Shown: one piece after another, positions 1 through 64,000 of the stretch
How the letters are laid out: each line of letters begins with the position of its first letter
Position numbering within the stretch: the first letter of the stretch is position 1
Translations under genes and position numbers: made by a program
From: Rhodoglobus sp.
GTDB taxonomy: Bacteria; Actinomycetota; Actinomycetes; Actinomycetales; Microbacteriaceae
DNA length: 64,000 bases
Direction of reading: 5' to 3'
Assembly: GCA_025463515.1 (NCBI GenBank)
Contig: JAODAQ010000038.1
Location: 1-64,000, forward strand
The notes under the pieces: generated by a model
Told to the model about the DNA's origin: nothing
What the model saw: the letters and a program-made list of their open reading frames with translations, nothing else
Databases searched by the model: none

Positions 1-369
1 GTTGTCGCCGCCCTCCAGCGGAGGGGTGAAGGAAGGGTCGTAGGGCAGCGTCGGGTCGCAGCGCACGCCGTAGTAGTTCTGCACCCGGCGCTCGGTGGGC
101 AGGCCGTTGTCGTCCCAGCCCATCGGGTAGAAGATGTCGCGGCCGCGCATGCGCTGGAACCGCGTGACGAGGTCCATGTGGGTGTAGCTGAACACGTGGC
201 CGATGTGCAGGCTGCCGGAGGCCGTCGGCGGCGGGGTATCGACGGAGAAGATGTTCTCGCGCACGGCCGATGAGCGATCGAACCGGTAGGTGCCCTTGGC
301 CTCCCAGGCCGGCGACCACTTGTCTTCGAGGCCTTCGAGGGCGGGCTTGTCAGGGATGGCGGCGGCCAT
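1..369 (-). CDS. valS: Valyl-tRNA synthetase, N-terminal 123 residues (gene continues beyond the left edge)
   Basis: This class I aminoacyl-tRNA synthetase charges tRNA-Val in the cytosol. Only the first 123 codons lie in the window; the ATG is at 369 on the minus strand and the gene continues to the left. The translation starts MAAAIPDKPALEGLEDKW and contains PPPTASGSLHIGH, the HIGH ATP-binding signature, followed by MGWDDNGLPTERR, which is typical of ValRS. The start is placed directly before the conserved ValRS N-terminus. The gene is divergent from the small gene on the plus strand, so its promoter must lie in or beyond the 17-bp gap. Confidence 0.95.
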   Translation of the reverse strand, partial: MAAAIPDKPALEGLEDKWSPAWEAKGTYRFDRSSAVRENIFSVDTPPPTASGSLHIGHVFSYTHMDLVTRFQRMRGRDIFYPMGWDDNGLPTERRVQNYYGVRCDPTLPYDPSFTPPLEGGDN

Positions 370-386
370 GAGTACTCCGGTTCGAT

Positions 387-740
387 ATGTGCGGCACCGA
401 GTCAGAAGTGGAGGTGCCTGAGTGTGGGTTGTGCTTCGATGGTACCGTGCCCCCGACCACCCGCCGCGTCTCCATCGACCTGCGGAAGAGGCCCCTCGCG
501 CCCTACTTCGGTCTGCGCCCCACGATCGTGATCGAGGGCCGTGCCCAGCCCACGCAGTGGGGCGTCGGTACGTGGCAGCTGCCAGCAGACCGCGACACCG
601 AGGTGCGCGTGTTCCTCTACCGGTTCGGGGTCACGTCGGGGCGGGCATCCATCACCCTCAAGCCCACGGATGCCGCGGCGCTGCGGTACCGGGCGCCGTG
701 GTTCCCCTTCCTGCGGGGAGCGCTCAGCCCGTCACCTTGA
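387..740 (+). CDS. Small hypothetical protein, beta-rich, conserved-looking C-terminal 95 residues
   Basis: I cannot assign a function. The reading frame gives up to 117 residues. The part from TTRRVSIDLRKRP onward has balanced composition and predicted beta strands, ending in APWFPFLRGALSPSP, and reads like a real protein rather than a shadow frame. The first 20 residues look less convincing, so the in-frame GTG at 447 is an alternative start giving about 97 residues; neither start has a clear ribosome-binding site. It is divergent from valS, and its 3' end overlaps the convergent PT-rich membrane-protein gene by 17 bp. Confidence 0.55.
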   Translation: MCGTESEVEVPECGLCFDGTVPPTTRRVSIDLRKRPLAPYFGLRPTIVIEGRAQPTQWGVGTWQLPADRDTEVRVFLYRFGVTSGRASITLKPTDAAALRYRAPWFPFLRGALSPSP

Positions 741-1383
741 CGATGACCGAGTCCTTGCTGCCGTCGGAGCCGACTGCCGTGATCACGTAGGTGTGGCTGC
801 CGGTTCCGCACGTGTAGGTGAAGGGGCGGTAGCCGTCCGGGAAGTCGTTGGTCGAGGTGCCGCTCGCCGGCAGCGAGTCGCCGAAGAAGGGCGACTGGCT
901 CGCGTCGTTGCCGCCGGTGTCGACGCCGAAGTACACGTTGTTGGCGTTCGAGGTCGACCACTTGATCGTGATGACGGGGTCGCTGCCCGCGCAGTCAGCG
1001 CTGGTGGGGTTGATGGTGAAGCTGTCGACCGACGCCTCGGTGCTGGGCGGCGGCGGGGGCGGCGGCTCCTCCGTCTGGGTCGGAGTCGGGGTGGGCGTGG
1101 GCGTCGTGGTGGGCGTCGGCGTCGGGGTGGTGGATGCCGACGCGCTCGGCGTGGGCGTCGGCAGGGCGACCGGCGCGCCGTCGCCGCGGGTGAGGAGCAC
1201 GATCAGCACGATCAGGACGGCGAGCAGCAGCGCCCCGCCGATCGACGAGAGGATGATGATGAGCCGGCGCGACTTGCGCTCCTCGACGACCTCGAGCGGA
1301 ACCGTCGCGGCCGGGGCCTCGAACTTCTCCGTCGGTGCATCGCCCGCGGCATCGAAACGCTGGGTGGGAGTGTCGTCGCTCAT
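724..1383 (-). CDS. Single-pass membrane protein with PT-rich stalk and extracellular Ig-like domain
   Basis: This 219-residue protein has a cytosolic N-terminus (about residues 1-38) containing two TQRF/TEKF-like repeats. One membrane helix follows (about 40-66, IIILSSIGGALLLAVLIVLIVLL). Next come a repetitive Thr-Pro stalk (about 75-115) and a C-terminal domain of about 100 residues with two Cys and an Ig-like strand pattern (SFTINPTS, ITIKWSTS, HTYVITAVG). The arrangement fits a surface protein displayed through the cell wall. The TQRF/TEKF tail resembles segments phosphorylated by Ser/Thr kinases in actinobacterial membrane proteins, but that is inference. Function is unknown. The ATG at 1383 begins MSDDTPTQRF. 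Confidence 0.75.
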   Translation of the reverse strand: MSDDTPTQRFDAAGDAPTEKFEAPAATVPLEVVEERKSRRLIIILSSIGGALLLAVLIVLIVLLTRGDGAPVALPTPTPSASASTTPTPTPTTTPTPTPTPTQTEEPPPPPPPSTEASVDSFTINPTSADCAGSDPVITIKWSTSNANNVYFGVDTGGNDASQSPFFGDSLPASGTSTNDFPDGYRPFTYTCGTGSHTYVITAVGSDGSKDSVIVKVTG

Positions 1384-1485
1384 TCAGGCCCCTCTGAAGG
1401 CTGCGTCCATCGGGGAGAGTCCCCGAGCGAAGGACAGCCTAGGGCCGTTCCTCGCCCGGGGACAACGGGTAATGAGGTGTTTTCG

Positions 1486-2835
1486 CTACTCGGCGATCTC
1501 GTCGACCGGGCGCTTCCAGCGCGCGGCGACGAGGGCGGAGATCAGGGTGATGAGCGAGATCACCCCGAGCACGACGCCGGGGTGCCACCACGCGGCATCC
1601 GTCGCGTTCGACAGGCCCTGGGTGACGAGCGGGATGAAGCCGGAGATCGTCGCCGCGATCGCGTAGGCGATGGCCATGGCGCTGTAGCGGACGGGCCCGC
1701 CGAAGATGTTCGCCATGAGGCCGCCGAGGCCGGCCCACGCGAGCGTGGGGAGGATGCCGCCGATGATCATCGTCCCGACCAGGATCTGGAAGGTCGCGAA
1801 CTGCAGCAGGTAGTACATCGGGAAGGCGATGACGAGCGTGCCGATGGCCCCGATGAGGACGACGCGCGCCGGGCCGATGCGGTTGGCGAGCAGCCCGAAC
1901 AGCGGGATCGTCACGAACTGCAGCAGGCTGCCGATCAGGGTGGCGAGGGCGAGGTCGGGGTACGAGAACCCGAGGACGCTGATGCCGTAGCCGATCGTGT
2001 ACGTGTTCATGAGCGCGTACGAGCCGATGCCCAGCAGGGCGGCGCCGATCGCAACGATGATCGCGACCGGGTACTTGCGGAACGCGGCGAGCACCGGAAT
2101 GCGCTCGCGCTTGTCCGCGGCGAGGATCGTCTTGAACACGGGGGTCTCGTCGATCGAGAGCCGCAGCCAGAGCGAAACCAGGAGGAGCGGGAACGCGACG
2201 AGGAACGGGATCCGCCAGCCCCACGCGAGCATGTCCGGCCCGGAGATGACCAGCGGCAGGATGATCAGGAGCGCGGCGGTGAGCGTGGTGCCTACCGGGG
2301 AGCCGAGCTGGGGGAGCGCGGCGTAGAACCCGCGGCGCTTCGGCTCGACCTGCTCGACGGCGATCAGGATTCCGCCGCTCCACTCGCCGCCGAGCGAGAG
2401 GCCCTGGATCACGCGCAGGAGCAGGAGGAGGATCGGCGCGGCGAGCCCGATGGTCGCGAAGTCCGGCAGGAGGCCGATGGCCCCGGTCGCCAGGCCCATG
2501 ATCGTGATCGTGATGATCAGGGTCGCCTTGCGGCCGATCCGGTCGCCGATGTTGCCGAAGATGATAGCGCCGATCGGGCGGACGACGAAGGCGACGGCTA
2601 TCGATGCGAACGACGCGAGAAGGCCTGCCGCCGGGTCGAGTTCGGGGAAGAACAGAGCCGGGGCGAAGATCGCGCTGAAGTAGGCGAAGACGTAGAAGTC
2701 GAAGGATTCGAGGGAGGAGCCGACGAGTGCGGCCCAGACTGCCTTACGGGCCTTGGCGGGCTCGTACTGCGGGACGGGTACTGCTTCTGTAGTGGTTGGC
2801 GCTTTGCCACTGGTGATAGTCACGCTCACAGTCAA
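1486..2835 (-). CDS. MFS transporter, metabolite:H+ symporter (MHS) family
   Basis: This 449-residue protein has 12 predicted membrane helices. It is closest to the MHS group of the major facilitator superfamily (ProP, ShiA, KgtP relatives), which import osmolytes, dicarboxylates or shikimate with protons. Family signs are the loop GNIGDRIGRKATL between helices 2 and 3, the segment SLGGEWSGGILIAVEQ and the following PKRRGFYAALPQLGSPVG. Substrate cannot be read from the sequence. The gene diverges from a GntR-family regulator 57 bp away; the operator-like inverted repeat in that gap could control both genes. The start ATG at 2835 gives a normal cytosolic N-terminus. Confidence 0.85.
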   Translation of the reverse strand: MTVSVTITSGKAPTTTEAVPVPQYEPAKARKAVWAALVGSSLESFDFYVFAYFSAIFAPALFFPELDPAAGLLASFASIAVAFVVRPIGAIIFGNIGDRIGRKATLIITITIMGLATGAIGLLPDFATIGLAAPILLLLLRVIQGLSLGGEWSGGILIAVEQVEPKRRGFYAALPQLGSPVGTTLTAALLIILPLVISGPDMLAWGWRIPFLVAFPLLLVSLWLRLSIDETPVFKTILAADKRERIPVLAAFRKYPVAIIVAIGAALLGIGSYALMNTYTIGYGISVLGFSYPDLALATLIGSLLQFVTIPLFGLLANRIGPARVVLIGAIGTLVIAFPMYYLLQFATFQILVGTMIIGGILPTLAWAGLGGLMANIFGGPVRYSAMAIAYAIAATISGFIPLVTQGLSNATDAAWWHPGVVLGVISLITLISALVAARWKRPVDEIAE

Positions 2836-2869
2836 GCATCAGAAATGCAGATCCATTCCCACAAGTTGT

Positions 2870-2884
2870 TCTAGTTGAGCTAGA
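2870..2884. promoter_or_regulatory. Operator-like inverted repeat TCTAG-N5-CTAGA between the MHS transporter and GntR genes
   Basis: Perfect 5-bp arms (TCTAG at 2870-2874, CTAGA at 2880-2884) sit just before the GntR-family start codon. The sequence TAGAGT at 2881-2886, a possible -10 box, ends six bases before the ATG. There is no ribosome-binding site, which fits a leaderless transcript. Autoregulation by the adjacent GntR protein is inferred. Confidence 0.4.
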
Positions 2885-2892
2885 GTAATTAC

Positions 2893-3243
2893 ATGTACCT
2901 CTCCGTTGACGCCGGCTCCGCGACCCCGCTCTTCGAGCAGCTCGTGGCGGGCATCCGGGCGCAGGTCATCGACGGCTCCTTGAGCCAGGGCGAGCGGCTC
3001 CCCGCCGCGCGCGAGCTGGCCGAGTCCCTCGATGTCAACGTCCACACGGTGCTGCGCTCGTACCAGGTGCTGCGGGATGAGGGGTTCCTCGACCTGCGCC
3101 GCGGCCGCGGCGCGGTGGTGGCATCCCGGGTCAGGGACTACGCACAGCTCGAGCGCGACATCGACCGGGTAGTCGCCGAGGCACGCAAGCTCGATCTCAC
3201 CGCCAACGCGCTCACCGCGCTCATCAGGAAGGCCTACGAATGA
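2893..3243 (+). CDS. GntR-family transcriptional regulator, YtrA type
   Basis: This 116-residue DNA-binding protein carries an N-terminal winged helix-turn-helix (PLFEQLVAGIRAQVIDG, then RLPAARELAESLDVNVHTVLRSYQVLRDEGFL) and a short C-terminal helix only, the hallmark of the YtrA subfamily. These regulators usually control adjacent transport genes and themselves. The stop overlaps the start of the downstream DUF1648 gene (ATGA), so the two are translationally coupled. The divergent MHS transporter is a second likely target. The start is the ATG at 2893, which lacks a ribosome-binding site. Confidence 0.88.
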   Translation: MYLSVDAGSATPLFEQLVAGIRAQVIDGSLSQGERLPAARELAESLDVNVHTVLRSYQVLRDEGFLDLRRGRGAVVASRVRDYAQLERDIDRVVAEARKLDLTANALTALIRKAYE

Positions 3244-4223
3244 CCGCACACGCCCGGTCCGTCGTCATCGGCGTCATCGTCCCGCTGCTCATCGCGCTCG
3301 CCGCCCTGGTCGCCATGGTGGTGTCGCTGCCGCAGCTGCCGTCGCCGCTCGCGGTGCACTGGGGGCCGAGCGGCGCCCCCGACCGGTTCGGCGACCCCGT
3401 CGGCGGGTTCATCCTGGTCGCCCTGTTCGGCCTCGCCTGGAGCGCGTTCGCCTTCGTCATCGCCCGCCCGCTCGCCGGGCACGAGTACCCCGCGTTCAAC
3501 CAGCGCCTGGTGCTCGCGATCGGCCCGTTCATGCTCACGCTCATCGGCGTGCTCCTGGCGGGCTCGTTCCTGATCCAGCGCGGTATTCCGGATGCCCGCA
3601 CCGGCCCCTCCCTGACGCCCGTCCTGATCACCGCCGCAGTCGCAGCGCTCGTGCTCGGCGCTGCCGCGTGGTTCGCGCTGCCGAAGCACGCGGCTCCCGC
3701 CGGGCCAGCCGCCACCGCGCCGGAGGCGCTCGACCTCGCGGCGGGGGAGCGCGCGGTCTGGACCCGCCACGTGCAGGTCTCACAGCTGATGTCGGTAGTC
3801 CTCGTGGCCATCCTCGTCGTCGCTCTTGTCGGCGGCGGCATCGCGATGTGGCTCGCGGCGCCGACCTGGGTGTTCGTGCTCTGGGTGGTGCTGTACGCGG
3901 TGATCATCGTGGGCGTGATCGGCACGCTCTCCTGGCGGGTGACCGTCGACGAGCGCGGGTTCCTCGCGCGCTCCGTGTTCGGCTACCCGCGCTTCACCGT
4001 GCCGCTCGCGGAGGTCGACTCGGCGCGAGGCGTCTCGGCGAGCGCGCTCCGCGAGTTCGGCGGATACGGCATCCGCTGGGCGGGCACGGGGCGCTGGGGC
4101 GTCATCACGCGCTCCGGCGAGGCGCTCGAGGTGAAGCGCACCAACGGCAGCTCGGTGACCGTTACCGTGTCGCAAGCTGCAACCGGTGCCGCTCTGCTGA
4201 ACTCGCTGGCCCGCCGCGCATAG
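3240..4223 (+). CDS. DUF1648-domain integral membrane protein
   Basis: This 327-residue protein has about six predicted membrane helices. The N-terminal region contains the DUF1648 signature (LPSPLAVHWGPSGAPDRFGDP). A further pair of helices (about 180-220) leads into a soluble C-terminal beta-rich domain (about 225-327, WRVTVDERGFLARSVFG). DUF1648 proteins are often encoded with YtrA-like or autorepressor regulators, as here: the ATG overlaps the regulator stop by 4 bp. Biochemical function is unknown; a role in an envelope-stress or transport response is only inferred from the pairing. Confidence 0.8.
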   Translation: MTAHARSVVIGVIVPLLIALAALVAMVVSLPQLPSPLAVHWGPSGAPDRFGDPVGGFILVALFGLAWSAFAFVIARPLAGHEYPAFNQRLVLAIGPFMLTLIGVLLAGSFLIQRGIPDARTGPSLTPVLITAAVAALVLGAAAWFALPKHAAPAGPAATAPEALDLAAGERAVWTRHVQVSQLMSVVLVAILVVALVGGGIAMWLAAPTWVFVLWVVLYAVIIVGVIGTLSWRVTVDERGFLARSVFGYPRFTVPLAEVDSARGVSASALREFGGYGIRWAGTGRWGVITRSGEALEVKRTNGSSVTVTVSQAATGAALLNSLARRA

Positions 4224-4224
4224 A

Positions 4225-4393
4225 ATGGGTGGGCAGGCAGTGATCCGCTATCCACGGGGAGCCTCCGGAAGAACGGCCAGCGTTGAACAGATGCTGACCC
4301 ACTAGAACCGGACAGCAGTTTGAGTGGCCCGTGCAAACGGGCAAGCGGGGTGGTACCGCGGCGGAAGTCGTCCTCGTGTCAACAAGGAGCCAC
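4225..4393 (+). promoter_or_regulatory. T-box riboswitch of ileS, translational type
   Basis: The leader carries the T-box core GGGTGGTACCGCG at 4348-4360, which binds the uncharged tRNA acceptor end, preceded by a hairpin CCCGTGCAAACGGG. Stem I candidates near 4231-4262 contain two ATC triplets (4243-4245 and 4250-4252) that could be the isoleucine specifier codon. No terminator with a T-tract follows. Instead TCCT at 4371-4374 can pair with AGGA in the ileS ribosome-binding site (4384-4389), fitting the actinobacterial design in which uncharged tRNA-Ile frees the ribosome-binding site. The exact 5' end and stem I folding are approximate. Confidence 0.85.
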
Positions 4394-7300
4394 ATGCCGT
4401 ACCCCCGCCACAGCGCCAATTCAGACGGCACCGATGAGCCGATCCAGCCGTCGCCGCGCTTCCCGGAGATCGAGAAGCGCGTGCTCGCCTACTGGAAGCA
4501 GGACGACACCTTCCAGGCGTCCATCGACCAGCGCGAGGGCGCTCCCGAATGGGTGTTCTACGACGGCCCGCCGTTCGCGAACGGCCTGCCGCACTACGGC
4601 CACCTCCTGACCGGATACGCGAAGGACCTGTTCCCGCGCTTCCAGACGATGCGCGGCAAGCAGGTGCACCGCCGCTTCGGCTGGGACACCCACGGCCTGC
4701 CCGCCGAGCTCGAGGCCATGCGCCAGCTCGGCATCACCGAGAAGTCGCAGATCGAGGAGATGGGCATCGCGGTGTTCAACGCGAAGGCCCGCGAGTCGGT
4801 GCTCGAGTACACGAAGGAGTGGGAGGACTACGTCACCCGCCAGGCCCGCTGGGTCGACTTCGAGAACGACTACAAGACGCTGGATGTCACGTTCATGGAG
4901 TCCGTGATCTGGGCGTTCAAGCAGCTGCACACGAAGGGCCTCGCCTACGAGGGCTACCGCGTGCTGCCGTACTGCTGGCATGACGAGACTCCGCTGTCGA
5001 ACCACGAGCTGCGCATGGACGACGACGTCTACAAGATGCGCCAGGACCAGTCCGTCACGGTCACCTTCCCGCTCGACGGCGCCAAGGCCGAGAGCCTCGG
5101 GCTCACCGCGGTGAAGGCCCTGGCCTGGACCACGACCCCGTGGACCCTCCCGACGAACCTCGCGCTCGCCGTGGGACCGGAGATCGAGTACTCCGTGGTG
5201 CCGAGCGGCCCGCTGGGCGCGGGGGACGGCTCGGCAGAGGGAGTCGCCGACTACCTCCTCGCCTCCGACACGGTCGGCGCGTACGCGAAGGACCTGGGCT
5301 ACTCCTCGCCGGCTGAGGCTCTCGAAGCGGTAACCCGCACGCTCAAGGGCGCCGAGCTCGAGGGCGTGCGCTACGCCCGGCTCTGGGACTACTACGCCGA
5401 CACCGAGGAGTGGGGCACGCAGAACGCGTGGCAGATCCTCGTCGCGGACTACGTCGCCACCGGCGAGGGCACGGGCATCGTGCACCAGGCGCCCGCCTAC
5501 GGCGAGGACGACCAACTGGTCTGCGCCGCGGCGGGCATCCCGGTCATCCTGTCGGTTGATGACGGCGGCAAGTTCCTTCACAACATCACGGATGTCGCGG
5601 GCCTGCAGGTCTTCGACGGCAACAAGCCGCTCACCCAGAAGCTGCGCACCGACGGCCGCCTGCTGCGGGTCGCGAGCTACGAGCACAGCTACCCGCACTG
5701 CTGGCGATGCCGCAACCCGCTCATCTACAAGGCCGTCTCGAGCTGGTTCGTGAAGGTCCCGGAGTTCCGCGACCGCATGGGCGAGCTCAACCAGGAGATC
5801 AACTGGGTTCCGGACAACGTCAAGGACGGCCAGTTCGGCAAGTGGATCGGCAATGCCCGCGACTGGTCGATCAGCCGCAACCGCTACTGGGGCAGCCCCA
5901 TCCCGGTGTGGAAGAGCGACGACCCCGCCTACCCGCGCATCGACGTGTACGGCTCGCTCGCCGAGCTCGAGGCCGACTTCGGCACGCTCCCGCTCAACGA
6001 GAAGGGCGAGCCCGACCTGCACCGCCCGTACATCGACGACCTCACGCGCCCGAACCCGGACGACCCCACCGGACGGTCGACGATGCGCCGCATCGAGGAC
6101 GTGCTCGACGTGTGGTTCGACTCCGGCTCCATGCCGTTCGCCCAGGTGCACTACCCGTTCGAGAACCAGGAGTTCTTCGAGGCGCACAACCCCGCGGACT
6201 TCATCGTCGAGTACATCGGCCAGACCCGCGGCTGGTTCTACCTGTTGCACGTGCTGTCGACGGCGCTCTTCGACCGGCCCGCCTTCAAGAACGTGATCAG
6301 CCACGGCATCGTGCTCGGCTCGGACGGGCAGAAGATGTCCAAGAGCCTGCGCAACTACCCCGACGTCAACGAGGTGTTCGACCGCGACGGGGCGGACGCC
6401 ATGCGGTGGTTCCTCATGTCGTCCTCCGTGATCCGCGGCGGCAACCTCGTCGTCACCGAGGAGGGCATCCGCGAGGGGGTCCGGCAGCTGCTGCTGCCGC
6501 TGTGGAGCACGTACTACTTCTTCACCCTGTACGCGAACGCCGACGGCTACGAGGCCTCGATCAGGACCGCGGCGCCCGAGAACGTGCTCGACCGCTACAT
6601 CCTCGCCAAGACCGGCGAGCTGGTCGACGCCGTCACCATCGACCTCGAGAGCCTCGACAGCCCGGTCGCGGCCAACAAGCTGCGCGACTTCGCCGACGTG
6701 CTCACCAACTGGTACGTGCGCCGCAGCCGCGACCGCTTCTGGCAGGGTGACAAGGACGCCTTCGACACTCTGTACACCGTGCTCGAGACGGTCACGCGCG
6801 TGGCCGCTCCGCTCATCCCGCTCGTGGCCGACGAGATGTGGCGCGGCCTCACGGGAGGCCGCAGCGTGCACCTCGAGGACTGGCCGGACCCGAAGCAGTA
6901 CCCCTACGACCCCGAGCTCGTGGCGGAGATGGACTACGTGCGCGAGATCGCGTCCGCCGGCCTCGCGCTGCGCAAGTCGCGCAACCTGCGCGTGCGGCTG
7001 CCGCTGGCGAAGCTCACGGTGGTCACCACCCGCACCGACTGGTTCGACGGGGTGGAGGGCATCCTGCGCGACGAGCTCAACGTCAAGAGCGTGACGTTCC
7101 TCGGGGCGGCGGACCCCGGCGACTTCGGCATCACCCAGAAGCTCACGGTCAACGCCCGTGCGCTGGGGCCGCGCCTCGGCAAGCAGGTGCAGCAGGTCAT
7201 CCAGGCCGCGAAGGCCGGCACGTGGGTGTCGACAAGCTCAACCGGCGTAACCGTCGACGGCGTCGAGCTGTTCGAAGGCGAGTTCGACCTCGAGCTCGAG

Positions 7301-7702
7301 GCCGCCGACGAGTCGAGCGCGATCGCGTTCCTCGGCGACGGCGGGTTCGTGCTCCTCGACACCGAGCTCACGCCGGAGCTTCTCGCCGAGGGCTTCGCGC
7401 GCGACGTCATCCGCTCCATCCAGGACACCCGCAAGGCCGCCGGCCTCGACGTGAGCGACCGGATCGTTCTCACGATCACCGGCGGGCACAAGGCCGACAT
7501 CGGTGCGCTCGGCGTCTTCGTCGAGACCATCGCCGCTGAGACCCTCGCGGTCGAGGCGACCTTCACGGAGGCGGTCGACCCCGAGTTCGCCGCTCTCGAT
7601 GCGCCCGCCGGGACCCAGCGCACGGTGCTGGCTGTCGGGCAGTACTCGAATGCTGGTGTACTTGTCATCGACGTGACGAAGTCGGGAGCTGTTGATGTCT
7701 GA
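4394..7702 (+). CDS. ileS: Isoleucyl-tRNA synthetase, long eukaryotic-like type (IleRS2-like)
   Basis: The enzyme charges tRNA-Ile in the cytosol. The 1102-residue protein has the class I signature HYGH at residues 67-70 ([10 protein letters not shown]) and KMSKS at 647-651. Between them lies the editing domain, and after them the anticodon-binding and long C-terminal domains. The length and the [12 protein letters not shown] context fit the IleRS2 group, members of which are often mupirocin-tolerant; that is family knowledge, not shown here. The start is the ATG at 4394 preceded by AAGGAG; an upstream in-frame GTG at 4331 lies inside the T-box and is rejected. The stop overlaps folC by 8 bp. 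Confidence 0.97.
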
Positions 7703-9176
7703 TCGCGAAGAGTTCGATGAGCTGGACGAGGGCGAGCCCTCGCAGAACCCGCTGGCCGACCTGAGCCCGTTCGCCGACGGCAACGAGGGCACCAACCTCG
7801 ACGAGGACTCGGACTTCGAGCTCGAGGACGCCGAGTACCAGGAGGACGCCGACCGCGTCTACGCCGAACTGCTCGCGCGCATCGGGGAGGCCGCCCCGCA
7901 GCCGCGCCTCGACGCGACCCGGCGTGCCCTCGAGCTGCTGGGCGACCCGCAGCGCTCGTACCCGATAGTCCATGTCACCGGCACGAACGGCAAGACCTCG
8001 ACGAGCCGCATGACGGAGAGCATCCTGCGCGCCTACGGCCTGCGCACCGGGCTCATGACCAGCCCGCACCTCGTGCGCGTCAACGAGCGCATCGTGGTCG
8101 ACGGGCACCCGATCTCCAACCGCGCGCTCGCCGCCAACTGGGACGACGTGCGCCCGTTCATCGAGCTCGTCGACTCGCAGCTCGAGACCGAGGGGGAGGA
8201 GCCGCTGACCTTCTTCGAGGCGCTCACCGTGCTCGCCTTCGCGAGCTTCGCCGACGCGCCCGTCGATGTCGCCGTGATCGAGGTCGGCATGGGCGGCGAG
8301 TGGGACTCCACCAACGTCGGCGACGGGCAGGTCGCCGTGTTCGCGCCGATCGCGCTCGACCACACTCAGCGCCTCGGCTCGACAGTCGCCGAGATCGCCC
8401 GCACCAAGGCCGGGATCATCAAGCCGGCGGCGGCAGTCGTCTCAGCCTCCCAGGCGCCGGATGCCCTCGCCGAGCTCGAGCGGGCGGCCGAGCTCACGGA
8501 GTCCACCCTCGCGGTGGAGGGCTCGGCGTTCGAGCTGCTCGCCTCGACCGTTGCCGTAGGCGGACAGGTCATCTCCGTCCGGGGCCTCGCCGGCACCTAC
8601 AGCGACCTGTTCCTCCCGCTCTTCGGCGACCACCAGGGCCACAACGCGGCACTCGCGATCGCGGCGGTCGAGTCGTTCCTCGGCGGCGGCACGCAGCCGC
8701 TCGTGGGCGATGTCCTCGCGGAGGGCCTGGCGACGGCGACCTCGCCCGGGCGCCTGCAGATCATCGGCACCGACCCGACCGTGCTCGTGGATGCCGCGCA
8801 CAACCCGCACGGCGCCGCAGCCCTCGCGACCGCCCTCAAGGCGTACTTCACCTTCGACGAGATCACGATCGTGCTGGGCGTGCTGCAGGACAAGGACGCG
8901 CGCGGCATCATCGAGGCCCTCGCCCCCGTGGCGGAGCGCTTCCACGTGACGCAGTCGCAGTCCGAGCGCGCGGTGCCGTACGAGCAGCTGGCCGAGCTCG
9001 TGCTCGAGCTCACCCACGAGGACGCGACCTACCAGTTCGCGAGCTTCGAGCACGCGGTGCAGGATGCCCGGGTCTGGGCCTCACAGGCACCCCGTCGCGC
9101 GGTGGTGGTGACCGGGTCGATCACCCTCGTCGGCGAGGCCATCGAGCTCGCCGCCGCCGAGAAGTGGAAGCCGTGA
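7695..9176 (+). CDS. folC: Bifunctional dihydrofolate synthase/folylpolyglutamate synthase
   Basis: FolC adds glutamate to dihydropteroate and to reduced folates using ATP. The 493-residue protein has an acidic N-terminal extension of about 55 residues not found in short family members. The Mur-ligase P-loop GTNGKT follows at residues 96-101, then the folate-synthase segment [14 protein letters not shown] and the C-terminal DAAHNPHG motif. The ATG at 7695 with GGAG at 7684-7687 is preferred to the TTG three bases upstream. It overlaps ileS by 8 bp, and its last codon overlaps the next gene (GTGA), giving a tightly coupled ileS-folC-DUF4233-ndk operon. Confidence 0.95.
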
Positions 9177-9580
9177 GCGGGCCGAGTAGGCCGCCCGCGG
9201 CCGTATCGAGGCCTCGCCGCGCCCGCAGCACCACCGAGTCGCTGCTGAGCATCGTGCTCGGGCTCGAGGCGATCCTCATGTTCTTCGTCACGCTCACGGC
9301 GTTCGGCCTCAAGGCCGTGCCGCCCGTGACCGCCTTCGTGGGCGGCGGCGTTCTCATCGTGCTGCTCGTGCTGGTGGCCGGGCTCCTGCGCTACCGCTGG
9401 GGAGTGTGGCTGGGCTGGGTGCTGCAGGCGGTTCTCGTTGCCACGGGCATCCTGCTGCCCATCATGTTCCTCGTCGCGGCGGCGTTCGTCGCGATCTGGG
9501 TCTACTGCTTCATCAAGGGGCGCCAGATCGATGCTCTTCGTCGATTGAGCCCGTCGAAATCCAACCAACAGGAGTCATGA
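9173..9580 (+). CDS. DUF4233 small membrane protein
   Basis: This 135-residue protein starts at a GTG that overlaps the folC stop by 4 bp. After a basic N-terminus (about residues 1-22) it has four predicted helices, e.g. LLSIVLGLEAILMFFVTL and FVGGGVLIVLLVLVAGLL, with a short polar tail. Placement between folC and ndk is a conserved actinobacterial arrangement for DUF4233 proteins. Function is unknown. The stop is one base from the ndk start, so it is in the same transcript. Confidence 0.85.
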   Translation: MSGPSRPPAAVSRPRRARSTTESLLSIVLGLEAILMFFVTLTAFGLKAVPPVTAFVGGGVLIVLLVLVAGLLRYRWGVWLGWVLQAVLVATGILLPIMFLVAAAFVAIWVYCFIKGRQIDALRRLSPSKSNQQES

Positions 9581-9581
9581 C

Positions 9582-9995
9582 ATGTCCGTCGAAGAAACCC
9601 TCGTCCTCGTCAAGCCCGACGGGGTCGCCCGCAACCTCACGGGCGAGATCCTGCGCCGCATCGAGGCGAAGGGCTACCAGCTCGTCGACATCAAGCTCGT
9701 GCGGGCCGACCTCGACCTGCTCGCCGCCCACTACGAGGAGCACCAGGGCAAGCCGTTCTACGAGCCGCTCGTCGAGTTCATGCAGAGCGGCCCGGTCGTC
9801 GCCCTGCGCATTGCGGGCAATCGCGTGATCGAGGGCTTCCGCTCCCTTGCCGGCACTACCGACCCCACCACGGCGGCGCCCGGCACGATCCGCGGCGACC
9901 TCGGGCGCGACTGGGGGCTCAAGGTCCAGCAGAACCTCGTGCACGGCAGCGACTCGCCCGAGTCGGCCGCGCGCGAGCTCGCCCTCTGGTTCTAG
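9582..9995 (+). CDS. ndk: Nucleoside diphosphate kinase
   Basis: Ndk balances the nucleoside triphosphate pools by passing phosphate through a phospho-histidine. The 137-residue length is standard. The protein begins with VEETLVLVKPDGV and carries the active-site motif NLVHGSDS with the catalytic His at residue 121. The ATG at 9582 follows AACAGGAGT. It is the last gene of the ileS operon and converges with the VKOR-family gene, with a hairpin spanning the two stop codons. Confidence 0.97.
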   Translation: MSVEETLVLVKPDGVARNLTGEILRRIEAKGYQLVDIKLVRADLDLLAAHYEEHQGKPFYEPLVEFMQSGPVVALRIAGNRVIEGFRSLAGTTDPTTAAPGTIRGDLGRDWGLKVQQNLVHGSDSPESAARELALWF

Positions 9996-10019
9996 GCGGG
10001 GCGCCTACTCAACCCGCCT
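9994..10019. terminator. Bidirectional hairpin between ndk and the VKOR gene, containing half of a GTTGAGTAGGCGC repeat
   Basis: AGGCGGG (9994-10000) pairs with CCCGCCT (10013-10019) around a 12-base loop. The loop and right arm contain GCGCCTACTCAACC, the same end as the larger palindrome at 13362-13433. It sits between two convergent genes and could end both transcripts, although it has no T-tract. Confidence 0.55.
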
Positions 10020-10614
10020 ACGCCAGCGTCGACAGCACGTCGAGGCGCACCTGCGCCACGACCGCGATGATCAGGTAGCCCACGATCGTGATCACCGGCA
10101 CCCAGGTGGAGAGCCGCGCGCCCAGCGGCTGCAGCGCTGCGCCGAGCCGGCCGGCGCGGGCGTTCGCGAGCGTGAGCGTCCAGAACATCGGGATGGTCAC
10201 CGCCCAGACGAGCATGCACCACGGGCACAGCGTGCCCAGGTTGAAGATGCTCTGGTAGGCCAGCCACAGGCAGAACGCGAACGCCGCGAGCACACCGACG
10301 TTGAAAGTGACCCAGAACCAACGGGCGAAGGATGCGCCGGCCAGCAGTGATACGCCGACCGCGATCGGCGCGACGAACCCGCCGAGGCCGAGCAGCGGGT
10401 TGGGGAATCCGAGCAGCGACCCCTGCCACGACCCGAGGTTCACACCGCACTGCACGAGCACGCTGAAGTTGCAGTCGAGGTCCGCCTGCGGGTTCTCGAG
10501 CACGGCGAGCTTGTCGAGCGTGAGCGCGAAGGCCGCGTACCAGCCGACGGCGCCCGTGACGATGAGCACGATGGCGAGGGGGAGGGGGCGGCGCACAGGC
10601 CGGGCGTCGGTCAT
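10018..10614 (-). CDS. Vitamin K epoxide reductase (VKOR) family membrane protein
   Basis: Bacterial VKOR homologues reoxidise thiol oxidases that form disulfides in exported proteins, passing electrons to quinone. This 198-residue protein has about five membrane helices. It carries the redox motif CPWC (Cys130, Cys133) and the loop cysteines Cys48 and Cys56 that shuttle electrons in the family. No fused thioredoxin domain is present, so the DsbA-like partner must be encoded elsewhere. The start ATG at 10614 gives a short basic N-terminus. The gene converges with ndk. Confidence 0.92.
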   Translation of the reverse strand: MTDARPVRRPLPLAIVLIVTGAVGWYAAFALTLDKLAVLENPQADLDCNFSVLVQCGVNLGSWQGSLLGFPNPLLGLGGFVAPIAVGVSLLAGASFARWFWVTFNVGVLAAFAFCLWLAYQSIFNLGTLCPWCMLVWAVTIPMFWTLTLANARAGRLGAALQPLGARLSTWVPVITIVGYLIIAVVAQVRLDVLSTLA

Positions 10615-10937
10615 GCTCGGATTATGGCACGCGCCGAATCACGTCGATCTGGGAATGCATGCGATAATCGAAGGCAGTCAGTCGAGCCGCGCTCGACACG
10701 ACGCCAAACAGTGCTTACCGGGCGGTGTAACTACACGCACCGGACCAGTGTCGGATAGCCAGTTCCGAAGTGCGGTGACAGCGCACAACTGCAAGCGCGA
10801 GCGGTTCTCAGAGAAGAACAGAGCCCGCTGCAGGACCTGAAGGATTAGTAGCGGTCCCGCCGAAGAAGCGGGATAGCGCACGAGAGAGTACCCGGTGGGT
10901 GGCGCGGTTGCCCACCCGGGCAAGGAGTACACCAGCA
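10615..10937 (+). promoter_or_regulatory. Long rne upstream region with structured leader
   Basis: No gene lies in these 323 bases. A possible extended -10 box, TGCGATAAT, ends at 10668. Two hairpins stand directly before the rne ribosome-binding site: TCCCGC/GCGGGA at 10855-10873, and CCCGGTGGG (10891-10899) with CCCACCCGGG (10911-10920). The second ends two bases before AAGGAG (10922-10927). A long structured leader is reminiscent of RNase E autoregulation in other bacteria; the role here is inferred. Confidence 0.5.
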
Positions 10938-13358
10938 ATGGTGAACACAAACGACGTGAACACGAACAACAGCGACGCCCCTAAGAAGAGAAGCCGACTG
11001 TTCGGCAGCCGCAAGGCTGCAGCAACGGAATCGGTGGTCGAGCCCGTCGAGACCCCCGCCGCGGAGGCCGAGGCCCCCAAGGCCCCTCGCACTCGCGCCC
11101 CCAAGGCCACTGCCCCCGCGAAGAGCGCGGCGGACCACGTGAACGCCGGCGGCGCCGCACTCCCCGAGGCGACTGAGGCTGCGGCTGAGGCCCCGAAGGC
11201 GCGGCGCAGCGCTCCGAAGAAGGCTGCTGCCGAGGCATCCGTGCCCGAGAGCACCCTGCCCGTCGTGGAGACCAAGGCGCCACTGCGCCCGACCACGTCG
11301 CTGCTGTTCCAGGCACCCGACCTTCCGCCCCTGCCTCCCGTGCGCGCGCCGCGCGGCAACGGCGGCGGCAACGTCCCCGAGCTCGACCTCCCCGAGGACG
11401 GCGGCACTGTCCGCCGCCGCTCGCGCCGTCGCCCCGGTGAGGAGTCGCGCCCCGGCGACGAGGCCCCGAACACCGTCGTGCGCGTGCGCCAGCCGCGCCC
11501 GGAGCCCGTGCTCAGCAACGAGCCGACCCGCGTCAAGGGCTCCACCCGCCTCGAGGCCAAGAAGCAGCGCCGCCGTGATGGCCGCGACGCCGGGCGTCGT
11601 CGTCCGGTCGTCACCGAGAGCGAGTTCCTCGCCCGTCGCGAGAGCGTCGACCGCGTCATGGTCGTGCGCTCCAAGTTCGACCGCATCCAGATCGCCGTGC
11701 TCGAAGACGGCGTGCTCGTCGAGCACTACGTCGCCAAGTCGCAGGACGCGAGCCTCATCGGCAACGTGTACCTCGGCCGCGTGCAGAACGTGCTCCCCTC
11801 CATGGAGGCGGCCTTCGTCGACATCGGCCGCGGCCGCAACGCCGTGCTGTACTCCGGCGAGGTCGACTGGGATGCCGCGGCCGCCGAGGGCGACGGGAAG
11901 AACCAGGCCCGCCGCATCGAGCTCGCGCTCAAGCCCGGCGACCGCGTTCTCGTGCAGGTCACGAAGGATCCGGTGGGCCACAAGGGCGCCCGCCTGACCT
12001 CGCAGGTCTCCCTGCCCGGCCGCTACCTCGTGTACGTGCCCAACGGCTCGATGTCCGGGATCAGCCGCAAGCTGCCCGACACCGAGCGCGCGCGGCTCAA
12101 GAAGATCCTCAAGGAGGTGCTGCCCGAGAACGTGGGCGTGATCGTGCGCACCGCGGCCGAGGGCGCCACCGAGGAGCAGCTGACGCTCGACGTGCAGCGC
12201 CTCACGAACCAGTGGGCCGAGATCAGCCGCCTGGTCGAGTCGCAGCAGGCGCCCGCGCTCCTCCACTCCGAGCCCGACCTGCTCATCAAGATCGTGCGCG
12301 ACGTCTTCAACGAGGACTTCCAGAAGCTCGTCATCGAGGGCGACGACGCTCGCTCGACCATCGAGAACTACCTCCGCGGCGTCGCTCCCGACCTCCTCGA
12401 CCGCCTCCAGCGGTACGAGGGCCAGGCCGACTCGTTCGACGAGTTCCGCGTGAGCGAGCAGATCGAGAAGGCGCTCGACCGCAAGGTCTGGCTGCCCTCC
12501 GGCGGCTCCCTCGTGATCGACCGCACCGAGGCCATGACCGTGGTCGACGTCAACACGGGCAAGTTCGTCGGCTCCGGCGGCAACCTTGAGGAGACCGTCA
12601 CCAAGAACAACCTCGAGGCCGCCGAGGAGATCGTGCGCCAGCTGCGCCTTCGCGACATCGGCGGCATCATCGTCGTCGACTTCATCGACATGGTGCTCGA
12701 GTCGAACCGCGACCTCGTTCTGCGCCGCCTAGTCGAGTGCCTCTCGCGCGACCGCACCAAGCACCAGGTCGCCGAGGTCACGTCGCTCGGCCTCGTGCAG
12801 ATGACCCGCAAGAAGCTCGGCCTCGGCCTGCTCGAGACGTTCAGCGAGCCCTGCGAGGTCTGCTCCGGCCGCGGCATCATCGTGCACCACGACCCCGTGA
12901 CCAAGCACCGCCAGCAGCAGCAGACCGCGCAGCCCGAGACGAGCGGCGGTGGCCGTCGTGGCCGCAACCGCGGCGGCAACGGCGGCGCCGGCGGGGGAGT
13001 CCAGGCTCCGTCCAACACCGTGAAGAACGGCGTCGGGTCCACGGGCACGCACGCGATCACCGAGGACGTGCGCAACGCCCTCGCCCGGGTTGCCGCGAGC
13101 ACCGTGCACACCACCGAGATCCCGATCCAGGAGCCGGCAGCCGCACCTGTGGAGAAGGCGGCGGCCGAGCCCGTCGCGATCCTCGACATCCCCGTGACGA
13201 AGGCACCGCGCCAGCCGCGCAAGATCTCGACGCACGACGCCGAGCAGATCCTCGACTCCGTGCTCGACGCGCTCCCCGAGCCCAAGCAGCCCGGCCAGGG
13301 CCGCTCGCGCGTCTCGCGCCGCGTCTCGTCGCCGGTGATCACGACCGACAACCCGTAG
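10938..13358 (+). CDS. rne: Ribonuclease E/G family endoribonuclease
   Basis: RNase E/G cleaves single-stranded RNA in mRNA decay and rRNA processing. This 806-residue protein has the actinobacterial layout, with the catalytic core in the middle and disordered basic/Pro-Ala-rich arms at both ends. The S1 RNA-binding domain is near residues 240-345 (GNVYLGRVQNVLPSMEAAFVD). The metal-binding catalytic aspartates fall near Asp537 (VVDVNTGKF) and Asp581 (IVVDFIDM). The zinc-link CEVC is Cys639 and Cys642. The start is the ATG at 10938 after AAGGAG; an earlier in-frame GTG at 10899 lies within the leader hairpin and is rejected. A large palindromic repeat follows the stop. Confidence 0.95.
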   Translation: MVNTNDVNTNNSDAPKKRSRLFGSRKAAATESVVEPVETPAAEAEAPKAPRTRAPKATAPAKSAADHVNAGGAALPEATEAAAEAPKARRSAPKKAAAEASVPESTLPVVETKAPLRPTTSLLFQAPDLPPLPPVRAPRGNGGGNVPELDLPEDGGTVRRRSRRRPGEESRPGDEAPNTVVRVRQPRPEPVLSNEPTRVKGSTRLEAKKQRRRDGRDAGRRRPVVTESEFLARRESVDRVMVVRSKFDRIQIAVLEDGVLVEHYVAKSQDASLIGNVYLGRVQNVLPSMEAAFVDIGRGRNAVLYSGEVDWDAAAAEGDGKNQARRIELALKPGDRVLVQVTKDPVGHKGARLTSQVSLPGRYLVYVPNGSMSGISRKLPDTERARLKKILKEVLPENVGVIVRTAAEGATEEQLTLDVQRLTNQWAEISRLVESQQAPALLHSEPDLLIKIVRDVFNEDFQKLVIEGDDARSTIENYLRGVAPDLLDRLQRYEGQADSFDEFRVSEQIEKALDRKVWLPSGGSLVIDRTEAMTVVDVNTGKFVGSGGNLEETVTKNNLEAAEEIVRQLRLRDIGGIIVVDFIDMVLESNRDLVLRRLVECLSRDRTKHQVAEVTSLGLVQMTRKKLGLGLLETFSEPCEVCSGRGIIVHHDPVTKHRQQQQTAQPETSGGGRRGRNRGGNGGAGGGVQAPSNTVKNGVGSTGTHAITEDVRNALARVAASTVHTTEIPIQEPAAAPVEKAAAEPVAILDIPVTKAPRQPRKISTHDAEQILDSVLDALPEPKQPGQGRSRVSRRVSSPVITTDNP

Positions 13359-13361
13359 GCC

Positions 13362-13433
13362 GGTTGAGTAGCGCGCTCTGGCGCGCGTATCGAAACCCCG
13401 GTTTCGATACGGCGCCAGAGCGCCTACTCAACC
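13362..13433. repeat. Intergenic palindrome: two 33-35-bp arms of the GTTTCGATAC...TACTCAACC repeat
   Basis: The left arm (13362-13396) is the reverse complement of the right arm (13401-13433) apart from a 2-base length difference, with CCCG between them. Each arm runs from GGTTGAGTA to TATCGAAAC. A single arm recurs at 18384-18418 and a partial one at 10001-10014. The RNA would fold into a very stable hairpin, so it may end rne transcription. Confidence 0.85.
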
Positions 13434-13462
13434 CACGGTGGATATCCGTTTAAGCTTCGACG

Positions 13463-14491
13463 GTGGAGACCGGCGTACTTGAGCACGAGCACAGGCACGC
13501 CCCCGCGCGGAGCAGGAAGCGCCTGGTGTGGCTGGGTTTCGGCGTCGTCGGGATCGCGGCGCTGTTGGGCATCCGGGCCTTCCTCGAGGGCAGCGGGTTC
13601 TCACTGCCGAACGAGCTGCAGGACCTGCTCACGCTGAGCATCAGCGTCGTCATCGAGTCGCTGCCGTTCGTGATCCTGGGCATCCTGCTGTCGATCGTCG
13701 TGCAGGTGTGGCTGCCCGACGGCATCCTGATGAAGTACCTGCCGCGAAACCCCGTGCTGCGACGGCTCTGCATCTCGATGTTCGGCATCTTCCTGCCGGT
13801 GTGCGAGTGCGGCAACGTGCCTCTCGCCCGCGGGCTGATCGTCGGCGGTTTCACCGTTCCCGAGTCGATGACCTTCCTGCTCGCAGCGCCCATCGTCAAC
13901 CCGATCACGATCATCACCACGCACCAGGCCTTCGGGTTCGACGACGGCATCCTGGTGGCCCGCCTCCTCGGCGGCCTCGCCATCGCGAACATCATCGGCT
14001 GGCTGTTCAGCCTGCACCCGCGACAGGATGCCCTCCTCACGTCGAGCTTCGCGGCCGAGTGCCGGCGTCCCGCCGACGAGCACGGCCACTCGCGCACCTC
14101 GAAGAGCGTGGACATCTTCATCAGAGAGGCCAGCGTCATCATGCCGGCCCTGTTCATCGGCGCGCTCGTCGCGGGAGCCATCCAGGTGGCCGTGCCGCGG
14201 GACGTGCTCGTGGCGCTCGGCAGCAACCCGCTCTGGTCGATCCTCGCGATGATGGTTCTCGCGTTCGTGATCGCGGTCTGCTCCAACGTCGACGCGTTCT
14301 TCATCCTCCCGTTCGCGAACACCTTCATGCCGGGGTCGATCGCGACCTTCCTCGTCTTCGGCCCGATCATCGACATCAAGATGCTCGCGATCCTCCGCAC
14401 GACGTTCACGACCCGCGTGCTCGTGCAGCTCACGGTCGTCGTGGGGCTGCTGAGCGCCCTCGTGGGGCTGGTGGTGAACTATGTGGCTTAG
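13463..14491 (+). CDS. UPF0718/DUF318-family permease
   Basis: This 342-residue membrane protein has about eight predicted helices. Two family motifs stand out: the N-half CECGNVPLARGLI with APIVNPITI, and the C-half AVCSNVDAFFILPFANTF with GPIIDIKM. An internal cytosolic loop (about 180-215) is polar. The transported substrate is not established. Members commonly pair with a TIGR03943 protein, as here, and some such pairs are under zinc-responsive control in Firmicutes. The GTG start at 13463 opens METGVLEHEHRHAPARS, whose His-rich start could bind metal. The stop lies 11 bp inside the next gene. Confidence 0.85.
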   Translation: METGVLEHEHRHAPARSRKRLVWLGFGVVGIAALLGIRAFLEGSGFSLPNELQDLLTLSISVVIESLPFVILGILLSIVVQVWLPDGILMKYLPRNPVLRRLCISMFGIFLPVCECGNVPLARGLIVGGFTVPESMTFLLAAPIVNPITIITTHQAFGFDDGILVARLLGGLAIANIIGWLFSLHPRQDALLTSSFAAECRRPADEHGHSRTSKSVDIFIREASVIMPALFIGALVAGAIQVAVPRDVLVALGSNPLWSILAMMVLAFVIAVCSNVDAFFILPFANTFMPGSIATFLVFGPIIDIKMLAILRTTFTTRVLVQLTVVVGLLSALVGLVVNYVA

Positions 14492-15227
14492 GGTCCAGCG
14501 CTGGCGCGGCGTCGTGCTCATCGCGATCGCCGTGGTCGCCACGATCTGGCTCTCGTTCGGCAACCAGCTCGTGCTCTACATCCACCCCCGGTACATCGTG
14601 TTCACCCTGATCATGGGCGTGCTCGCGCTGGGACTCGTGATCGCGAGCCTCGTGGTGCGCACGCACCCGGAGGACGAGGAGGAGCCGAGCCCCCGCGGCA
14701 AGGTGCTCTCGGGCATCGGTCTCGGTGTCGCGGCACTCATCGCGGTCGCCATGGTCATCGTCCCGCCCGCGACGCTCACCAGTGCCACGGCGAGCCAGCG
14801 GGACATCAACAGCACCACCCTCGGGGCCGAGACGCAGTCCGTGACCGCCGCGGACGCGGCATCCGTCGCCACCTTCACGACCTTCACCGTGGTCGACTGG
14901 GCGTCCCTCCTGCGGCAGACCAGCGATCTCACGTTCTACGAGGGCAAGCCTGTCGACGTGGTGGGGTTCATCACCGCCGATCCGGATGACCCGGCGAACA
15001 TGTTCTACGTCTCCCGGTTCGTGGTCACGTGCTGCGCCGTGGACGCCCAGCCCACGGGCATCCCGGTGTTCCTCGCCAATTGGCAGGACACGTACGCCGT
15101 CGACGACTGGATCGAGGCGACCGGCCAGTTCGGCACCAACCCCAGCACCGCGAGCAAGCAGTCGATAGCCCTGCACCCCGACGCCGTCACGAAAGTGGAC
15201 CAGCCGAGTGAGCCCTACCTCTACTGA
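14481..15227 (+). CDS. TIGR03943-family membrane protein, partner of the UPF0718 permease
   Basis: This 248-residue protein has three N-terminal membrane helices (about residues 10-30, 35-58 and 75-95) and an extracytoplasmic C-terminal domain. It carries the family motif VTCCAVDAQPTG with adjacent cysteines, a plausible metal or thiol site. It overlaps the permease gene by 11 bp and the next gene by 20 bp, so the three are surely co-transcribed. The likely role is as a companion subunit of the permease; the substrate is unknown. Confidence 0.83.
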   Translation: MWLRVQRWRGVVLIAIAVVATIWLSFGNQLVLYIHPRYIVFTLIMGVLALGLVIASLVVRTHPEDEEEPSPRGKVLSGIGLGVAALIAVAMVIVPPATLTSATASQRDINSTTLGAETQSVTAADAASVATFTTFTVVDWASLLRQTSDLTFYEGKPVDVVGFITADPDDPANMFYVSRFVVTCCAVDAQPTGIPVFLANWQDTYAVDDWIEATGQFGTNPSTASKQSIALHPDAVTKVDQPSEPYLY

Positions 15228-16581
15228 GGGCCCGGCCTTCCGGCGCGCCCTCGCGCTCACGGTCGGCGCCCTCGTCGTGCTCTGCGGGGTGTTCCTCGCG
15301 CTCGGCTACCTCCAGGGGCCGAAGCTCTCGAGCGCGCAGGTGGATGCCAAGGGGGTCGTCGAGCAGGGCGGCCAGCAGGTGCGGCTGTTCGCCAACCAGG
15401 CCGTTGCGCAGGTCAAGCACTCGCAGGTGTCGATCGCGCCCGCCACGGGCTTCACCGTGAGCACCCAGGGCGACATCATCGCGGTGCAGTTCGACTCGCG
15501 GCTCAAGTACGCGACCGACTACCGAGTGACCGTCGAGGGGGTCACGAGCGTCTACCTCGCGCAGCCGTCGACCATCGACTACACCTTCACCACGGCCACG
15601 CCGAAGCTCTACTACCTCGACCGCGGCGACACCGCCGACGACATCGTGACCACCGGTCTGCGCGGCTCAGATCGCGCGATCGTGTACTCAACGCCGCACA
15701 TCCAGGACTTCGCGGTGCTCGACGAGTTCCTCGCCGTCGTGACGCTGGGCGACGACCACACCAGCTCGCTCTCGTTCGTGAACACCGACACGTCGGTGGT
15801 CGAGAAGGTGCGCCTCCCCGACACGGGCTCCATCTCCGCCCTGGATGCCTCGGCCGCGGGCAACACACTCGGCTTCACCCTCACGAGCGCCGCCGCCGGC
15901 CTCGGGCAGAAGAACAACTCGACGCTCTACACGATCGACCTCACCGCGGGCCGGGCCGCCAACCCGGTCCTCGGCCTCGACGGCCAGCCGATCGACGTGC
16001 TCGGCTGGCAGTTCCTCCCCGGCACGGGAACCCTCCTCGCCCTCACCTTCGAGCGCAGCCTCCTGCTCATCGACCCCGCGAGCGGCACGGTGACGCCCTT
16101 CGGCCAGTTCCTGAGCTTCGACAAAGTCGCGCCCGACGGGCTGAGCGTCACGATGACCGACACGTTCGGCGAGGTGTCACTCGACCTCTCGACGGGGGAG
16201 GTGACCCGCCTCGAGCCCTCGCCCGTGGACGGGGCCAGGGCGTTCCAAGGAGCCACCGCCACCCTGCCCAACGGCGACCGCATCCAGAAGGTCGTCGTGC
16301 CCGACCCCACCGGCCGGCGGTTCAGCAGCCTGCTCGTCTACGACGACGGCACTTCGGCCCGCATCCTGTACCAGACCCCGGACGACGGCGGCAGCATCAG
16401 CGACTTCACCGTCTCGCCGAACGGGCAGTACGTGGCGATAGAGACGGTGCCGGATGCCTCGGCGAGCGTGTCGGACGGGTACTACTTCGACGCGCGGGCC
16501 ACGTCGGTGACGACGGTGCTGGTCGACGTGGATTCGGGGGCGCAGACGCGGAGCGTCGAAGGGTTCGCGCTGCGCTGGTAG
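15208..16581 (+). CDS. Membrane-anchored extracytoplasmic beta-propeller-like protein
   Basis: This 457-residue protein has one N-terminal membrane anchor (about residues 12-34, ALALTVGALVVLCGVFLALGYL). A long extracytoplasmic region follows with repeated beta-strand blocks that resemble WD/TolB-like blades (e.g. LGWQFLPGTGTLLALTFERSLL, SPNGQYVAIETVPDAS). No enzyme motif is visible. The first 80 residues after the anchor may form an Ig-like domain (VTVEGVTSVYL). The GTG start at 15208 overlaps the TIGR03943 gene, so it is the third gene of that operon and may be a periplasmic-side accessory. Function is unknown. Confidence 0.75.
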   Translation: MSPTSTEGPAFRRALALTVGALVVLCGVFLALGYLQGPKLSSAQVDAKGVVEQGGQQVRLFANQAVAQVKHSQVSIAPATGFTVSTQGDIIAVQFDSRLKYATDYRVTVEGVTSVYLAQPSTIDYTFTTATPKLYYLDRGDTADDIVTTGLRGSDRAIVYSTPHIQDFAVLDEFLAVVTLGDDHTSSLSFVNTDTSVVEKVRLPDTGSISALDASAAGNTLGFTLTSAAAGLGQKNNSTLYTIDLTAGRAANPVLGLDGQPIDVLGWQFLPGTGTLLALTFERSLLLIDPASGTVTPFGQFLSFDKVAPDGLSVTMTDTFGEVSLDLSTGEVTRLEPSPVDGARAFQGATATLPNGDRIQKVVVPDPTGRRFSSLLVYDDGTSARILYQTPDDGGSISDFTVSPNGQYVAIETVPDASASVSDGYYFDARATSVTTVLVDVDSGAQTRSVEGFALRW

Positions 16582-16595
16582 ACGCTGGGCGTTGG

Positions 16596-16689
16596 CGGAG
16601 GGGGCGTTCCGCTCCGGACCGCAACCCCGGCGGCTTCGCGCGCCCCCGCCAGCCCCGAGCCAGCGGTCCGGAGCGGAACGCCCCCTCCG
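16596..16689. repeat. 27-bp perfect inverted repeat around a 40-base loop
   Basis: Left arm 16596-16622 and right arm 16663-16689 are exact reverse complements, built on GGGGGCGTTCCGCTCCGGAC. The element follows the stop codon of the propeller-like gene. The remaining bases to 16863 hold a second small inverted repeat but no gene. It may be a terminator or a member of a long-loop palindrome class seen elsewhere in the window. Confidence 0.8.
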
Positions 16690-16735
16690 ACAGCCGATCA
16701 CCAGCGCGGCTGATGGGTACTGGGTGTCCGTCTCG

Positions 16736-16764
16736 GCAACGTATGGCGGTGCGGCATACGTTGC
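16736..16764. repeat. 9-bp inverted repeat GCAACGTAT/ATACGTTGC
   Basis: The perfect arms at 16736-16744 and 16756-16764 flank an 11-base GC-rich loop, in the gap between two genes that converge on it. It could help end the DUF4031 transcript from the minus strand; there is no T-tract. Confidence 0.5.
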
Positions 16765-16863
16765 TCGGCGCGCCACGCTCCTCCTCAGCTCATGCGGACC
16801 TTTCGGACGCATGCGCTCGCCGCGGAGGCAGCGAGGCGCCGAAACCTCCGCATGGGTCGCGGG

Positions 16864-17136
16864 CTAGTGGCGGGGGCGGTCTCGCTGGGGGACCCGCAGG
16901 CCGCTCGCCTGGAGGCGCTGCACGAACTCGCGTACGCCGACCGGGTGCGCGCCGAGCTGTACCAGCTCCTGCCACTTGTGGGCGGGAACGTCATAGTGGT
17001 CGAGGTCGAAGCCCCGGCGGGGGATGCCCGCCCGCTCCGCGAAGGCGTGCAGCTCCTCGAGCGACTCGTCGCTGACGATGTGGGCCCAGACCGTGTTGTG
17101 CGCAGGCCAGATGGGCTGGTCTATCAACACCGTCAT
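16864..17136 (-). CDS. DUF4031 family small protein
   Basis: This 90-residue cytosolic protein begins MTVLIDQPIWPAHNTVWAH and continues with SDESLEELHAFAERAG and FDLDHYDVPAHKW, the pattern of DUF4031 proteins. Conserved His, Asp and Trp residues suggest metal or ligand binding, but no reaction is known. An in-frame upstream ATG would add 17 residues; the start at 17136 is chosen because the family begins there. It diverges from the membrane-protein gene at 17159 with only 22 bp between the start codons. Confidence 0.8.
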   Translation of the reverse strand: MTVLIDQPIWPAHNTVWAHIVSDESLEELHAFAERAGIPRRGFDLDHYDVPAHKWQELVQLGAHPVGVREFVQRLQASGLRVPQRDRPRH

Positions 17137-17158
17137 TCCCCGATTGTAGGCTGGCCCG

Positions 17159-17710
17159 ATGGCACTGACCGTGAAGCAGCTCGTCAACCGGCACGGGGCG
17201 TTCGTCTCGGCCGTGACCGCCCTGATCGTGGGCGCCGCCCTGATTGTGCTGCGGTTCCTCGAGTTCCTGATCGGGCTGCTCGCGACGGTCGGGCAGGGGC
17301 AGCCCTATGGCTTCCCGATCATCCAGGTGCTGCTCCTTGCGGTCCCGTTCGCCGCGGGGTACTTCGTGAGCCTGTGGATCGTCGCGCCGATCGCGGAGGA
17401 GCTGCGTCTCCCGCACGTGGTCACTCGCGCGATCCTCGCGACGGGGGTCGCGTCGACGGTCGTGTTCATCGTGTTCGCCATCCTCAACGTGATCGGTGCG
17501 GTGAGCTTCGACGGGTACCTGTTCGGCCAGTCGTTCCCCACGGTGCGGTTCGACGGCATCCCCAGCGCCCTGGGGAACGCCCTCCTCACCGGCGTCACGG
17601 TATTCGTCTCCAACCTCCCGCTCGGCGTACTCGCGGGCGTGCTGCTGTGGATCTGGCGCAAAGACCACCCGCCGCGGCATCCCCTCTCCGGTCTTATCGA
17701 CGAGGTTTGA
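17159..17710 (+). CDS. Hypothetical four-helix membrane protein
   Basis: This 183-residue protein has four predicted membrane helices (about residues 14-34, 50-75, 95-118 and 140-165) and a short basic C-terminus ending in SGLIDEV. I do not recognise the family. The composition is ordinary for a real gene. It lies between the DUF4031 gene and rplU and has no visible terminator before rplU. Confidence 0.7.
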   Translation: MALTVKQLVNRHGAFVSAVTALIVGAALIVLRFLEFLIGLLATVGQGQPYGFPIIQVLLLAVPFAAGYFVSLWIVAPIAEELRLPHVVTRAILATGVASTVVFIVFAILNVIGAVSFDGYLFGQSFPTVRFDGIPSALGNALLTGVTVFVSNLPLGVLAGVLLWIWRKDHPPRHPLSGLIDEV

Positions 17711-17808
17711 CCGGGGGCCTAGGAGTCGAGTACGCTTGACCCTTGGTGTCTGCTGGGCTGAGCCCGCATTTCGTACACCGTCAGCTTCCAAGAGGTAGGA
17801 AAACCAAA

Positions 17809-18117
17809 GTGGTCTACGCAGTTGTGCGCGCCGGTGGGCGCCAGGAGAAGGTAGAGGTCGGCACGATCGTCGTCCTCGACCGCATCGCGGCCGACAAGAA
17901 CGGCAATGTCGAGCTCGTCCCCGTGCTTCACGTCGACGGCGACAAGATCACCCACGCCGCCAAAGACCTGGCCAAGATCAAGGTCGTCGCGGAGGTCCTC
18001 GGCGACGAGCGCGGCCCCAAGATCGTCATCCAGAAGTTCAAGAACAAGACCGGATACAAGAAGCGCCAGGGCCACCGCCAGGAGCAGACCCGTATCAAGA
18101 TCACCAGCATCGCGTAA
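17809..18117 (+). CDS. rplU: 50S ribosomal protein L21
   Basis: L21 binds 23S rRNA in the large ribosomal subunit. The 102-residue protein starts [15 protein letters not shown] and contains the C-terminal signature [16 protein letters not shown]. The GTG at 17809 is chosen because the family starts with M-x-Y-A-V-V and because AGGTAGGA stands just upstream; an earlier in-frame ATG adds an unrelated 22-residue stretch. It is followed by rpmA 11 bp later, the standard pair. Confidence 0.97.
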
Positions 18118-18128
18118 GGGAGCGGCTA

Positions 18129-18383
18129 ATGGCACACAAAAAGGGCGCAAGCTCCACTCGTAACGGTCGCGACTCCAACGCGCAGTACCTCGGCGTCAAG
18201 CGCTTCGGCGGCCAGGTCGTCAAGTCGGGCGAGATCATCCTCCGCCAGCGCGGCACCCACTTCCACCCGGGCGCCAACGTCGGCCGTGGTGGCGACGACA
18301 CGCTGTTCGCCCTCGCGGCGGGCGCTGTCGAGTTCGGTGCGAAGGGCGGCCGCCGGGTCGTCAACATCGTCGTCGCAGACTAG
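18129..18383 (+). CDS. rpmA: 50S ribosomal protein L27
   Basis: L27 reaches the peptidyl-transferase centre of the large subunit. The 84-residue protein begins [20 protein letters not shown], the standard uncleaved N-terminus, and has the [10 protein letters not shown] segment. It is co-transcribed with rplU and separated from obgE by a repeat copy and a terminator. Confidence 0.97.
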
Positions 18384-18418
18384 GTTTCGATACACGCGCC
18401 AGGGCGCGTTACTCAACC
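18384..18418 (+). repeat. Single arm of the GTTTCGATAC...ACTCAACC intergenic repeat
   Basis: The 35-base sequence starts GTTTCGATACACGCGCCAGG and ends TTACTCAACC. It matches one arm of the palindrome at 13362-13433 with a few changes in the GC-rich centre. It begins with the base directly after the rpmA stop. Confidence 0.8.
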
Positions 18419-18424
18419 CGCGGG

Positions 18425-18447
18425 GAGCGAGCTTCGGCTCGCTTTTC
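18425..18447 (+). terminator. Rho-independent terminator after rpmA
   Basis: AGCGAGC (18426-18432), loop TTCG and GCTCGCT (18437-18443) form a perfect 7-bp stem with a stable UUCG loop, followed by TTTC. It ends the rplU-rpmA transcript before obgE. Confidence 0.8.
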
Positions 18448-18472
18448 GCCTTTAACACGTAAGGAGAGTGCC

Positions 18473-20008
18473 ATGGCGTCATTCGTCGACCGGGTAACCC
18501 TCCACCTCCTCGCGGGGCACGGCGGCAACGGCTGCGTCTCGGTGAAGCGCGAGAAGTTCAAGCCGCTCGCCGGCCCCGATGGCGGCAACGGCGGCGACGG
18601 CGGCGACATCGTCCTCGTGAGCGACTCGCAGGTCACCACCCTGCTCGGCGTCCACCGCGCGCCGCACCGCAAGTCCGAGCACGGCCAGCCCGGCCAGGGC
18701 GACCACAAGAGCGGCACGTCCGGCGAGGAGATGCTGCTCGCGGTGCCCGTGGGCACAGTCGTGAAGGATGCCGACGGCAACGAGCTGCTCGACATGGCCG
18801 AGCCCGGCATGCGCATCGTCGTCGGCCCCGGCGGCCAGGGCGGTCTCGGCAACGCCGCGCTCGCCACCACCAAGCGCAAGGCTCCCGGCTTCGCGCTCCT
18901 CGGCACCCCCGGTTTCGAGGGGGACATCTACCTCGAGCTCAAGACCGTTGCCGACGTCGCGCTGGTCGGCTACCCGTCCGCGGGCAAGTCGAGCCTCGTC
19001 GCGGCCATGAGCGCCGCCAAGCCGAAGATCGCCGACTACCCGTTCACGACCCTCCACCCGAACCTCGGCGTCGTCGAGTCGGGGGAGACCCGCTACACGA
19101 TCGCCGACGTACCCGGTCTCATCGAGGGCGCTAGTGAGGGCAAGGGCCTCGGCCTCGAGTTCCTCCGCCACGTGGAGCGCTGCACCGCGCTGCTGCACGT
19201 GCTCGACTGCGCAACGCTCGAGCCCGGCCGTGACCCGATCAGCGACCTCGACATCATCCTCGGCGAGCTCGCCGCCTACCCGGTGCCCGAGGGCCAGCTG
19301 CCGCTGCTCGAGCGTCAGCAACTCATCGCCCTCAACAAGATCGACGTGCCGGAGGCCCAGGAGCTCGCGGATCTCGTGCGCCCCGAGCTCGAGGCGCGCG
19401 GCTACCGCGTGTTCGAGATCTCCGCGGTGTCGCGCAAGGGGCTGCGCGAGCTCTCCTTCGCCCTCGCAGACCTCGTGCAGGCGGACCGGGAGCAGAAGGT
19501 GCTCGATGCGCCCAAGGCGCGCATCGTCATCCGGCCGCGCGCTGTCAACGAGAAGGAGTTCGAGATCGTCGTGACCGGCGGCTCGTTCGGCAACCTCTAC
19601 ACGGTGGTCGGCGCCAAGCCGGTGCGCTGGGTGCAGCAGACCGACTTCAACAACGACGAGGCCGTGGGCTTCCTCGCCGACCGCCTGGCCAAGCTGGGCG
19701 TCGAGGACGAGCTGTTCAAGTCGGGCGCGGTGCCCGGGGCGACGGTGTCGATCGACGGCCGCGAGTTCGGCTGGGAGCCGACACTCTCGTCCGCTGCCGA
19801 GCTCATCACGAGCCCGCGCGGCACCGACGCGCGCCTGGACGACAACCAGCGCGACACGAACCGCAAGCGGCGCCTGAGCTACCTCGAGCGCATGGATGCC
19901 AAGGCCGCCGCCCGCGCCGAGCTCGAGGCCGAGCGCAAGGCCGGCATCTGGACCGACGACGAGGGCTTCGCGGTCGAGAAGCGCGACGACGTCGACGACG
20001 AGGACTGA
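18473..20008 (+). CDS. obgE: Obg family GTPase (CgtA)
   Basis: This GTPase acts in late 50S ribosome assembly and stress control. The 511-residue protein has three domains in order: the glycine-rich Obg fold (residues 1-158, [13 protein letters not shown]), the G domain with P-loop GYPSAGKSS near 166 and [11 protein letters not shown], and the C-terminal OCT domain (about 345-425). A charged tail follows (about 435-511). The ATG at 18473 follows AAGGAGAG. The proB start is 29 bp downstream. Confidence 0.97.
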
Positions 20009-20036
20009 CGCCCGCGACTGGCAGAATGGTCACACG

Positions 20037-21365
20037 ATGAGCACGCACGCACCCACCGGCACGAAGCCGCTGCTCGTCGTGAAGCTCGGGTCCAGTTCGG
20101 TCACGAAGGACTCCGGGCCCGACACGTCGATCCTCGCCGATGCTCTCGACCAGGCCATCGACGCCATGGCGAACGGATGGCAGGTCATCCTGGTCTCGTC
20201 GGGCGCCCAGTCCGTCGGCCGTGCGGTGCTCGAAGACGGCACCCGCGCCATCTCGCCCAAGCTCGCGGCCGCATTCGGCCAGCCGATCCTCATGGAGTTC
20301 TACCGCTCCGAGAGCGCGCTGAGGGGCGCGCAGGTGTGCCAGGTGCTGATCGGCGAGTCCGACCTGCGCTCGTCCGCACGCATGACGGCGATCGCCGCCG
20401 TGCTGCACGACTCGCTCGCGGCCGGCATCATCCCGATCGTCAACGGCAACGACCCCACGGACGACGGCAAGACCAACAACGACCTCGTGGCCGCGGGCAT
20501 CGCGCTCATGACGCAGGCGAGCCACCTCCTGCTCCTCACCGACGTGGACGGCGTCTACGAAGGCACTCCGGGCGATGGCGCGCCCCTCGCCGAGCTGCAC
20601 GTCGACGGCATCCACGCCATCAAGTCGCACGCCTCGGGCTCGGGCACCGGCGGCATCAAGTCCAAGCTGCGGGCCGCCGAGAACGCGGCGCGCAACGGCA
20701 TCGAGACCCGCATCGGCAGCGCGCGCGACCACCGCGCGATCGCCGGGCTCGTGGCCGGCCAGAGTGTCGGCACCCTCATCCGTGCCGCTGAGGCCCACGC
20801 CGGCACCGGCTCGCGCAAGTGGATCTCGGGCGGTGCGATCGCCCGCGGCGAGCTCTCCATCAACGTCGAGGCCGAGACGAGCATCGCGAAGGGCTCCAGC
20901 CTGTTCGCGTCGGGCGTCAAGCGCGTCAAGGGCGCCTTCGTCGCGGGCGACGTGGTCGAGCTGGTGAGCCCGCGCGGCAAGCTGCTCGGGCGGGGGACCG
21001 TGCGCCTGTCGAGCGACCTGCTCACCCTCATCCGTGCGCTCAAAGTCGAGGACATCGCGCGCGTCCTCGTGCACATCATCCGATCCGGAGCCGATGTGCA
21101 GGAGACGGGCGACACGGATGCCCGGCTCAAGGCCGCGCTAGACCAGTTCGGCGGCCTCGGCCGCGAAGCCCGCCGCCGCCTGCTCATCGAGGTCACCGGG
21201 CTGTTCCCCGAAGACACCGCCGCGGCCCTCGCCGGCACCCGGAGCATCGAGCCCGCCCACCTGGTGGAGCACTACGCCACCCTCGTGGCGAGCCTCGCGG
21301 TCATCCACAACAGCTACCTCGTCGAGTTCCCGGCCGAGGCCGCGCACGGCGAGCTCGTGCGCTAG
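20037..21365 (+). CDS. proB: Glutamate 5-kinase
   Basis: ProB phosphorylates glutamate as the first step of proline synthesis and is feedback-controlled by proline. The 442-residue protein has the amino-acid kinase domain (VVKLGSSSVTKD at the N-terminus, VNGNDPTDDGKTNNDLVA, then SGTGGIKSKL). A PUA-like domain (about residues 265-340, RKWISGGAIARGEL) comes next, then about 75 extra C-terminal residues that most ProB proteins lack. The start is the ATG at 20037, right before MSTHAPTGTKPLLVVKLG. It is followed by proA, the next enzyme of the pathway, 16 bp downstream. Confidence 0.95.
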   Translation: MSTHAPTGTKPLLVVKLGSSSVTKDSGPDTSILADALDQAIDAMANGWQVILVSSGAQSVGRAVLEDGTRAISPKLAAAFGQPILMEFYRSESALRGAQVCQVLIGESDLRSSARMTAIAAVLHDSLAAGIIPIVNGNDPTDDGKTNNDLVAAGIALMTQASHLLLLTDVDGVYEGTPGDGAPLAELHVDGIHAIKSHASGSGTGGIKSKLRAAENAARNGIETRIGSARDHRAIAGLVAGQSVGTLIRAAEAHAGTGSRKWISGGAIARGELSINVEAETSIAKGSSLFASGVKRVKGAFVAGDVVELVSPRGKLLGRGTVRLSSDLLTLIRALKVEDIARVLVHIIRSGADVQETGDTDARLKAALDQFGGLGREARRRLLIEVTGLFPEDTAAALAGTRSIEPAHLVEHYATLVASLAVIHNSYLVEFPAEAAHGELVR

Positions 21366-21381
21366 CTCGTAAACTCGTCTC

Positions 21382-22650
21382 ATGGCCGACACCCTCCTCG
21401 ACGCGCCCTCCTTCACGCAGAAGCTCGCCGCCTCCCGCGAGGCGTCGCGCGTCCTCGCGACGCTCACCACCAAGCAGAAGAACGCGGCCCTCGAGGCGAT
21501 CGCCGATTCCGTGCTGCGCAACGAGAGCCGCATCCTGCCGGCCAACCAGCTCGACCTCGCCAATGGCCGCGAGAACGGCATGTCCGACGGCCTGCAGGAT
21601 CGTCTGCGGCTCGACGAGAAGCGCCTCATCGCCCTCTCGAAGGCGGTGCTGGAGATCGTCGCGCTGCCCGACCCGGTCGGCGACGTGGTGCGCGGCTCGA
21701 CGCTCGAGAACGGCCTGCAGCTCACGCAGGTGCGCGTGCCGTTCGGCGTCGTCGGCGCCATCTACGAGGCCCGCCCCAACGTCACGATCGACATCGCGGC
21801 GCTCGCGCTCAAGAGCGGGAACGCTGTCGTGCTGCGCGGCGGCTCCGCGGCGGAGAACACGAACCGCGTGCTCGTGGAGGTCATCCAGTCGGCGCTCGTC
21901 GAGACCGGGCTGCCCGCCGAGGCGGTGCAGACGATCGACGAGTTCGGCCGCGAGGGCGCCAAGCAGCTCATGCAGGCGCGCGGCTTCGTCGACGTGCTCA
22001 TCCCGCGCGGTAGTGCCCAGCTGATCAACTCCGTGGTCGCGGAGTCCACCGTGCCGGTCATCGAGACCGGCGCCGGCGTCGTCCACGTGTACCTCGACGA
22101 GAGCGCCGATGAGGCCATGGCCGTCGAGATCGTGCACAACTCCAAGGTGCAGCGTCCGAGCGTGTGCAACGCCCTCGAGACACTGCTCGTGCACGCGGCA
22201 TCCGCCCCCCGCCTGCTCCCGCCCGTGCTGGCGCGGCTTCGCGAGTCCGGTGTGGTGGTGCACGGGGATGCCGCCACCCTCGCCCTCTTCGCCGACGCCG
22301 TGCCCGCGACCGAGGAGGACTGGACCACCGAGTACATGTCGCTCGACATCGCCGTGCGCGTCGTTGACGACCTGGACCAGGCCCTCGAGCACATCCGCTC
22401 CTACTCCACGCACCACACCGAGTCGATCCTCACGAACGACCTCGGGAAGGCCGAGCGCTTCCTCGCGGAGGTCGACTCCGCCGTGGTCATGGTCAACGCC
22501 TCGACGCGCTTCACGGACGGCGGCGAGTTCGGCTTCGGTGCCGAGGTCGGCATCTCCACCCAGAAGCTCCACGCCCGCGGCCCGATGGGCCTGCCCGAGC
22601 TCACGAGCACGAAGTGGGTCGTGCGCGGCGCCGGTCATGTCCGTAGCTAG
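21382..22650 (+). CDS. proA: Gamma-glutamyl phosphate reductase
   Basis: ProA reduces glutamyl phosphate to glutamate semialdehyde with NADPH, the second step of proline synthesis. The 422-residue protein has the aldehyde-dehydrogenase fold with VPFGVVGAIYEARPNVT, the Cys region QRPSVCNALETLLVH, and VNASTRFTDGGEFGFGAEVGIST near the end, all typical of ProA. It lies directly after proB and before a small membrane protein gene. Confidence 0.97.
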   Translation: MADTLLDAPSFTQKLAASREASRVLATLTTKQKNAALEAIADSVLRNESRILPANQLDLANGRENGMSDGLQDRLRLDEKRLIALSKAVLEIVALPDPVGDVVRGSTLENGLQLTQVRVPFGVVGAIYEARPNVTIDIAALALKSGNAVVLRGGSAAENTNRVLVEVIQSALVETGLPAEAVQTIDEFGREGAKQLMQARGFVDVLIPRGSAQLINSVVAESTVPVIETGAGVVHVYLDESADEAMAVEIVHNSKVQRPSVCNALETLLVHAASAPRLLPPVLARLRESGVVVHGDAATLALFADAVPATEEDWTTEYMSLDIAVRVVDDLDQALEHIRSYSTHHTESILTNDLGKAERFLAEVDSAVVMVNASTRFTDGGEFGFGAEVGISTQKLHARGPMGLPELTSTKWVVRGAGHVRS

Positions 22651-22679
22651 AATCGTCTAGAACCCCGAACGGAGAACCG

Positions 22680-22877
22680 ATGTCGCTGCTGGTCACCCTC
22701 GTCACCGAGACCGAAGAGCTCGCGCCGCTGCTCATGCCGCCGCTCGCCTTCGCGGGCATCGCGGTCGCCGTCTTCGTGCTCCTCGGCTTCATCACGTGGA
22801 GCTTCCGCGACGTGGCGAACCGCCACAGCAACAAGACCGCGAAGAGCGGCGACGCCCACCACGGCGCAGGCCACTAG
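22680..22877 (+). CDS. Small single-pass membrane protein between proA and nadD
   Basis: This 65-residue protein has one membrane helix (about residues 20-42, AFAGIAVAVFVLLGFITWSF) and a polar, His-rich C-terminus (RHSNKTAKSGDAHHGAGH). The ATG at 22680 follows GGAGAACCG. A small protein of this type sits at this spot in many actinobacteria. Function is unknown; the His-rich tail could bind a metal. Confidence 0.75.
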   Translation: MSLLVTLVTETEELAPLLMPPLAFAGIAVAVFVLLGFITWSFRDVANRHSNKTAKSGDAHHGAGH

Positions 22878-22892
22878 GGTCTCGCGCCGACG

Positions 22893-23516
22893 ATGGCCGA
22901 ACTGGAGCCCGTCAACGCTGACGCTGGCGCGCGACGAGCGCGCATCGGCGTCATGGGCGGCACCTTCGACCCCATCCACAACGGCCACCTCGTGGCCGCG
23001 AGCGAGGTGCAGCAGAAGTTCGACCTCGACGAGGTGATCTTCGCTCCCACCGGCGAGCCGTGGATGAAGAAGACGGTGACCGAGGGGGAGCACCGCTACC
23101 TCATGACGGTCATCGCCACGGCGGCGAACCCGCGGTTCACGGTGAGCCGCGTCGACATCGATCGGGCCGGCCCGACGTACACGATCGACACTCTCCGAGA
23201 CATCCGAAAAGCCCGTCCGGATGCCGATCTCTTCTTCATCACCGGGGCCGACGCGGTGGCGCAGATCCTCGAGTGGAAGGACGTCGAGGAGGTCTGGTCA
23301 CTGGCCCATTTCGTGGCCGTGTCGCGCCCTGGACACCCGCTCACCATTAGCGGTTTACCTGAGCAGGGCGTAAGCTCGCTTGAAGTGCCGGCGCTAGCGA
23401 TCTCATCAACAGATTGCAGGAGCAGGGTCAGTCGGGGGTTCCCCGTCTGGTACTTGGTTCCCGATGGTGTAGTCCAATACATCGCCAAGCACCACTTGTA
23501 TCGGAGTATGTCATGA
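22893..23516 (+). CDS. nadD: Nicotinate-nucleotide adenylyltransferase
   Basis: NadD joins nicotinate mononucleotide and ATP to make deamido-NAD. The 207-residue protein has the nucleotidyltransferase signature [11 protein letters not shown] (His29 and His32) and the C-terminal ISSTDCRSR motif that replaces the usual SSTxIR. The ATG at 22893 gives a short N-terminal extension. The stop overlaps the next gene (ATGA). The nadD to rsfS order is standard, but here a large gene is inserted between them. Confidence 0.95.
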
Positions 23517-25096
23517 CCACTTTCCACGAACCGCAACCGCAATCGCGGCGTGCGGTGCGTCAGAGTGAGCGTGCAGACGGCTCCGAAGCGCAGGACATCG
23601 GCCAGGACTCGGGCCAGCAGTTCTCCGCTCCGGCTGGCGACATGTGGGACACCACGTCGCGTCGTGCGGCGCAGCTTCCCCCTGTCTCGTCCCTCTCCGA
23701 GGAGGCCACCCCGGGCCGTCGCTCCGCGACCCCGCCGACCGCCCTTCCGGAGCCCCTGCACTACTCGACGCAGACGAAGTCCGCGGCCCCGGCCCATGAC
23801 GGCCCGACGTTCCGCTCCCGCGGAACCTCTGCGCCGCAGCCCGTCCCGTTCGACACCTCGGCGCAGCCCGCCTACCGAGTCCGCGACTTCAGCCCGGAGG
23901 GGCGCAACGGATCGGCCGACTCCACGTGGGGCGAGCCGAACCCCGCGCCCACCGCGGCTGTGAGCCCCGCCAGCGATCTCGACTACCACACCGAGGCCCG
24001 ATTCCGTGCGGCGGCCGCGGCAGCGCCCCTGGCGCCGATCTCCGAGGTTCCCGCCTCCGTCGCACCCATCAACAAGATGTGGGCGGCCCCGGCACCGGCG
24101 GCAGTTCCCGAGCCTGAGGCCGCGGCATCCGGCCCCGACTACTCGCTCGAGCAGACCTTCACCCGCCGCGAGCTCCGCGCCATGCAGCAGGCCGAGGAGG
24201 CAGCGGCTCTGCAGTCGCAGCAGCCGGCGGCCCCGGCCCCCGTGGCGCAGCAGCCCGTGGTGCAACAGCCCGCCGCGCAGCCTGCGGTGCAGGCCCCGTT
24301 CCAGACGCAGCAGCCCGCCGCGCCGTTCCAGACGCAGCAGCCCGCAGCCTTCCCGCTCGTCGAGCCCCGCGTGGGCCCGCCGCCCGCGATGCCCCCCGCT
24401 TCCGCGCCGCCGGCGCTCCCGCCCGTGAGCCAGCCGCCCGTGAGCCAGGCGCCCGCGGCATCCTCGCCGACTTTCGTCCCGTCCGCGCCCGCAGCAGCAC
24501 CCGTCTCGGCATCGCCGTTCGACTCGCTGTTCACCGCTCCGGCCGCGCCCGCGAAGCCCGATCCGGTCGCCGAGGTTCCTGCCGAGATCATCCCCGCACC
24601 CGTGGACGAGCCCTCCCCGTGGACGCCGCCGACCGGCCACTGGTCGACCCAGCTCACGGCCGACGACGACGATGACGTGGAGACCACGATCAGCCGGCGC
24701 ATCGGCAGCGGGTCGACCGCGACGAGCGCCCTCGTGCTTCCCACGATCCCGAACGGCACAGACATTCGCGGCCCGCTCACGAGCACCGGCGAGATCATGC
24801 TGACCGGCTCGATCGACCTGCCCCGCAACCTCGCCGCGACCGGCCAGTCCGACCGCTTCGACCGCGGCTCGATCGACGAGCTCTTCGACCTCAACGACGC
24901 CGAAGTGATCTCGACCGATTCGTCTCCCGTGCGCGCCATCCGCGCCGTGAGCACCCACACGTCCGGCCACGGCGTCACCCACACCCAGAAGCCCAAGGGC
25001 ACGCGCGCTCTCACGGCGCTGCTGATCGCGGCATCCTCGATGGCTGTCGTCGTCGCGGGCCTGCTCGTCGCAGCGTTCGCGTTCAACGTGTTCTGA
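23513..25096 (+). CDS. Long disordered Pro/Ala/Gln-rich protein with C-terminal membrane anchor
   Basis: This 527-residue protein starts at an ATG overlapping the nadD stop by 4 bp. Residues 1 to about 490 are low-complexity, rich in Pro, Ala, Gln and Ser, with QQPA repeats around 235-285. Near 380-470 lies a more ordered block ([24 protein letters not shown], then [17 protein letters not shown]). The C-terminus has one membrane helix (about 502-525) and almost nothing after it, like a tail-anchored protein with the long region in the cytosol. I do not recognise a function. Coupling to nadD and rsfS is positional. Confidence 0.8.
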
Positions 25097-25133
25097 TCCG
25101 CTTGAACTCCCTCCACATCCCACTAAGGACCCT

Positions 25134-25511
25134 GTGACTGCATCCTCGCGCGCGCGCGAACTCCTTCAGGTTGCCGCTCTGGCAGCCGACTCCAAGCAGG
25201 GCGAGGATCTGGTGGCGCTCGACGTCTCCGGGCCCCTGCCCCTCACCGACATCTTCTTCCTCGTCACGGGCCGCAACGAGCGCAACGTGCAGGCGATCGC
25301 GGGCGAGATCGAGGACAAGATGCTCGAGGCCGGTGCCAAGGCGCTGCGCCGCGAGGGCCGGGCCGAGGGCCGCTGGATCCTGCTCGACTTCGGCGACGTC
25401 GTCGCGCACGTCTTCCACGAGGAGGACCGCATGTACTACTCGCTCGAGCGCCTCTGGAAAGACTGCCCGGCGATCGCGCTCGAGCTCCCCGTCGCGAAGA
25501 CCGCCGAGTAG
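25134..25511 (+). CDS. rsfS: Ribosome silencing factor RsfS
   Basis: RsfS binds ribosomal protein L14 and blocks subunit joining in starvation. The 125-residue protein has DISGPLPLTD-like VSGPLPLTDIFFLVTGRNERNVQA and the C-terminal WILLDFGDVVAHVFHEEDRMYYSLERLW, both family signatures. The GTG start at 25134 fits the family length. It is the last gene of the nadD operon. Confidence 0.95.
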   Translation: MTASSRARELLQVAALAADSKQGEDLVALDVSGPLPLTDIFFLVTGRNERNVQAIAGEIEDKMLEAGAKALRREGRAEGRWILLDFGDVVAHVFHEEDRMYYSLERLWKDCPAIALELPVAKTAE

Positions 25512-25576
25512 CTACCTCCTTCTCTACTGCCCGTCCGCGGGCATTCTTGCCGTACCCGCTCGTTGCAGTGGCCGTT

Positions 25577-25647
25577 GAAACGATCCAGGGACCAGTTATT
25601 ACGTGGCGCCGGGGTATCCGCGTAATAAGTGGCCCTTGGAACGATTC
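25577..25647. repeat. Imperfect 27-bp inverted repeat with 17-base loop after rsfS
   Basis: Arms 25577-25603 and 25621-25647 match at 22 of 27 positions, including TTATTACG/CGTAATAA. It lies in the 209-bp gap between convergent genes, which otherwise holds nothing I can name. It may end transcription from both sides. Confidence 0.6.
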
Positions 25648-25720
25648 AGGGGTGCCGGCGGAGGCAGGCTTCCGGGGGCGCGCCGGGGCATTGAGGCTGC
25701 GGCGCGAGACGCGGGAACTC

Positions 25721-26278
25721 CTAGCGCCCTCTCATGAGCCACGGCCGCAGCGCCCTGGTGATGAACGGCAGCGCCAAGTAGGTCATGATCGGCGACACGA
25801 TCGCGACGAGCAGCAGCACACGCAGCGGCAGCAGCCAGTCGTGCGTGAACGGCGCGATAGCCCAGTTGGTGGCGAGGCTGAGCGGGTAGAACACCAGGAA
25901 GATCGCGATCATCTGCTTCCAGCGAGGCGGTCCGGATATCGCGGGCGCGATGACCTCGACGGCAGCGGGTGCATCGAACCACCCTTCGATGCCCGTGCGC
26001 CGCTCCTCGGGGGAGTGCTCGACCATACCGAGGGCGGAGGCGACCCACCAGGCGCGCTCGGGGGAGTTCTGCCAGTGCTCGAGAGAGGCGGCATCCGCGA
26101 ACCTGAACAGCATGTGCCACTCGGGGCTCTCGGGGTCTGGGCGGACCCAGCCGGAGCCCAGGTAGCCGGGCGAGGCGCTCAGGAGGTCCTGCCCGGCGCG
26201 GGCCCACGCGGCCACCTCTTTGGCGCGCTCGGGATCGACGATGCGGGTGATCGACACGGTGATGGGTTGTTCGGCCAT
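25721..26278 (-). CDS. Antibiotic-biosynthesis-monooxygenase (ABM) domain protein with C-terminal two-helix membrane domain
   Basis: This 185-residue protein has an N-terminal dimeric alpha/beta-barrel ABM domain (residues 1-100, ITVSITRIVDPERAKEVAAWARAGQDLLSASPGYLGS split by the helix) and a C-terminal domain with two membrane helices (about 118-175). The ABM fold serves oxygenases and haem-degrading enzymes, but no specific substrate can be read. The membrane part is clearly similar to the small protein at 49705-49983 (both carry APFT then W-LP-LR). The start at 26278 (MAEQPITVSIT) is preferred to an ATG 28 codons upstream that would overlap the tRNA. Confidence 0.8.
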   Translation of the reverse strand: MAEQPITVSITRIVDPERAKEVAAWARAGQDLLSASPGYLGSGWVRPDPESPEWHMLFRFADAASLEHWQNSPERAWWVASALGMVEHSPEERRTGIEGWFDAPAAVEVIAPAISGPPRWKQMIAIFLVFYPLSLATNWAIAPFTHDWLLPLRVLLLVAIVSPIMTYLALPFITRALRPWLMRGR

Positions 26279-26354
26279 GATCCATTCTCGACCGGTTAGG
26301 CGCAGGCGCGATCTGTAGTAATCTTGTGGAGTTGCTTTCCGCGAGGGAAGTGAT

Positions 26355-26428
26355 GGGTCCATGGCGCAGCCCGGTAGCGCACCTGCATGGCATGCAGGGG
26401 GTCAGGGGTTCGAATCCCCTTGGATCCA
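26355..26428 (+). tRNA. tRNA-Ala (anticodon GGC)
   Basis: The 74-base cloverleaf has a 7-bp acceptor stem GGGTCCA/TGGATCC that includes the G3:U70 wobble pair, the main alanine identity element. The D-arm is GCGC/GCGC. The anticodon arm CCTGC/GCAGG has loop ATGGCAT, giving GGC. The T-arm GGGGTTCGAATCCCC completes it. The discriminator base is A at 26428; CCA is not encoded. Confidence 0.96.
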
Positions 26429-26435
26429 CAGAAGA

Positions 26436-26474
26436 GAAGAAGCGCCGCCCACTCGGGCGGCGCTTCTTTCGTTC
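26436..26474 (+). terminator. Strong terminator between tRNA-Ala and the GH2 gene
   Basis: GAAGAAGCGCCGCCC (26436-26450), loop ACTC and GGGCGGCGCTTCTTTC (26455-26470) form a 14-bp perfect stem followed by a T-rich run. It ends the tRNA transcript and probably also the convergent GH2 transcript. Confidence 0.88.
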
Positions 26475-26489
26475 TCTCGCGTCGGACCG

Positions 26490-28343
26490 CTACGACCGCC
26501 CGAACACCGGCTCCGCCGGCGCGGGGACGAACGGGCTGCCCTCCACGATGGCGCGGATCCGCTCGGCGGGGAACTTCGGCACCCGGTTCGCGTCGGTCAG
26601 GCCGTTCGTCTCCTGGGCGGTGTCGGTCAGCTGGGTGTAGCACCAGCCGGCGAGCCCCTCGCACTCGCGAACGGCGGCGAAGAGCCCGGTGAGGTGCTCC
26701 TCGAAGTGGTCGTGGGACTCGACGAGCCGGTAGCCCCACGCCTCGCTGCCGGGCGGCTCGATGCTGACGCCGCCGAACTCGCTCAGGATGACGGGCTTGG
26801 ACGCCGTGTGCGCGCTCTCCTCCGGCGTGCCGACGAGCATCTTGCGGCCGCTCGGTGCCATGAGGTCGATGCTGCGCCGGAGTGCCTCGGGGGTGCCGTA
26901 GGACGCGAGGAGACGCGCGGCGTCGTTCTCGTAGTCGTGGATGGTCAGAAGGTCGGAGCCGGTGTGCTCCCACCCGTCGTTGGAGATGACGAGACGGGTG
27001 TCGTCGAGGCTCTTGGTGAGGTGGTACAGGGCTCGCACGAGGTCGCGCTGCCGGGCATCCGTCGCCAGCTGTTGCACGCCCCAGCTCTCGTTGAAGGGCA
27101 CCCACGCGACGATGCTGGGGTGCGAACTGTCGCGGCGCACGGCCTCGGTCCACTCGGCCACGATGCGGCCGGATGCCCTCCCCGAGAACTCGTAGGTGCT
27201 CGGCATCTCCACCCAGACCAGCAGGCCGAGGCGGTCGGCCCAGTACAGGAAGCGGGGGTCCTCGATCTTCTGGTGCACCCGCACGGTGGTGAACCCGAGG
27301 CTCTTGATCAGCTCGACCTCGGTGCGCAGCGCCTCCGCAGACGGGGCGGCAAGGTGCGACTGCGCCCAGTAGCCCTGTGAGAGCACCCCGCGCACCTCGT
27401 AGGGCCGCTCGTTGAGGAGGAACCGCCCGCCGCCCTCGCCAACCTCACGGAACCCGAGGTAGGAGAGCACGACGTCCGAATCCTGCCCGAGAGCCACGAG
27501 CTCGATCTGCGCATCGATGAGGGTCGGGCTCTCGGGCGACCACAGGTAGTCGCCGAGTGCCTGCCCGTTGCGCAGACTGGGGACGGACAGGATTATCGTG
27601 GAGTCCGCGACGGTGAGGGCGACCGACTGGTCTGCCAGAACCTCGGGGCCCTTGCGGAGGACGACCCGCACCCGCGTACCGGGACGGGGGGCCTCGGCCA
27701 GCTCCACCGTGAGGGTTGCCGTGGCGTCCGCGATGCTCGATCGCCAGGCGGCCCGCCGCACGTGCTGCTGGGGCACCGACTCGAGCCAGACGGGCTGCCA
27801 GATGCCGCTGGTCCGGTCGTACCAGACGACGTGCCGCTCCTCTGCCCAGTCCTGCTTGCCGCGCGGCTGTGCGAGGTCCTGCGGGTCGTCCTCGGCGCGC
27901 ACCACGATAGTGAATCCCGCGGCTGCATCGGGGATCTCGGCCGTGAACGGGGTGTGGCCGCCCTCATGGCGTGCCACGAGGTGCCCGTTCGCCCAGACAT
28001 CCGCGCGGTAGTCGACCGCGCCGAAGTGCAGCAGGAGACGCCGCCCGGGCTCGTGGCCGGTGGCCGCGACCTCGGCGGCGGTCACGGTGCGGCGGTACCA
28101 GAGGACGCGGTGGAATCCCGTGTCGCCGATGCCCGAGGCGGGCGACTCCGGCGGGAAGGGCACGGTGATGGTGCGCCCGAGGGGCTCGAGCGAGGTGGCC
28201 CAGCCCCGGGCGAGGCCCTCGTCGGCGTCGTCGAACTCGAACTGCCACGCGCCGTCGATTCCCACCCAGCCGGCCCGTACCAGTTGCGGGCGCGGGTACG
28301 ACCCGTCCGGCTCGGTCGACGGTGTGGCAGGTGTTTCACGCAT
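26490..28343 (-). CDS. Glycoside hydrolase family 2 enzyme (beta-glycosidase)
   Basis: GH2 enzymes remove terminal beta-linked galactose, glucuronate, mannose or arabinose by a retaining mechanism. The 617-residue protein has the sugar-binding jelly roll (about 20-200), the Ig-like domain (about 205-305) and the TIM barrel (about 310-600). The acid/base is Glu419 in PFNESWG and the nucleophile Glu522 in LSEFGG. No signal peptide is present, so it works in the cytosol on imported oligosaccharides. It lies downstream of the LacI-family gene with a 38-bp gap containing a copy of the LacI operator. Exact sugar specificity is unknown. Confidence 0.9.
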   Translation of the reverse strand: MRETPATPSTEPDGSYPRPQLVRAGWVGIDGAWQFEFDDADEGLARGWATSLEPLGRTITVPFPPESPASGIGDTGFHRVLWYRRTVTAAEVAATGHEPGRRLLLHFGAVDYRADVWANGHLVARHEGGHTPFTAEIPDAAAGFTIVVRAEDDPQDLAQPRGKQDWAEERHVVWYDRTSGIWQPVWLESVPQQHVRRAAWRSSIADATATLTVELAEAPRPGTRVRVVLRKGPEVLADQSVALTVADSTIILSVPSLRNGQALGDYLWSPESPTLIDAQIELVALGQDSDVVLSYLGFREVGEGGGRFLLNERPYEVRGVLSQGYWAQSHLAAPSAEALRTEVELIKSLGFTTVRVHQKIEDPRFLYWADRLGLLVWVEMPSTYEFSGRASGRIVAEWTEAVRRDSSHPSIVAWVPFNESWGVQQLATDARQRDLVRALYHLTKSLDDTRLVISNDGWEHTGSDLLTIHDYENDAARLLASYGTPEALRRSIDLMAPSGRKMLVGTPEESAHTASKPVILSEFGGVSIEPPGSEAWGYRLVESHDHFEEHLTGLFAAVRECEGLAGWCYTQLTDTAQETNGLTDANRVPKFPAERIRAIVEGSPFVPAPAEPVFGRS

Positions 28344-28366
28344 GGGAGAACCATATGGGAAGCATC

Positions 28367-28378
28367 CAGCGCTGTAAA
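28367..28378. promoter_or_regulatory. LacI-type operator copy before the GH2 gene
   Basis: CAGCGCTGTAAA contains the palindrome CAGCGCTG. On the minus strand it reads TTTACAGCGCTG, matching the site at 29450-29464 over TTTACAGCGCT. It lies in the 38-bp gap upstream of the GH2 start codon. Confidence 0.65.
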
Positions 28379-28381
28379 GCG

Positions 28382-29407
28382 TCAGGTCGTGGCGCGCTCC
28401 GCGATCGAGTGCGGCACGATCTCGTGGCGTCCGATGCCGTCGTAGCCCTGCATCCGGTCCTCGAGGAGAGCGAAGGCCGTGGCCGCGAGCGCGCGCTTGT
28501 CCGGCGAGATCGAGGAGAGGGCCGGAGTGCTGTAGCGGGCGACCGCCGTGTCATCCCAGCCCAGCACCGAGACGTCTGCCGGCACTCGCAGCCCCGCCTG
28601 CCCGAGCGCCCTCAGCGCCGCCATCGCGAACAGGTCGTCGCGGCAGAGCACCGCGTCGAAGGCGACTCCGGATTCCACGGCGGAGGCGAGCGCCCGCACG
28701 CCGTCCTCGATCGAGAAGCCGTCACTCTGCAGCACAAGTCGAGGGTCGAGCTCGAGGCCGGCGGCGAGGAGCGCCTCCTGGTAGCCCAGCAGTCGGAGGT
28801 GGGTGGACTCGGTGATGTCTCCGCGCACCGTGGCGAGGAAGGCGATCCGGGTGCGGCCGGCGCGCAGCAGCATTTCCACACCGTCGCGGGCCGCCCGGGT
28901 GTTGTCGATCATCACATGGTCGGTATTCAGAGGCCTGGCGGCCTCGCCGAGCAGCACGAGCGGCGTTCCGGGGCGCAGCCGGGCGATCTCCAGCGTGTCG
29001 ATCCGGGCAGGGTGGAAGATCACGCCGTCGACGAGCCCTTCCTCGCGGTCGCGGATCACCGCGCGCTCCGCCTCGACGTCATTGAGGGTCTGCTCGACGA
29101 GGATGCGGTAGCCGTGGCGACCGGCCTCCTCGCCGATGTAGCGCGCCATCTCCGCGAAGTAGAACTGGTCGATCTCGGGGATCGCGAGCGCGATCATGCC
29201 GGTCTTGCCGGTCGCGAGCCGGCGCGCCGTGAGATTGGGGCGGTAGCCGAGCTCGTCGATCGCCGACTGCACCTTGGTGCGCATTGCTGCCGAGACGTGC
29301 TCGTAGTCGTGAACCACGTTCGAGACCGTCTTCATCGATACGCCGGCCAGGTCCGCCACGTCCTTGAGGCGAACGCGTCCGGCGGATCTGTCCGTTGTCA
29401 TGGGCAC
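28382..29407 (-). CDS. LacI-family transcriptional repressor of the sugar locus
   Basis: This 341-residue regulator has the LacI helix-turn-helix at residues 10-35 (VRLKDVADLAGVSMKTVSNVV), a hinge helix, and a periplasmic-binding-protein-like sensor domain (about 65-341). It most likely represses the divergent transporter genes and the GH2 gene until a sugar binds. Two copies of TTTACAGCGCT, one upstream of each target, support this. The start ATG at 29407 sits right at the MPMTTDRSAGRVRLKD N-terminus. Confidence 0.9.
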   Translation of the reverse strand: MPMTTDRSAGRVRLKDVADLAGVSMKTVSNVVHDYEHVSAAMRTKVQSAIDELGYRPNLTARRLATGKTGMIALAIPEIDQFYFAEMARYIGEEAGRHGYRILVEQTLNDVEAERAVIRDREEGLVDGVIFHPARIDTLEIARLRPGTPLVLLGEAARPLNTDHVMIDNTRAARDGVEMLLRAGRTRIAFLATVRGDITESTHLRLLGYQEALLAAGLELDPRLVLQSDGFSIEDGVRALASAVESGVAFDAVLCRDDLFAMAALRALGQAGLRVPADVSVLGWDDTAVARYSTPALSSISPDKRALAATAFALLEDRMQGYDGIGRHEIVPHSIAERATT

Positions 29408-29449
29408 ATCCTAAGCGTCGGAGAACGCGCATCCCGGCATTCGTTGACA

Positions 29450-29464
29450 TTTACAGCGCTATAG
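29450..29464. promoter_or_regulatory. LacI-type operator in the lacI/transporter divergent promoter
   Basis: TTTACAGCGCTATAG overlaps promoter-like elements: TTGACA at 29444-29449 and TATAGA/TAGATT just downstream. It shares TTTACAGCGCT with the site at 28367-28378. The 165-bp gap (29408-29572) contains no gene. TTGACA and TATAGA are too close to be a normal -35/-10 pair. Confidence 0.65.
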
Positions 29465-29572
29465 ATTAGCGTCCCACTCAACCGAGCTACCCCCGCCGGT
29501 CGACGACGACCGCACCCCCCGAGCGAAGAAGCAGCCGGGATCCGGGGATGCTCCTGGCACCAGGAGAGAGAC

Positions 29573-30883
29573 ATGAAGAAACGCAGCGCCGCGGTAGCCG
29601 TCTTCGCGGCCGCCGCACTCGTGCTGAGCGGATGCAGTGCCGCCCAGACGGAGTCCGGTGAGCACACGATCACGTTCATGGGGTGGGGGTCAGACACCGA
29701 GATCGCCGTCTTCAACGACATGATCGCCCAGTACGAGGACGCGTATCCGGACGTCAAGGTCGACTACATCACGGTTCCGGCCGCGGACTTCCAGACGAAG
29801 TTGCAGACCATGATCGCGAGCAACAAGACGCCGGACGTGTTCTACCTCGCACCCGAGAACGTCATGCCCTTCGCGAGCAGCGGCATCGTCGCCGATCTGA
29901 GCGACTACGTCGACAACAACGAGCTATTCGACCCGGCCAACGTGTGGCAGAAGGCCATCGACATGTACCGGTACGACGGCACGACTCCGGGCAAGGGGGC
30001 GGTCTACGGCCTGCCCAAGGACATCGGCCCGTTCGCCCTCGCGTACAACAAGGACCTCTTCGACGCGGCCGGCGTGACGGCTCCCGATCCGGAGAGCCCC
30101 TGGACCTGGGACGAGTTCGTGGCCGCGGCCAAGAAGCTCACCAGCGGGACCGGAGACGACAAGGTCTACGGCTCGGCGCCGTACTCGCTCGAGTCGGCGG
30201 TCTGGTCGAACGGCGGAGACTGGCTCAACGCCGACCACACCGAGGTCACCGTCACCGACCCCAAGTTCACCGAGGCGCTCCAGTGGGTCGCCGACCTGAG
30301 CCTCAAGGAGGGCGTCGTGCCCACGAGCGAGGAGGAGAGTTCGCTGCCGAGCTTCCAGCGCTTCATGGACGGCAAGGTCGCCATGATGGGCGTCGGGCCG
30401 TGGAACCAGGGCGGCTTCTGGGCCGACGCGACGTTCAACTGGGACCTCATGCCGTGGCCGGTCAGCCCCGCCACCGGTGAGCGTGCCGTCTGGTACGGCG
30501 GCATCGGCTTCGGTGTCGCGAACTCGAGCAAGGACAAGGAGGACGCGTCCAACCTTGCGGCCTTCCTCGCCTTCAACGAGGACGCCCAGCGCACCAACAT
30601 GGAGCAGGGCCAGGCGGTGCCGAACCTGATCGACATGGCGAAGAGCGAGTACCTGACGTCGGACAAGGCGCCGGCGAACAAGGAGGAGTTCATCCGCATC
30701 ATCGAGGACTACGGCCGCCGCGCGACCCAGACCTACACGTACAACAGCGAATGGTTCGGGCTCTTCAACTCCAACCTCGCCAGCGTGTGGACGGGCGAGC
30801 AGACCGCGGAGGAGTATGCGGCCTCGGTAACGGACGAGATGCAGCAGATGCTCGACGACGGCATCGCCGAGCAGACAAAGTAG
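29573..30883 (+). CDS. Sugar ABC transporter substrate-binding lipoprotein
   Basis: This 436-residue extracytoplasmic binding protein begins with a lipoprotein signal peptide (MKKRSAAVAVFAAAALVLSGC); Cys21 is the lipid-modified residue in the LSGC lipobox. The mature part has the family 1 binding-protein pattern (EHTITFMGWGSDTEIAVFNDMI, WTWDEFVAAAKKLT, FMDGKVAMMGVGPWNQ). It delivers an oligosaccharide to the two permeases downstream. The ATG at 29573 follows GGAGAGAGAC. No ATPase gene is present, so a shared MsmK-type ATPase from elsewhere must serve it. Confidence 0.93.
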   Translation: MKKRSAAVAVFAAAALVLSGCSAAQTESGEHTITFMGWGSDTEIAVFNDMIAQYEDAYPDVKVDYITVPAADFQTKLQTMIASNKTPDVFYLAPENVMPFASSGIVADLSDYVDNNELFDPANVWQKAIDMYRYDGTTPGKGAVYGLPKDIGPFALAYNKDLFDAAGVTAPDPESPWTWDEFVAAAKKLTSGTGDDKVYGSAPYSLESAVWSNGGDWLNADHTEVTVTDPKFTEALQWVADLSLKEGVVPTSEEESSLPSFQRFMDGKVAMMGVGPWNQGGFWADATFNWDLMPWPVSPATGERAVWYGGIGFGVANSSKDKEDASNLAAFLAFNEDAQRTNMEQGQAVPNLIDMAKSEYLTSDKAPANKEEFIRIIEDYGRRATQTYTYNSEWFGLFNSNLASVWTGEQTAEEYAASVTDEMQQMLDDGIAEQTK

Positions 30884-30899
30884 ACCGAGATCAATAGGT

Positions 30900-30936
30900 C
30901 GGGGCGCGTGGCTGCACAAGTCACGCGCCCCGTTCT
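30900..30936 (+). terminator. Hairpin between the binding-protein and permease genes
   Basis: CGGGGCGCGTG (30900-30910) and CACGCGCCCCG (30922-30932) pair perfectly over 11 bp around an 11-base loop, then TTCTT. Such hairpins commonly lower permease expression relative to the binding protein by partial termination or RNA protection. Confidence 0.75.
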
Positions 30937-30954
30937 TCAGGAGGGTGCTCGCCA

Positions 30955-31863
30955 ATGACGACGATGACGACCAGGCGCACGCAGAACATGCGGCGGCGCG
31001 AACGGTTCTGGGGGCTGCTGTTCGTCACCCCGATCGGGCTGCAGGTGGTCCTGTTCTGCATCGTGCCGATCGGTATCGCGGTCGTCGCGGGCTTCACCAA
31101 CTGGAACGTGATCAAGGGCACCTACGACTTCATCGGCCTCGACAACTTCTTCGAGTTCCTCACCGACAAGTACTTCTGGATCGCCGCGGGCAACACCGTG
31201 TTCATGCTGATCCCGATCCCGTTCTACCTGTTCTTCGGCATCTTGTTCGCCATCGGCAGCCACCGCGGCACGCCAGGAAACCGGGTGTTCCGCATCCTGT
31301 TCTTCCTCCCGTACATCTCATCGGTGGTCGCGCTGGTCGTGATGTGGAAGTGGCTGTTCAACTACCAGTACGGGCTGGTCAACCAGTTGCTCGCGGGCGT
31401 GGGCATCCAAGGCCCGGACTGGCTGGGGGATCCGGACTGGATCAAGACCACGATCGTGGTCATGATCGTCTGGAAGATGATCGGCATCACCTCGATCTAC
31501 GTGCTGGCCGCACTGAAGAACATCCCGGAGGTGTACTACGAGGCGGCGCGGCTCGACGGGGCATCGCCGATCCGGATGTTCTTCCAGATCACCCTCCCGA
31601 TGCTGTCGCCGGCGATCTTCTTCCTCACGATCGTGGGGATCATCGGCTCGCTGCAGACCTTCGTCGAGGTGCAGCTGTTCACCTCCGACGGTGGCCGCAA
31701 CTACAGCGCGGCGACCGTCACCTACTACATCTGGCAGAAGGCCTTCGTCTCGAACGAGCTCGGGCTCGCCTTCGCTACCGCGATCTTCTTCGCCCTGGTC
31801 ATCCTCGGGATCACGCTCATCCAGTTCCGCCTCTCGCGGCGCTGGGTCTACGGGGGGGAGTGA
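30955..31863 (+). CDS. Sugar ABC transporter permease, MalF type
   Basis: This 302-residue inner-membrane subunit has six predicted helices. It carries the cytosolic EAA loop (YYEAARLDGASPIRMFFQITLPMLSP, from about residue 200) that contacts the ATPase. The ATG at 30955 follows CAGGAGGG. It pairs with the MalG-type permease, which starts 2 bp after its stop. The transported sugar probably matches the GH43 and GH2 enzymes of the locus. Confidence 0.92.
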   Translation: MTTMTTRRTQNMRRRERFWGLLFVTPIGLQVVLFCIVPIGIAVVAGFTNWNVIKGTYDFIGLDNFFEFLTDKYFWIAAGNTVFMLIPIPFYLFFGILFAIGSHRGTPGNRVFRILFFLPYISSVVALVVMWKWLFNYQYGLVNQLLAGVGIQGPDWLGDPDWIKTTIVVMIVWKMIGITSIYVLAALKNIPEVYYEAARLDGASPIRMFFQITLPMLSPAIFFLTIVGIIGSLQTFVEVQLFTSDGGRNYSAATVTYYIWQKAFVSNELGLAFATAIFFALVILGITLIQFRLSRRWVYGGE

Positions 31864-31865
31864 CG

Positions 31866-32711
31866 ATGGCGCGCACCAACACCACGGCCCGCCGCACGGG
31901 CACCACGGTCTCCTTCCTGCTGATGCTCGCGGGCGGGGTGACGATGGTCCTGCCCTTCCTGTGGATGCTCTCGACCTCGCTCAAGCAGTCGAACCTCGTG
32001 TTCGGGCCCCCTGAGTGGATACCCGATCCGGTCGACTGGGCGAACTACGCCGAGATCTGGGATGCCGCACCGCTGGCCACCGGCCTGGTGAACAGCACGA
32101 TCGTGACGGTCCTGGTTGTCGTCGTGGGCACGTTCTCCTCGACGATGGCCGCGTTCGCCTTCGCGAAGCTCGACTTCCCGCACAAGCGGATCATCTTCGT
32201 GGCGCTGCTCGCGACGATCATGATCCCGCTCGTGGTGCTGATCCTCCCGCAGTTCCTCGTCTACGCGCAGATCGGCTGGCTCGACACCCTGCTGCCGCTC
32301 ATCGTGCCCGGGCTGCTCGGAAACGTGACGATGATCTTCTTCCTTAGGCAGTACATGCTCGGCATCGCCACCGAGCTCATGGAGGCCGCGAAGATCGACG
32401 GCGCCGGGTTCTTCCGCATCTACTGGAGCATCTTCCTGCCGCTGTGCAAGCCGGCGATCGCGGCCAACGTGATCATCGTCTTCATGGCCACCTGGAACGA
32501 CTACCTCGGCCCGCTCATCTTCACGAGCTCGCCGGAGAACTCGACTGTGCAGCTGGTCATCGCCTCGCTCAACTCCTACTACGCCGAGCAGACCGACTTC
32601 CCGCTGATCATGGCCGCGTCGATCGTCGCAGTCCTGCCGGTCGTCGTCCTGTTCACCATCACTCAGAAGTACTTCGTCGAGTCCTTCGCCTTCACCGGGA
32701 TCAAGGGATGA
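31866..32711 (+). CDS. Sugar ABC transporter permease, MalG type
   Basis: This 281-residue inner-membrane subunit has six predicted helices and the EAA loop MEAAKIDGAGFFRIYWSIFLP near residue 175. The ATG at 31866 lies 2 bp after the previous stop. Its last codon overlaps the GH43 start (ATGA), so transporter and hydrolase are made together. Confidence 0.92.
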   Translation: MARTNTTARRTGTTVSFLLMLAGGVTMVLPFLWMLSTSLKQSNLVFGPPEWIPDPVDWANYAEIWDAAPLATGLVNSTIVTVLVVVVGTFSSTMAAFAFAKLDFPHKRIIFVALLATIMIPLVVLILPQFLVYAQIGWLDTLLPLIVPGLLGNVTMIFFLRQYMLGIATELMEAAKIDGAGFFRIYWSIFLPLCKPAIAANVIIVFMATWNDYLGPLIFTSSPENSTVQLVIASLNSYYAEQTDFPLIMAASIVAVLPVVVLFTITQKYFVESFAFTGIKG

Positions 32712-34696
32712 CCGACTACCACAACCCCGTCCAGCGGGCCGGCGACTTCGCCGACCCCTTCGTCCTGCGCCACGACGGCGTCTACTACCTGTACTGCACG
32801 AATCCGGATGTGCGCTGCTGGAGCTCGCGCGACCTGGTCGAGTGGCAGCTCGAGGGCCCCACGATCGACGACGGCGCGTTCCCCGGCCTCGTGCCGTTCG
32901 CCCCGGAGGTCGTCTACTCCAACGGCGGGTTCTACATGTACACGTCTCCCTCGGGGCACGGCCACTTCGTACTGAGGTCCGAGTCGCCGACGGGCCCGTT
33001 CCGCGTCGTCTCCGGCAACGTCGGCCACGCCATCGACGGCAACGTGCTCATCGACGACGACGGCCGTTGGTACTTCTACTGGGCCGGTGACGAGGGTATC
33101 TGGGGCTGCGAGATGCCGTCGCCCACGGAGTTCGGCGAGCCCGTGCTCACGGGCATCCACATGAACGGCTGGACCGAGGGCCCGTTCGTCAGCAAGCGCG
33201 ACGGCATCTACTGGATGACCCTGACCGGCAATCACTACCTGAGCCCCGGCTACCGGATCGACGCCGCCTACAGCACGAGCCCGCTGAGCGGGTTTCAGCC
33301 GGACCCGCTCAATCCGATACTGATCGGTGCGGACGGGCCCAACGTCGGGCTGGGCCACAGCAGCAGCGTGACCGGCCCGGACCTCGTCTCGACCTACCTG
33401 ATCTACCACAACCTCAATCCGGACGAGACCCGCGACCTGGACATCGACCGCCAGGTGTGGAGCGGCGGCAGGCTGCAGGTCCTCGGTCCGACGACGTCGG
33501 CTCCGATGCCCAGCGGTCCGGATGCCACGGGCACGGCATTCTGGGCGACCGAGCTGCCCGCCCGCTTCACGGCCGAGCTCAACCTCACCGCGGGCGACGG
33601 CGACTACGGCATCTCGCTCGGGGACGCGCTCGAGCTGCGCGTGGATGCCGCGGCCGGAACGGTGAGCGCGGGCGCGCTCGGGTCGAGCGCGCTGCCGGCG
33701 GACTACGTCCACGGCGCGCTGCACTGCTGGCGCCTCATCCGGGATGGCGACGAGCTGCGGCTCTCTATCGATGGCAGGGCCCAGTTGTCGGTTCGGGATG
33801 CACCAGCCGCGGCATCCCGGATCACGCTGTTCGGCTCCGTGAGCGCCGGCCATGTCGCCCTCACCGGCACCACGGCGGAGCATGCAGACCGGCAGGCCGC
33901 CAAGCCGGTGCCCGGCCGGTTCTGGGCGGGGCTCGGCACGGGAGACTCTGAGCGCGAAGCCGAAGGCGTGCGCTTGGGCCCCGGCACCGAGATCGCCTAC
34001 GACCTCCACGTGCAGCAGGCTGGGCCCGCGGTCATCTACCTCGCTGGCGAGTTCGCGCCGGGCGACGCCATCGTGCTCGAGCTCGACGGCCTGCGGCACG
34101 ACCTGCGCCCGGATCGGTTGTCGGTGCCCGTGCGGCTGGAGGTCGGGACCTGCCGCCTCACTCTGCTGGGTGCTGCTGGCGAGCCGCTTGTGCGCCTCAT
34201 CACGGTCGCGATGCGGCCCGAGCCATCCGCAGCGGCTGCTCACGACGAGACGGCCTCGGGTACCGGGAAGCGCCTCCTCGCCGGGCACTACGACGACGCA
34301 GTGATCACCGCGCACGTGTCTATCGGGCTCGCGCCGCAGGGGCACGCCGATCTGATCTTCCGCGCGAGCCAGCTCTCCGAGGGCGGGGAGGGCGACGACA
34401 CCGTACTCGGGCGGAACTTCCTGCTCGGGTACTCGGTGCAGCTGCACCACGACCGCGTGGTGCTCGCGCGGCACGACTACGACGAGCGGATCCTGGCCGA
34501 GCACCCGACCCCCGTCGACCCGTCGCGACCGCACGTGATCGTCGTGCGGGCAGTCGGGGGCTCCATCGGCGTCGAGCTCGACGGCACCGCGCTGTTCCAG
34601 GTCGCTGACGACCTGCCGCACCCGATCGGCAGCGTGGGCATCCGCACCGACAACGCCGTCCTGCGAGTCGAGAGGCTGCGGGTCGAACCGAGGTGA
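32708..34696 (+). CDS. Glycoside hydrolase family 43 enzyme with C-terminal accessory domains
   Basis: GH43 enzymes are inverting arabinofuranosidases, xylosidases or galactosidases. The 662-residue protein has the five-bladed propeller at residues 1-290 with catalytic base Asp16 (DFADPFVL), pKa-modulating Asp110 (AIDGNV) and acid Glu157 (WTEGPF). Two beta-rich domains follow (about 300-420 and 440-660), likely concanavalin- or carbohydrate-binding-like. No signal peptide is seen, so it acts on imported sugars. It overlaps the MalG gene by 4 bp. The substrate is unproven; arabino- or galacto-oligosaccharides are reasonable guesses. Confidence 0.88.
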   Translation: MTDYHNPVQRAGDFADPFVLRHDGVYYLYCTNPDVRCWSSRDLVEWQLEGPTIDDGAFPGLVPFAPEVVYSNGGFYMYTSPSGHGHFVLRSESPTGPFRVVSGNVGHAIDGNVLIDDDGRWYFYWAGDEGIWGCEMPSPTEFGEPVLTGIHMNGWTEGPFVSKRDGIYWMTLTGNHYLSPGYRIDAAYSTSPLSGFQPDPLNPILIGADGPNVGLGHSSSVTGPDLVSTYLIYHNLNPDETRDLDIDRQVWSGGRLQVLGPTTSAPMPSGPDATGTAFWATELPARFTAELNLTAGDGDYGISLGDALELRVDAAAGTVSAGALGSSALPADYVHGALHCWRLIRDGDELRLSIDGRAQLSVRDAPAAASRITLFGSVSAGHVALTGTTAEHADRQAAKPVPGRFWAGLGTGDSEREAEGVRLGPGTEIAYDLHVQQAGPAVIYLAGEFAPGDAIVLELDGLRHDLRPDRLSVPVRLEVGTCRLTLLGAAGEPLVRLITVAMRPEPSAAAAHDETASGTGKRLLAGHYDDAVITAHVSIGLAPQGHADLIFRASQLSEGGEGDDTVLGRNFLLGYSVQLHHDRVVLARHDYDERILAEHPTPVDPSRPHVIVVRAVGGSIGVELDGTALFQVADDLPHPIGSVGIRTDNAVLRVERLRVEPR

Positions 34697-34697
34697 A

Positions 34698-34856
34698 CTA
34701 GCCCGCGGAGACGGCGCTGAGGGCGGGCCACTGCTCGGCGTCGAGTCGCAGCGACTCGTCGAGCATCCGGATCATGGCCTCTGTGGTGCGGTCGGCAGCC
34801 TGCTGAGCGCTGCGGTCGGGCGTGTGCAGCCTGCTCGTCCAGCGGTTGGTGTCCAT
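34698..34856 (-). CDS. Small hypothetical protein of 52 residues
   Basis: The frame reads MDTNRWTSRLHTPDRSAQQA and ends WPALSAVSAG, mostly helical and polar. The ATG at 34856 is preceded by GGAGGCAG, a good ribosome-binding site, so it is probably real despite its size; an ATG ten codons earlier is less likely. It lies one base from the convergent GH43 stop. No function is suggested. Confidence 0.55.
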   Translation of the reverse strand: MDTNRWTSRLHTPDRSAQQAADRTTEAMIRMLDESLRLDAEQWPALSAVSAG

Positions 34857-34991
34857 GACTGCCTCCTCACCATAAGAGACCGGCACCTCCGCCGGTTATG
34901 ACGGCGACTCTACTCGCATTGTGCCCCCCGTTCGCGTGACGCGCCATCGGCGTGTCTCGACAGGAAAGACCCCCGCCCCTAGGCTGGCGCC

Positions 34992-35561
34992 ATGTCCCGG
35001 ATGCCGGTCCTCGCGTTCTGCGGGAGCCTGCGGTCCGACTCGCTCAACCGGGCGCTGCTCGACCTCGCGGAGCGTCTGGCGCCCGACCTCCAGTTCGTCG
35101 GCGCGGACCTGATCCCCGACCTCCCGCTGTTCAACCCGGGCCTCGACCTGACCGACGAGCTGCCCGCGAGCGTCCGGCACTTCCGCGGCCTGGCCCGCGC
35201 CGCCAAGGCCGTGGTGATCGCCTCGCCCGAGTACGTGCACGCGCCCTCCGGAATCACCAAGAACGCTCTCGACTGGCTCGACGGCTACGGAGCGCTCGAC
35301 GGCAAGCCCACGCTGCTGCTCAGCGCGTCCCCGGGCTCCACGGGCGGCATCCAGGGGCTCGTCGCGCTCTTCCCGACGCTGCAGGCACTGGGGGCCGTGC
35401 TCATCGACCCCGTGAGCGTGTCCCGTGCGGGCTCTCGCCTCGACTCGCACGGCAACGTGATGGACCCTGCGGTGTACCAGCGCGTCGAACTTGCGATGGA
35501 CGACCTGCGCGAGGCGATGGACTTCGCGTACGGGCATCCGCTCGCCGCGCGGGGCATGTAG
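34992..35561 (+). CDS. NADPH-dependent FMN reductase family protein
   Basis: This 189-residue flavodoxin-like enzyme has the FMN-binding N-terminus AFCGSLRSDSLNRALLDLA and the SPEYVHAPSGITKNALDWL segment. Family members reduce FMN, azo dyes or quinones with NADPH. It differs clearly from the second member at 55455-56012. It is followed by a PEBP gene 23 bp later; co-transcription is likely but the functional link is unclear. Confidence 0.9.
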   Translation: MSRMPVLAFCGSLRSDSLNRALLDLAERLAPDLQFVGADLIPDLPLFNPGLDLTDELPASVRHFRGLARAAKAVVIASPEYVHAPSGITKNALDWLDGYGALDGKPTLLLSASPGSTGGIQGLVALFPTLQALGAVLIDPVSVSRAGSRLDSHGNVMDPAVYQRVELAMDDLREAMDFAYGHPLAARGM

Positions 35562-35584
35562 CCGCGCATCCCTAGACTTGGCGC

Positions 35585-36121
35585 ATGTCACCCCGCTGGC
35601 TCGGCCACCTGCTGGAAAGCCGTCGCGCTGACGTGTCGCTGAGCGCCTGGAACCTGCTCGAATCAGGTCAGGACCTCATCCTCACAAGTCCCTCCTTCGC
35701 CGACGGTGAGCCTCTGCCGCAGCGCTTCGCCGGGCGGGGCGTGGGCGACAACATCTCACCCGCCCTGCAGTGGAGCGGCGTGCCGGTCGAGGCCGACCAC
35801 CTCGTCTTCGTGCTGGAGGACATCGACTCCCCGCTCCAGCGGCCGCTCGTGCACACGCTGACCATACTCGAGCCGGATGCCACGGCGCTGCCCGAGGGCG
35901 GGCTCGCGCCAGGGGCTCCCGGCGTCGAGCACCTCAAGGGCATGCTCGGCTCGGGCTACAGCGGCCCCCGCCCGATCGTCGGGCACGGCATCCACCGCTA
36001 CCGCTTCATGCTGTTCGCCGTGGAGGGCGACCTCGACGTGAGCTCGCAGCGCGCCGCACTCGACTCCATGGTCGGGCACGTGGTCGCGCGCGGCCGGCTC
36101 GTCGGAACCTACGAGAGGTAG
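35585..36121 (+). CDS. YbhB/YbcL-type phosphatidylethanolamine-binding protein
   Basis: This 178-residue protein has the PEBP fold with FVLEDIDSPLQRPLVHTLTI, the family ligand-site pattern DxDxP. Bacterial members are of uncertain function. It may start at the ATG at 35585 (MSPRWLGHLL). It is followed 2 bp later by a small membrane protein and then an acyl-CoA dehydrogenase. Confidence 0.88.
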   Translation: MSPRWLGHLLESRRADVSLSAWNLLESGQDLILTSPSFADGEPLPQRFAGRGVGDNISPALQWSGVPVEADHLVFVLEDIDSPLQRPLVHTLTILEPDATALPEGGLAPGAPGVEHLKGMLGSGYSGPRPIVGHGIHRYRFMLFAVEGDLDVSSQRAALDSMVGHVVARGRLVGTYER

Positions 36122-36123
36122 CG

Positions 36124-36597
36124 ATGCTCGAGCAGTGGTCTGACTTCTTCGTCGCGTCGGCGGGCGCGGCCGCCGGGCTCGCGGGGCTGATCATCGTCGC
36201 GATGTCGGTGAACATCGAGACGATCGTGAAGATCCCGTCGATGCCGTCGCGAGCGGGCTCGACGATCGCGAACCTGGTGCTGATCGTGGTGGCCTCGATC
36301 GCCGGCCTCATGGCCGCGCTGCCCGTGACGGCCTTCGGCATCATCGTGCTGGCTGGCGGGCTCGGATGCCTGGGGCTCGCGGTCGACTCCACGGTGCAGA
36401 TCGTGCGGAAGGCCGGCCTGAGCGGGCTCGTGCGGGGTGCCGTCGGTGTCCTTCCGGGCATCGGCTTCGTGGTGGGCGGGGCGCTGTTGGTGGTGGGGCT
36501 CGAGGCGGGCCTGTACTGGGTGAGCGCGGGCATCCTGCTGGCCTTCGTCGGCTCTGTGCTCAATGCCTGGGTGCTGCTCGTGGAGATCCGCCGATGA
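36124..36597 (+). CDS. Hypothetical four-helix membrane protein
   Basis: This 157-residue protein has four to five predicted helices beginning with FFVASAGAAAGLAGLIIVAMSVNIE, a pattern shared by an uncharacterised bacterial membrane family. The ATG at 36124 lies 2 bp after the PEBP stop, and its stop overlaps the acyl-CoA dehydrogenase start (ATGA). No function is known. Confidence 0.78.
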   Translation: MLEQWSDFFVASAGAAAGLAGLIIVAMSVNIETIVKIPSMPSRAGSTIANLVLIVVASIAGLMAALPVTAFGIIVLAGGLGCLGLAVDSTVQIVRKAGLSGLVRGAVGVLPGIGFVVGGALLVVGLEAGLYWVSAGILLAFVGSVLNAWVLLVEIRR

Positions 36598-37754
36598 ACG
36601 GCGCGTGGGACCTCATCGCGCTCGACTCCCTGCTCACCGACGAGGAGCTGGCGACCCGCGAGCGCGTGCGCGAGTTCGTCGACCGGCGGGTTCGGCCGAA
36701 CATCGCGCGCTGGTTCGAGGACGCGGTGTTCCCCCTCGAGGTCGTGCCCGAGCTGGGCGAGCTGGGTCTGCTCGGAATGCACCTGCAGGGCTACGGCTGC
36801 GCGGGCCGCTCGGCCGTCGAGTACGGCCTGGCGGCGCTCGAGCTCGAGGCCGGCGACTCGGGGCTGCGCACCTTCGTGAGCGTGCAGGGCTCGCTCGCGA
36901 TGAGTGCGATCTCGAAGTTCGGCTCCGAGGAGCAGAAGACCGACTGGCTGCCGCGCCTGGCGAAGGGCGAGGCGATCGGATGCTTCGGCCTCACCGAGCC
37001 CGACGCGGGCTCCGACCCCGCCGCCATGACCACGACCGCCCGTCTCGTCGGCGACGAGTGGGTGCTCGACGGCGCCAAGCGGTGGATCGGCCTCGCCTCC
37101 GTCGCCCACGTCGCCGTGATCTGGGCGAAGACTGACGACGGCGTGCGGGGCTTCCTCGTGCCGACCGACACCGCTGGCTTTACCGCAACGCCCATCGGCG
37201 GCAAGCTGTCGATGCGCGCGTCGATCCAGTGCGACGTCCTGTTGGACGGCGTCCATCTGCCCGCTGACGCCGTGCTCCCACTGTCGAAGGGGCTTCGCAG
37301 CCCGTTCGAGTGCCTCAACGAGGCGCGCTACGGCATCGCCTGGGGAGCGATGGGCGCCGCGCGCGACAGCTACCTCGCCGCCCTCGAGTACTCGCTCGGC
37401 CGCACGCCGTTCGGCAAGCCGGTCGCGGGCTTCCAGCTCACCCAGCAGAAGCTCGTCGACATGGCGCTCGAGATCGACAAGGGGATGCTGCTCGCCCTCC
37501 ACCTCGGCAGGCTCAAGGATGCCGGGCGCCTGCAGCCCCACCAGATCTCGGTCGGCAAGCTCAACAATGTGCGCGAGGCACTCGCCATCTGCCGTGAGGC
37601 CCGTGCCATCCTCGGCGGGAACGGCATCACGCTCGACTACTCGCCCCTGCGGCACGCCAACAACCTCGAGAGCGTCCGCACGTACGAGGGCACCGACGAG
37701 GTGCACACGCTCGTGCTGGGGCAGCACATCACGGGCATCGCGGCGTTCCGCTAG
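36594..37754 (+). CDS. Acyl-CoA dehydrogenase, glutaryl-CoA dehydrogenase-like
   Basis: This 386-residue FAD enzyme oxidises an acyl-CoA at the alpha-beta position. It has GCFGLTEPDAGSDPAAM (FAD and substrate loop) and the catalytic base Glu365 in YEGTDEVH, the position used by glutaryl- and short-chain enzymes. RYGIAWGAMGAARDS is close to the glutaryl-CoA dehydrogenase signature. If it is a true glutaryl-CoA dehydrogenase it makes crotonyl-CoA in lysine or tryptophan breakdown. It overlaps the upstream gene by 4 bp and the convergent antiporter gene by 4 bp. Confidence 0.88.
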   Translation: MNGAWDLIALDSLLTDEELATRERVREFVDRRVRPNIARWFEDAVFPLEVVPELGELGLLGMHLQGYGCAGRSAVEYGLAALELEAGDSGLRTFVSVQGSLAMSAISKFGSEEQKTDWLPRLAKGEAIGCFGLTEPDAGSDPAAMTTTARLVGDEWVLDGAKRWIGLASVAHVAVIWAKTDDGVRGFLVPTDTAGFTATPIGGKLSMRASIQCDVLLDGVHLPADAVLPLSKGLRSPFECLNEARYGIAWGAMGAARDSYLAALEYSLGRTPFGKPVAGFQLTQQKLVDMALEIDKGMLLALHLGRLKDAGRLQPHQISVGKLNNVREALAICREARAILGGNGITLDYSPLRHANNLESVRTYEGTDEVHTLVLGQHITGIAAFR

Positions 37755-38959
37755 GCGGCGGGAGCCTCCGCGGAGGACTCGGCGGACTCGGCGGCGAGGC
37801 GGCGGTTTCGCACGATGGTCTTGAACCACGCGGCATCCGGGATTCTGGACAGCAGCGGCCCCGCGATCACCGTGATGAGCACATAGGCCGTGGCGAGCGG
37901 CGCGAGGCGGGGCTCGACGGCGGCGCCCGCGAGACCGGCGATCACTATCGAGAACTCGCCTCGCGGCGTGAGGGCGAAGCCCGTTCTCCAGCGGCCGGGG
38001 ATGCCGATACCGGCGCGCTTGGCCGCGAGGTAGCCCGTGAGCGTCTTCGTGCCCATCGTCAGCACCGCGAGGATGAGGGCGGGCAGTAGTGCGGGCACGA
38101 TGTCCGCCGGGTCCGTGGCGATCCCGAAGAAGACGAAGAACACCGTCGCGAAGAGGTCGCGCAAGGGGGCGAGCACGATTGTCGCGTTGTGGGCGACCTG
38201 GCCGGAGATCGCGATGCCGACGAGGAACGCGCCGACTGCCGCCGACACCTTCGCCTCGTCCGCGAGCCCGGCGACGAGCATCGTGAGCCCGAGGACGCCC
38301 AGGAGGAGCGGTTCGGGCAGGTTGGCCGGGAACAGGCGCGAGAGCACCTTGCCGAACCGCAGCGCGATGAACAGGATCACCACCACGACGCTCACGGCGA
38401 TGACGACGGTCGTGGCGCCCTGTAGCACGCCCTCGCCGATCACGAGCGCCGAGAGCACGGGCAGGTAGAAGGCCATCGCCAGGTCTTCGATGACGAGGAC
38501 CGACAGGATGACCGGGGTCTCCCGGTTGCCGAGCCGCTTCAGGTCTCGTAGCACCTTCGCGATCACCCCGGAGGACGACACCCAGGTCACACCGGCCAGC
38601 GTGACCGCCGCGACCGGCCCCCAGCCGAGCACGAGGGCGAAGAGGGCGCCGGGCAGCGCGTTGAGCAGGGCGTCGAGCAGCCCCGCGACGCGCGCCTGCC
38701 GGAGGTTGCGCACGAGCTCCGTGGGGGAGTACTCGAGCCCGAGCATCGCGAGGAGCAGGATGACCCCGATCTCGGAGCCCACCTCGAAGAAGTCCTGGCT
38801 CGCATCGAGCGGGAAGAAGCTGCCGTGCCCCACGGCGAGGCCCGCGATCAGGTACAGCGGGATGGGCGAGACCCCGAATCGGATCGCCAGGCGACCGAGC
38901 AGGCTCAGGACGAGAAGGAGGGCTCCGACTTCGATGAGCAGCAGGGTCGTTTCGTGCAT
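37751..38959 (-). CDS. CPA2-family cation/proton antiporter, KhtU-like
   Basis: This 402-residue membrane protein has about 12 helices, with the CPA2 patterns LLAMLGLEYSPTELVRNLRQA, VTWVSSSGVIAKVL and FALTPRGEFSIVIAGLAG. Bacillus KhtU exports K+ or NH4+ in exchange for protons and is gated by KhtT. The adjacent gene encodes a KhtT-like subunit, so the pair is probably a complete antiporter. It is the last gene of the leftward operon that starts with the lipid genes, an unusual grouping. Confidence 0.87.
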   Translation of the reverse strand: MHETTLLLIEVGALLLVLSLLGRLAIRFGVSPIPLYLIAGLAVGHGSFFPLDASQDFFEVGSEIGVILLLAMLGLEYSPTELVRNLRQARVAGLLDALLNALPGALFALVLGWGPVAAVTLAGVTWVSSSGVIAKVLRDLKRLGNRETPVILSVLVIEDLAMAFYLPVLSALVIGEGVLQGATTVVIAVSVVVVILFIALRFGKVLSRLFPANLPEPLLLGVLGLTMLVAGLADEAKVSAAVGAFLVGIAISGQVAHNATIVLAPLRDLFATVFFVFFGIATDPADIVPALLPALILAVLTMGTKTLTGYLAAKRAGIGIPGRWRTGFALTPRGEFSIVIAGLAGAAVEPRLAPLATAYVLITVIAGPLLSRIPDAAWFKTIVRNRRLAAESAESSAEAPAA

Positions 38960-38966
38960 GGGCGGC

Positions 38967-39461
38967 TTAGCTCGGCCCGCGGTCGATGAGCTTGCTGAGC
39001 TTGTCGAGGCCCTGCCGCGTGCCGACGGCCACGATGACGTCGCCGCTCTCGAGCAGCACGTCGGGCGTGGGAGAGGGGATGATCTCGGTGCCGCGCGCGA
39101 TGGCCACGATCGACGAGCTCGTGAGCGTGCGCGCCTTCGTATGGCCCATGGGGCGGCCGATGAACTTCGAGTCGAAGGGGAGCGAGATCTCCTCCGTGAA
39201 CAGGCCGGGGATCTTCTCGCTGAGCCCCGAGAGGCGGCTGAGCGCGATCGAGGCGCCGAGGAGCTCGGCCAGGGCGGCCGCCTCGTCGTCGGTCAGCGCG
39301 ACCGTGTCGGTCGAGGCATCCGGGTCGTCGATGTCGAACAGCGCGATGTCGCGCTCGCCGGAGCGCTGTGAGACGACGCTCACGCGCCTGCCGCTCGCGG
39401 TGATGACGTCGTTGCGCACCCCGATCCCGGGGAGGTCGACGCGCTCGATGCGAACAGTCAC
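38967..39461 (-). CDS. KhtT-like TrkA-C-domain regulatory subunit of the antiporter
   Basis: This 164-residue protein begins VTVRIERVDLPGIGVRNDVITA, the KhtT-type N-terminal domain. It ends in a TrkA-C (RCK-C) domain (about residues 75-164) with SIVAIARGTEIIPSPTPDVLLESGD split over the usual strands. In B. subtilis this subunit gates the antiporter in response to pH and cyclic di-AMP. The GTG at 39461 overlaps the stop of the ferritin-like gene (GTGA), and the antiporter starts 7 bp after its stop. Confidence 0.85.
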   Translation of the reverse strand: MTVRIERVDLPGIGVRNDVITASGRRVSVVSQRSGERDIALFDIDDPDASTDTVALTDDEAAALAELLGASIALSRLSGLSEKIPGLFTEEISLPFDSKFIGRPMGHTKARTLTSSSIVAIARGTEIIPSPTPDVLLESGDVIVAVGTRQGLDKLSKLIDRGPS

Positions 39462-40264
39462 GCCGCGATGGGCGCTGAGACGCCGTACTTCTTCATCGAG
39501 GTCTCGACGATGGTCAGGCCCTCGAGGCCGGGCATCCGGGAGATGTGCTCGTCGAGCTTGCGGATCTCCCGCAGGCCCTCCTCGCCGGCGAAGATGTGGC
39601 TCATCACGTGGTTGACCTCGGCGGGCTCCATGACGCTCGAGCCGACCGGGCCCCAGGCGTTCTTCAGGGCGAAGCGGGCGAGTACCTGCGCCTTCTTGCT
39701 CTTGGCGAGGCGGTCTCTTGCCTGCGTGGCGTAGAAGGCCACGTGGCGGGCCTCCTGCTTCGCGATGCGGCGCAGCAGCTCGGCAAGCACGGGGTGCTGC
39801 TCGAGATCGGCCATCCGGTTGTAGGCGGCGACGGCAGACCACTCGTTGGCGGCGCCCCAGATCATGTGCACCGCGATGAAGTCCTTGCCCACGATGTTTC
39901 CGAGCAGCGACTGCTTGATCGGGTCGAGGCGGTCCTTCCAGCCGAGCTTGAGGCGCGTGGCCTTGAGCTGGTCGAAGTCGAGGGTGATGTCGTGGGCGCC
40001 GAGCACCGCGGAGAGCGCCTCGCCGTGCCAGAACTCCTCGCGGTTCCACATCGTCATGAAGGCGGAGACGTCGGCCTCCTTGTGCGAGGGGGTGACGAGC
40101 AGGTCGCGCAGGTAGCAGACCGTGTGGTACTCGATGTCGGCCATGTACCGGATGCTGCGGAGGGTCGCCTCGGGCAGGGGATTGCTCTTGAACTGGTCGA
40201 AATCCAGGTCGCCCCAGACCACCTTCTTCGAGGTGCTCGTGTACTTGTCGATGTCAAACGCCAT
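39458..40264 (-). CDS. Ferritin-like diiron protein with all six ligands (desaturase or oxygenase candidate)
   Basis: This 268-residue soluble all-helical protein has the complete carboxylate-bridged diiron set: Glu45 (DIEYH), Glu77 and His80 (EFWH), Glu141 (ANEW), and Glu171 with His174 (EARH). The order E, ExxH, E, ExxH is that of acyl-ACP desaturases and related oxygenases. It is encoded between the acyl reductase-HAD fusion (11-bp overlap) and KhtT (4-bp overlap), so it is likely to act on a lipid chain. Possible roles are acyl or alkyl desaturation, including vinyl-ether formation. Compare the ligand-poor paralogue at 42593-43399. Confidence 0.8.
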   Translation of the reverse strand: MAFDIDKYTSTSKKVVWGDLDFDQFKSNPLPEATLRSIRYMADIEYHTVCYLRDLLVTPSHKEADVSAFMTMWNREEFWHGEALSAVLGAHDITLDFDQLKATRLKLGWKDRLDPIKQSLLGNIVGKDFIAVHMIWGAANEWSAVAAYNRMADLEQHPVLAELLRRIAKQEARHVAFYATQARDRLAKSKKAQVLARFALKNAWGPVGSSVMEPAEVNHVMSHIFAGEEGLREIRKLDEHISRMPGLEGLTIVETSMKKYGVSAPIAA

Positions 40265-42596
40265 GGGATGCCCCTTCTACTGCGGATGATTCGGAGTCAC
40301 TGCTCTGAACGCCTGCCGCTTTGCGCTTCCAGTCCAGCACATTCCAGTGCTTCTCCTTGGCGTGGCGGTAGAGATTGATGTCCGGATTCACGGCATTGGG
40401 ATTCCCGACCAGCTGCAGCCAGACGAGGTCTGCATGGTTGTCACCGTACCCGTAGGAGCCGTCGAGGTCGAAACCGTTCTGCGCGGCGTAGTGGCGCAGC
40501 CAGGCGGCGCGGGCCTCGTCCACGAGCGGGGGGTCGGCGAGGAAGCCCGTCAGCACACCGTCGCGCTCGTGCATCCGGCCGGCCACCACCTCGTCGAAGT
40601 AGGGCAGGAAGGGCGTGACGGTCAAGTCGATGGAGCCCGTCACGAGGATCGTGCGGTGGCCGGCGTCCCGGTGCTCCTGCACGCGCTTGAGGGCGTCGGG
40701 CAGGGCGCGGCGCAGCATCGCCCGGCCGAACGGGCCGCGCACCTGGCGCTCGATCTCGCTCACCTTGAAGCCCTTGTAGCGGCGCATGAAGGTGCGGATG
40801 AACTCGCCGCGGTCACGGCGCTCCGCACGCCAGTACTTGCGCAGCGAGAAGGTGAAGTTCGCGAGGTCGTGGGCGACGCGGGAGCGCGGGACGGTACCGG
40901 CCCACAGGGTGAGGTACTGCTTCACGAGGTTCGACTCGAGCACGGTGCCCTCGAGGTCGAACACGGCGACCACATCGGTGCGCTCGGGGAGGACCTTCTG
41001 CGCCTTGGCCTTGGCCGAGGGTCGCTTGCCGAACGCGCGCGTGAGCGTCGTCACGGCGGGGAAGTGCACTTCCTGCCAGTACTTCTCCCACTCGATGTCG
41101 TTGACGTCGAAGCCCTCGTCCTCCTGGACCTCCTTCGGCAGCGACGCGAGCAGCTTGCGGGTGTTCGTGTCGTCGAAGATGATCTCGGTCTGCACGTAGG
41201 CGCGGTAGAGCTCGGTGAACGCCCGGAGCTGCTGCAGGCCGTGCTTGCCCTTGCGGACGGTGTCGAGCCATTCCCGGGTGCGCTTGGTCGTGGGCATCCG
41301 CTCGATGAGCTTCTCGGCGCGCACCACCTGGTTCTCGCGCTTCTCGAGGGCGCGCTCGACCTTCTGGCCGCCGGGGAAGCGCCACTTCGGAACGATGATG
41401 TCGCCCTTTTCGTCGGGCAGGGGGTTGTCGACGAAGTAGCGGTTGACGTTCTCGTACATGCGGTGGAACGGCAGCGGGTTGGTCTTGCCCGAGACGACCT
41501 GGAAGTACTCGGCGGCGTTCGGCTGCGCCGGGCGCGCGGCGGCGGCGAGCGCGGCGTTGACCACGAAGTCGACGGGGATCACATCGAGGATCGAGTCGGG
41601 CAGGCCCGGGAAGTCGGGCAGCTGGCCGCGGCCGTACGCGATGATGAGCGGGTCGGCGACCTTGAAGCCGTCGATCCAGCCGGGGAACGGGTGCTTGAGC
41701 GAGCTCTCGATGATGCTCGGGCGCACGATCGAGAGGCGGTGGCCGGCCTGTGACCACAGCTCCTCCGCGGCGCGCTCGGCGAAGGCCTTGGTGAGCGTGT
41801 AGACGTCGGTCCAGCCGAGGGACTCGGCGCGGGTGCGGCCGTAGTCGACGAGGCGCTCGCGCACCCACTCGGTGCGTGCGGCCTCGGCGAACCCGGCGAC
41901 GGCCTGCGGGCCGGTCTTGCCGTGGCGCGCCTTCGCGCGGTTGAGCTGCTCGCGCAGGGCCTGCGGCTCACGGGACTCGAGCTCGACGCGCGCCCGGGCC
42001 GACTTGGCGGCCTCGTACTCCGCGCGCCAGTCGACGTTGTGGGTGAGGGATGCCTCGGGGGCGATGCCCTTGCGGATCCCGCCGACGTAGGCCGTGGAGA
42101 TGTGCACCACGTGCGGGTCGCTCTTGCTCGCCAGGAGCGAGCCGTAGACGCCGTACGCTCCGCCGACGTTGGTGTCGAACGCCTCGTCGATCGGCGGGTC
42201 GAACGACACGGTAGAGGCTGAGTGGATGACGACGTCGATGTCGTCGGGCAGCACGCCGACGTTGCCGAGCGAGCCCTCGTGGGCGGTGACGCGCTTCGCG
42301 AACTCCTTGCGCGCCTTCTCCTCGCCGCCGACCGACTCGATCCAGTTCTTGAACACCGGCTTGCGCAGCAGCCCCGCGAGGCGGGCCTCGCCGGTCTGGC
42401 TGCCCTTGCCGCGGACGAGCAGCGTCATTCGCGTGCCGGGGTGAGAGAAGAGGAGCCGCTCGAGGATGGCCTGGCCGACGAAGCCCGTGCCTCCGGTGAG
42501 GAAGATGTGCTCGTTGGTGAGGACGCCGCCGGTAGCCGCTGCCTTCTTGGGCACCGCCTTGCGCGTGGTGGTCTTGGCAGCGGGGGAGGTCGTCAC
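40254..42596 (-). CDS. Fatty acyl-CoA/ACP reductase (SDR-e type) fused to a HAD-IB phosphatase domain
   Basis: This 780-residue protein joins two enzymes. Residues 1-25 are a Lys/Ala/Thr tail. Residues 26 to about 420 form an extended SDR of the fatty-acyl (thioester) reductase group, with cofactor loop TGGTGFVG (Gly35-Gly41) and catalytic Tyr266 and Lys270 (YTLTK). A linker follows, then a SerB-like HAD-IB domain (about 540-760) with Asp547 in FDLEGT, the LVTGS motif and Asp719 in GDNHAD. Expected reactions are acyl thioester to aldehyde or alcohol, and phosphate removal from a lipid intermediate. The GTG at 42596 overlaps the upstream gene stop. Confidence 0.87.
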   Translation of the reverse strand: MTTSPAAKTTTRKAVPKKAAATGGVLTNEHIFLTGGTGFVGQAILERLLFSHPGTRMTLLVRGKGSQTGEARLAGLLRKPVFKNWIESVGGEEKARKEFAKRVTAHEGSLGNVGVLPDDIDVVIHSASTVSFDPPIDEAFDTNVGGAYGVYGSLLASKSDPHVVHISTAYVGGIRKGIAPEASLTHNVDWRAEYEAAKSARARVELESREPQALREQLNRAKARHGKTGPQAVAGFAEAARTEWVRERLVDYGRTRAESLGWTDVYTLTKAFAERAAEELWSQAGHRLSIVRPSIIESSLKHPFPGWIDGFKVADPLIIAYGRGQLPDFPGLPDSILDVIPVDFVVNAALAAAARPAQPNAAEYFQVVSGKTNPLPFHRMYENVNRYFVDNPLPDEKGDIIVPKWRFPGGQKVERALEKRENQVVRAEKLIERMPTTKRTREWLDTVRKGKHGLQQLRAFTELYRAYVQTEIIFDDTNTRKLLASLPKEVQEDEGFDVNDIEWEKYWQEVHFPAVTTLTRAFGKRPSAKAKAQKVLPERTDVVAVFDLEGTVLESNLVKQYLTLWAGTVPRSRVAHDLANFTFSLRKYWRAERRDRGEFIRTFMRRYKGFKVSEIERQVRGPFGRAMLRRALPDALKRVQEHRDAGHRTILVTGSIDLTVTPFLPYFDEVVAGRMHERDGVLTGFLADPPLVDEARAAWLRHYAAQNGFDLDGSYGYGDNHADLVWLQLVGNPNAVNPDINLYRHAKEKHWNVLDWKRKAAGVQSSDSESSAVEGASHGV

Positions 42597-43399
42597 AGCT
42601 GGGCGGCCTTTCGGATGAGCGACAAGCCGGACTGGCCGGGGAGCGTGTCGATGCGGGCGTCGAGTTCGGCGACGAGCTCGCGGGCGGAACCGAAGACACG
42701 GTCGAAGAAGAAGGCCGTCTCCTCTCGCGGTTCTGCCTTCGCGCCGATCGGCCACGGGGTCTTGGTGAGTCGCTTGCGGGTGAGCTTGCGCGCCTGCTTC
42801 GACTCGGTGAGGCGGTAGCGGGACTGCGCCTCGAAGAAGGCGAGCTGGCGCTGCTTGAGCTCGGTGAACTTCTCCATCGTCTTCGCCAGCTGGGGGTTGT
42901 TCTCGAGTGCGGCGAGGCGCGCGTACGCGACCTGGCTGAGCCACGTGTCGATCGTGCCGAGCGTCATGTGCACGGCGATCATCGGGATGCCGATGATGTT
43001 GGCCACGATCGACTCGCGGATGGTGCGCTCCGACGGGGTGATGAACGGTGCGCGGTCGACGTCGGTGCCCTCGGGCTGGTGGGCGAGGCCGATCTGCTCG
43101 AAGGCGTCGGCGATCCAGTACTTCTCGAAGGCCCAGGTCGTGAGGAACGCGGTGATCCGGGCGTCCTTGTGCGTGGCCGTGACGAGCACGCTGCGCAGGT
43201 GAGTCATGGTGGCGCGCTCGATGATCTGGAGGTAGCGGATGAGCCGCAGGCCCTCGGGGCTCAGGGGGTTGGTGCGGTACTCCTCGAGGCCCAGCTCCTC
43301 CCGGTGGGAACCCGCGGCTTCGCGCGCGTACTCCCGAACATCGAAGTCGGGGGCCGGGAATCTCATGATGTCCACGGACGCCTCTTTATGTTCCGGCAT
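42593..43399 (-). CDS. Ferritin-like paralogue that lost five of six metal ligands
   Basis: This 268-residue helical protein aligns along its length with the diiron protein at 39458-40264 (e.g. RLIRYLQIIERATMTHLRSVLVTATHKD against RSIRYMADIEYHTV). Glu61 is kept. The other ligand positions carry Lys93, Ile96, Thr152, Lys182 and Gln185 in place of Glu, His, Glu, Glu and His. It therefore cannot hold the same diiron centre and may be a structural or regulatory partner. It is the first gene of the leftward operon. The ATG is at 43399; an alternative in-frame ATG lies at 43366. Confidence 0.8.
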   Translation of the reverse strand: MPEHKEASVDIMRFPAPDFDVREYAREAAGSHREELGLEEYRTNPLSPEGLRLIRYLQIIERATMTHLRSVLVTATHKDARITAFLTTWAFEKYWIADAFEQIGLAHQPEGTDVDRAPFITPSERTIRESIVANIIGIPMIAVHMTLGTIDTWLSQVAYARLAALENNPQLAKTMEKFTELKQRQLAFFEAQSRYRLTESKQARKLTRKRLTKTPWPIGAKAEPREETAFFFDRVFGSARELVAELDARIDTLPGQSGLSLIRKAAQL

Positions 43400-43450
43400 C
43401 CGTATTACCTCCAGGGGCTGGTAAGAGTCGGGTCAAGTGTACCCAATCGT

Positions 43451-43469
43451 CGCTACGGGACCCGTAGCG
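43451..43469. promoter_or_regulatory. Perfect 19-bp palindrome in the divergent promoter of the lipid cluster
   Basis: CGCTACGGG (43451-43459), A, CCCGTAGCG (43461-43469) is a perfect inverted repeat in the 83-bp gap between the two divergent operons. It lies 13 bp before the SDR start. Length and symmetry suit a TetR-like dimer binding site. No regulator gene is adjacent. Confidence 0.7.
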
Positions 43470-43482
43470 TAATGTATCCGTC

Positions 43483-44295
43483 ATGGCTACGGCTCTCATC
43501 ACGGGCGGCACATCCGGCATCGGCGCCGCATTCGCCCGGCAGCTGGCCGCCCAGGGGATGGACCTCGTGCTCGTGGCGCGCGACGCGGGCCGCCTCGAGA
43601 CCGCTGCGGCGGAGTTGCATGCCGCTTCGGGAATCAATGTCGAGACCCTCAGCGCAGACCTGGCGGACCGCAAGGATGTCGCCAGGGTCGTCGCCCGCAT
43701 CGACGACGCCTCCCGGCCGATCGACCTGCTCATCAACAACGCCGGCTTCGGCGTCCACACCTCGCTGCTGTCCGCGGACACCTCGCACCACGAACATGCC
43801 TTCGAGGTTATGTGTCGCGCAGTGCTGGTGCTCGGCGGGGCAGCCGGCCGGACGATGAAGGCGCGGGGGAGCGGCTCGATCATCAACGTCTCGAGCCTGC
43901 AGACGTACCTCGCGACCGGGTCGTACGCGGCGATGAAGGCGTGGGTCACGGCGTACAGCCAGAGCCTCTCCGTCCAGCTCCGGGGCACGGGCGTGACGGT
44001 CACCGCAGTGCTGCCCGGCTGGGTGCGCACCGAGTGGCACGAGCGCGCGGGGGTGCGGCGCAGCTCACTGCCCGGGTTCCTCTGGAGCGAGCCCGAGAAC
44101 GTCGCGCGCATCGCGCTGCGGGATGCCCGGCGCGGCAGAGTCGTCTCCATACCCACTGTTCGCTACCGGGTGCTCGGGTGGTTTGCCCGTCACCTGCCGT
44201 TGCGGGCCATCCGGTCGATCTCGGCGGGGATCTCCTCAAGCCGAACCGACGATGCCTCCGAACCATCCACTGTGACCACGGAGAAGAAGAGCTGA
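43483..44295 (+). CDS. Short-chain dehydrogenase, candidate acyl/alkyl-DHAP reductase
   Basis: This 270-residue classical SDR has the cofactor loop TGGTSGIG (residues 7-14), NNAG, Ser in INVSSLQ, and the catalytic Tyr148 and Lys152 (SYAAMKAW). A C-terminal tail after 230 is polar. Its place as first gene before an acyltransferase and an AGPS homologue suggests that it reduces the ketone of 1-alkyl- or 1-acyl-dihydroxyacetone phosphate, the job of the SDR PexRAP in animals. That assignment is inference; the fold itself is certain. The stop overlaps the acyltransferase start by one base. Confidence 0.85.
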   Translation: MATALITGGTSGIGAAFARQLAAQGMDLVLVARDAGRLETAAAELHAASGINVETLSADLADRKDVARVVARIDDASRPIDLLINNAGFGVHTSLLSADTSHHEHAFEVMCRAVLVLGGAAGRTMKARGSGSIINVSSLQTYLATGSYAAMKAWVTAYSQSLSVQLRGTGVTVTAVLPGWVRTEWHERAGVRRSSLPGFLWSEPENVARIALRDARRGRVVSIPTVRYRVLGWFARHLPLRAIRSISAGISSSRTDDASEPSTVTTEKKS

Positions 44296-44984
44296 TGGAC
44301 CGCTTCACCTCCCCGGGTGTCGCGCGCGTGCGCAAGGTAGCGCAGCGCGGGATGCTCAAGCCCCTGGTCTGGCGGCTGGTGCGCGTCACGACGAAGGGCG
44401 AGGAGGACATCAAGGACCTCGACGCGCCCTTCATCGTCGTCGCCAACCACTCGAGCCATCTGGATGCCCCGCTCGTGATCGGCGCCCTCCCGTACCGTCT
44501 CGCCCGGTATCTGGCAGCGGGTGCCGCCGCCGACTACTTCTTCGACGTGCAGTGGCGCAAATGGCTCACCACGCTGTTCTTCAACGCCTTCGCGATCGAG
44601 CGCAACTCCGAGGGCAAGCGCGGCGGATCGTCGAAGGCACTGCTCGAGCGCAAGGTGCCGCTGCTGATCTTCCCCGAGGGCGGCCGCTCGAAGACCGGCG
44701 TCATGGGGCGCTTCAAGCCCGGCGCCGCTGCACTCTCGATGGCGACCAAGGTGCCGTGCCTCCCGATCGCGCTGGTCGGCGCGAGCGCGGCGATGCCGCG
44801 GGGCGTGAGCTGGCCCAAGCGCGGGCGGTACCCCGTGACTGTAGTGTTTGGCGCGCCGATGCTGGCGGAAGCCGGCGAAACGGCGGACAATTTCTCGACT
44901 CGTCTAGCGGCAGAAGTCCGCAGACTGCACGAAACCGTGTCGCCAATGCCGGCGCACTCTCAGAAGGGAACTGCACATGACTGA
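44295..44984 (+). CDS. PlsC-like lysophospholipid acyltransferase
   Basis: This 229-residue enzyme transfers an acyl chain to a glycerol-phosphate lipid. It has the catalytic HX4D motif (His52 to Asp57 in NHSSHLD), the FPEGGRSKTG motif near 127 that binds phosphate, and PIALVGA. One weak membrane-associated N-terminal helix is likely. The ATG at 44295 overlaps the SDR stop, and its stop lies 8 bp inside the AGPS-like gene. It may acylate alkyl-glycerol-3-phosphate or make acyl-DHAP. Confidence 0.87.
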   Translation: MDRFTSPGVARVRKVAQRGMLKPLVWRLVRVTTKGEEDIKDLDAPFIVVANHSSHLDAPLVIGALPYRLARYLAAGAAADYFFDVQWRKWLTTLFFNAFAIERNSEGKRGGSSKALLERKVPLLIFPEGGRSKTGVMGRFKPGAAALSMATKVPCLPIALVGASAAMPRGVSWPKRGRYPVTVVFGAPMLAEAGETADNFSTRLAAEVRRLHETVSPMPAHSQKGTAHD

Positions 44985-46818
44985 CGTCAAGCACATGAAG
45001 TGGTGGGGCTGGGGCGTCGACGGTGTGGGGTTCCACTTCGAGGACAAGCCCGGCTTCGCGCCGTTCGTCCAGTTCGCGGTCGGCCTCGACCTGCTCACGG
45101 CCAAGCGCGCGGGCGAGCCGTCCTTCGACGAGCTCAAGGTGGGCAAGTCCAACGCGACGGCCGCCTTCGTCTCCGCGCTCACGAAGATCGTCGGCGCCGA
45201 CAACATCACCACGGACGACATGGCCCGCGTCGTGCACACCTACGGCAAGAGCATCCGGGATCTCATGCGCGTTCGCGGCAACGAGATCCTCCGCAGCCCC
45301 GACGTGGTCATCTACCCGGCCGACGAGGCCGAGGTGCAGGCCATCGTGGATGCCGCGGTCGCGGCGAACGCCGTCATCATCCCGTTCGGCGGCGGCAGCA
45401 ACATCGGCGGCAGCCTCGAGCCGCTGCCCGAGGAGAAGCGCACGATCGTGTCGCTCGACCTCGGCCGCTTGCGCAAGGTCGTCTCGATCGACGCAGAGTC
45501 GGGCCTCGCCCGCATCCAGGCCGGAGCGCAGGGCCCCGACCTCGAGGAGCAGCTCAACCAGCAGGGCTGGACCATCGGGCACTTCCCCGACAGCTTCACC
45601 CACTCGACCATCGGCGGCTGGGTCGCGACCCGCTCGTCCGGCATGCAGTCGGACAAGTACGGCGACATCGCCGACATCGCGCGCGGACTGCGCGTGGTGC
45701 GGCCCGGCGGGCAGCTCGTGCTGCGCCCGCTGCCGTCGACGTCGAGCGGCCCCTCGGTCCGCGAGATGATCCTCGGCTCCGAGGGGCGCCTCGGCGTCAT
45801 CACCGAGGTCACCGCCCAGGTGCACCGCATTCCCGAGAAGCGCGACGTGTACGCGTACTTCTTCCCGAACTGGGAGGCGGGCATCAAGGCCATGCAGCAG
45901 ATCTCCGAGTCGGATGCCGCACCGTCGATCACCCGCATCAGCGACGCCCGCGAGACCGCCTTCACGCTCGCCACGAGCAAGGACCGCAAGGGCCTCGACA
46001 AGTTCATGGCCGGCACGGTGCTGCCGTGGATCATGGGCCGCAAGTGGGGCAAGGAGAACCTCGACCAGATCTGCATCTCGTTCATCGCGTACGAGGGCAG
46101 CACCGAGCACGCCAAGCGGCAGCGCAAGCTCGTCGAGAGGATGATCCGGGCGAACGGCGGCCTGACCATCATCGGCACGGGCCCCGGCATCCTCTACGAC
46201 CAGAAGAAGTTCGACACCCCCGACCTGCGCGACTTCCTGCTCGACATGGGCGCCGCCGGCGACGTGTCGGAGACGGCCGCGCCGTGGTCGAAGCTCAACC
46301 AGGTGCACGACGCGGCCTACGCCGCGGCCCAGGGCGCGTACGACCAGATCGGCATAAAGGGCTGGATCATGTCGCACATGTCGCACTCGTACCACTCCGG
46401 TGCGTGCCTGTACTTCACGTTCGCCTTCGTCTTCGACAAAGACCCGATCGCCGAGTACAACGTGGTGAAGAACGCCATCCAGCAGTCGTTCGTCGACAAC
46501 GAGGCGACGATCTCGCACCACCACGGAGTCGGCCTCGAGCACTCGCCGTGGCTCGCCGAGGACATCTCCCCGGAGGGCGTGAAGATCATGAGCGGCCTGT
46601 TCGCCTCGGCCGACGCCGGCAACAACTTCAACCCGGGCAAGATCCTGCCGCGGGCGGCGGCGAAGGCCGCGCCGGCGAGGGCCGCGACGCGCGCCCCGGC
46701 AGCGAAGGCCTCGGCAGCGAAGGCCTCGGCAGCGACGGCGACGGCCGCTCCCGCGAAGGCCGCTCCCAAGGCCGCCGCGAAGGCCCCGGCCGCGCGCAAG
46801 CCCGCCGCGACGAAGTAG
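44977..46818 (+). CDS. Alkyldihydroxyacetonephosphate synthase (AGPS) homologue, FAD-dependent
   Basis: AGPS swaps the acyl chain of acyl-DHAP for a fatty alcohol, forming the ether bond. This 613-residue protein begins with MKWWGWG (residues 7-13; human AGPS has MKWNGWG). It has the FAD pyrophosphate loop IPFGGGSN near 137-145, GHFPDSFTHSTIGGWVATR near 198-216, SYHSGACLYF with Tyr472, and HHH at 514-516, the triad essential in mammalian AGPS. The end (about 562-613) is an Ala/Lys/Pro repeat tail. D-lactate or glycolate oxidases share the fold but not the MKW-GWG and HHH motifs. It overlaps the acyltransferase gene by 8 bp. Confidence 0.85.
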   Translation: MTDVKHMKWWGWGVDGVGFHFEDKPGFAPFVQFAVGLDLLTAKRAGEPSFDELKVGKSNATAAFVSALTKIVGADNITTDDMARVVHTYGKSIRDLMRVRGNEILRSPDVVIYPADEAEVQAIVDAAVAANAVIIPFGGGSNIGGSLEPLPEEKRTIVSLDLGRLRKVVSIDAESGLARIQAGAQGPDLEEQLNQQGWTIGHFPDSFTHSTIGGWVATRSSGMQSDKYGDIADIARGLRVVRPGGQLVLRPLPSTSSGPSVREMILGSEGRLGVITEVTAQVHRIPEKRDVYAYFFPNWEAGIKAMQQISESDAAPSITRISDARETAFTLATSKDRKGLDKFMAGTVLPWIMGRKWGKENLDQICISFIAYEGSTEHAKRQRKLVERMIRANGGLTIIGTGPGILYDQKKFDTPDLRDFLLDMGAAGDVSETAAPWSKLNQVHDAAYAAAQGAYDQIGIKGWIMSHMSHSYHSGACLYFTFAFVFDKDPIAEYNVVKNAIQQSFVDNEATISHHHGVGLEHSPWLAEDISPEGVKIMSGLFASADAGNNFNPGKILPRAAAKAAPARAATRAPAAKASAAKASAATATAAPAKAAPKAAAKAPAARKPAATK

Positions 46819-46822
46819 GCCA

Positions 46823-46877
46823 CGAGGGACCACTTGCTGCGCCCCGCTCGACGGTCGACGTAGCAGCTGGTCCCTCG
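46823..46877. repeat. Inverted repeat with CGAGGGACCA/TGGTCCCTCG arms
   Basis: Arms at 46823-46840 and 46863-46877 pair through CGAGGGACCA and GCTGC. It lies 4 bp after the AGPS-like stop and may end that operon. The 380-bp gap from 46819 to 47198 holds this, a second inverted repeat and a tandem repeat but no gene. Confidence 0.65.
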
Positions 46878-46991
46878 GCGCGCCCAAAGGCCTGCCGAGC
46901 GGGGACTTCTGACGCGCCGGGTCGGTGGGTCCGCAACTTCTCCCCGCTTGACGGCGGTCTCGGGCACGCGAGCGCGGGCATCCGGAGCGTT

Positions 46992-47073
46992 CGAAAACGC
47001 AGGAGATTCACTAGATCAGGGCGCGCCGCGGTGCCGTCAAGCGCGAAACCGACGCGAATCTCCTGCGTTTTCG
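46992..47073. repeat. 18-bp perfect inverted repeat with 46-base loop
   Basis: CGAAAACGCAGGAGATTC (46992-47009) and its exact reverse complement (47056-47073) flank a GC-rich loop. It belongs to the same long-loop palindrome class as 16596-16689 and 54296-54383. Confidence 0.8.
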
Positions 47074-47123
47074 ATGCGGGAGACGGGGCGGTGCGGTGCG
47101 GCGGCCGCGGTGCGACGTCGGGA

Positions 47124-47187
47124 CGCCGGGACGGAGGGGCGCCGGGACGGAGGGACGCCGGGGCGGAGGGACGCCGGGACGGAGAGG
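47124..47187. repeat. Four tandem copies of a 16-bp unit CGCCGGGACGGAGGGR
   Basis: Units at 47124-47139, 47140-47155, 47156-47171 and 47172-47187 differ at one to two bases each. The array ends 11 bp before the stop codon of the TetR gene on the minus strand. Copy number may vary between strains. Confidence 0.8.
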
Positions 47188-47198
47188 CGGCCGGCAGG

Positions 47199-47768
47199 CT
47201 ACGCCGCGAACGCGGGCCAGAGCAGGGCGAGCACGGAGTCGACCCACTCCTCGCCGGTGGGCCGGCCGCGGATCAGCTCCGCGACGACGACGCCGAGCAG
47301 GATGCTCATGGCCAGCTCCACGTCGACATCGGCCTTGATCTCGCCGGCGAGGGCGCGCTCGCGCAGGTCGGCGCGCAGCGGGCGGGTCGAGTTGCGGATC
47401 ATCCCGAGCAGGAGCTCGGTGAACTGCGGGTCCTCGTTCATGATCACGGCAGCGACGGTGCCCCGGCCGACCACGTCCTCGATGGTGTCGCGGGCGTGCC
47501 GCAGCACCCAGCGCAGTGAGTCTTGCGCGGTCATCCCGACCGGGAACTCGACGGTCGTCGCGGCCGACGTCACGGCCGCAGTGAGCAGCGACTCGCGGTT
47601 CTCGTAGCGGCGGTAGATCGTCGTCTTGGCGACACCGGACGCGGCGGCGACCGACTCGATGCTGACCGCGAGCGGCCCGCGGCTGCGGAGGAGGGTGAGC
47701 GCGGCATCGAAGATGCGGGCGTCTACTTCGGGGTGCCGCGGGGTCCGAGCGGCAGTCGCCTGGGTCAC
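47199..47768 (-). CDS. TetR-family regulator
   Basis: This 189-residue repressor has an N-terminal TetR helix-turn-helix (residues 18-60, ARIFDAALTLLRSRGPLAVSIESVAAASGVAKTTIYRRY in pieces) and a C-terminal ligand and dimer domain (TetR_C like, GMIRNSTRPLRADLRERALAGEI). The GTG at 47768 follows GGAGGCTCG; upstream in-frame starts would add an unrelated stretch. A perfect palindrome at 47802-47821 lies in its promoter. Its other targets are unknown; the divergent ice-binding gene is one candidate. Confidence 0.88.
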   Translation of the reverse strand: MTQATAARTPRHPEVDARIFDAALTLLRSRGPLAVSIESVAAASGVAKTTIYRRYENRESLLTAAVTSAATTVEFPVGMTAQDSLRWVLRHARDTIEDVVGRGTVAAVIMNEDPQFTELLLGMIRNSTRPLRADLRERALAGEIKADVDVELAMSILLGVVVAELIRGRPTGEEWVDSVLALLWPAFAA

Positions 47769-47801
47769 CGAGCCTCCGTCCGCCGCGCGGGGATGACCGC
47801 G

Positions 47802-47821
47802 ATTGCACCTGGTTGTGCAAT
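47802..47821. promoter_or_regulatory. Operator-like palindrome ATTGCAC-N6-GTGCAAT upstream of tetR
   Basis: Perfect 7-bp arms at 47802-47808 and 47815-47821 with a 6-base spacer, 34 bp upstream of the TetR start codon. Such a site suits TetR autoregulation. The 227-bp gap to the ice-binding gene contains no other feature I can name. Confidence 0.65.
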
Positions 47822-47995
47822 GATACGTGGCCGATTCGCCGAAAATCCGCCATACCCCCCGAATGGCCAACCCCTTGACTGCCGGGGGTAGAACGTTCAG
47901 TCTGAGCACAAGACCGGCTGAAACAACCCGAGGGATGCACATCCCTGCTGATCATGAATGGTGCGCTCCACCTCATGAATTGACAGGAATCCCTC

Positions 47996-49039
47996 ATGAC
48001 TGTATTTCGCCGTACCTCCATAACCCTTGCCGTGGCACTCGGGCTCGCCGCCGCCGTGGCCACCGCCGCGAGCAGCGCGAGCGCGACCGCGGGCGTCCCT
48101 GGGGACGCCGACTTCCTCGGGACAGCGCAGAGCCTCGCGATTCTGGGCGGCCAGACCGTCGCGAACACCGGGCCCTCGGTGATCACGGGAGATGTCGCCC
48201 TCGCGCCCGGGCTCGCCGCCGCCGTGACCGGCTTTCCGCCGGGCCTCGTCAACGGCACGATCTACACGCCGCCCGCAGCGCAGGCGACGACAGGCCAGAT
48301 CGACGCGAGCAATGCCTACGACGCGCTCGAAGCACTGGGCGGGACCTCCGTGCCCACCGAGCTCGGCGGGCTCGAGTACGGCCCGGGCGTGTACCACGGC
48401 GCTCCGGCCGCGAACACCCTGCAGCTCACCGGGACGGTCGTCCTCAACGGCACCGCCGACGACATCTTCGTGTTCCAGTCGAGCTCGACGCTCATCACCG
48501 GCGCGGGCAGCGTCGTCGCCCTCGTGGGCGGCGCGCGGGCGTGCAACGTGTTCTGGCAGGTGGGCAGCTCGGCGACCCTCGGTACGGACTCGCTGTTCGC
48601 GGGCACTCTGATCGCCCGCACCTCGGTCACCGCGACGACGAACGCGACGGTCGGCTCCGGCACTGACGAGGGCGCCCGGCTGCTCGCCCTGGACGGCTCG
48701 GTCACGCTGGACAGCAACGTGATCGGCTCGCCCGCGGCCTGCACTACGGCGACTGGCGGACTCACGCCCGGCGCGGCGGGAATCCCGATCCCGGCAGGAA
48801 CCCTCACTACCGTTACGGCCAGCGCCGCGGTGTCGTTCGCGGCGGCCGCTGCCGCGCGCGCCGCGAACACCCCGGCTGCCGCGGGAGGCGGAGGCGCCGC
48901 ACCGGCGGGAGCCCAGCTCGCGGCGACCGCACTCGACGTCCGCCGCCCGGCTGCCGTCGGAACTCTCGCTCTCCTCGTGGGTGTCGTACTGCTCGCGTCC
49001 GCCTCGCTCGTGGGCCGCCGCCGGACGACTAGGCCGTAA
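47996..49039 (+). CDS. DUF3494 ice-binding (antifreeze) protein, membrane- or wall-anchored
   Basis: This 347-residue protein has a Sec signal peptide (residues 1 to about 32), then a DUF3494 beta-solenoid (about 35-250; DADFLGTAQSLAILGGQTVAN, SVITGDVALAPG, LVNGTIYTPP, FQSSSTLIT, CNVFWQVGSSATLG, FAGTLIARTSVT). The fold binds ice and slows recrystallisation. An Ala/Gly linker follows, then LAATALDV, a membrane helix (about 320-340) and RRRTTRP. LAATA resembles the class E sortase motif LAxTG with Ala in place of Gly. The ATG at 47996 follows ACAGGAATCCCTC. It supports a cold habitat. Confidence 0.92.
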   Translation: MTVFRRTSITLAVALGLAAAVATAASSASATAGVPGDADFLGTAQSLAILGGQTVANTGPSVITGDVALAPGLAAAVTGFPPGLVNGTIYTPPAAQATTGQIDASNAYDALEALGGTSVPTELGGLEYGPGVYHGAPAANTLQLTGTVVLNGTADDIFVFQSSSTLITGAGSVVALVGGARACNVFWQVGSSATLGTDSLFAGTLIARTSVTATTNATVGSGTDEGARLLALDGSVTLDSNVIGSPAACTTATGGLTPGAAGIPIPAGTLTTVTASAAVSFAAAAAARAANTPAAAGGGGAAPAGAQLAATALDVRRPAAVGTLALLVGVVLLASASLVGRRRTTRP

Positions 49040-49616
49040 GCGCGTCGAGCGTCGCGCGCACGACTGTCCGGATGCTCTCCCGCCGCCGATCCAGGCGAGC
49101 CGTGTCGCCATGCCGGGTGCCCGTGTAGAGGCTGTTGAGGTGGGGGAGCACCTGATACCCGTCGGAAAGCGTGAGGATCGTCAGGAGCAGCTCCTCGGCA
49201 TCCTCGCGCGACAAGTCGGGCACGGCCTCGAGCACGAGGTCGACCTTGCTGATGGAGCGCTCGCGGCGGAACTCCTCCGCGACCGGGGCGTCGAGCTCAA
49301 GGCCCTCCCAGAAGGTGAGGCGAGCGAGCTCGGGATGCGTGCGCTGGTAGTCGAAGACTCGGCCCGCGTAGTCGACGACCGCGTCGATGCCGCTACCGGT
49401 GATCGGCACGGCGTCCATGACCAGCGCCAGCTGGTGGGAGAGCACCTCGCCGAAGAACTGCTCCTTGTTGCCGTAGTACTGGTAGATCCGCTCCTTGTTG
49501 ACGCCGGCGTTCGCCGCGATGCGGTCGACCCTCGCCCCGGCGAGGCCGCGGGCGCTGAACTCGGCAGTTCCCGCGTCGAGGAGGAGCTGCTTCGTGCGCT
49601 CGATGTCCCAGGCCAT
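49029..49616 (-). CDS. TetR-family regulator of the 49705 membrane protein
   Basis: This 195-residue regulator has the TetR DNA-binding domain (residues 5-55, ERTKQLLLDAGTAEFSARG and VDRIAANAGVNKERIYQYYGNKEQFF in pieces) and a C-terminal helical domain. The start is the ATG at 49616 (MAWDIERTK). Two CAAC-N6-GTTG palindromes lie between it and the divergent gene, so it very probably represses both. The 3' end overlaps the convergent ice-binding gene by 11 bp. Confidence 0.88.
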   Translation of the reverse strand: MAWDIERTKQLLLDAGTAEFSARGLAGARVDRIAANAGVNKERIYQYYGNKEQFFGEVLSHQLALVMDAVPITGSGIDAVVDYAGRVFDYQRTHPELARLTFWEGLELDAPVAEEFRRERSISKVDLVLEAVPDLSREDAEELLLTILTLSDGYQVLPHLNSLYTGTRHGDTARLDRRRESIRTVVRATLDALTA

Positions 49617-49636
49617 AATCCGAGCATAGACCAATT

Positions 49637-49652
49637 CCAACTAGATAGTTGC
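49637..49652. promoter_or_regulatory. TetR operator 1, CAACT-N4-AGTTG
   Basis: CAACTAGATAGTTG at 49638-49651 is a perfect palindrome 21 bp upstream of the TetR start codon. It shares CAAC/GTTG half-sites with operator 2. Confidence 0.7.
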
Positions 49653-49680
49653 TTTTTCGCGCAAGCAGCAGTACGTTATC

Positions 49681-49698
49681 TCCAACCAAACAGTTGGA
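49681..49698. promoter_or_regulatory. TetR operator 2, TCCAAC-N6-GTTGGA, overlapping the ribosome-binding site of the next gene
   Basis: The 6-bp arms are perfect. The right arm runs into GGAGAAG, the ribosome-binding site of the gene at 49705, so bound repressor would block transcription right at the start. Confidence 0.72.
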
Positions 49699-49704
49699 GA
49701 AGAA

Positions 49705-49983
49705 ATGACATCCCCCGAAACCCCCGCCCTCGCCCGTCCCGTCGCTCCCCGCCCGCCGTCAGTGCACGTGCGCGCCGTGCTCACGTGGCTTGCGATCTTC
49801 CCGCTCGTCGCGATCGGCATGACGCTCATGGCGCCGTTCACCGCCGAGTGGCTGCCCGTCCTGCGGGCGCTCGTGCTCACCGCGGTCGTGGTCCCGCTCG
49901 CGGTCTACGTGGTCGTACCGCGCCTCATGGCGCTGCACCTGCGAGTGGTCGCCCGTCGCGCTACAGCGTCGGCACGCGCCTGA
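49705..49983 (+). CDS. Two-helix membrane protein similar to the membrane domain of the ABM protein
   Basis: This 92-residue protein has two predicted helices (about residues 26-47 and 52-75). It matches the C-terminal membrane part of the ABM-domain protein at 25721-26278: both have a hydrophobic helix, then APFT, an acidic or His residue, W-LP-LR and a second helix ending in a basic tail. It is controlled by the divergent TetR gene. Function is unknown. Its 3' end overlaps the convergent patatin gene by 23 bp. Confidence 0.78.
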   Translation: MTSPETPALARPVAPRPPSVHVRAVLTWLAIFPLVAIGMTLMAPFTAEWLPVLRALVLTAVVVPLAVYVVVPRLMALHLRVVARRATASARA

Positions 49984-51850
49984 TCACCGTCGGCGGCCCC
50001 GGCGTCTTCGTCAGGTTGTCGAGGGTCTTCTCGTCGAAGCCCTCGACTCCGGATGCCGCATTCCGAAGGTTCTCCGTGATCAAGTCGGCCACCTGCTCGG
50101 AGTCGCCCTCGAACGGGTAGCTCGGGAGCCTGCCGGAACCCATCTTGAGGGCGTCCTCTCCTCGCTGGAACGCCCCGAGGAAGGCGGGCATGCCGGCCAT
50201 GAGGGCGCGGTACCGCACCCAGCGGTGGTTGTCCCAGCCCGTGCGGCTGAGGGCGCCGCGGCCCGCGCGCGGGTAGCGCTTCTGCGCGAACTGCTCGGCG
50301 ATGAGGGTGGCCGCAACCTCGCCGCGGTCGGAGAGCTCGTCGATGGTCTCCTGCTGCATGTTGAGGTTGAGGCCGCCCTCCGACGTCGTCTGCCGCACGA
50401 GGACGATGCGGTCGCGGTAGCCCGGCGTCTCGAGCAGGGAGTTGTCGTGCCAGTCCCGCGCTGTGGCGAACACCGCAGAGAAGAAGCCCGTCACCGCGCC
50501 GAAGCCCTGCTCCGGGATCTCCCGGTACGTGTTCGGGATCGTGGCGTTGTCCTTCGCGTAGGAGACGTTGTCCGCCTGGTCGGGGAACGGCGCGGCCTGA
50601 GACGCGGGGAACGACCCGAGGTTGATCGCGAAGGTCGGCCTCGTGGGCAGGGGCGAGTCGAACATGTGCACCGGGAAGTTGCTCGCGATGCCGCCGTCGG
50701 TGAACCACAGCTTCACGTAGCGCACGACCGAGCCGCCGGCGCTCACGGTGTCGGCATCGTCGCCGTGGTCCCCGTAGACCATCGACCAGACCGGCACCGC
50801 AGAGATCAGCAGCGGGAAGCTCAGCGACATCCGGGTAGCGACGATGACCGGGAGGTCTGCGGGCTCCGGCAGGCGGCGCAGGGATGGCACGTGGCCGGCC
50901 GCGATCTCGTCCGTCGGGCTGAACCGCTCGAGCGAGGCCATGACGTCCTTCGGGAACAGCTTCGCCCACTCGACCGGGTCGTACAGGAACGTGCGCGCCT
51001 TGAGCGGCATCTCGAACGGCCGCGCCCAGCTGAGGCAGGTGCTGATCATCCGCAGGTCGACCTTGCGGTCGGCGACGTCCACGTCGTGCAGGTGGTGCTC
51101 CTTGAGCACGGGACGCCCGGTCCAGAGGTGCCCGAAGCGCAGCGGCCCCTCGTCGGCGCCGAGCCCGGCGATGCGGTCGAGGCGCACGGACATCCAGTTC
51201 GTGAGCCCGCGCTCGCCGCCGTCGGGATCGAGGCCGCGGCAGATGCCGAACAGGTTCCCCGGCACGGACCTGGTGAGCCCCCATCCCAGGCGGACGAGGA
51301 CGGCTACCACCCAGCCGAGGAGGGCGAGGAGCGCTCCCGTGACGATGAACAGAGGGTCGGGCATCCGGCCCAGCAGGAACGCCGCGATGAGCAGCGAGCC
51401 ACCCACGAGAAGGCCGAGGATGCCGGCGAGCCACAGGCGGGTCGCGAGGGTCCAGATGATCGCGACGAACTGGGCGGGGCCGCCGCGCTTGACGCCCTTG
51501 TTCGAGAACCCGGCGAAGGCGAGCAGGACCGGCAGCAGCACGCGGGTGGAGGGCTCCGGTCGGAACAGCTCCTTCAGGTTCAGCTGCTTGGGCAGGGTGT
51601 AGAGCTCTGCGAAGCCGTTCTTCGCCCGCCCGAACTCGGCGGCCGCGCCGAACGCGGCGCCGATCGCTCCCGCCGAGGAGCCGCCTATGCCGCGGAACTC
51701 GTGGGTGCGCGCGAGTTCGACCAGTGCTCTCGGATAGATCACGCCGGAGGTGATGCCGCCCTTCATCACCACGTCGCACTTGGCCCGCGGCTTGCGCAGC
51801 CAGGCCTCGGCACCGGCGAGTTGGGTGGGCACCGCGCGAGTCGACGTCAT
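49961..51850 (-). CDS. Patatin-like phospholipase with internal membrane helices
   Basis: This 629-residue lipid acyl hydrolase has the patatin parts: an oxyanion-type loop KGGITSG (residues 30-36), the nucleophile elbow GSSAG with Ser59, and the catalytic Asp385 in FTDGGIASNFP. Between the two halves lie three or four hydrophobic helices (about 105-200), which is unusual for the family and suggests membrane attachment. It probably releases fatty acids from membrane lipids. The start ATG is at 51850. Confidence 0.83.
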   Translation of the reverse strand: MTSTRAVPTQLAGAEAWLRKPRAKCDVVMKGGITSGVIYPRALVELARTHEFRGIGGSSAGAIGAAFGAAAEFGRAKNGFAELYTLPKQLNLKELFRPEPSTRVLLPVLLAFAGFSNKGVKRGGPAQFVAIIWTLATRLWLAGILGLLVGGSLLIAAFLLGRMPDPLFIVTGALLALLGWVVAVLVRLGWGLTRSVPGNLFGICRGLDPDGGERGLTNWMSVRLDRIAGLGADEGPLRFGHLWTGRPVLKEHHLHDVDVADRKVDLRMISTCLSWARPFEMPLKARTFLYDPVEWAKLFPKDVMASLERFSPTDEIAAGHVPSLRRLPEPADLPVIVATRMSLSFPLLISAVPVWSMVYGDHGDDADTVSAGGSVVRYVKLWFTDGGIASNFPVHMFDSPLPTRPTFAINLGSFPASQAAPFPDQADNVSYAKDNATIPNTYREIPEQGFGAVTGFFSAVFATARDWHDNSLLETPGYRDRIVLVRQTTSEGGLNLNMQQETIDELSDRGEVAATLIAEQFAQKRYPRAGRGALSRTGWDNHRWVRYRALMAGMPAFLGAFQRGEDALKMGSGRLPSYPFEGDSEQVADLITENLRNAASGVEGFDEKTLDNLTKTPGPPTVIRRVPTL

Positions 51851-51982
51851 CCCCTATTCCTACTCCAGGCGGTACGACTCGCGCACCGGCGCAGTTCGAG
51901 GTCCACTGAAATGAGGACATACCGGGGCACGACAGCGCGAGTATGGTTACCGCAACTACCCGCAAAATGAGAGGAGTTCAGA

Positions 51983-52021
51983 ATGGAAAAACCCGCAGTA
52001 CGAACTCGGTACGCGCGATGA
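51983..52021 (+). CDS. Possible 12-codon leader ORF overlapping the next start (ATGA)
   Basis: ATG at 51983 follows a strong ribosome-binding site GAGGAG (51971-51976) and encodes MEKPAVRTRYAR, ending in TGA at 52019-52021. The TGA overlaps the ATG at 52018 of the downstream membrane protein. The larger gene has no ribosome-binding site of its own, so translational coupling through this short ORF is plausible. It may also be chance. Confidence 0.35.
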   Translation: MEKPAVRTRYAR

Positions 52022-52593
52022 GCGCCAACTCGATGGGGCAGCTGGCAGCCCTCAGGACGGCGCAGGTCGCTGTGGCCAGCACCGTTGCCGGCAGCTCGGC
52101 AGAGAGTCTTGTCAAAGCCAAGGAGCGCGCCGACGCGACGCAGAAGACGTCCCTCGGCACGATCGTCGCGTACATCCCCTCCGAGGCTGTCTCGTTCTAC
52201 ATCGCCGGTCTTGCTCTCGTGGCCGCGTTCCCTGCAGAGGGCAAGACGGCCGGGCTGTGGGTGGTCGTCGCGATCTCTGTGATCGCGAACTTCGCGTTCA
52301 CCCTGCTCGCCTTCAAGCAGACCATCCAGGGCACGGTGGCCGGCGCGCTCGGAAGCGGCCGGTTCTGGGCGGCCATCGGAATCGCCACGGTGGCACTTGC
52401 CGTGTACGCCGTGGCCCTGCCCGACAACCCGTTCCTCGGCGTCGCCTACTACTTCTCGCCGCTCATCCTTCTCGCGGGCGTGCTGCTCGTACCGCTCGCA
52501 GCCAACTTCGCGGGGCTCACTCCCAAGACGGAGCCGACCCCGGCCCCCGCGCCTACTCCGACCCCGGCGCCCGTCCCGGCTCCGGAGGACTGA
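52018..52593 (+). CDS. Hypothetical four-helix membrane protein with PT-rich tail
   Basis: This 191-residue protein has a soluble N-terminus, then helices at about 60-80, 85-108, 120-140 and 145-165, and a disordered Pro/Thr/Ala tail (PTPAPAPTPTPAPVPAPED). I chose the ATG at 52018 because it is coupled to the short ORF at 51983; in-frame ATGs at 51967 and 51943 are possible but have no ribosome-binding site. Family unknown. Its 3' end overlaps the convergent small gene by 41 bp. Confidence 0.65.
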   Translation: MSANSMGQLAALRTAQVAVASTVAGSSAESLVKAKERADATQKTSLGTIVAYIPSEAVSFYIAGLALVAAFPAEGKTAGLWVVVAISVIANFAFTLLAFKQTIQGTVAGALGSGRFWAAIGIATVALAVYAVALPDNPFLGVAYYFSPLILLAGVLLVPLAANFAGLTPKTEPTPAPAPTPTPAPVPAPED

Positions 52594-52798
52594 CACGCGG
52601 CCGCGGGGCAGGTGCGGGCGGAACCTGCTTCGCGGCGATCACGTCAGCGACCGCGATCGTCTCAGTACCTCGCTTGCCGTCGACCACGAGATGGGTCTCG
52701 GTGGCGCTCAGCAGCGTGCCCAGAGCATCCGTGGCCCTGCCGTCGGGCAGGCGGTAGCGCACGACTACCCGGTCGCCGATCTCGACAGGCCCGATCAC
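52553..52798 (-). CDS. Small SH3-like protein, acetyltransferase N-domain type
   Basis: This 81-residue protein (MIGPVEIGDRVVVRYRLPDG, then LLSATETHLVVDG) has the strand pattern of the small beta-barrel that precedes the GNAT domain in some actinobacterial acetyltransferases. The catalytic domain itself is absent. The C-terminal 22 residues are Pro-rich and lie opposite the membrane-protein tail. Function is unknown. Confidence 0.7.
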   Translation of the reverse strand: MIGPVEIGDRVVVRYRLPDGRATDALGTLLSATETHLVVDGKRGTETIAVADVIAAKQVPPAPAPRPRVSPPEPGRAPGSE

Positions 52799-52802
52799 CG
52801 GT

Positions 52803-54260
52803 CTACCAGGAGCCCGGCGCGTAGTCCTTGAGGAAGACGCCGAACACGTCGTCGCCGGCCTCGCCGCGCACGATCGGGTCGTAGACGCGCGCGGCCCCGT
52901 CGACCAGGTCGAGCGGGGCGTGGAAGCCCTCCTCGGCCAACCGCACCTTGGTCGGATGCGGGCGCTCGTCGGTGATCCAGCCGGTGTCGACGCTCGTCAT
53001 GAGGATCCGGTCTGACTCGAACATCTCCCGCGCGCTGGTCCGGGTGAGCATGTTGACGGCGGCCTTGGCCATGTTGGTGTGCGGATGCCCCGGTCCCTTG
53101 TACCCGCGGCCGAACACGCCCTCCATCGCCGACACGTTGACCACGTACTTGCGGCGCGCTCCGCTCGCGGCCATCGCGGGCCGCAGCTTCGAGATCAGGA
53201 TGAACGGGGCCGTCGTGTTGGCGAGCTGCACCTCGAGCATCTCGAGCGGGTCGACCTCCTGCACGTGCTGCGTCCAGGAGTTCACGTGGTCGAGGTCGGG
53301 CAGCAGCCCGCCCGCGTCGATCGCCGTGCCAGCGGCCAGGCGCTCCAGTGACGAGCTCCCGGCGGTCATCGCCTCCTGCACCAGGTCGACCGAACCCAGA
53401 ATCGGGTGGGCGGAGACCGAGTTCTCCAGGGCTTTGGGGTGCGGGTCATTGGTGTGGCCGAAAGTGACCAGCTCGGGTAGCGGTCCGTCGGGAAGGGGCG
53501 CGAGCTCGGCATCGACGAGCGGCTGGTAGGCGCCGGGGGAGCGGCGGACGGTCTGCGTCGCATTGTTGATGAGGATGTCGAGGGGGCCGGCGGCGGCGAC
53601 ATCCTCGGCGAGCCCGATCACCTGGGCGGGGTCGCGGAGGTCGATACCGACGACCTTGAGGCGGTGGATCCAGTCCGCGGAGTCGGGCAGGCTCGTGAAG
53701 CGGCGGACCGCGTCGCGGGGGAAGCGCGTCGTGATGGTCGTGTGCGCGCCATCCCGCAGCAGTCGAAGCGCGATGTACATGCCGATCTTGGCGCGGCCGC
53801 CCGTGAGCAGGGCGCGCTTGCCCGTGAGGTCGGTGCGGGCATCCCGCTTGGCGTGGCTCATCGCCGCGCAGTCGGGGCAGAGCTGGTGGTAGAACGCGTC
53901 GACGAGCGTGTACGGCTTCTTGCAGATGTAGCAGGCGCGCGGCTTGATGAGCTCGCCCGCCGTCGGCGTCTCCAGCCGGGTGGCGATCGGGACGCCACGG
54001 GTCTCGTCGTCGATGCGGTCTGGCGCGCCGGTGGCGGTCGCGGCGATCACGCTGCGGTCGGCATCGGCGATGCCCGCGCGCTTCTCGAGCCTGCGCTCCT
54101 TCTTCACGGCCTTGAACATCTTGGCCGTCGCCTGGCGGACGGTGACGAAGTCGGGGTGCTCCTGGTCGACGTCGGCCATCTGCGCGAGGACGCGCAGGGC
54201 GACCTCGAGGTCGGCGGGGTCGATGCCGCTGCTTTCGCTGGGCGGGGTCTCGGAGGGCAC
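52803..54260 (-). CDS. SDR-fold protein with N-terminal zinc finger and an altered active site
   Basis: This 485-residue protein has a helical N-terminus (about 1-105), a CxxC-CxxC zinc ribbon (Cys110, Cys113, Cys128, Cys131) and an SDR domain (about 148-485) with cofactor loop TGGRAKIG (153-160) and INNATQ. The active-site Ser remains in VNVSAMEG, but the normal YxxxK reads TNMAK, so the catalytic Tyr is Thr. It may be a binding protein or use a different residue. The combination is rare among SDRs I know. It diverges from the DMT transporter gene. Confidence 0.82.
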   Translation of the reverse strand: MPSETPPSESSGIDPADLEVALRVLAQMADVDQEHPDFVTVRQATAKMFKAVKKERRLEKRAGIADADRSVIAATATGAPDRIDDETRGVPIATRLETPTAGELIKPRACYICKKPYTLVDAFYHQLCPDCAAMSHAKRDARTDLTGKRALLTGGRAKIGMYIALRLLRDGAHTTITTRFPRDAVRRFTSLPDSADWIHRLKVVGIDLRDPAQVIGLAEDVAAAGPLDILINNATQTVRRSPGAYQPLVDAELAPLPDGPLPELVTFGHTNDPHPKALENSVSAHPILGSVDLVQEAMTAGSSSLERLAAGTAIDAGGLLPDLDHVNSWTQHVQEVDPLEMLEVQLANTTAPFILISKLRPAMAASGARRKYVVNVSAMEGVFGRGYKGPGHPHTNMAKAAVNMLTRTSAREMFESDRILMTSVDTGWITDERPHPTKVRLAEEGFHAPLDLVDGAARVYDPIVRGEAGDDVFGVFLKDYAPGSW

Positions 54261-54295
54261 ACGAGATTCTACGCCGGGGTGGGGTACCGCACTGC

Positions 54296-54383
54296 CGTTG
54301 GCAATTCAGGACTCGACATCAGAAGAGGGCGATATCGCGGCCGATTCGGCCCGAACCGGCGCTGTAGTCCTGAATTGCCAACG
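54296..54383. repeat. 18-bp perfect inverted repeat with 52-base loop
   Basis: CGTTGGCAATTCAGGACT (54296-54313) and its reverse complement (54366-54383) lie between the divergent zinc-finger SDR and transporter genes, so it is not a simple terminator. It belongs to the long-loop palindrome class. Confidence 0.8.
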
Positions 54384-54408
54384 CCCCAAGCCGTGCCACG
54401 CTGGTGGC

Positions 54409-55302
54409 ATGCTCGTGACCGTCGTCCTCTCGCTCGTGACCGCTGCGTCGTACGGCGTCTCCGACTTCCTCGGGGCTGTGGGGGCGCGCCGTCTGAAGGT
54501 GCTCCCCGGTACGGCGGTGACCTACGGATTCGCCCTGCTGACGCTGCTCGTGATGCTGCCGATCATCGGCGGGGCGTGGTCGGGCGAGACAGTCTTCTGG
54601 GGCGGGATCGCGGGCGTGAGCGCGATCATCGGATTCCTGGCGTTCTACGCGGCGCTCGCCGCGGGACCGATGAGCCTGGCGTCCCCGCTCATCGCCGTCA
54701 TCGGGTCGCTCGTGCCGGTCGTGATCGCACTGCTGCTCGGGGAGCAGCTGCCGGTGCTCGCCTGGGTGGCGGTCGTGGTCGCTCTTGTCGGCGGCGGCCT
54801 CATCTCGGTGACCCGTGGCGGCGCGGGCACGGGCATCCCGAGGAAGACCGTCGCGCTCTCGCTGCTGGCGGGCGTGGGGCTCGGCGGTTCGATCGCGGCC
54901 CTCGACCGCGCGCCGCAGGACTCGGGCGTGACAGCGGCTGTCGTCGAGATCACCGTGGGCGTGGTGCTCCTGGCCGTGCTGCTGCTCGCGGCCCGCGCGA
55001 GCGCGCGGGCGCGGGGCGCGCTGTCGATCCTCGACGAGGAGCAGGCGGCAGACCGCATCCCGTCGCGGCCGCGCGCCTGGGTCGCGAGCGCGGTCGGCGG
55101 AGTGCTCCTCGGCATCGCGAACGGCGTGCTGCTGCTCGCCCTGCAGTCGGGCAGCCTCGCGGTCGTGTCGGTGATCGTGGGGCTCTACCCGGTCGGCACG
55201 ATCATCCTCGCCCGGATCGTGTACCGCGAGAAGCTCACACTCGTGCAGCTCGGCGGGGTCGTGCTCGCGATCGCGGCCTCGGTGCTGCTGGCACTGAGCT
55301 GA
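54409..55302 (+). CDS. DMT-superfamily (EamA) transporter
   Basis: This 297-residue protein has ten predicted helices in two EamA repeats (about 1-130 and 145-297). The second repeat ends with the family pattern YPVGTIILARIVYREKLT. Family members export amino acids, sugars or drugs; substrate unknown. The ATG at 54409 starts MLVTVVLSLVTAASYGVSDF. Two HxlR-type operators begin 19 bp after its stop, so the next operon is separately controlled. Confidence 0.87.
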   Translation: MLVTVVLSLVTAASYGVSDFLGAVGARRLKVLPGTAVTYGFALLTLLVMLPIIGGAWSGETVFWGGIAGVSAIIGFLAFYAALAAGPMSLASPLIAVIGSLVPVVIALLLGEQLPVLAWVAVVVALVGGGLISVTRGGAGTGIPRKTVALSLLAGVGLGGSIAALDRAPQDSGVTAAVVEITVGVVLLAVLLLAARASARARGALSILDEEQAADRIPSRPRAWVASAVGGVLLGIANGVLLLALQSGSLAVVSVIVGLYPVGTIILARIVYREKLTLVQLGGVVLAIAASVLLALS

Positions 55303-55320
55303 TCCAGCAGTTGCGCACAC

Positions 55321-55356
55321 GCACCTGAAAGTGCCTGTTCTCGCACTAATAAGTGC
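55321..55356. promoter_or_regulatory. Two GCAC-N6-GTGC operators before the FMN-reductase operon
   Basis: GCACCTGAAAGTGC (55321-55334) and GCACTAATAAGTGC (55343-55356) have centres 22 bp apart. The bases CCTGTTC between them and TCACGGAATA after them also occur at the 58705-58762 array. They are the likely binding sites of the HxlR regulator encoded at 58216-58599. Confidence 0.8.
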
Positions 55357-55454
55357 GCGAGATCTCACGGAATATGCGCCTGTCGCGACCTCGTTGGGGA
55401 TGGAGCACGGGAGGCCGCTCGGTCGTGCCCGATCACCATCAGAAGGAGAATTCC

Positions 55455-56012
55455 TTGACCAAGATCGCCATCATCCTTGGCAGTACCCGTCCCGGCCGTC
55501 GAGGGGCGGATGTCGCGAAGTGGGTGCTCGACGCTGCCTCGGCCCGCGCCGGCGTCGAGTACGAGCTCGTCGACATCGCGGACTTCCCGCTGCCCCATCT
55601 CGACGAGGTCGATCTGCCTTCCATGGGCCAGTACGCCAATGACCACACCAAGAAGTGGGCCGCGAAGATCGCCCAGTTCGACGGCTTCCTCTTCGTGACG
55701 CCCGAGTACAACCGGTCGACTTCCGGCGTCTTGAAGAACGCCATCGACTACCTCTATGCGGAGTGGAACAACAAGGCCGCCGGGTTCGTCAGCTACGGCA
55801 GCGTAGGAGGAACTCGTGCCGTCGAGCACCTGCGCCTCATCTCTGCGGAACTGCAGATGGCGACCGTGCGCTCGCAGGTGTCCCTGTCGCTGTTCACGGA
55901 CTGGGAGAACTTCACGACCTTCGCTCCCGGACCACAGCACGCCGATGCTCTCAATGCCCTGTTCGGCCAGCTCGAGGCCTGGTCGACGGCCCTAGAGCCC
56001 CTCCACGCCTAG
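55455..56012 (+). CDS. NADPH-dependent FMN reductase/quinone reductase
   Basis: This 185-residue flavodoxin-like enzyme has ILGSTRPGRRG (FMN phosphate loop), TPEYNRSTSGVLKNAIDYLY and SYGSVGGTRAVEHLR, typical of azo/quinone-reducing FMN reductases. The start is a TTG at 55455 preceded by AGAAGGAG. It is the first gene of a three-gene operon with an MFS exporter and a quinone oxidoreductase, which suggests handling of quinones or redox-cycling aromatics. Confidence 0.92.
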   Translation: MTKIAIILGSTRPGRRGADVAKWVLDAASARAGVEYELVDIADFPLPHLDEVDLPSMGQYANDHTKKWAAKIAQFDGFLFVTPEYNRSTSGVLKNAIDYLYAEWNNKAAGFVSYGSVGGTRAVEHLRLISAELQMATVRSQVSLSLFTDWENFTTFAPGPQHADALNALFGQLEAWSTALEPLHA

Positions 56013-56109
56013 CCAGCGATTCGTCAAGCCTGCACTGCACGAGGAGCCGTCCGCCCTGTTGCGCCGGGCGGTTCCTCCGCGGTTCGCCCGCAAGAGAAGG
56101 AATTGCACT

Positions 56110-57300
56110 ATGAACACCACTGAGACCGCCCTCTCCCCAGATGCCAACGGGTCGCCGACTATCCGCACGTGGTTGGGAGTATTCTCGCTCGCCCTCGGCG
56201 CTGCGCTGCTCGTGACCACCGAGTTCATCCCGGTCGGCTTTCTCCCGAGCGTCGCCTCCGAACTGAACGTGACGCTAGGCGCCGCTGGGCTTATGGTCCT
56301 CGTTCCCGGGCTGAGCGCCGCCGTCGCGGCCCCACTGATCATCGTCGTCGCAGGACGGCTCGACCGGCGCTACCTCATCGTTGCGCTCGGCGCTCTTGTC
56401 CTGCTCTCCAACGGGGTCGCGGCCATTGCGCCCAACTTCGCAGTGCTCCTCATCGCCAGAATCTTCCTCGGCGTCGCGATCGGAGGGTTCTGGGGTGTTG
56501 TGCCCGCGCTCGGATTCCGATTGGCGGGTGAGGCCGCGGGCACCCGCGCCACCTCCTTCATCATGGCGGGGGTCTCTGCCGGTACCGTCGTCGGCCTGCC
56601 CGCAGGACAGTTCTTCGGGAACCTGGTCGGATGGCGGCTGACCTTCGCGGGTGCGGCGGCGATCGCTGCGCTCGTCGTGGTGGCGCAGCTCGCAACTCTG
56701 CCCAAGATCCCGCCGATCGGCACGATGCGGTTCGTCCACCTGGGCCGAGCGCTACGGGTACCCATCGCCCGCACCGGGTTCATCGCGGCCGCCATCTCGT
56801 TCATCGGGCAGTTCGCGGCTTCCACTTTCGTGACGCCCTTCCTCCTGCAGGACGTGCATATGGAACCCGCGATGGCGACCCTGGTGTTCCTGGGGTACGG
56901 GGCCGCGGGAATCGCGGGAACCCTGCTCGGCAGTGCGCTCGTCGCCCGAAGTCGCATCTGGACCTTCGTGGCTGCCGCGGTGGCCTTCGGCGTCATCCTG
57001 GTTTTCCTGCCCCTACTCAGCGGCGCGCCGCTCATCGTCGCAATCCTCTTCGTGGCCTGGGGGCTCATCTGGGGGCTCGTGCCGCTCGCCCTCCAGACCC
57101 TGTTGCTCTCCGCTACGCCCGAGATGCCCGAGGCGTCGTCGGCGCTCCTCGTCACGGTCATGCAGCTCTCCATCGCCATCGGCGCTGCCCTGGGCGGAAT
57201 CCTCGTCGACTCGGCAGGTCTCACCACGGTGTTCGTCGTGGGCGGTGCCTTGGCCGTTGCAGCGTCGATCTTCGGCGCACTGGCACGCAAGGGAGTCTGA
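56110..57300 (+). CDS. MFS transporter, DHA1 drug/aromatic exporter type
   Basis: This 396-residue protein has 12 predicted helices. It carries the first-half motif VVAGRLDRRYLIVALGALVL and TTEFIPVGFLPSVASELNV, the AraJ/NepI-like DHA1 pattern. It probably exports a small aromatic or sugar-like compound. The ATG at 56110 follows GAAGGAATTG. The stop is 4 bp before the quinone oxidoreductase start. Confidence 0.88.
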   Translation: MNTTETALSPDANGSPTIRTWLGVFSLALGAALLVTTEFIPVGFLPSVASELNVTLGAAGLMVLVPGLSAAVAAPLIIVVAGRLDRRYLIVALGALVLLSNGVAAIAPNFAVLLIARIFLGVAIGGFWGVVPALGFRLAGEAAGTRATSFIMAGVSAGTVVGLPAGQFFGNLVGWRLTFAGAAAIAALVVVAQLATLPKIPPIGTMRFVHLGRALRVPIARTGFIAAAISFIGQFAASTFVTPFLLQDVHMEPAMATLVFLGYGAAGIAGTLLGSALVARSRIWTFVAAAVAFGVILVFLPLLSGAPLIVAILFVAWGLIWGLVPLALQTLLLSATPEMPEASSALLVTVMQLSIAIGAALGGILVDSAGLTTVFVVGGALAVAASIFGALARKGV

Positions 57301-57304
57301 CGAC

Positions 57305-58219
57305 ATGCGAGCGGTCAGGTTCTCACGGTACGGCGGTCCGGAAGTCCTCGACGTCGTCGACGTCGTCATGCCGACGCCCGGCGACGGCGAGGTGCTCGTG
57401 CAGGTAGTTGCTGCAGCTCTCAATCCCGGCGAGATCGCGATTCGCGAGGGCGTATTCGCCAGCATCTGGCCGGCGACGTTCCCGGAGGGCCAGGGCAACG
57501 ACTTCTCCGGCTACGTGGCGGAAGTAGGTCGCGGCGTCGTCGGCATCGCCATTGGTGACGAAGTGCTGGGTTTCGCACCTCGTGCCGCGCACTCGGAGTT
57601 CGTCGTCAGCAGAGCAGACCTCCTCGTGCCCAAGCCGATAGGTCTGGGGTGGGACCAGGCCGCCAGTATCGCCGGTGCCGGCGCGACCGCGTGGGCGACC
57701 GTGCAATCGGTGATGCCGCAGGCCGGTGAGACTGTCGTGGTGTCGGCGGCCGCGGGCGGCGTCGGGTCCCTCGCGGCACAGCTTGCGAGAGGTCGGGGCG
57801 CCAGAGTCATCGGTACTGCAAGCAGGAGCAACTTCGACTTCCTGCGCGCGCTCGACATCGAGCCCGTCGAATACGGTCCGGGCCTCCGTGAGCGCCTGCT
57901 CGCTCTGGCTCCGGAGGGGGTCGACGCCTTCCTCGACAACTTCGGTGCGGGCGCCGTGGACCTCGCACTCCAGTTGGGCGTGTCGGAAGTGCGGATCAAC
58001 TCGATCGCGGACCCTCGCGCGGCCCAAATCCACGGGGTACGCACGGACGCGCAGCAGCAAGCGTCCTCGCCAGCGGTGTGGAATGCTCTGGCGAAGCTCG
58101 TGCAGACCTACTCGCTCGACGAGATACAGGACGCCTATCGGGATGTCGCAACGCGCCACACCAGCGGGAAGCGAGTGCTAAGGCTCAGATGGCCGGAGCA
58201 CTCGAGCCCGCTCGGCTAG
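57305..58219 (+). CDS. Zinc-independent quinone oxidoreductase (MDR superfamily)
   Basis: This 304-residue NADPH enzyme has GEVLVQVVAAALNPGE and the cofactor motif VVSAAAGGVGSLAAQLARGRGARVIGTAS in pieces, with no catalytic zinc cysteines. It is of the QOR type that reduces quinones. With the FMN reductase upstream it forms a quinone-detoxifying pair. The ATG is at 57305. Its stop codon overlaps that of the convergent HxlR gene. Confidence 0.9.
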   Translation: MRAVRFSRYGGPEVLDVVDVVMPTPGDGEVLVQVVAAALNPGEIAIREGVFASIWPATFPEGQGNDFSGYVAEVGRGVVGIAIGDEVLGFAPRAAHSEFVVSRADLLVPKPIGLGWDQAASIAGAGATAWATVQSVMPQAGETVVVSAAAGGVGSLAAQLARGRGARVIGTASRSNFDFLRALDIEPVEYGPGLRERLLALAPEGVDAFLDNFGAGAVDLALQLGVSEVRINSIADPRAAQIHGVRTDAQQQASSPAVWNALAKLVQTYSLDEIQDAYRDVATRHTSGKRVLRLRWPEHSSPLG

Positions 58220-58599
58220 GCGCGGAACAGCTCGCGGTTGGACTCGACTTCCGCCTGGTTGTCCTGAGCCCAGGCGACGAGGGAGAGCACTCGCCCCAGG
58301 AAGCTCTCACCCAGAGCGGTGAGCTCGTACTCGACACGGGGCGGAGTCTCCGGGTATGAGGTCCGGCTGACGAGGCCATCGCTCTCCAGCGTGCGCAGCG
58401 TGACGGTGAGCACCCTGTGGGAGATTCCCGGGAGCGCGCACATCAGGGCCGTGAACCGCACCGGGCCGTCCGCAAGCTCGTCCAGGGTGCGCATCGACCA
58501 TTTCTCGCCGAGCCTGCCGAACATGTCACGCACGAACACGACGGTCTTCTCATCCTTGTCGCAGATGTCGATCATCTGCTCCGACGCAGTCTTCGTCAT
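58216..58599 (-). CDS. HxlR-family (DUF24) transcriptional regulator
   Basis: This 127-residue winged-helix regulator has RLGEKWSMRTLDELADGPVRF and ISHRVLTVTLRTLESDGLVSR, the HxlR signature. Cys13 lies N-terminal to the KW motif, where YodB and HypR carry their redox-sensing cysteine, although the spacing here is about eight residues longer; a second Cys is residue 54. It probably senses quinones or disulfide stress. The start is the ATG at 58599, at MTKTASEQ; a 178-codon extension is rejected because it covers the operator array. Confidence 0.88.
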   Translation of the reverse strand: MTKTASEQMIDICDKDEKTVVFVRDMFGRLGEKWSMRTLDELADGPVRFTALMCALPGISHRVLTVTLRTLESDGLVSRTSYPETPPRVEYELTALGESFLGRVLSLVAWAQDNQAEVESNRELFRA

Positions 58600-58704
58600 G
58601 GTTGCCGACTCCTTCTCTGAGCGGTGCAGCGCGCCACAGGCGGCCGTGACCTTCGTGACTGGTCTAACACACAGTCTGCCGTGAGGCTTCCCCCGGCGCT
58701 TTAG

Positions 58705-58762
58705 GCACTTAAAAGTGCGTCTGCCAGCACCAAAAAGTGCCTGTTCGGGCACTAAATAGTGC
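58705..58762. promoter_or_regulatory. Array of three HxlR-type operators, centres exactly 22 bp apart
   Basis: GCACTTAAAAGTGC (58705-58718), GCACCAAAAAGTGC (58727-58740) and GCACTAAATAGTGC (58749-58762) all fit GCAC-N6-GTGC. Their centres are 22 bp apart, about two DNA turns, so three dimers could bind on one face. The array lies in the 279-bp gap between hxlR and the gentisate operon; the rest of that gap holds the promoters but no gene. Confidence 0.85.
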
Positions 58763-58878
58763 GCGGAATTTCACGGAATAGGCCGCCCGCCGGAGTGAGT
58801 TTGCCCTCATAGCTAGGGGCTGCCGGACGGCGATCTCGCCCTCAGCCCGGTGGTTCGACGAAGAAACGAGAGACCCAG

Positions 58879-59649
58879 ATGAGCGACATCCTGAACGGCA
58901 AAGTGGTGATCGTCACCGGTGCGGCAAGCGGTCTGGGGAGGGCGACCGCGATCGCCGCCGCGCGGCACGGCGCCAAGGCCGTGATCGTCTCCGACATCAC
59001 CGAAGTGCCGCGGGAGGGCGGCGGCCCGACCACTGCCGAAATCGAAGGGCTGGGCGTCAGCGCTCGCTTCGTCGCCGCCGATGTCTCGAGAAGGGCGGAC
59101 ATCGACGCGCTCGTGGCCGCGGCCGACGAGTTCGGCGGCGTGGACGTCATGGTGGCCAACGCGGGGATCACCCTGCGGTCGGACGGCGCCGACGTGCGCG
59201 AAGAGGACTACCGCCGCCTCATGGCGGTCAACCTGGACGGCGCGCTCTTCAGCGCGCAGGCCGCCGGCGAGCGCATGAAGGCACTCGGCCGCAACGGCAG
59301 CATCGTCCTCATGGCCAGCATGGGCGGCATCGTCGGCTCGGGCATGACGGTCGCCTACTCGACGAGCAAGGGCGGCGTGGTGCTCCTCGCGAAGGCGCTC
59401 GCAGACGCGTTCGGCCCCTCCGGGATCCGGGTCAACTCGGTGAGCCCCGGGACCATCGACACCGAGCTGCTGCGCAAGACGCCCGGGGTCGCGGAGGCAG
59501 CGGAGGGCTTCCGCCAGCGAACCCCGCTGCGACGCTTCGGCCAGCCGTCGGAGATCGGCGACGCGATCGCTTGGCTCGGCTCCGATCTCTCCAGCTATGT
59601 GTCCGGAATCTCTCTCATCGTCGACGGCGGCCTGCTGTCGGTCATCTGA
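58879..59649 (+). CDS. Classical short-chain dehydrogenase
   Basis: This 256-residue SDR has TGAASGLG (cofactor loop), ANAGITL, and the catalytic Tyr160 and Lys164 (AYSTSKGG), followed by VNSVSPGTIDTEL. It is the first gene of the gentisate operon and may convert a side chain or dihydrodiol of the aromatic substrate. Starts at ATG 58879. Confidence 0.92.
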   Translation: MSDILNGKVVIVTGAASGLGRATAIAAARHGAKAVIVSDITEVPREGGGPTTAEIEGLGVSARFVAADVSRRADIDALVAAADEFGGVDVMVANAGITLRSDGADVREEDYRRLMAVNLDGALFSAQAAGERMKALGRNGSIVLMASMGGIVGSGMTVAYSTSKGGVVLLAKALADAFGPSGIRVNSVSPGTIDTELLRKTPGVAEAAEGFRQRTPLRRFGQPSEIGDAIAWLGSDLSSYVSGISLIVDGGLLSVI

Positions 59650-59684
59650 ATCACCACATCACCATCACTCGATTGGAGCACGAC

Positions 59685-60128
59685 ATGAGCAACAACAGCA
59701 CCGTGGGCGACGCGGCTATCGCGGTAGTCCGGCGCAACACCGAGGAAGTCCAGGGCAAGGGCGACTGGAAGGTGTTCGACGAACTCTGGTCCGACGATTT
59801 CGTCGACCACACGCCCCAGCGAGGCGTTACGGCCGACAAGGCCGGCGTGAAGATGCTCTACCAGGGCCTTCGAGCCGCGTTCCCTGACTTCTATCCCGAG
59901 ATCCACTGGCAGGCCGCAGCGGGAGACCTCGTCACGACCTACAAGACCTACCACGGCACGCACGAGGGAACGTTCCTGGGAATCCCCGGGACCGGTCGCA
60001 AGGTCAGCTTCTACACGGTCGACGCGATGCGGGTCGTGGACGGCAAGATCACCGACCACTGGGGGGTCGCGACCCTGCTCGACCTGGTCGAGCAGCTCGG
60101 CTTCGAGTTGCCCGCCTCGACGCTGTGA
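59685..60128 (+). CDS. SnoaL-like polyketide cyclase/ester cyclase family protein
   Basis: This 147-residue NTF2-fold protein contains LWSDDFVDHTPQRG and GTHEGTFLGIPGTGRKVSFYTVDAMRV, the SnoaL-like pattern. The domain serves aldol cyclases but also many unlinked catabolic proteins. In this operon it may bind or isomerise an aromatic intermediate. The ATG at 59685 follows TTGGAGC. Its stop overlaps the next start (GTGA). Confidence 0.88.
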   Translation: MSNNSTVGDAAIAVVRRNTEEVQGKGDWKVFDELWSDDFVDHTPQRGVTADKAGVKMLYQGLRAAFPDFYPEIHWQAAAGDLVTTYKTYHGTHEGTFLGIPGTGRKVSFYTVDAMRVVDGKITDHWGVATLLDLVEQLGFELPASTL

Positions 60129-61192
60129 CTGAGCCGGTGGACCCGGAACTGGCCGATCTCTACCGCGACTTCGGCGCTGAGCACCTGGTGCCGCTCTGGA
60201 CTCAGCTCTCCGACCTGATGCCGATGCAGCCGACGCCGGCCGCACAGGCCCATGTCTGGCGCTGGCGCACGCTCTACCCGCTCGCCGCCCGGGCCGGCGA
60301 CCTCGTGCCGGTGGGCCGGGGCGGCGAGCGGCGGGCGATCGCGCTGGCGAATCCCGGGCTCTCCGGGAAGCCGTATGCAACGCCAACCCTCTGGGCGGCT
60401 ATCCAGTACCTGGGTGCTCACGAGACTGCACCCGAGCACCGCCACTCGCAGAACGCGTTCCGCTTCGTGATCGAGGGGGAGGGCGTCTGGACTGTGGTGA
60501 ACGGAGATCCGGTAGCCATGCGGCGGGGCGATTTCCTGCTCACCCCGGGATGGAACTTCCACGGCCACCACAACGACTCCGAGCATCCGATGGCCTGGAT
60601 CGACGGCCTCGACATCCCCTTCGTGCACTACACGGACGCCGCCTTCTTCGAATTCGGCACGGAGCGGGTTACGGATGAGGCGACGCCGCCGGTCTCGCGA
60701 TCTGAGCGGCTCTGGGCGCATCCGGGCCTGAGGCCGCTCTCGGGGCTGCAGGACACCGCGAGCTCGCCGATCGCGGCCTACCGGTGGGAGCACACCGACC
60801 GCGCGCTCACCGAACAGCTGTTGCTCGAGGACGAGGGCCAGCCCGCAACCGCGGGCCAGGGGCACGCCGCCGTGCGCTATGTCAATCCGACGACCGGAGG
60901 GGACGTCATGCCGACCATCCGTGCCGAGTTCCACCGCCTGCGTGCGGGCGCGGCCACGGAGGCCCTTCGAGAGGTGGGCTCTAGCGTCTGGCAGGTGTTC
61001 GAGGGGCGCGGCGCCATCGTGATGGACGGATTGAGGCAGGTAGTGGAGAAGGGCGACCTCATCGTCCTCCCATCGTGGACGTCCTGGTCGATCGAGGCCG
61101 AGACCGGATTCGACCTCTTCCGATTCAGCGATGCGCCGATCTTCGAGCGCCTCAGCTTCAGCAGGTCGTACGCAGAGAGGACTGGACCGTGA
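60125..61192 (+). CDS. Gentisate 1,2-dioxygenase-like bicupin
   Basis: Gentisate dioxygenase opens the ring of gentisate to maleylpyruvate with Fe(II) and O2. This 355-residue bicupin has the N-terminal metal cupin with PEHRHSQNAFRFVIEGEG and NFHGHHNDSEHPMAWIDGLD, where His residues bind iron. The second cupin (about 265-345) has lost the His set. The GTG at 60125 overlaps the SnoaL-like stop. The next two genes finish the pathway. Confidence 0.9.
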   Translation: MTEPVDPELADLYRDFGAEHLVPLWTQLSDLMPMQPTPAAQAHVWRWRTLYPLAARAGDLVPVGRGGERRAIALANPGLSGKPYATPTLWAAIQYLGAHETAPEHRHSQNAFRFVIEGEGVWTVVNGDPVAMRRGDFLLTPGWNFHGHHNDSEHPMAWIDGLDIPFVHYTDAAFFEFGTERVTDEATPPVSRSERLWAHPGLRPLSGLQDTASSPIAAYRWEHTDRALTEQLLLEDEGQPATAGQGHAAVRYVNPTTGGDVMPTIRAEFHRLRAGAATEALREVGSSVWQVFEGRGAIVMDGLRQVVEKGDLIVLPSWTSWSIEAETGFDLFRFSDAPIFERLSFSRSYAERTGP

Positions 61193-62013
61193 GGCTACTC
61201 ACCCTTCGTGCGCACGGCACCACGCACGCCGTGCGAGAAGACAACGGCGCGCTCATCGAGATCGAAGGATTCGCGGATGTGGGGGCCCTGCTCCAGCATC
61301 CCGGCTGGAAGGGTCTGGCCGCCGCAGCGAGCGGGCCCAGGCACGACCTGGTGGGCGCTGACCTGGCGGCGGTGATTCCGCGGCCCGGCAAGATTGTCTG
61401 CGTCGGCCTGAACTACCGCACGCACATCCTTGAAATGGGCCGCGACCTCCCCGAGTACCCGACCCTCTTCTCGAAGTTCGCGGAGACCCTCATCGGCCCG
61501 TACGACGACATCGAGCTGCCTCCAGAAGACCCGGCAGTCGACTGGGAGGCCGAACTGGCTGTCGTGATCGGAGCTCCTGGTCGACGAATTGCGGCAAGCG
61601 TCGCGGCCGAGCACATCGCCGGGTACACGATCTGCAACGACATCTCGATGCGAACTTGGCAGTTCAGGACCAACGAGTGGCTGCAGGGGAAGAACTGGGA
61701 GCGGTCAACTCCGCTCGGTCCAGCGCTGGTGACCACTGATGAGTTCCATCCGGGCGGCATCATCCGCTCGATCGTCGACGGCGAGACTGTGCAAGAGGCA
61801 TCGACCGGGGACCTGGTTCACGACCCGGCGGAGCTCGTCTCGTACATCTCTACGATGGTCACGCTTCATCCGGGCGATGTGATCATCACGGGCACGCCCG
61901 GTGGCGTCGGCCATGCCCGAGAGCCCCGGCGGTACCTGCGCGAAGGCGAACTCCTCGAGACCACGATCGAAGGCCTCGGGCGGCTGGGCAACCGTGCAGT
62001 GGCGGCACGCTGA
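61189..62013 (+). CDS. Fumarylpyruvate hydrolase (FAH family)
   Basis: This 274-residue enzyme splits fumarylpyruvate to fumarate and pyruvate. It has the FAH pattern VCVGLNYRTHILEMG, WEAELAVVIG (metal-binding Glu residues), GYTICNDISMRTWQ and PGDVIITGTPGGVG. The GTG at 61189 overlaps the dioxygenase stop, and its stop overlaps the isomerase start. Confidence 0.92.
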   Translation: MRLLTLRAHGTTHAVREDNGALIEIEGFADVGALLQHPGWKGLAAAASGPRHDLVGADLAAVIPRPGKIVCVGLNYRTHILEMGRDLPEYPTLFSKFAETLIGPYDDIELPPEDPAVDWEAELAVVIGAPGRRIAASVAAEHIAGYTICNDISMRTWQFRTNEWLQGKNWERSTPLGPALVTTDEFHPGGIIRSIVDGETVQEASTGDLVHDPAELVSYISTMVTLHPGDVIITGTPGGVGHAREPRRYLREGELLETTIEGLGRLGNRAVAAR

Positions 62014-62753
62014 TGGTCGGGCGGCAGGATCAGACGACCGATCCGAGACTTCAGGCCCAGCTGCTTCAGGCCAGACGCGGTACGGCCTTCTTCGCGCGCA
62101 AGCTCAACCAGCTCAGTGACGAGGAGCTCAGCGTCGACTCGCTCCTTGACGGCTGGACGCGCCGCCATGTCGTCGCGCACGTCGGGTACAACGCTCGTGC
62201 GATCGCCCGTCTGGTGCAGTGGGCCGCGACCGGCATCGAAACGCCGATGTACTCCTCTCCCGAGGAGCGCGCCCGTGAGATCGACTACGGAGCGACCCTG
62301 AGCCCGGTCGCCCTGCGGAACCTCTTCGGGCATGCGGCCGTGCACCTGACCGTGGAGTGGCGAGATCTTCCGGACGGCGCGTGGGACACCATCGTCCGCA
62401 CGGGGCAGGGACGCCTGGTGCCCGCATCCGAGACGGTCTGGATGCGCACGCGCGAGGTGTGGGTGCACGCCATCGACCTCGACAACGGGGCATCCTTCCG
62501 CGACGTGCCCGCGGAGATCCTGGAGCGACTCCTCGAGGACATCACGCGCACCTGGGCCCTCCGCGGTGACGGAGCCGACCTCGTCCTCAGCATCTCGGAT
62601 CCGGTTCGGCTGAAGGAGGTGGGTGGTGCGGGCCCCGGCAGTCGCGTTGTCCGCGGAACGCTCGCGGCCCTGACTCGTTGGGCGACCGGCCGCGGAGTGG
62701 TCGGCGTCACCTCGTCGGGCGGCGATATTCCCATCGCCCCCCGCTGGCTCTAG
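62013..62753 (+). CDS. Maleylpyruvate isomerase, mycothiol-dependent DinB/MDMPI type
   Basis: This 246-residue protein has the DinB-like helical bundle with metal-binding His in RRHVVAHVGYNA and in VWVHAIDLDNG, the MDMPI pattern. The C-terminal domain is about 170-246. In actinobacteria it converts maleylpyruvate to fumarylpyruvate with mycothiol. It completes a three-enzyme gentisate pathway and starts one base into the previous stop. Confidence 0.9.
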   Translation: MVGRQDQTTDPRLQAQLLQARRGTAFFARKLNQLSDEELSVDSLLDGWTRRHVVAHVGYNARAIARLVQWAATGIETPMYSSPEERAREIDYGATLSPVALRNLFGHAAVHLTVEWRDLPDGAWDTIVRTGQGRLVPASETVWMRTREVWVHAIDLDNGASFRDVPAEILERLLEDITRTWALRGDGADLVLSISDPVRLKEVGGAGPGSRVVRGTLAALTRWATGRGVVGVTSSGGDIPIAPRWL

Positions 62754-62769
62754 AGAAAAGGAAACACTC

Positions 62770-63435
62770 ATGACAGAAACAACCACGACCGGCACATCAG
62801 ATGCGCTGACAACTCTGAATCTCCCAGCGAAGTTCGATGTCACCAAGTTCCCGCGGGAGGTGGAAGAGTATCTGGGCCGCACCGCCGATCCATTCCACCG
62901 GGCGATTCTCAAGAACTACTTCCGACACCTCCTGCTGGAGATCTCGGGCTATTGGGACCAGATCCTCGTGCCCGAACTCACCGTCGCGGAGCCCGCGTAC
63001 CGTATCGGCGACCGTGGCGACATGATCGTGCTGACGGGCAAGACCGAGGTCGAGAGCTTCTACCGCGAGACGTTCGAGACGGACAAGAACGTGATGGGCG
63101 CCCTCACGATGAACATGTGCGTCGAGGACTTCGGCATCGTCACGGAGGCGCGCTGGGCGGAGGTCACGACTGGGGCGACGGTTGTCGCGCGGGGAATCGA
63201 TGCAGATCCCGCCGCGCACTACCTGCTCACCCACAACATCTTCCAGATGTTCGCCTACACGCACGACGCCAAGCTCATCGGCGAGCGGGTGTACGACGAT
63301 CCCGCGAGCTACCACTACGAGAAGCTCGATCCTGCCGATGTCGTAACGCCGGCAGACGCTCGCCGGGAGCTGGCACCTTTCCTGGCCCGCGCGACGCTCG
63401 ACGTGTGGAACGGGACTGAATTCGTCGCCGGATGA
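62770..63435 (+). CDS. Hypothetical protein at the end of the gentisate operon
   Basis: This 221-residue soluble protein is not one I can assign. The central part (DPFHRAILKNYFRHLLLEISGYWDQIL, then TGKTEVESFYRETF and AHYLLTHNIFQMFAYT) looks like an NTF2- or SnoaL-like alpha/beta fold with several conserved His and Asp. It has a short Thr-rich N-terminus. The ATG at 62770 follows AAAAGGAAAC. It may handle a substrate or intermediate of the pathway; confidence in function is low. Confidence 0.75.
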   Translation: MTETTTTGTSDALTTLNLPAKFDVTKFPREVEEYLGRTADPFHRAILKNYFRHLLLEISGYWDQILVPELTVAEPAYRIGDRGDMIVLTGKTEVESFYRETFETDKNVMGALTMNMCVEDFGIVTEARWAEVTTGATVVARGIDADPAAHYLLTHNIFQMFAYTHDAKLIGERVYDDPASYHYEKLDPADVVTPADARRELAPFLARATLDVWNGTEFVAG

Positions 63436-63439
63436 TCCT

Positions 63440-63477
63440 CGCCCTGGCCCTCCTGCCCTGCGGGTGGGGCCAGGGCG
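63440..63477 (+). terminator. 11-bp hairpin ending the gentisate operon
   Basis: CGCCCTGGCCC (63440-63450) and GGGCCAGGGCG (63467-63477) pair perfectly around a 16-base loop. There is no T-tract, as is common for high-GC actinobacteria. It lies between the operon end and the next gene. Confidence 0.7.
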
Positions 63478-63498
63478 CGCTCGGGATACGCTCGACCC

Positions 63499-64000
63499 AT
63501 GAGCGGCTACCAGATCCTCCTCGACTGCGACCCCGGGCTCGATGACGCCCTCGCGCTGCTGCTCGCGCACGGCGACCCGAACATCGAGCTCGTCGGCGTG
63601 ACGACGGTCGGCGGCAACGTCAAGCTCGAGAACACCACGCGCAACGCGCTGCAGCTGCGCGAGTACCTGAAGTTCCCGACCGTGCCGGTGTCCGCCGGCG
63701 CCGCCCAGGCGCTCGTGAAGGAGCCGCGCGACGCGGCCCATGTGCACGGCACCGGAGGACTCGGCAACGTCGTACTGCCTGCGGCGACTCTGGATGTCAC
63801 GGGCATCCATGCAGCGGACTTCATCATCGAGACCCTCCGCAAGACGCCCGGGACAGTCCACCTCGTCGCGACCGGGCCGCTCACCAACATCGCCATCGCC
63901 CTCGAGCGCGAGCCGGCGATCGCGCGCTGGGCTGCATCGTTCACGATCATGGGCGGCTCGTACACGCGGGGCAATGCCACGGTCGCTGCCGAGTTCAACA
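63499..64000 (+). CDS. Inosine-uridine nucleoside hydrolase family protein, N-terminal part
   Basis: This enzyme splits ribonucleosides to base and ribose. The first 167 codons lie in the window; the gene continues past the right edge. The N-terminus LLDCDPGLDDALALLLAHG has the Asp cluster that binds calcium and the nucleophilic water, and VATGPLTNIAIAL matches the family. The ATG at 63499 is 63 bp after the preceding stop. Confidence 0.93.
   Translation, partial: MSGYQILLDCDPGLDDALALLLAHGDPNIELVGVTTVGGNVKLENTTRNALQLREYLKFPTVPVSAGAAQALVKEPRDAAHVHGTGGLGNVVLPAATLDVTGIHAADFIIETLRKTPGTVHLVATGPLTNIAIALEREPAIARWAASFTIMGGSYTRGNATVAAEFN

Follow-up and report, generated by a model that had tools for sequence, protein, structure and literature searches.

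A gene cluster for a predicted animal-type alkyl-ether lipid pathway in aerobic actinobacteria, with a ferritin-like protein pair as candidate plasmalogen desaturase

A six-gene cluster found in 64,000 nucleotides of Rhodoglobus sp. DNA (the whole stretch analysed, referred to here as the window) probably specifies an aerobic, animal-type alkyl-ether route ending in plasmalogens, in which two ferritin-like proteins, FER1 and FER2, would make the vinyl ether. The parts of this reading differ in strength. That the cluster encodes an alkyl-ether pathway is predicted from its sequence with high confidence and that species with the cluster make plasmalogens is likely, while the assignment of FER1/FER2 as the missing plasmalogen desaturase is tentative, at somewhat less than an even chance. 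The reading draws on gene content, synteny, homology, conservation of metal ligands and the fact that neither CarF nor the PlsA marker was matched in the 18 genomes searched.

Organization of the cluster

The cluster consists of two divergent operons (39458-46818), FER1-FAR/HAD-FER2 on the minus strand and SDR-PlsC-AGPS on the plus strand, with 83 bp (43400-43482) between the divergent start codons.

39458..40264, minus strand: FER1, ferritin-like di-iron protein of 268 aa; proposed as the catalytic subunit of a desaturase that forms vinyl ethers
40254..42596, minus strand: FAR-HAD, fatty-acyl reductase fused at its C-terminal end to a HAD-IB domain; start codon GTG, at 42596
42593..43399, minus strand: FER2, 268-aa FER1 paralogue with the metal ligands lost; proposed metal-free partner subunit
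43451..43469, no strand: candidate operator within the divergent promoter, a palindrome of sequence CGCTACG-N5-CGTAGCG
43483..44295, plus strand: SDR, adh_short; proposed alkyl-DHAP reductase (PexRAP-like role)
44295..44984, plus strand: PlsC-like acyltransferase, PF01553; proposed sn-2 acyltransferase or DHAP acyltransferase
44977..46818, plus strand: AGPS, alkyl-DHAP synthase homologue

Neighbouring genes overlap in both operons (PlsC/AGPS by 8 bp, SDR/PlsC by 1 bp, FER2/FAR by 4 bp and FAR/FER1 by 11 bp), so that the architecture described in the original prediction, two operons of overlapping genes divergent from one 83-bp promoter, was recovered with all its ORFs, overlaps and gap; the fatty-acyl reductase, the SDR and the PlsC-like acyltransferase are likewise real ORFs at the places claimed. 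The predicted interval, 38967-46818, contains the operon genes, but its left end does not belong to the system: the gene at 38967 encodes a TrkA_C protein beside a Na+/H+ exchanger (37751-38959). This TrkA_C/exchanger pair was ruled out as a part of the system because, among the 80 loci retained from a scan of titled genomes in which loci were found by their AGPS (the titled loci), only 7 have a TrkA_C match. The two ferritin-like genes, at 39458-40264 and 42593-43399, had gone undescribed and are core members of the cluster. Regarding the divergent region, the palindrome is an exact, single site in the window and is still single when two mismatches are allowed, and exact copies are present in 22 of the 80 titled loci, in each of which one copy sits between FER2 and SDR. 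A promoter scan of this region found nothing.

Enzymes of the predicted alkyl-ether pathway

To judge from its sequence, the product of 44977-46818 is a genuine AGPS. As had been claimed, the protein begins MTDVKHMKWWGWG and carries an HHH triad, at residues 514-516. In the PDB it matches the AGPS 2uuu with an E-value of 1.3e-106 and the peroxisomal AGPS 4bby with 2.4e-71, the next enzyme class being D-lactate dehydrogenase (E 1.4e-20). Seven residues, H202, R320, R418, Y479, H514, H515 and H516, are conserved in 81/81 sequences and were mapped by alignment to H300, R419, R515, Y578 and H615-617 of chain 4bby, which we take to be functional residues of AGPS. Where 4bby has L469 the aligned residue is Ala or Gly, and S527 corresponds to a Val in the window. 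The FAD_binding_4/FAD-oxidase_C architecture is common to AGPS and to glycolate and lactate dehydrogenases, a fact that would suit a 2-hydroxyacid or sugar oxidase within a general oxidative lipid-catabolism locus. Such an identity is extremely improbable because the E-values for AGPS and for the next enzyme class lie more than 80 orders of magnitude apart and the seven mapped residues are invariant. At the sequence level, the ether-lipid reading has thus withstood the oxidase test by which it was to be refuted, since the protein lies far nearer to true AGPS than to the oxidases of the PDB. A scan of viral contigs with the AGPS query returned no relative.

FAR scores 152.8 bits against NAD_binding_4 (cut-off 20.1) and 32.0 bits against Sterile, under the cut-off of 35.4. 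Its best match is the fatty acyl-CoA reductase of PDB 7eoz (E 1.2e-46), which covers residues 27-517 of the query stretch and spans both the NAD_binding_4 and the C-terminal (Sterile) regions. With the Y and K of YxxxK invariant in 76/76 sequences, FAR combines the NAD_binding_4 domain, the YxxxK motif and the C-terminal-region match of a fatty acyl-CoA reductase. The SDR belongs to adh_short (E 1e-40) and directly precedes PlsC in nearly all of the titled loci, all 80 of which hold an SDR of the same type, PlsC and AGPS in one locus. The acyltransferase matches PF01553 (E 1e-18) and the 1-acylglycerol-3-phosphate acyltransferase of PDB 5kym (E 3e-12).

We infer the following reactions, together with a FER1/FER2 complex and its desaturation step. 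FAR would convert branched acyl chains into fatty alcohols, an acyltransferase would provide acyl-DHAP, and AGPS would exchange the acyl chain for the alcohol on DHAP to give alkyl-DHAP, which the SDR would turn into 1-alkyl-glycerol-3-phosphate. Sn-2 acylation by PlsC would follow, and housekeeping enzymes would add the head groups of phosphatidylglycerol, cardiolipin or glycolipids. FER1 and FER2, with O2 and a reductant, would take the C1'/C2' hydrogens off the alkyl chain to create the vinyl ether.

FER1 and FER2 as a candidate desaturase

FER1 and FER2 share 32% identity (BLASTP E 5e-45), and both fall under the cut-off of every Pfam family. The di-iron ligands of FER1 (E45, E77, H80, E141, E171 and H174) are complete in 78 of 81 non-redundant sequences and form the pattern E/ExxH/E/ExxH, as in acyl-ACP desaturases. 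FER2 has a complete ligand set in none of 80 non-redundant sequences, its second ligand position being Lys or Arg instead of Glu in all 80. AlphaFold models were obtained with pLDDT values of 85.7 (FER1) and 90.0 (FER2). The top PDB fold for FER1 is M. tuberculosis DesA2 (1za0; Foldseek E 1.0e-3, probability 1.00, TM 0.56), a modest match, given that no Foldseek E is below 0.001 and that R2-like oxidases score about equally; the FER2 model has an R2lox-like fold (Foldseek E 1.3e-2). Against the acyl-ACP desaturase family PF03405, FER1 reaches 17.9 bits, under the cut-off of 22.7. These sequence features are consistent with one complex in which FER1 may be the catalytic subunit and FER2 its metal-free partner. 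The suggestion that a non-homologous desaturase could be among the cluster genes has found a plausible candidate in FER1 with FER2. A relationship between FER1 and CarF was considered and rejected because FER1 has no PF10520 match.

It is conceivable, although the odds lie slightly against it, that FER1/FER2 represents a third, independently evolved route to the plasmalogen vinyl ether, replacing membrane CarF/PEDS1 as the last step of a pathway that is otherwise animal-like in aerobic actinobacteria. By analogy with the hydroxylases of bacterial multicomponent monooxygenases, the same reading, with the same reservation, would make the pair a soluble heteromeric di-iron desaturase with a lysine-bridged, metal-free partner. 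A Pfam scan of 27 picked neighbour genes from FER, AGPS and Subtercola loci revealed no recurring redox partner. At one locus (L176) the FER pair does have a flavin-reductase gene nearby, and at two others (L257 and L258) AGPS has a Pyr_redox gene nearby.

That FAR shares its operon with a ferritin-like di-iron protein might also point to a pathway leading from fatty alcohols or aldehydes to waxes or alkanes, in which FER1 would be an oxygenase of the aldehyde-deformylating type and AGPS a side activity. This is very improbable considering that FER1 matches the aldehyde-decarbonylase family neither in Pfam nor among the 50 fold matches listed, that the AGPS-found loci retain SDR and PlsC in 80/80 cases against 75/80 for FAR, and that dimethylacetals (DMAs) are known in carriers of the cluster.

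Dimethylacetals and known plasmalogen genes

Dimethylacetals are a sign of vinyl-ether lipids. In Subtercola vilae DB165, i-16:0 DMA amounts to 17.0%, and the same strain carries all six genes. DMA-positive carriers comprise S. vilae DB165, S. boreus, S. lobariae, Agreia (a genus-level statement, at most 4%) and Frigoribacterium faeni, with the six genes present at each of the five loci (L107, L111, L113, L094 and L077). The statement that some Microbacteriaceae show DMAs was thus right for Subtercola and Frigoribacterium, species of both of which have the cluster. DMA is also reported for S. frigoramans, and Frigoribacterium endophyticum and F. salinisoli are described as lacking it. Two observations on carriers count against the plasmalogen reading: Salinibacterium metalliresistens H3M29-4 has all six genes (L041), and its reported fatty acids are three acids with a sum of 94% and no DMA named; the main-text descriptions of two Herbiconiux carriers are without DMA or 2-OH. 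Kineococcus rubinsiae contains 2.9% anteiso-15:0 DMA, and its 'C14:0 2-OH' was identified by GC-MS as a misread plasmalogen. By MIDI, '2OH-C14:0' makes up 3.9-15.6% in the type strains of four Subtercola species, and DMA is reported in the same four species. Together with the K. rubinsiae result, these values suggest that an entry of 'C14:0 2-OH' in a routine profile from these genera often stands for misread plasmalogen.

The claim that no CarF-type desaturase is visible holds for the cluster and extends to all 18 genomes searched, three of Subtercola included, where the CarF family PF10520 has no match; 14 controls were also silent, and the search does detect matches in 9/246 genomes of the phylum. 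Eight of these nine CarF loci were examined, with no AGPS or FAR nearby. PF09989 (DUF2229), presumably a part of PlsA and used here as its marker, was found in 0/18 genomes and in 4/14 controls.

The dimethylacetals of aerobic Subtercola have been reported since 2000, as cited in PMC5945732 and PMC7472656. No proposed genes for them were found in the open-licence literature, including the term-searched S. vilae genome paper, and no prior report of the cluster or of a soluble di-iron plasmalogen desaturase was found there in titles and abstract openings among the matches listed. What the cluster supplies is a set of genes, one pair among them as candidate desaturase, and a sequenced carrier strain for which the lipid sign is reported. 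As desaturase, FER1/FER2 would explain the plasmalogen signals reported in relatives whose genomes gave no match to the known genes and, if this is true, aerobic plasmalogens would be commoner than thought.

Distribution of the cluster and of FER genes

All six genes occur together in 72 of the 80 titled loci, a grouping that for this reason exceeds chance. Among same-genus genomes, five are without AGPS. Elsewhere in the order, AGPS of at least 48% identity is present in 17/21 genomes with FER1 versus 17/127 without it (p 1e-9, and p 2e-5 when genera are counted, with no correction for kinship in either value). Every one of the 7 genomes of genus g12 with FER1 also carries AGPS, though the two genes lie far apart or on other contigs. 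Of 11 FER loci examined outside the standard arrangement, 7 are adjacent FER1-FER2 pairs, as expected for subunits, and 4 have a single FER gene. Counting against the reading, Naasia lichenicola has the core with no FER gene within the 10-kb flanks.

Other occurrences count against FER1/FER2 as the desaturase and would fit the idea that AGPS yields saturated alkyl ethers, that FER1/FER2 acts otherwise, for instance in acyl desaturation or hydroxylation, and that any vinyl ether present is owed to an enzyme outside the cluster. Kineococcus (genus g18), with its DMA-positive species, has AGPS in nine genomes and FER1 in none of these nine at E 1e-10, the K. rubinsiae genome not being among them. 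In two Agromyces-type genomes (G039 and G072, genus g13) the FER pair occurs with no AGPS that reaches 48% (G072 has one of 35%), and two others (G022 and G058) have a lone FER1, the G058 locus stopping at a contig end. Across the phylum at large, 14 genomes hold distant homologues of FER1 (28-46%), which do not track AGPS: at E 1e-50, AGPS is matched in 1/14 of these genomes versus 10/57 others, all AGPS matches being at most 42%. The nearest folds of FER1, acyl-ACP desaturases and R2-like oxidases, point the same way. Against this alternative, which appears rather unlikely, stand the syntenic placement of both FER genes with FAR and AGPS in the 72 loci, the presence of both in all five DMA-positive Microbacteriaceae with a locus in the scan, and the searches of 18 genomes, three of Subtercola among them, that matched neither CarF nor the PlsA marker. 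Desaturation of the alkyl ether by FER1/FER2 is the preferred reading.

Comparison with known systems

The acyl-ACP desaturases (DesA2 and plant stearoyl-ACP desaturase) share the di-iron pattern of FER1 and are among its nearest folds; unlike them, FER1 is under the PF03405 cut-off and is accompanied by a paralogue without the metal site. The PlsA/PlsR system of anaerobes also ends in plasmalogens, but by direct ester reduction; plsA/plsR is present in some actinobacterial orders according to a 2022 review (PMC9702350). The cluster resembles the animal peroxisomal pathway (FAR1, GNPAT, AGPS, PexRAP/DHRS7B and PEDS1/TMEM189) in the homology of FAR, acyltransferase, AGPS and SDR, and differs from it in being operon-encoded, in the fusion of FAR to HAD and in its desaturase candidate, a soluble di-iron pair without a CarF/PEDS1 profile match. 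Among aerobic bacteria, myxobacteria are called the striking exception in another 2022 review (PMC9131029), which describes Myxococcus xanthus as an aerobe that makes iso-branched plasmalogens. There, the MXAN_1676-1674 operon likewise groups an AGPS homologue with FAR and acyltransferase domains; unlike the cluster, M. xanthus has a FAR-acyltransferase fusion, ElbD as its main route and desaturation by CarF (PMC9131029). The myxococcal elb operon also brings together a FAR domain, an acyltransferase and a HAD protein (ElbB), with ElbD as a multidomain FAR-ACS-ACP-AT protein; no such protein is encoded in the cluster, which has FAR-HAD and a separate acyltransferase instead.

Organization, distribution and gene identity of the cluster

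The window belongs to a 3.32-Mb draft genome, and six of its genes form two divergent operons:

39458-40264, minus strand, FER1, ferritin-like protein
40254-42596, minus strand, FAR-HAD, fatty-acyl reductase fused to a HAD-IB domain
42593-43399, minus strand, FER2, ferritin-like paralogue of FER1
43483-44295, plus strand, SDR
44295-44984, plus strand, PlsC
44977-46818, plus strand, AGPS, alkyl-DHAP synthase homologue

A scan of titled genomes with the AGPS alignment returned 396 stretches encoding relatives, of which the best 80 were kept. Among these best 80 of 396, all six genes are present in 72 loci, 66 of them exactly in the window's order, and two loci are interrupted by a contig end. 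Five hold only SDR-PlsC-AGPS within the stretch (one Actinoplanes, two Microlunatus, two Propionibacteriaceae), and the Naasia lichenicola stretch has FAR, SDR, PlsC and AGPS with no FER genes within it; absences in these taxa refer to the locus stretch, the Naasia genome having also been searched for CarF and the PlsA marker. The six-gene carriers of this set include Salinibacterium, Herbiconiux, Frigoribacterium, Agreia, Subtercola, Schumannella, Pseudolysinimonas, Amnibacterium, some Streptomyces and Phytoactinopolyspora. An AGPS match was also obtained in 14 of 29 other related genomes, and 12 of the 13 loci examined there contain all six genes. Two Subtercola loci (L107, L111) carry a second PlsC and a Lar_N protein (lactate racemase N-terminal domain) between FER1 and FAR, the domains being assigned by Pfam on the L107 copies; at locus L100 a second PlsC sits between FAR and FER2.

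As first described, the operons diverge from a short gap, their start codons lying 83 bp apart. At 43451-43469 it contains a perfect palindrome, CGCTACG-N5-CGTAGCG, exact in 22 of the 80 titled loci (best 80 of 396), all of which have a copy separating FER2 from SDR. A CGTATCGTAAG-like element, perhaps the -10 of a leaderless SDR transcript, stands immediately 5' of the SDR start in many other loci. The cluster start originally placed at 38967 has to be moved: the TrkA_C gene there (38967-39461), which overlaps FER1 by 4 bp in the window, has a match in just 7 of the 80 related loci (best 80 of 396) and was rejected as a member. At the other end, AGPS closes with some 55 residues rich in Ala, Lys and Pro (46650-46818), and short GC-rich repeats with gacgccgggacggagg-type units follow at 47080-47200. 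Further on, an ORF at 47996-49039, which we take to resemble a DUF3494 ice-binding protein, is flanked by genes at 47199-47942 and 49029-49640 that by motif presumably resemble TetR regulators; an ice-binding protein would suit a cold habitat.

The best matches of the window's AGPS are records titled Leifsonia sp. (94%) and Salinibacterium sp. (85%), among the best 80 of 396, which places the genome within or close to the Microbacteriaceae. In phmmer searches of the PDB it matched AGPS 2uuu, presumably the Dictyostelium enzyme (E 1.3e-106), and peroxisomal AGPS 4bby (E 2.4e-71), the next enzyme class being D-lactate dehydrogenase (E 1.4e-20). Equivalents of H300, R419, R515, Y578 and H615-617, which we take to be functional residues of AGPS, are kept in 81/81 sequences (window plus 80 loci), bearing out the predicted homologue with its HHH triad; the position of L469 is Ala or Gly in the same alignment. 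Other flavoproteins of the window's genome match AGPS at 28-30% identity over partial length. The fatty-acyl reductase assignment likewise holds, FAR matching a solved fatty acyl-CoA reductase (E 1.2e-46). Its HAD domain has Asp-x-Glu instead of the usual Asp-x-Asp in all 75 sequences covering it, which leaves the activity of this domain uncertain; the relative at locus L034 retains DLDGT in the HAD domain. The cluster very probably encodes an alkyl-ether pathway, a well supported reading.

Lipid reports from carriers and relatives

Genomes and lipid reports were paired by strain name for Subtercola vilae; S. boreus P27444 is a different strain from the measured one, the Agreia statement is at genus level, and for Frigoribacterium faeni and S. 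lobariae we assume that sequenced and measured strains are equivalent. The available excerpt of PMC5945732 gives iso-16:0 dimethylacetal (DMA, a sign of vinyl-ether lipids) at 17.0% with smaller anteiso DMAs in S. vilae DB165, the source of L107; iso-16:0 DMA at 6.9-13.3% and anteiso-15:0 DMA at 9.7-11.0% in S. frigoramans, S. boreus and S. lobariae; and one DMA at 4% or less in Agreia; the Subtercola values agree with the original statement that some cold-living Microbacteriaceae show DMAs. For Frondihabitans the same excerpt states that DMAs are absent, yet lists 14:0 2-OH among the major acids. Excerpts of other reports describe C14:0 2OH and an anteiso-15:0 aldehyde/DMA peak in the type strain of F. 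faeni and in Frigoribacterium adelgis D8, two other Frigoribacterium species being said to be without them (PMC12823222); a peak called C14:0 2OH that GC-MS identified as anteiso-15:0 DMA in Kineococcus rubinsiae (PMC7472656); and, by MIDI, 2OH-C14:0 at 3.9-15.6% in four Subtercola type strains and none in S. endophyticus (PMC9287328). Among six-gene relatives, the excerpt for Salinibacterium metalliresistens H3M29-4 (locus L041) gives three acids totalling 94% and no DMA (PMC10713820), and the main text excerpted for Herbiconiux gentiana (L072) and H. oxytropis (L108) gives no DMA or 2-OH (PMC10011130). Since the MIDI system is described as naming DMAs only with its anaerobe library (PMC7472656, in excerpt), these are weak negatives. 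It is likely that carriers of the cluster produce plasmalogens.

FER1 and FER2 as a candidate vinyl-ether enzyme

FER1 and FER2, both of 268 aa, are paralogues (32% identity, E 5e-45) that fall under every Pfam family cut-off, FER1 weakly touching rubrerythrin, FA_desaturase_2 and Ferritin_2. Among all complete FER genes in the loci first collected, the ligands E45, E77, H80, E141, E171 and H174 are all present in 91/94 FER1 and 0/93 FER2; once identical sequences, L193 and L022-L034 (mostly repeats of titled loci) are set aside, the proportions become 78/81 and 0/80, and FER2 has Lys or Arg at the second ligand position in 80/80. Of the three FER1 sequences that lack the full set, two (L183, L184) are each the second FER gene of a locus, adjoining an intact one. 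AlphaFold models are confident (pLDDT 85.7 for FER1, 90.0 for FER2). The best structural match for FER1 was DesA2, an acyl-ACP desaturase of M. tuberculosis (TM 0.56), with R2-like oxidases and plant acyl-ACP desaturases next, all at E 1.0e-3 or weaker; FER2 matches R2-like oxidases (E 1.3e-2). In 12 FER loci, one has the standard order (L193), seven have adjacent FER pairs (L175, L176, L182, L183, L184, L185, L187) and four a single FER gene (L177-L180, L178 at a contig end). A natural reading is that the pairs are a catalytic subunit and its metal-free twin in a putative complex.

The searches of 148 other order-level genomes for FER1 (E 1e-10) and AGPS (at least 48% identity) were treated as one sample, size and handles agreeing: FER1 was found in 21, AGPS in 34 and both in 17 (Fisher p 1e-9; by genus p 2e-5; neither kinship-corrected). 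At these thresholds, 17 genomes have AGPS without FER1 and four (G039, G072, G022, G058) the converse. In genus g12 all seven FER1 genomes have AGPS, with the two genes on separate contigs or separated by hundreds of kilobases, so that the association there is not mere linkage. Across the phylum (246 genomes), distant FER1 relatives (28-46%) occur in 14 genomes outside the order; AGPS (E 1e-50, all matches 42% identical or less) was found in 1/14 of these, 1/9 CarF genomes and 10/57 others, the last being roughly every fourth of the sample. The wider FER1 family must therefore have other roles or partners. A non-homologous desaturase within the cluster had been proposed, and FER1/FER2 are its best single candidate; their part as a putative vinyl-ether enzyme is advanced tentatively, at somewhat under even chances.

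Comparison with known plasmalogen systems

In keeping with the expected lack of a CarF-type desaturase, PF10520 (CarF/PEDS1) gave no match in 18 genomes that include three Subtercola, Agreia pratensis, F. faeni and the window's own, with 14 controls likewise silent. PF09989, presumably the marker domain of PlsA, was found in 0/18 of these genomes and 4/14 controls. The PF10520 profile was positive in 9/246 actinobacterial genomes (L195-L203, E down to 1e-58), eight in one family; beyond the myxobacteria, the available part of PMC9131029 records true CarF in Leptospira alone. The main counter-example is genus g18, which includes Kineococcus radiotolerans as genome G066, identical over 3 kb to plasmid NC_009806.1. 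Nine g18 genomes have AGPS at 56-57% identity, and the FER1 matches (E 1e-10) include no genome of this genus. Given the DMA of K. rubinsiae, either the genome of that species is unlike those searched, or Kineococcus relies on a different desaturase; FER1 thus probably does not accompany AGPS in every aerobic plasmalogen producer. Actinobacterial metagenome data had already yielded AGPS homologues (PMC11868695, in excerpt), so what is new here is the conserved cluster of six genes, its correspondence with strains positive for DMA, and the pair FER1/FER2.
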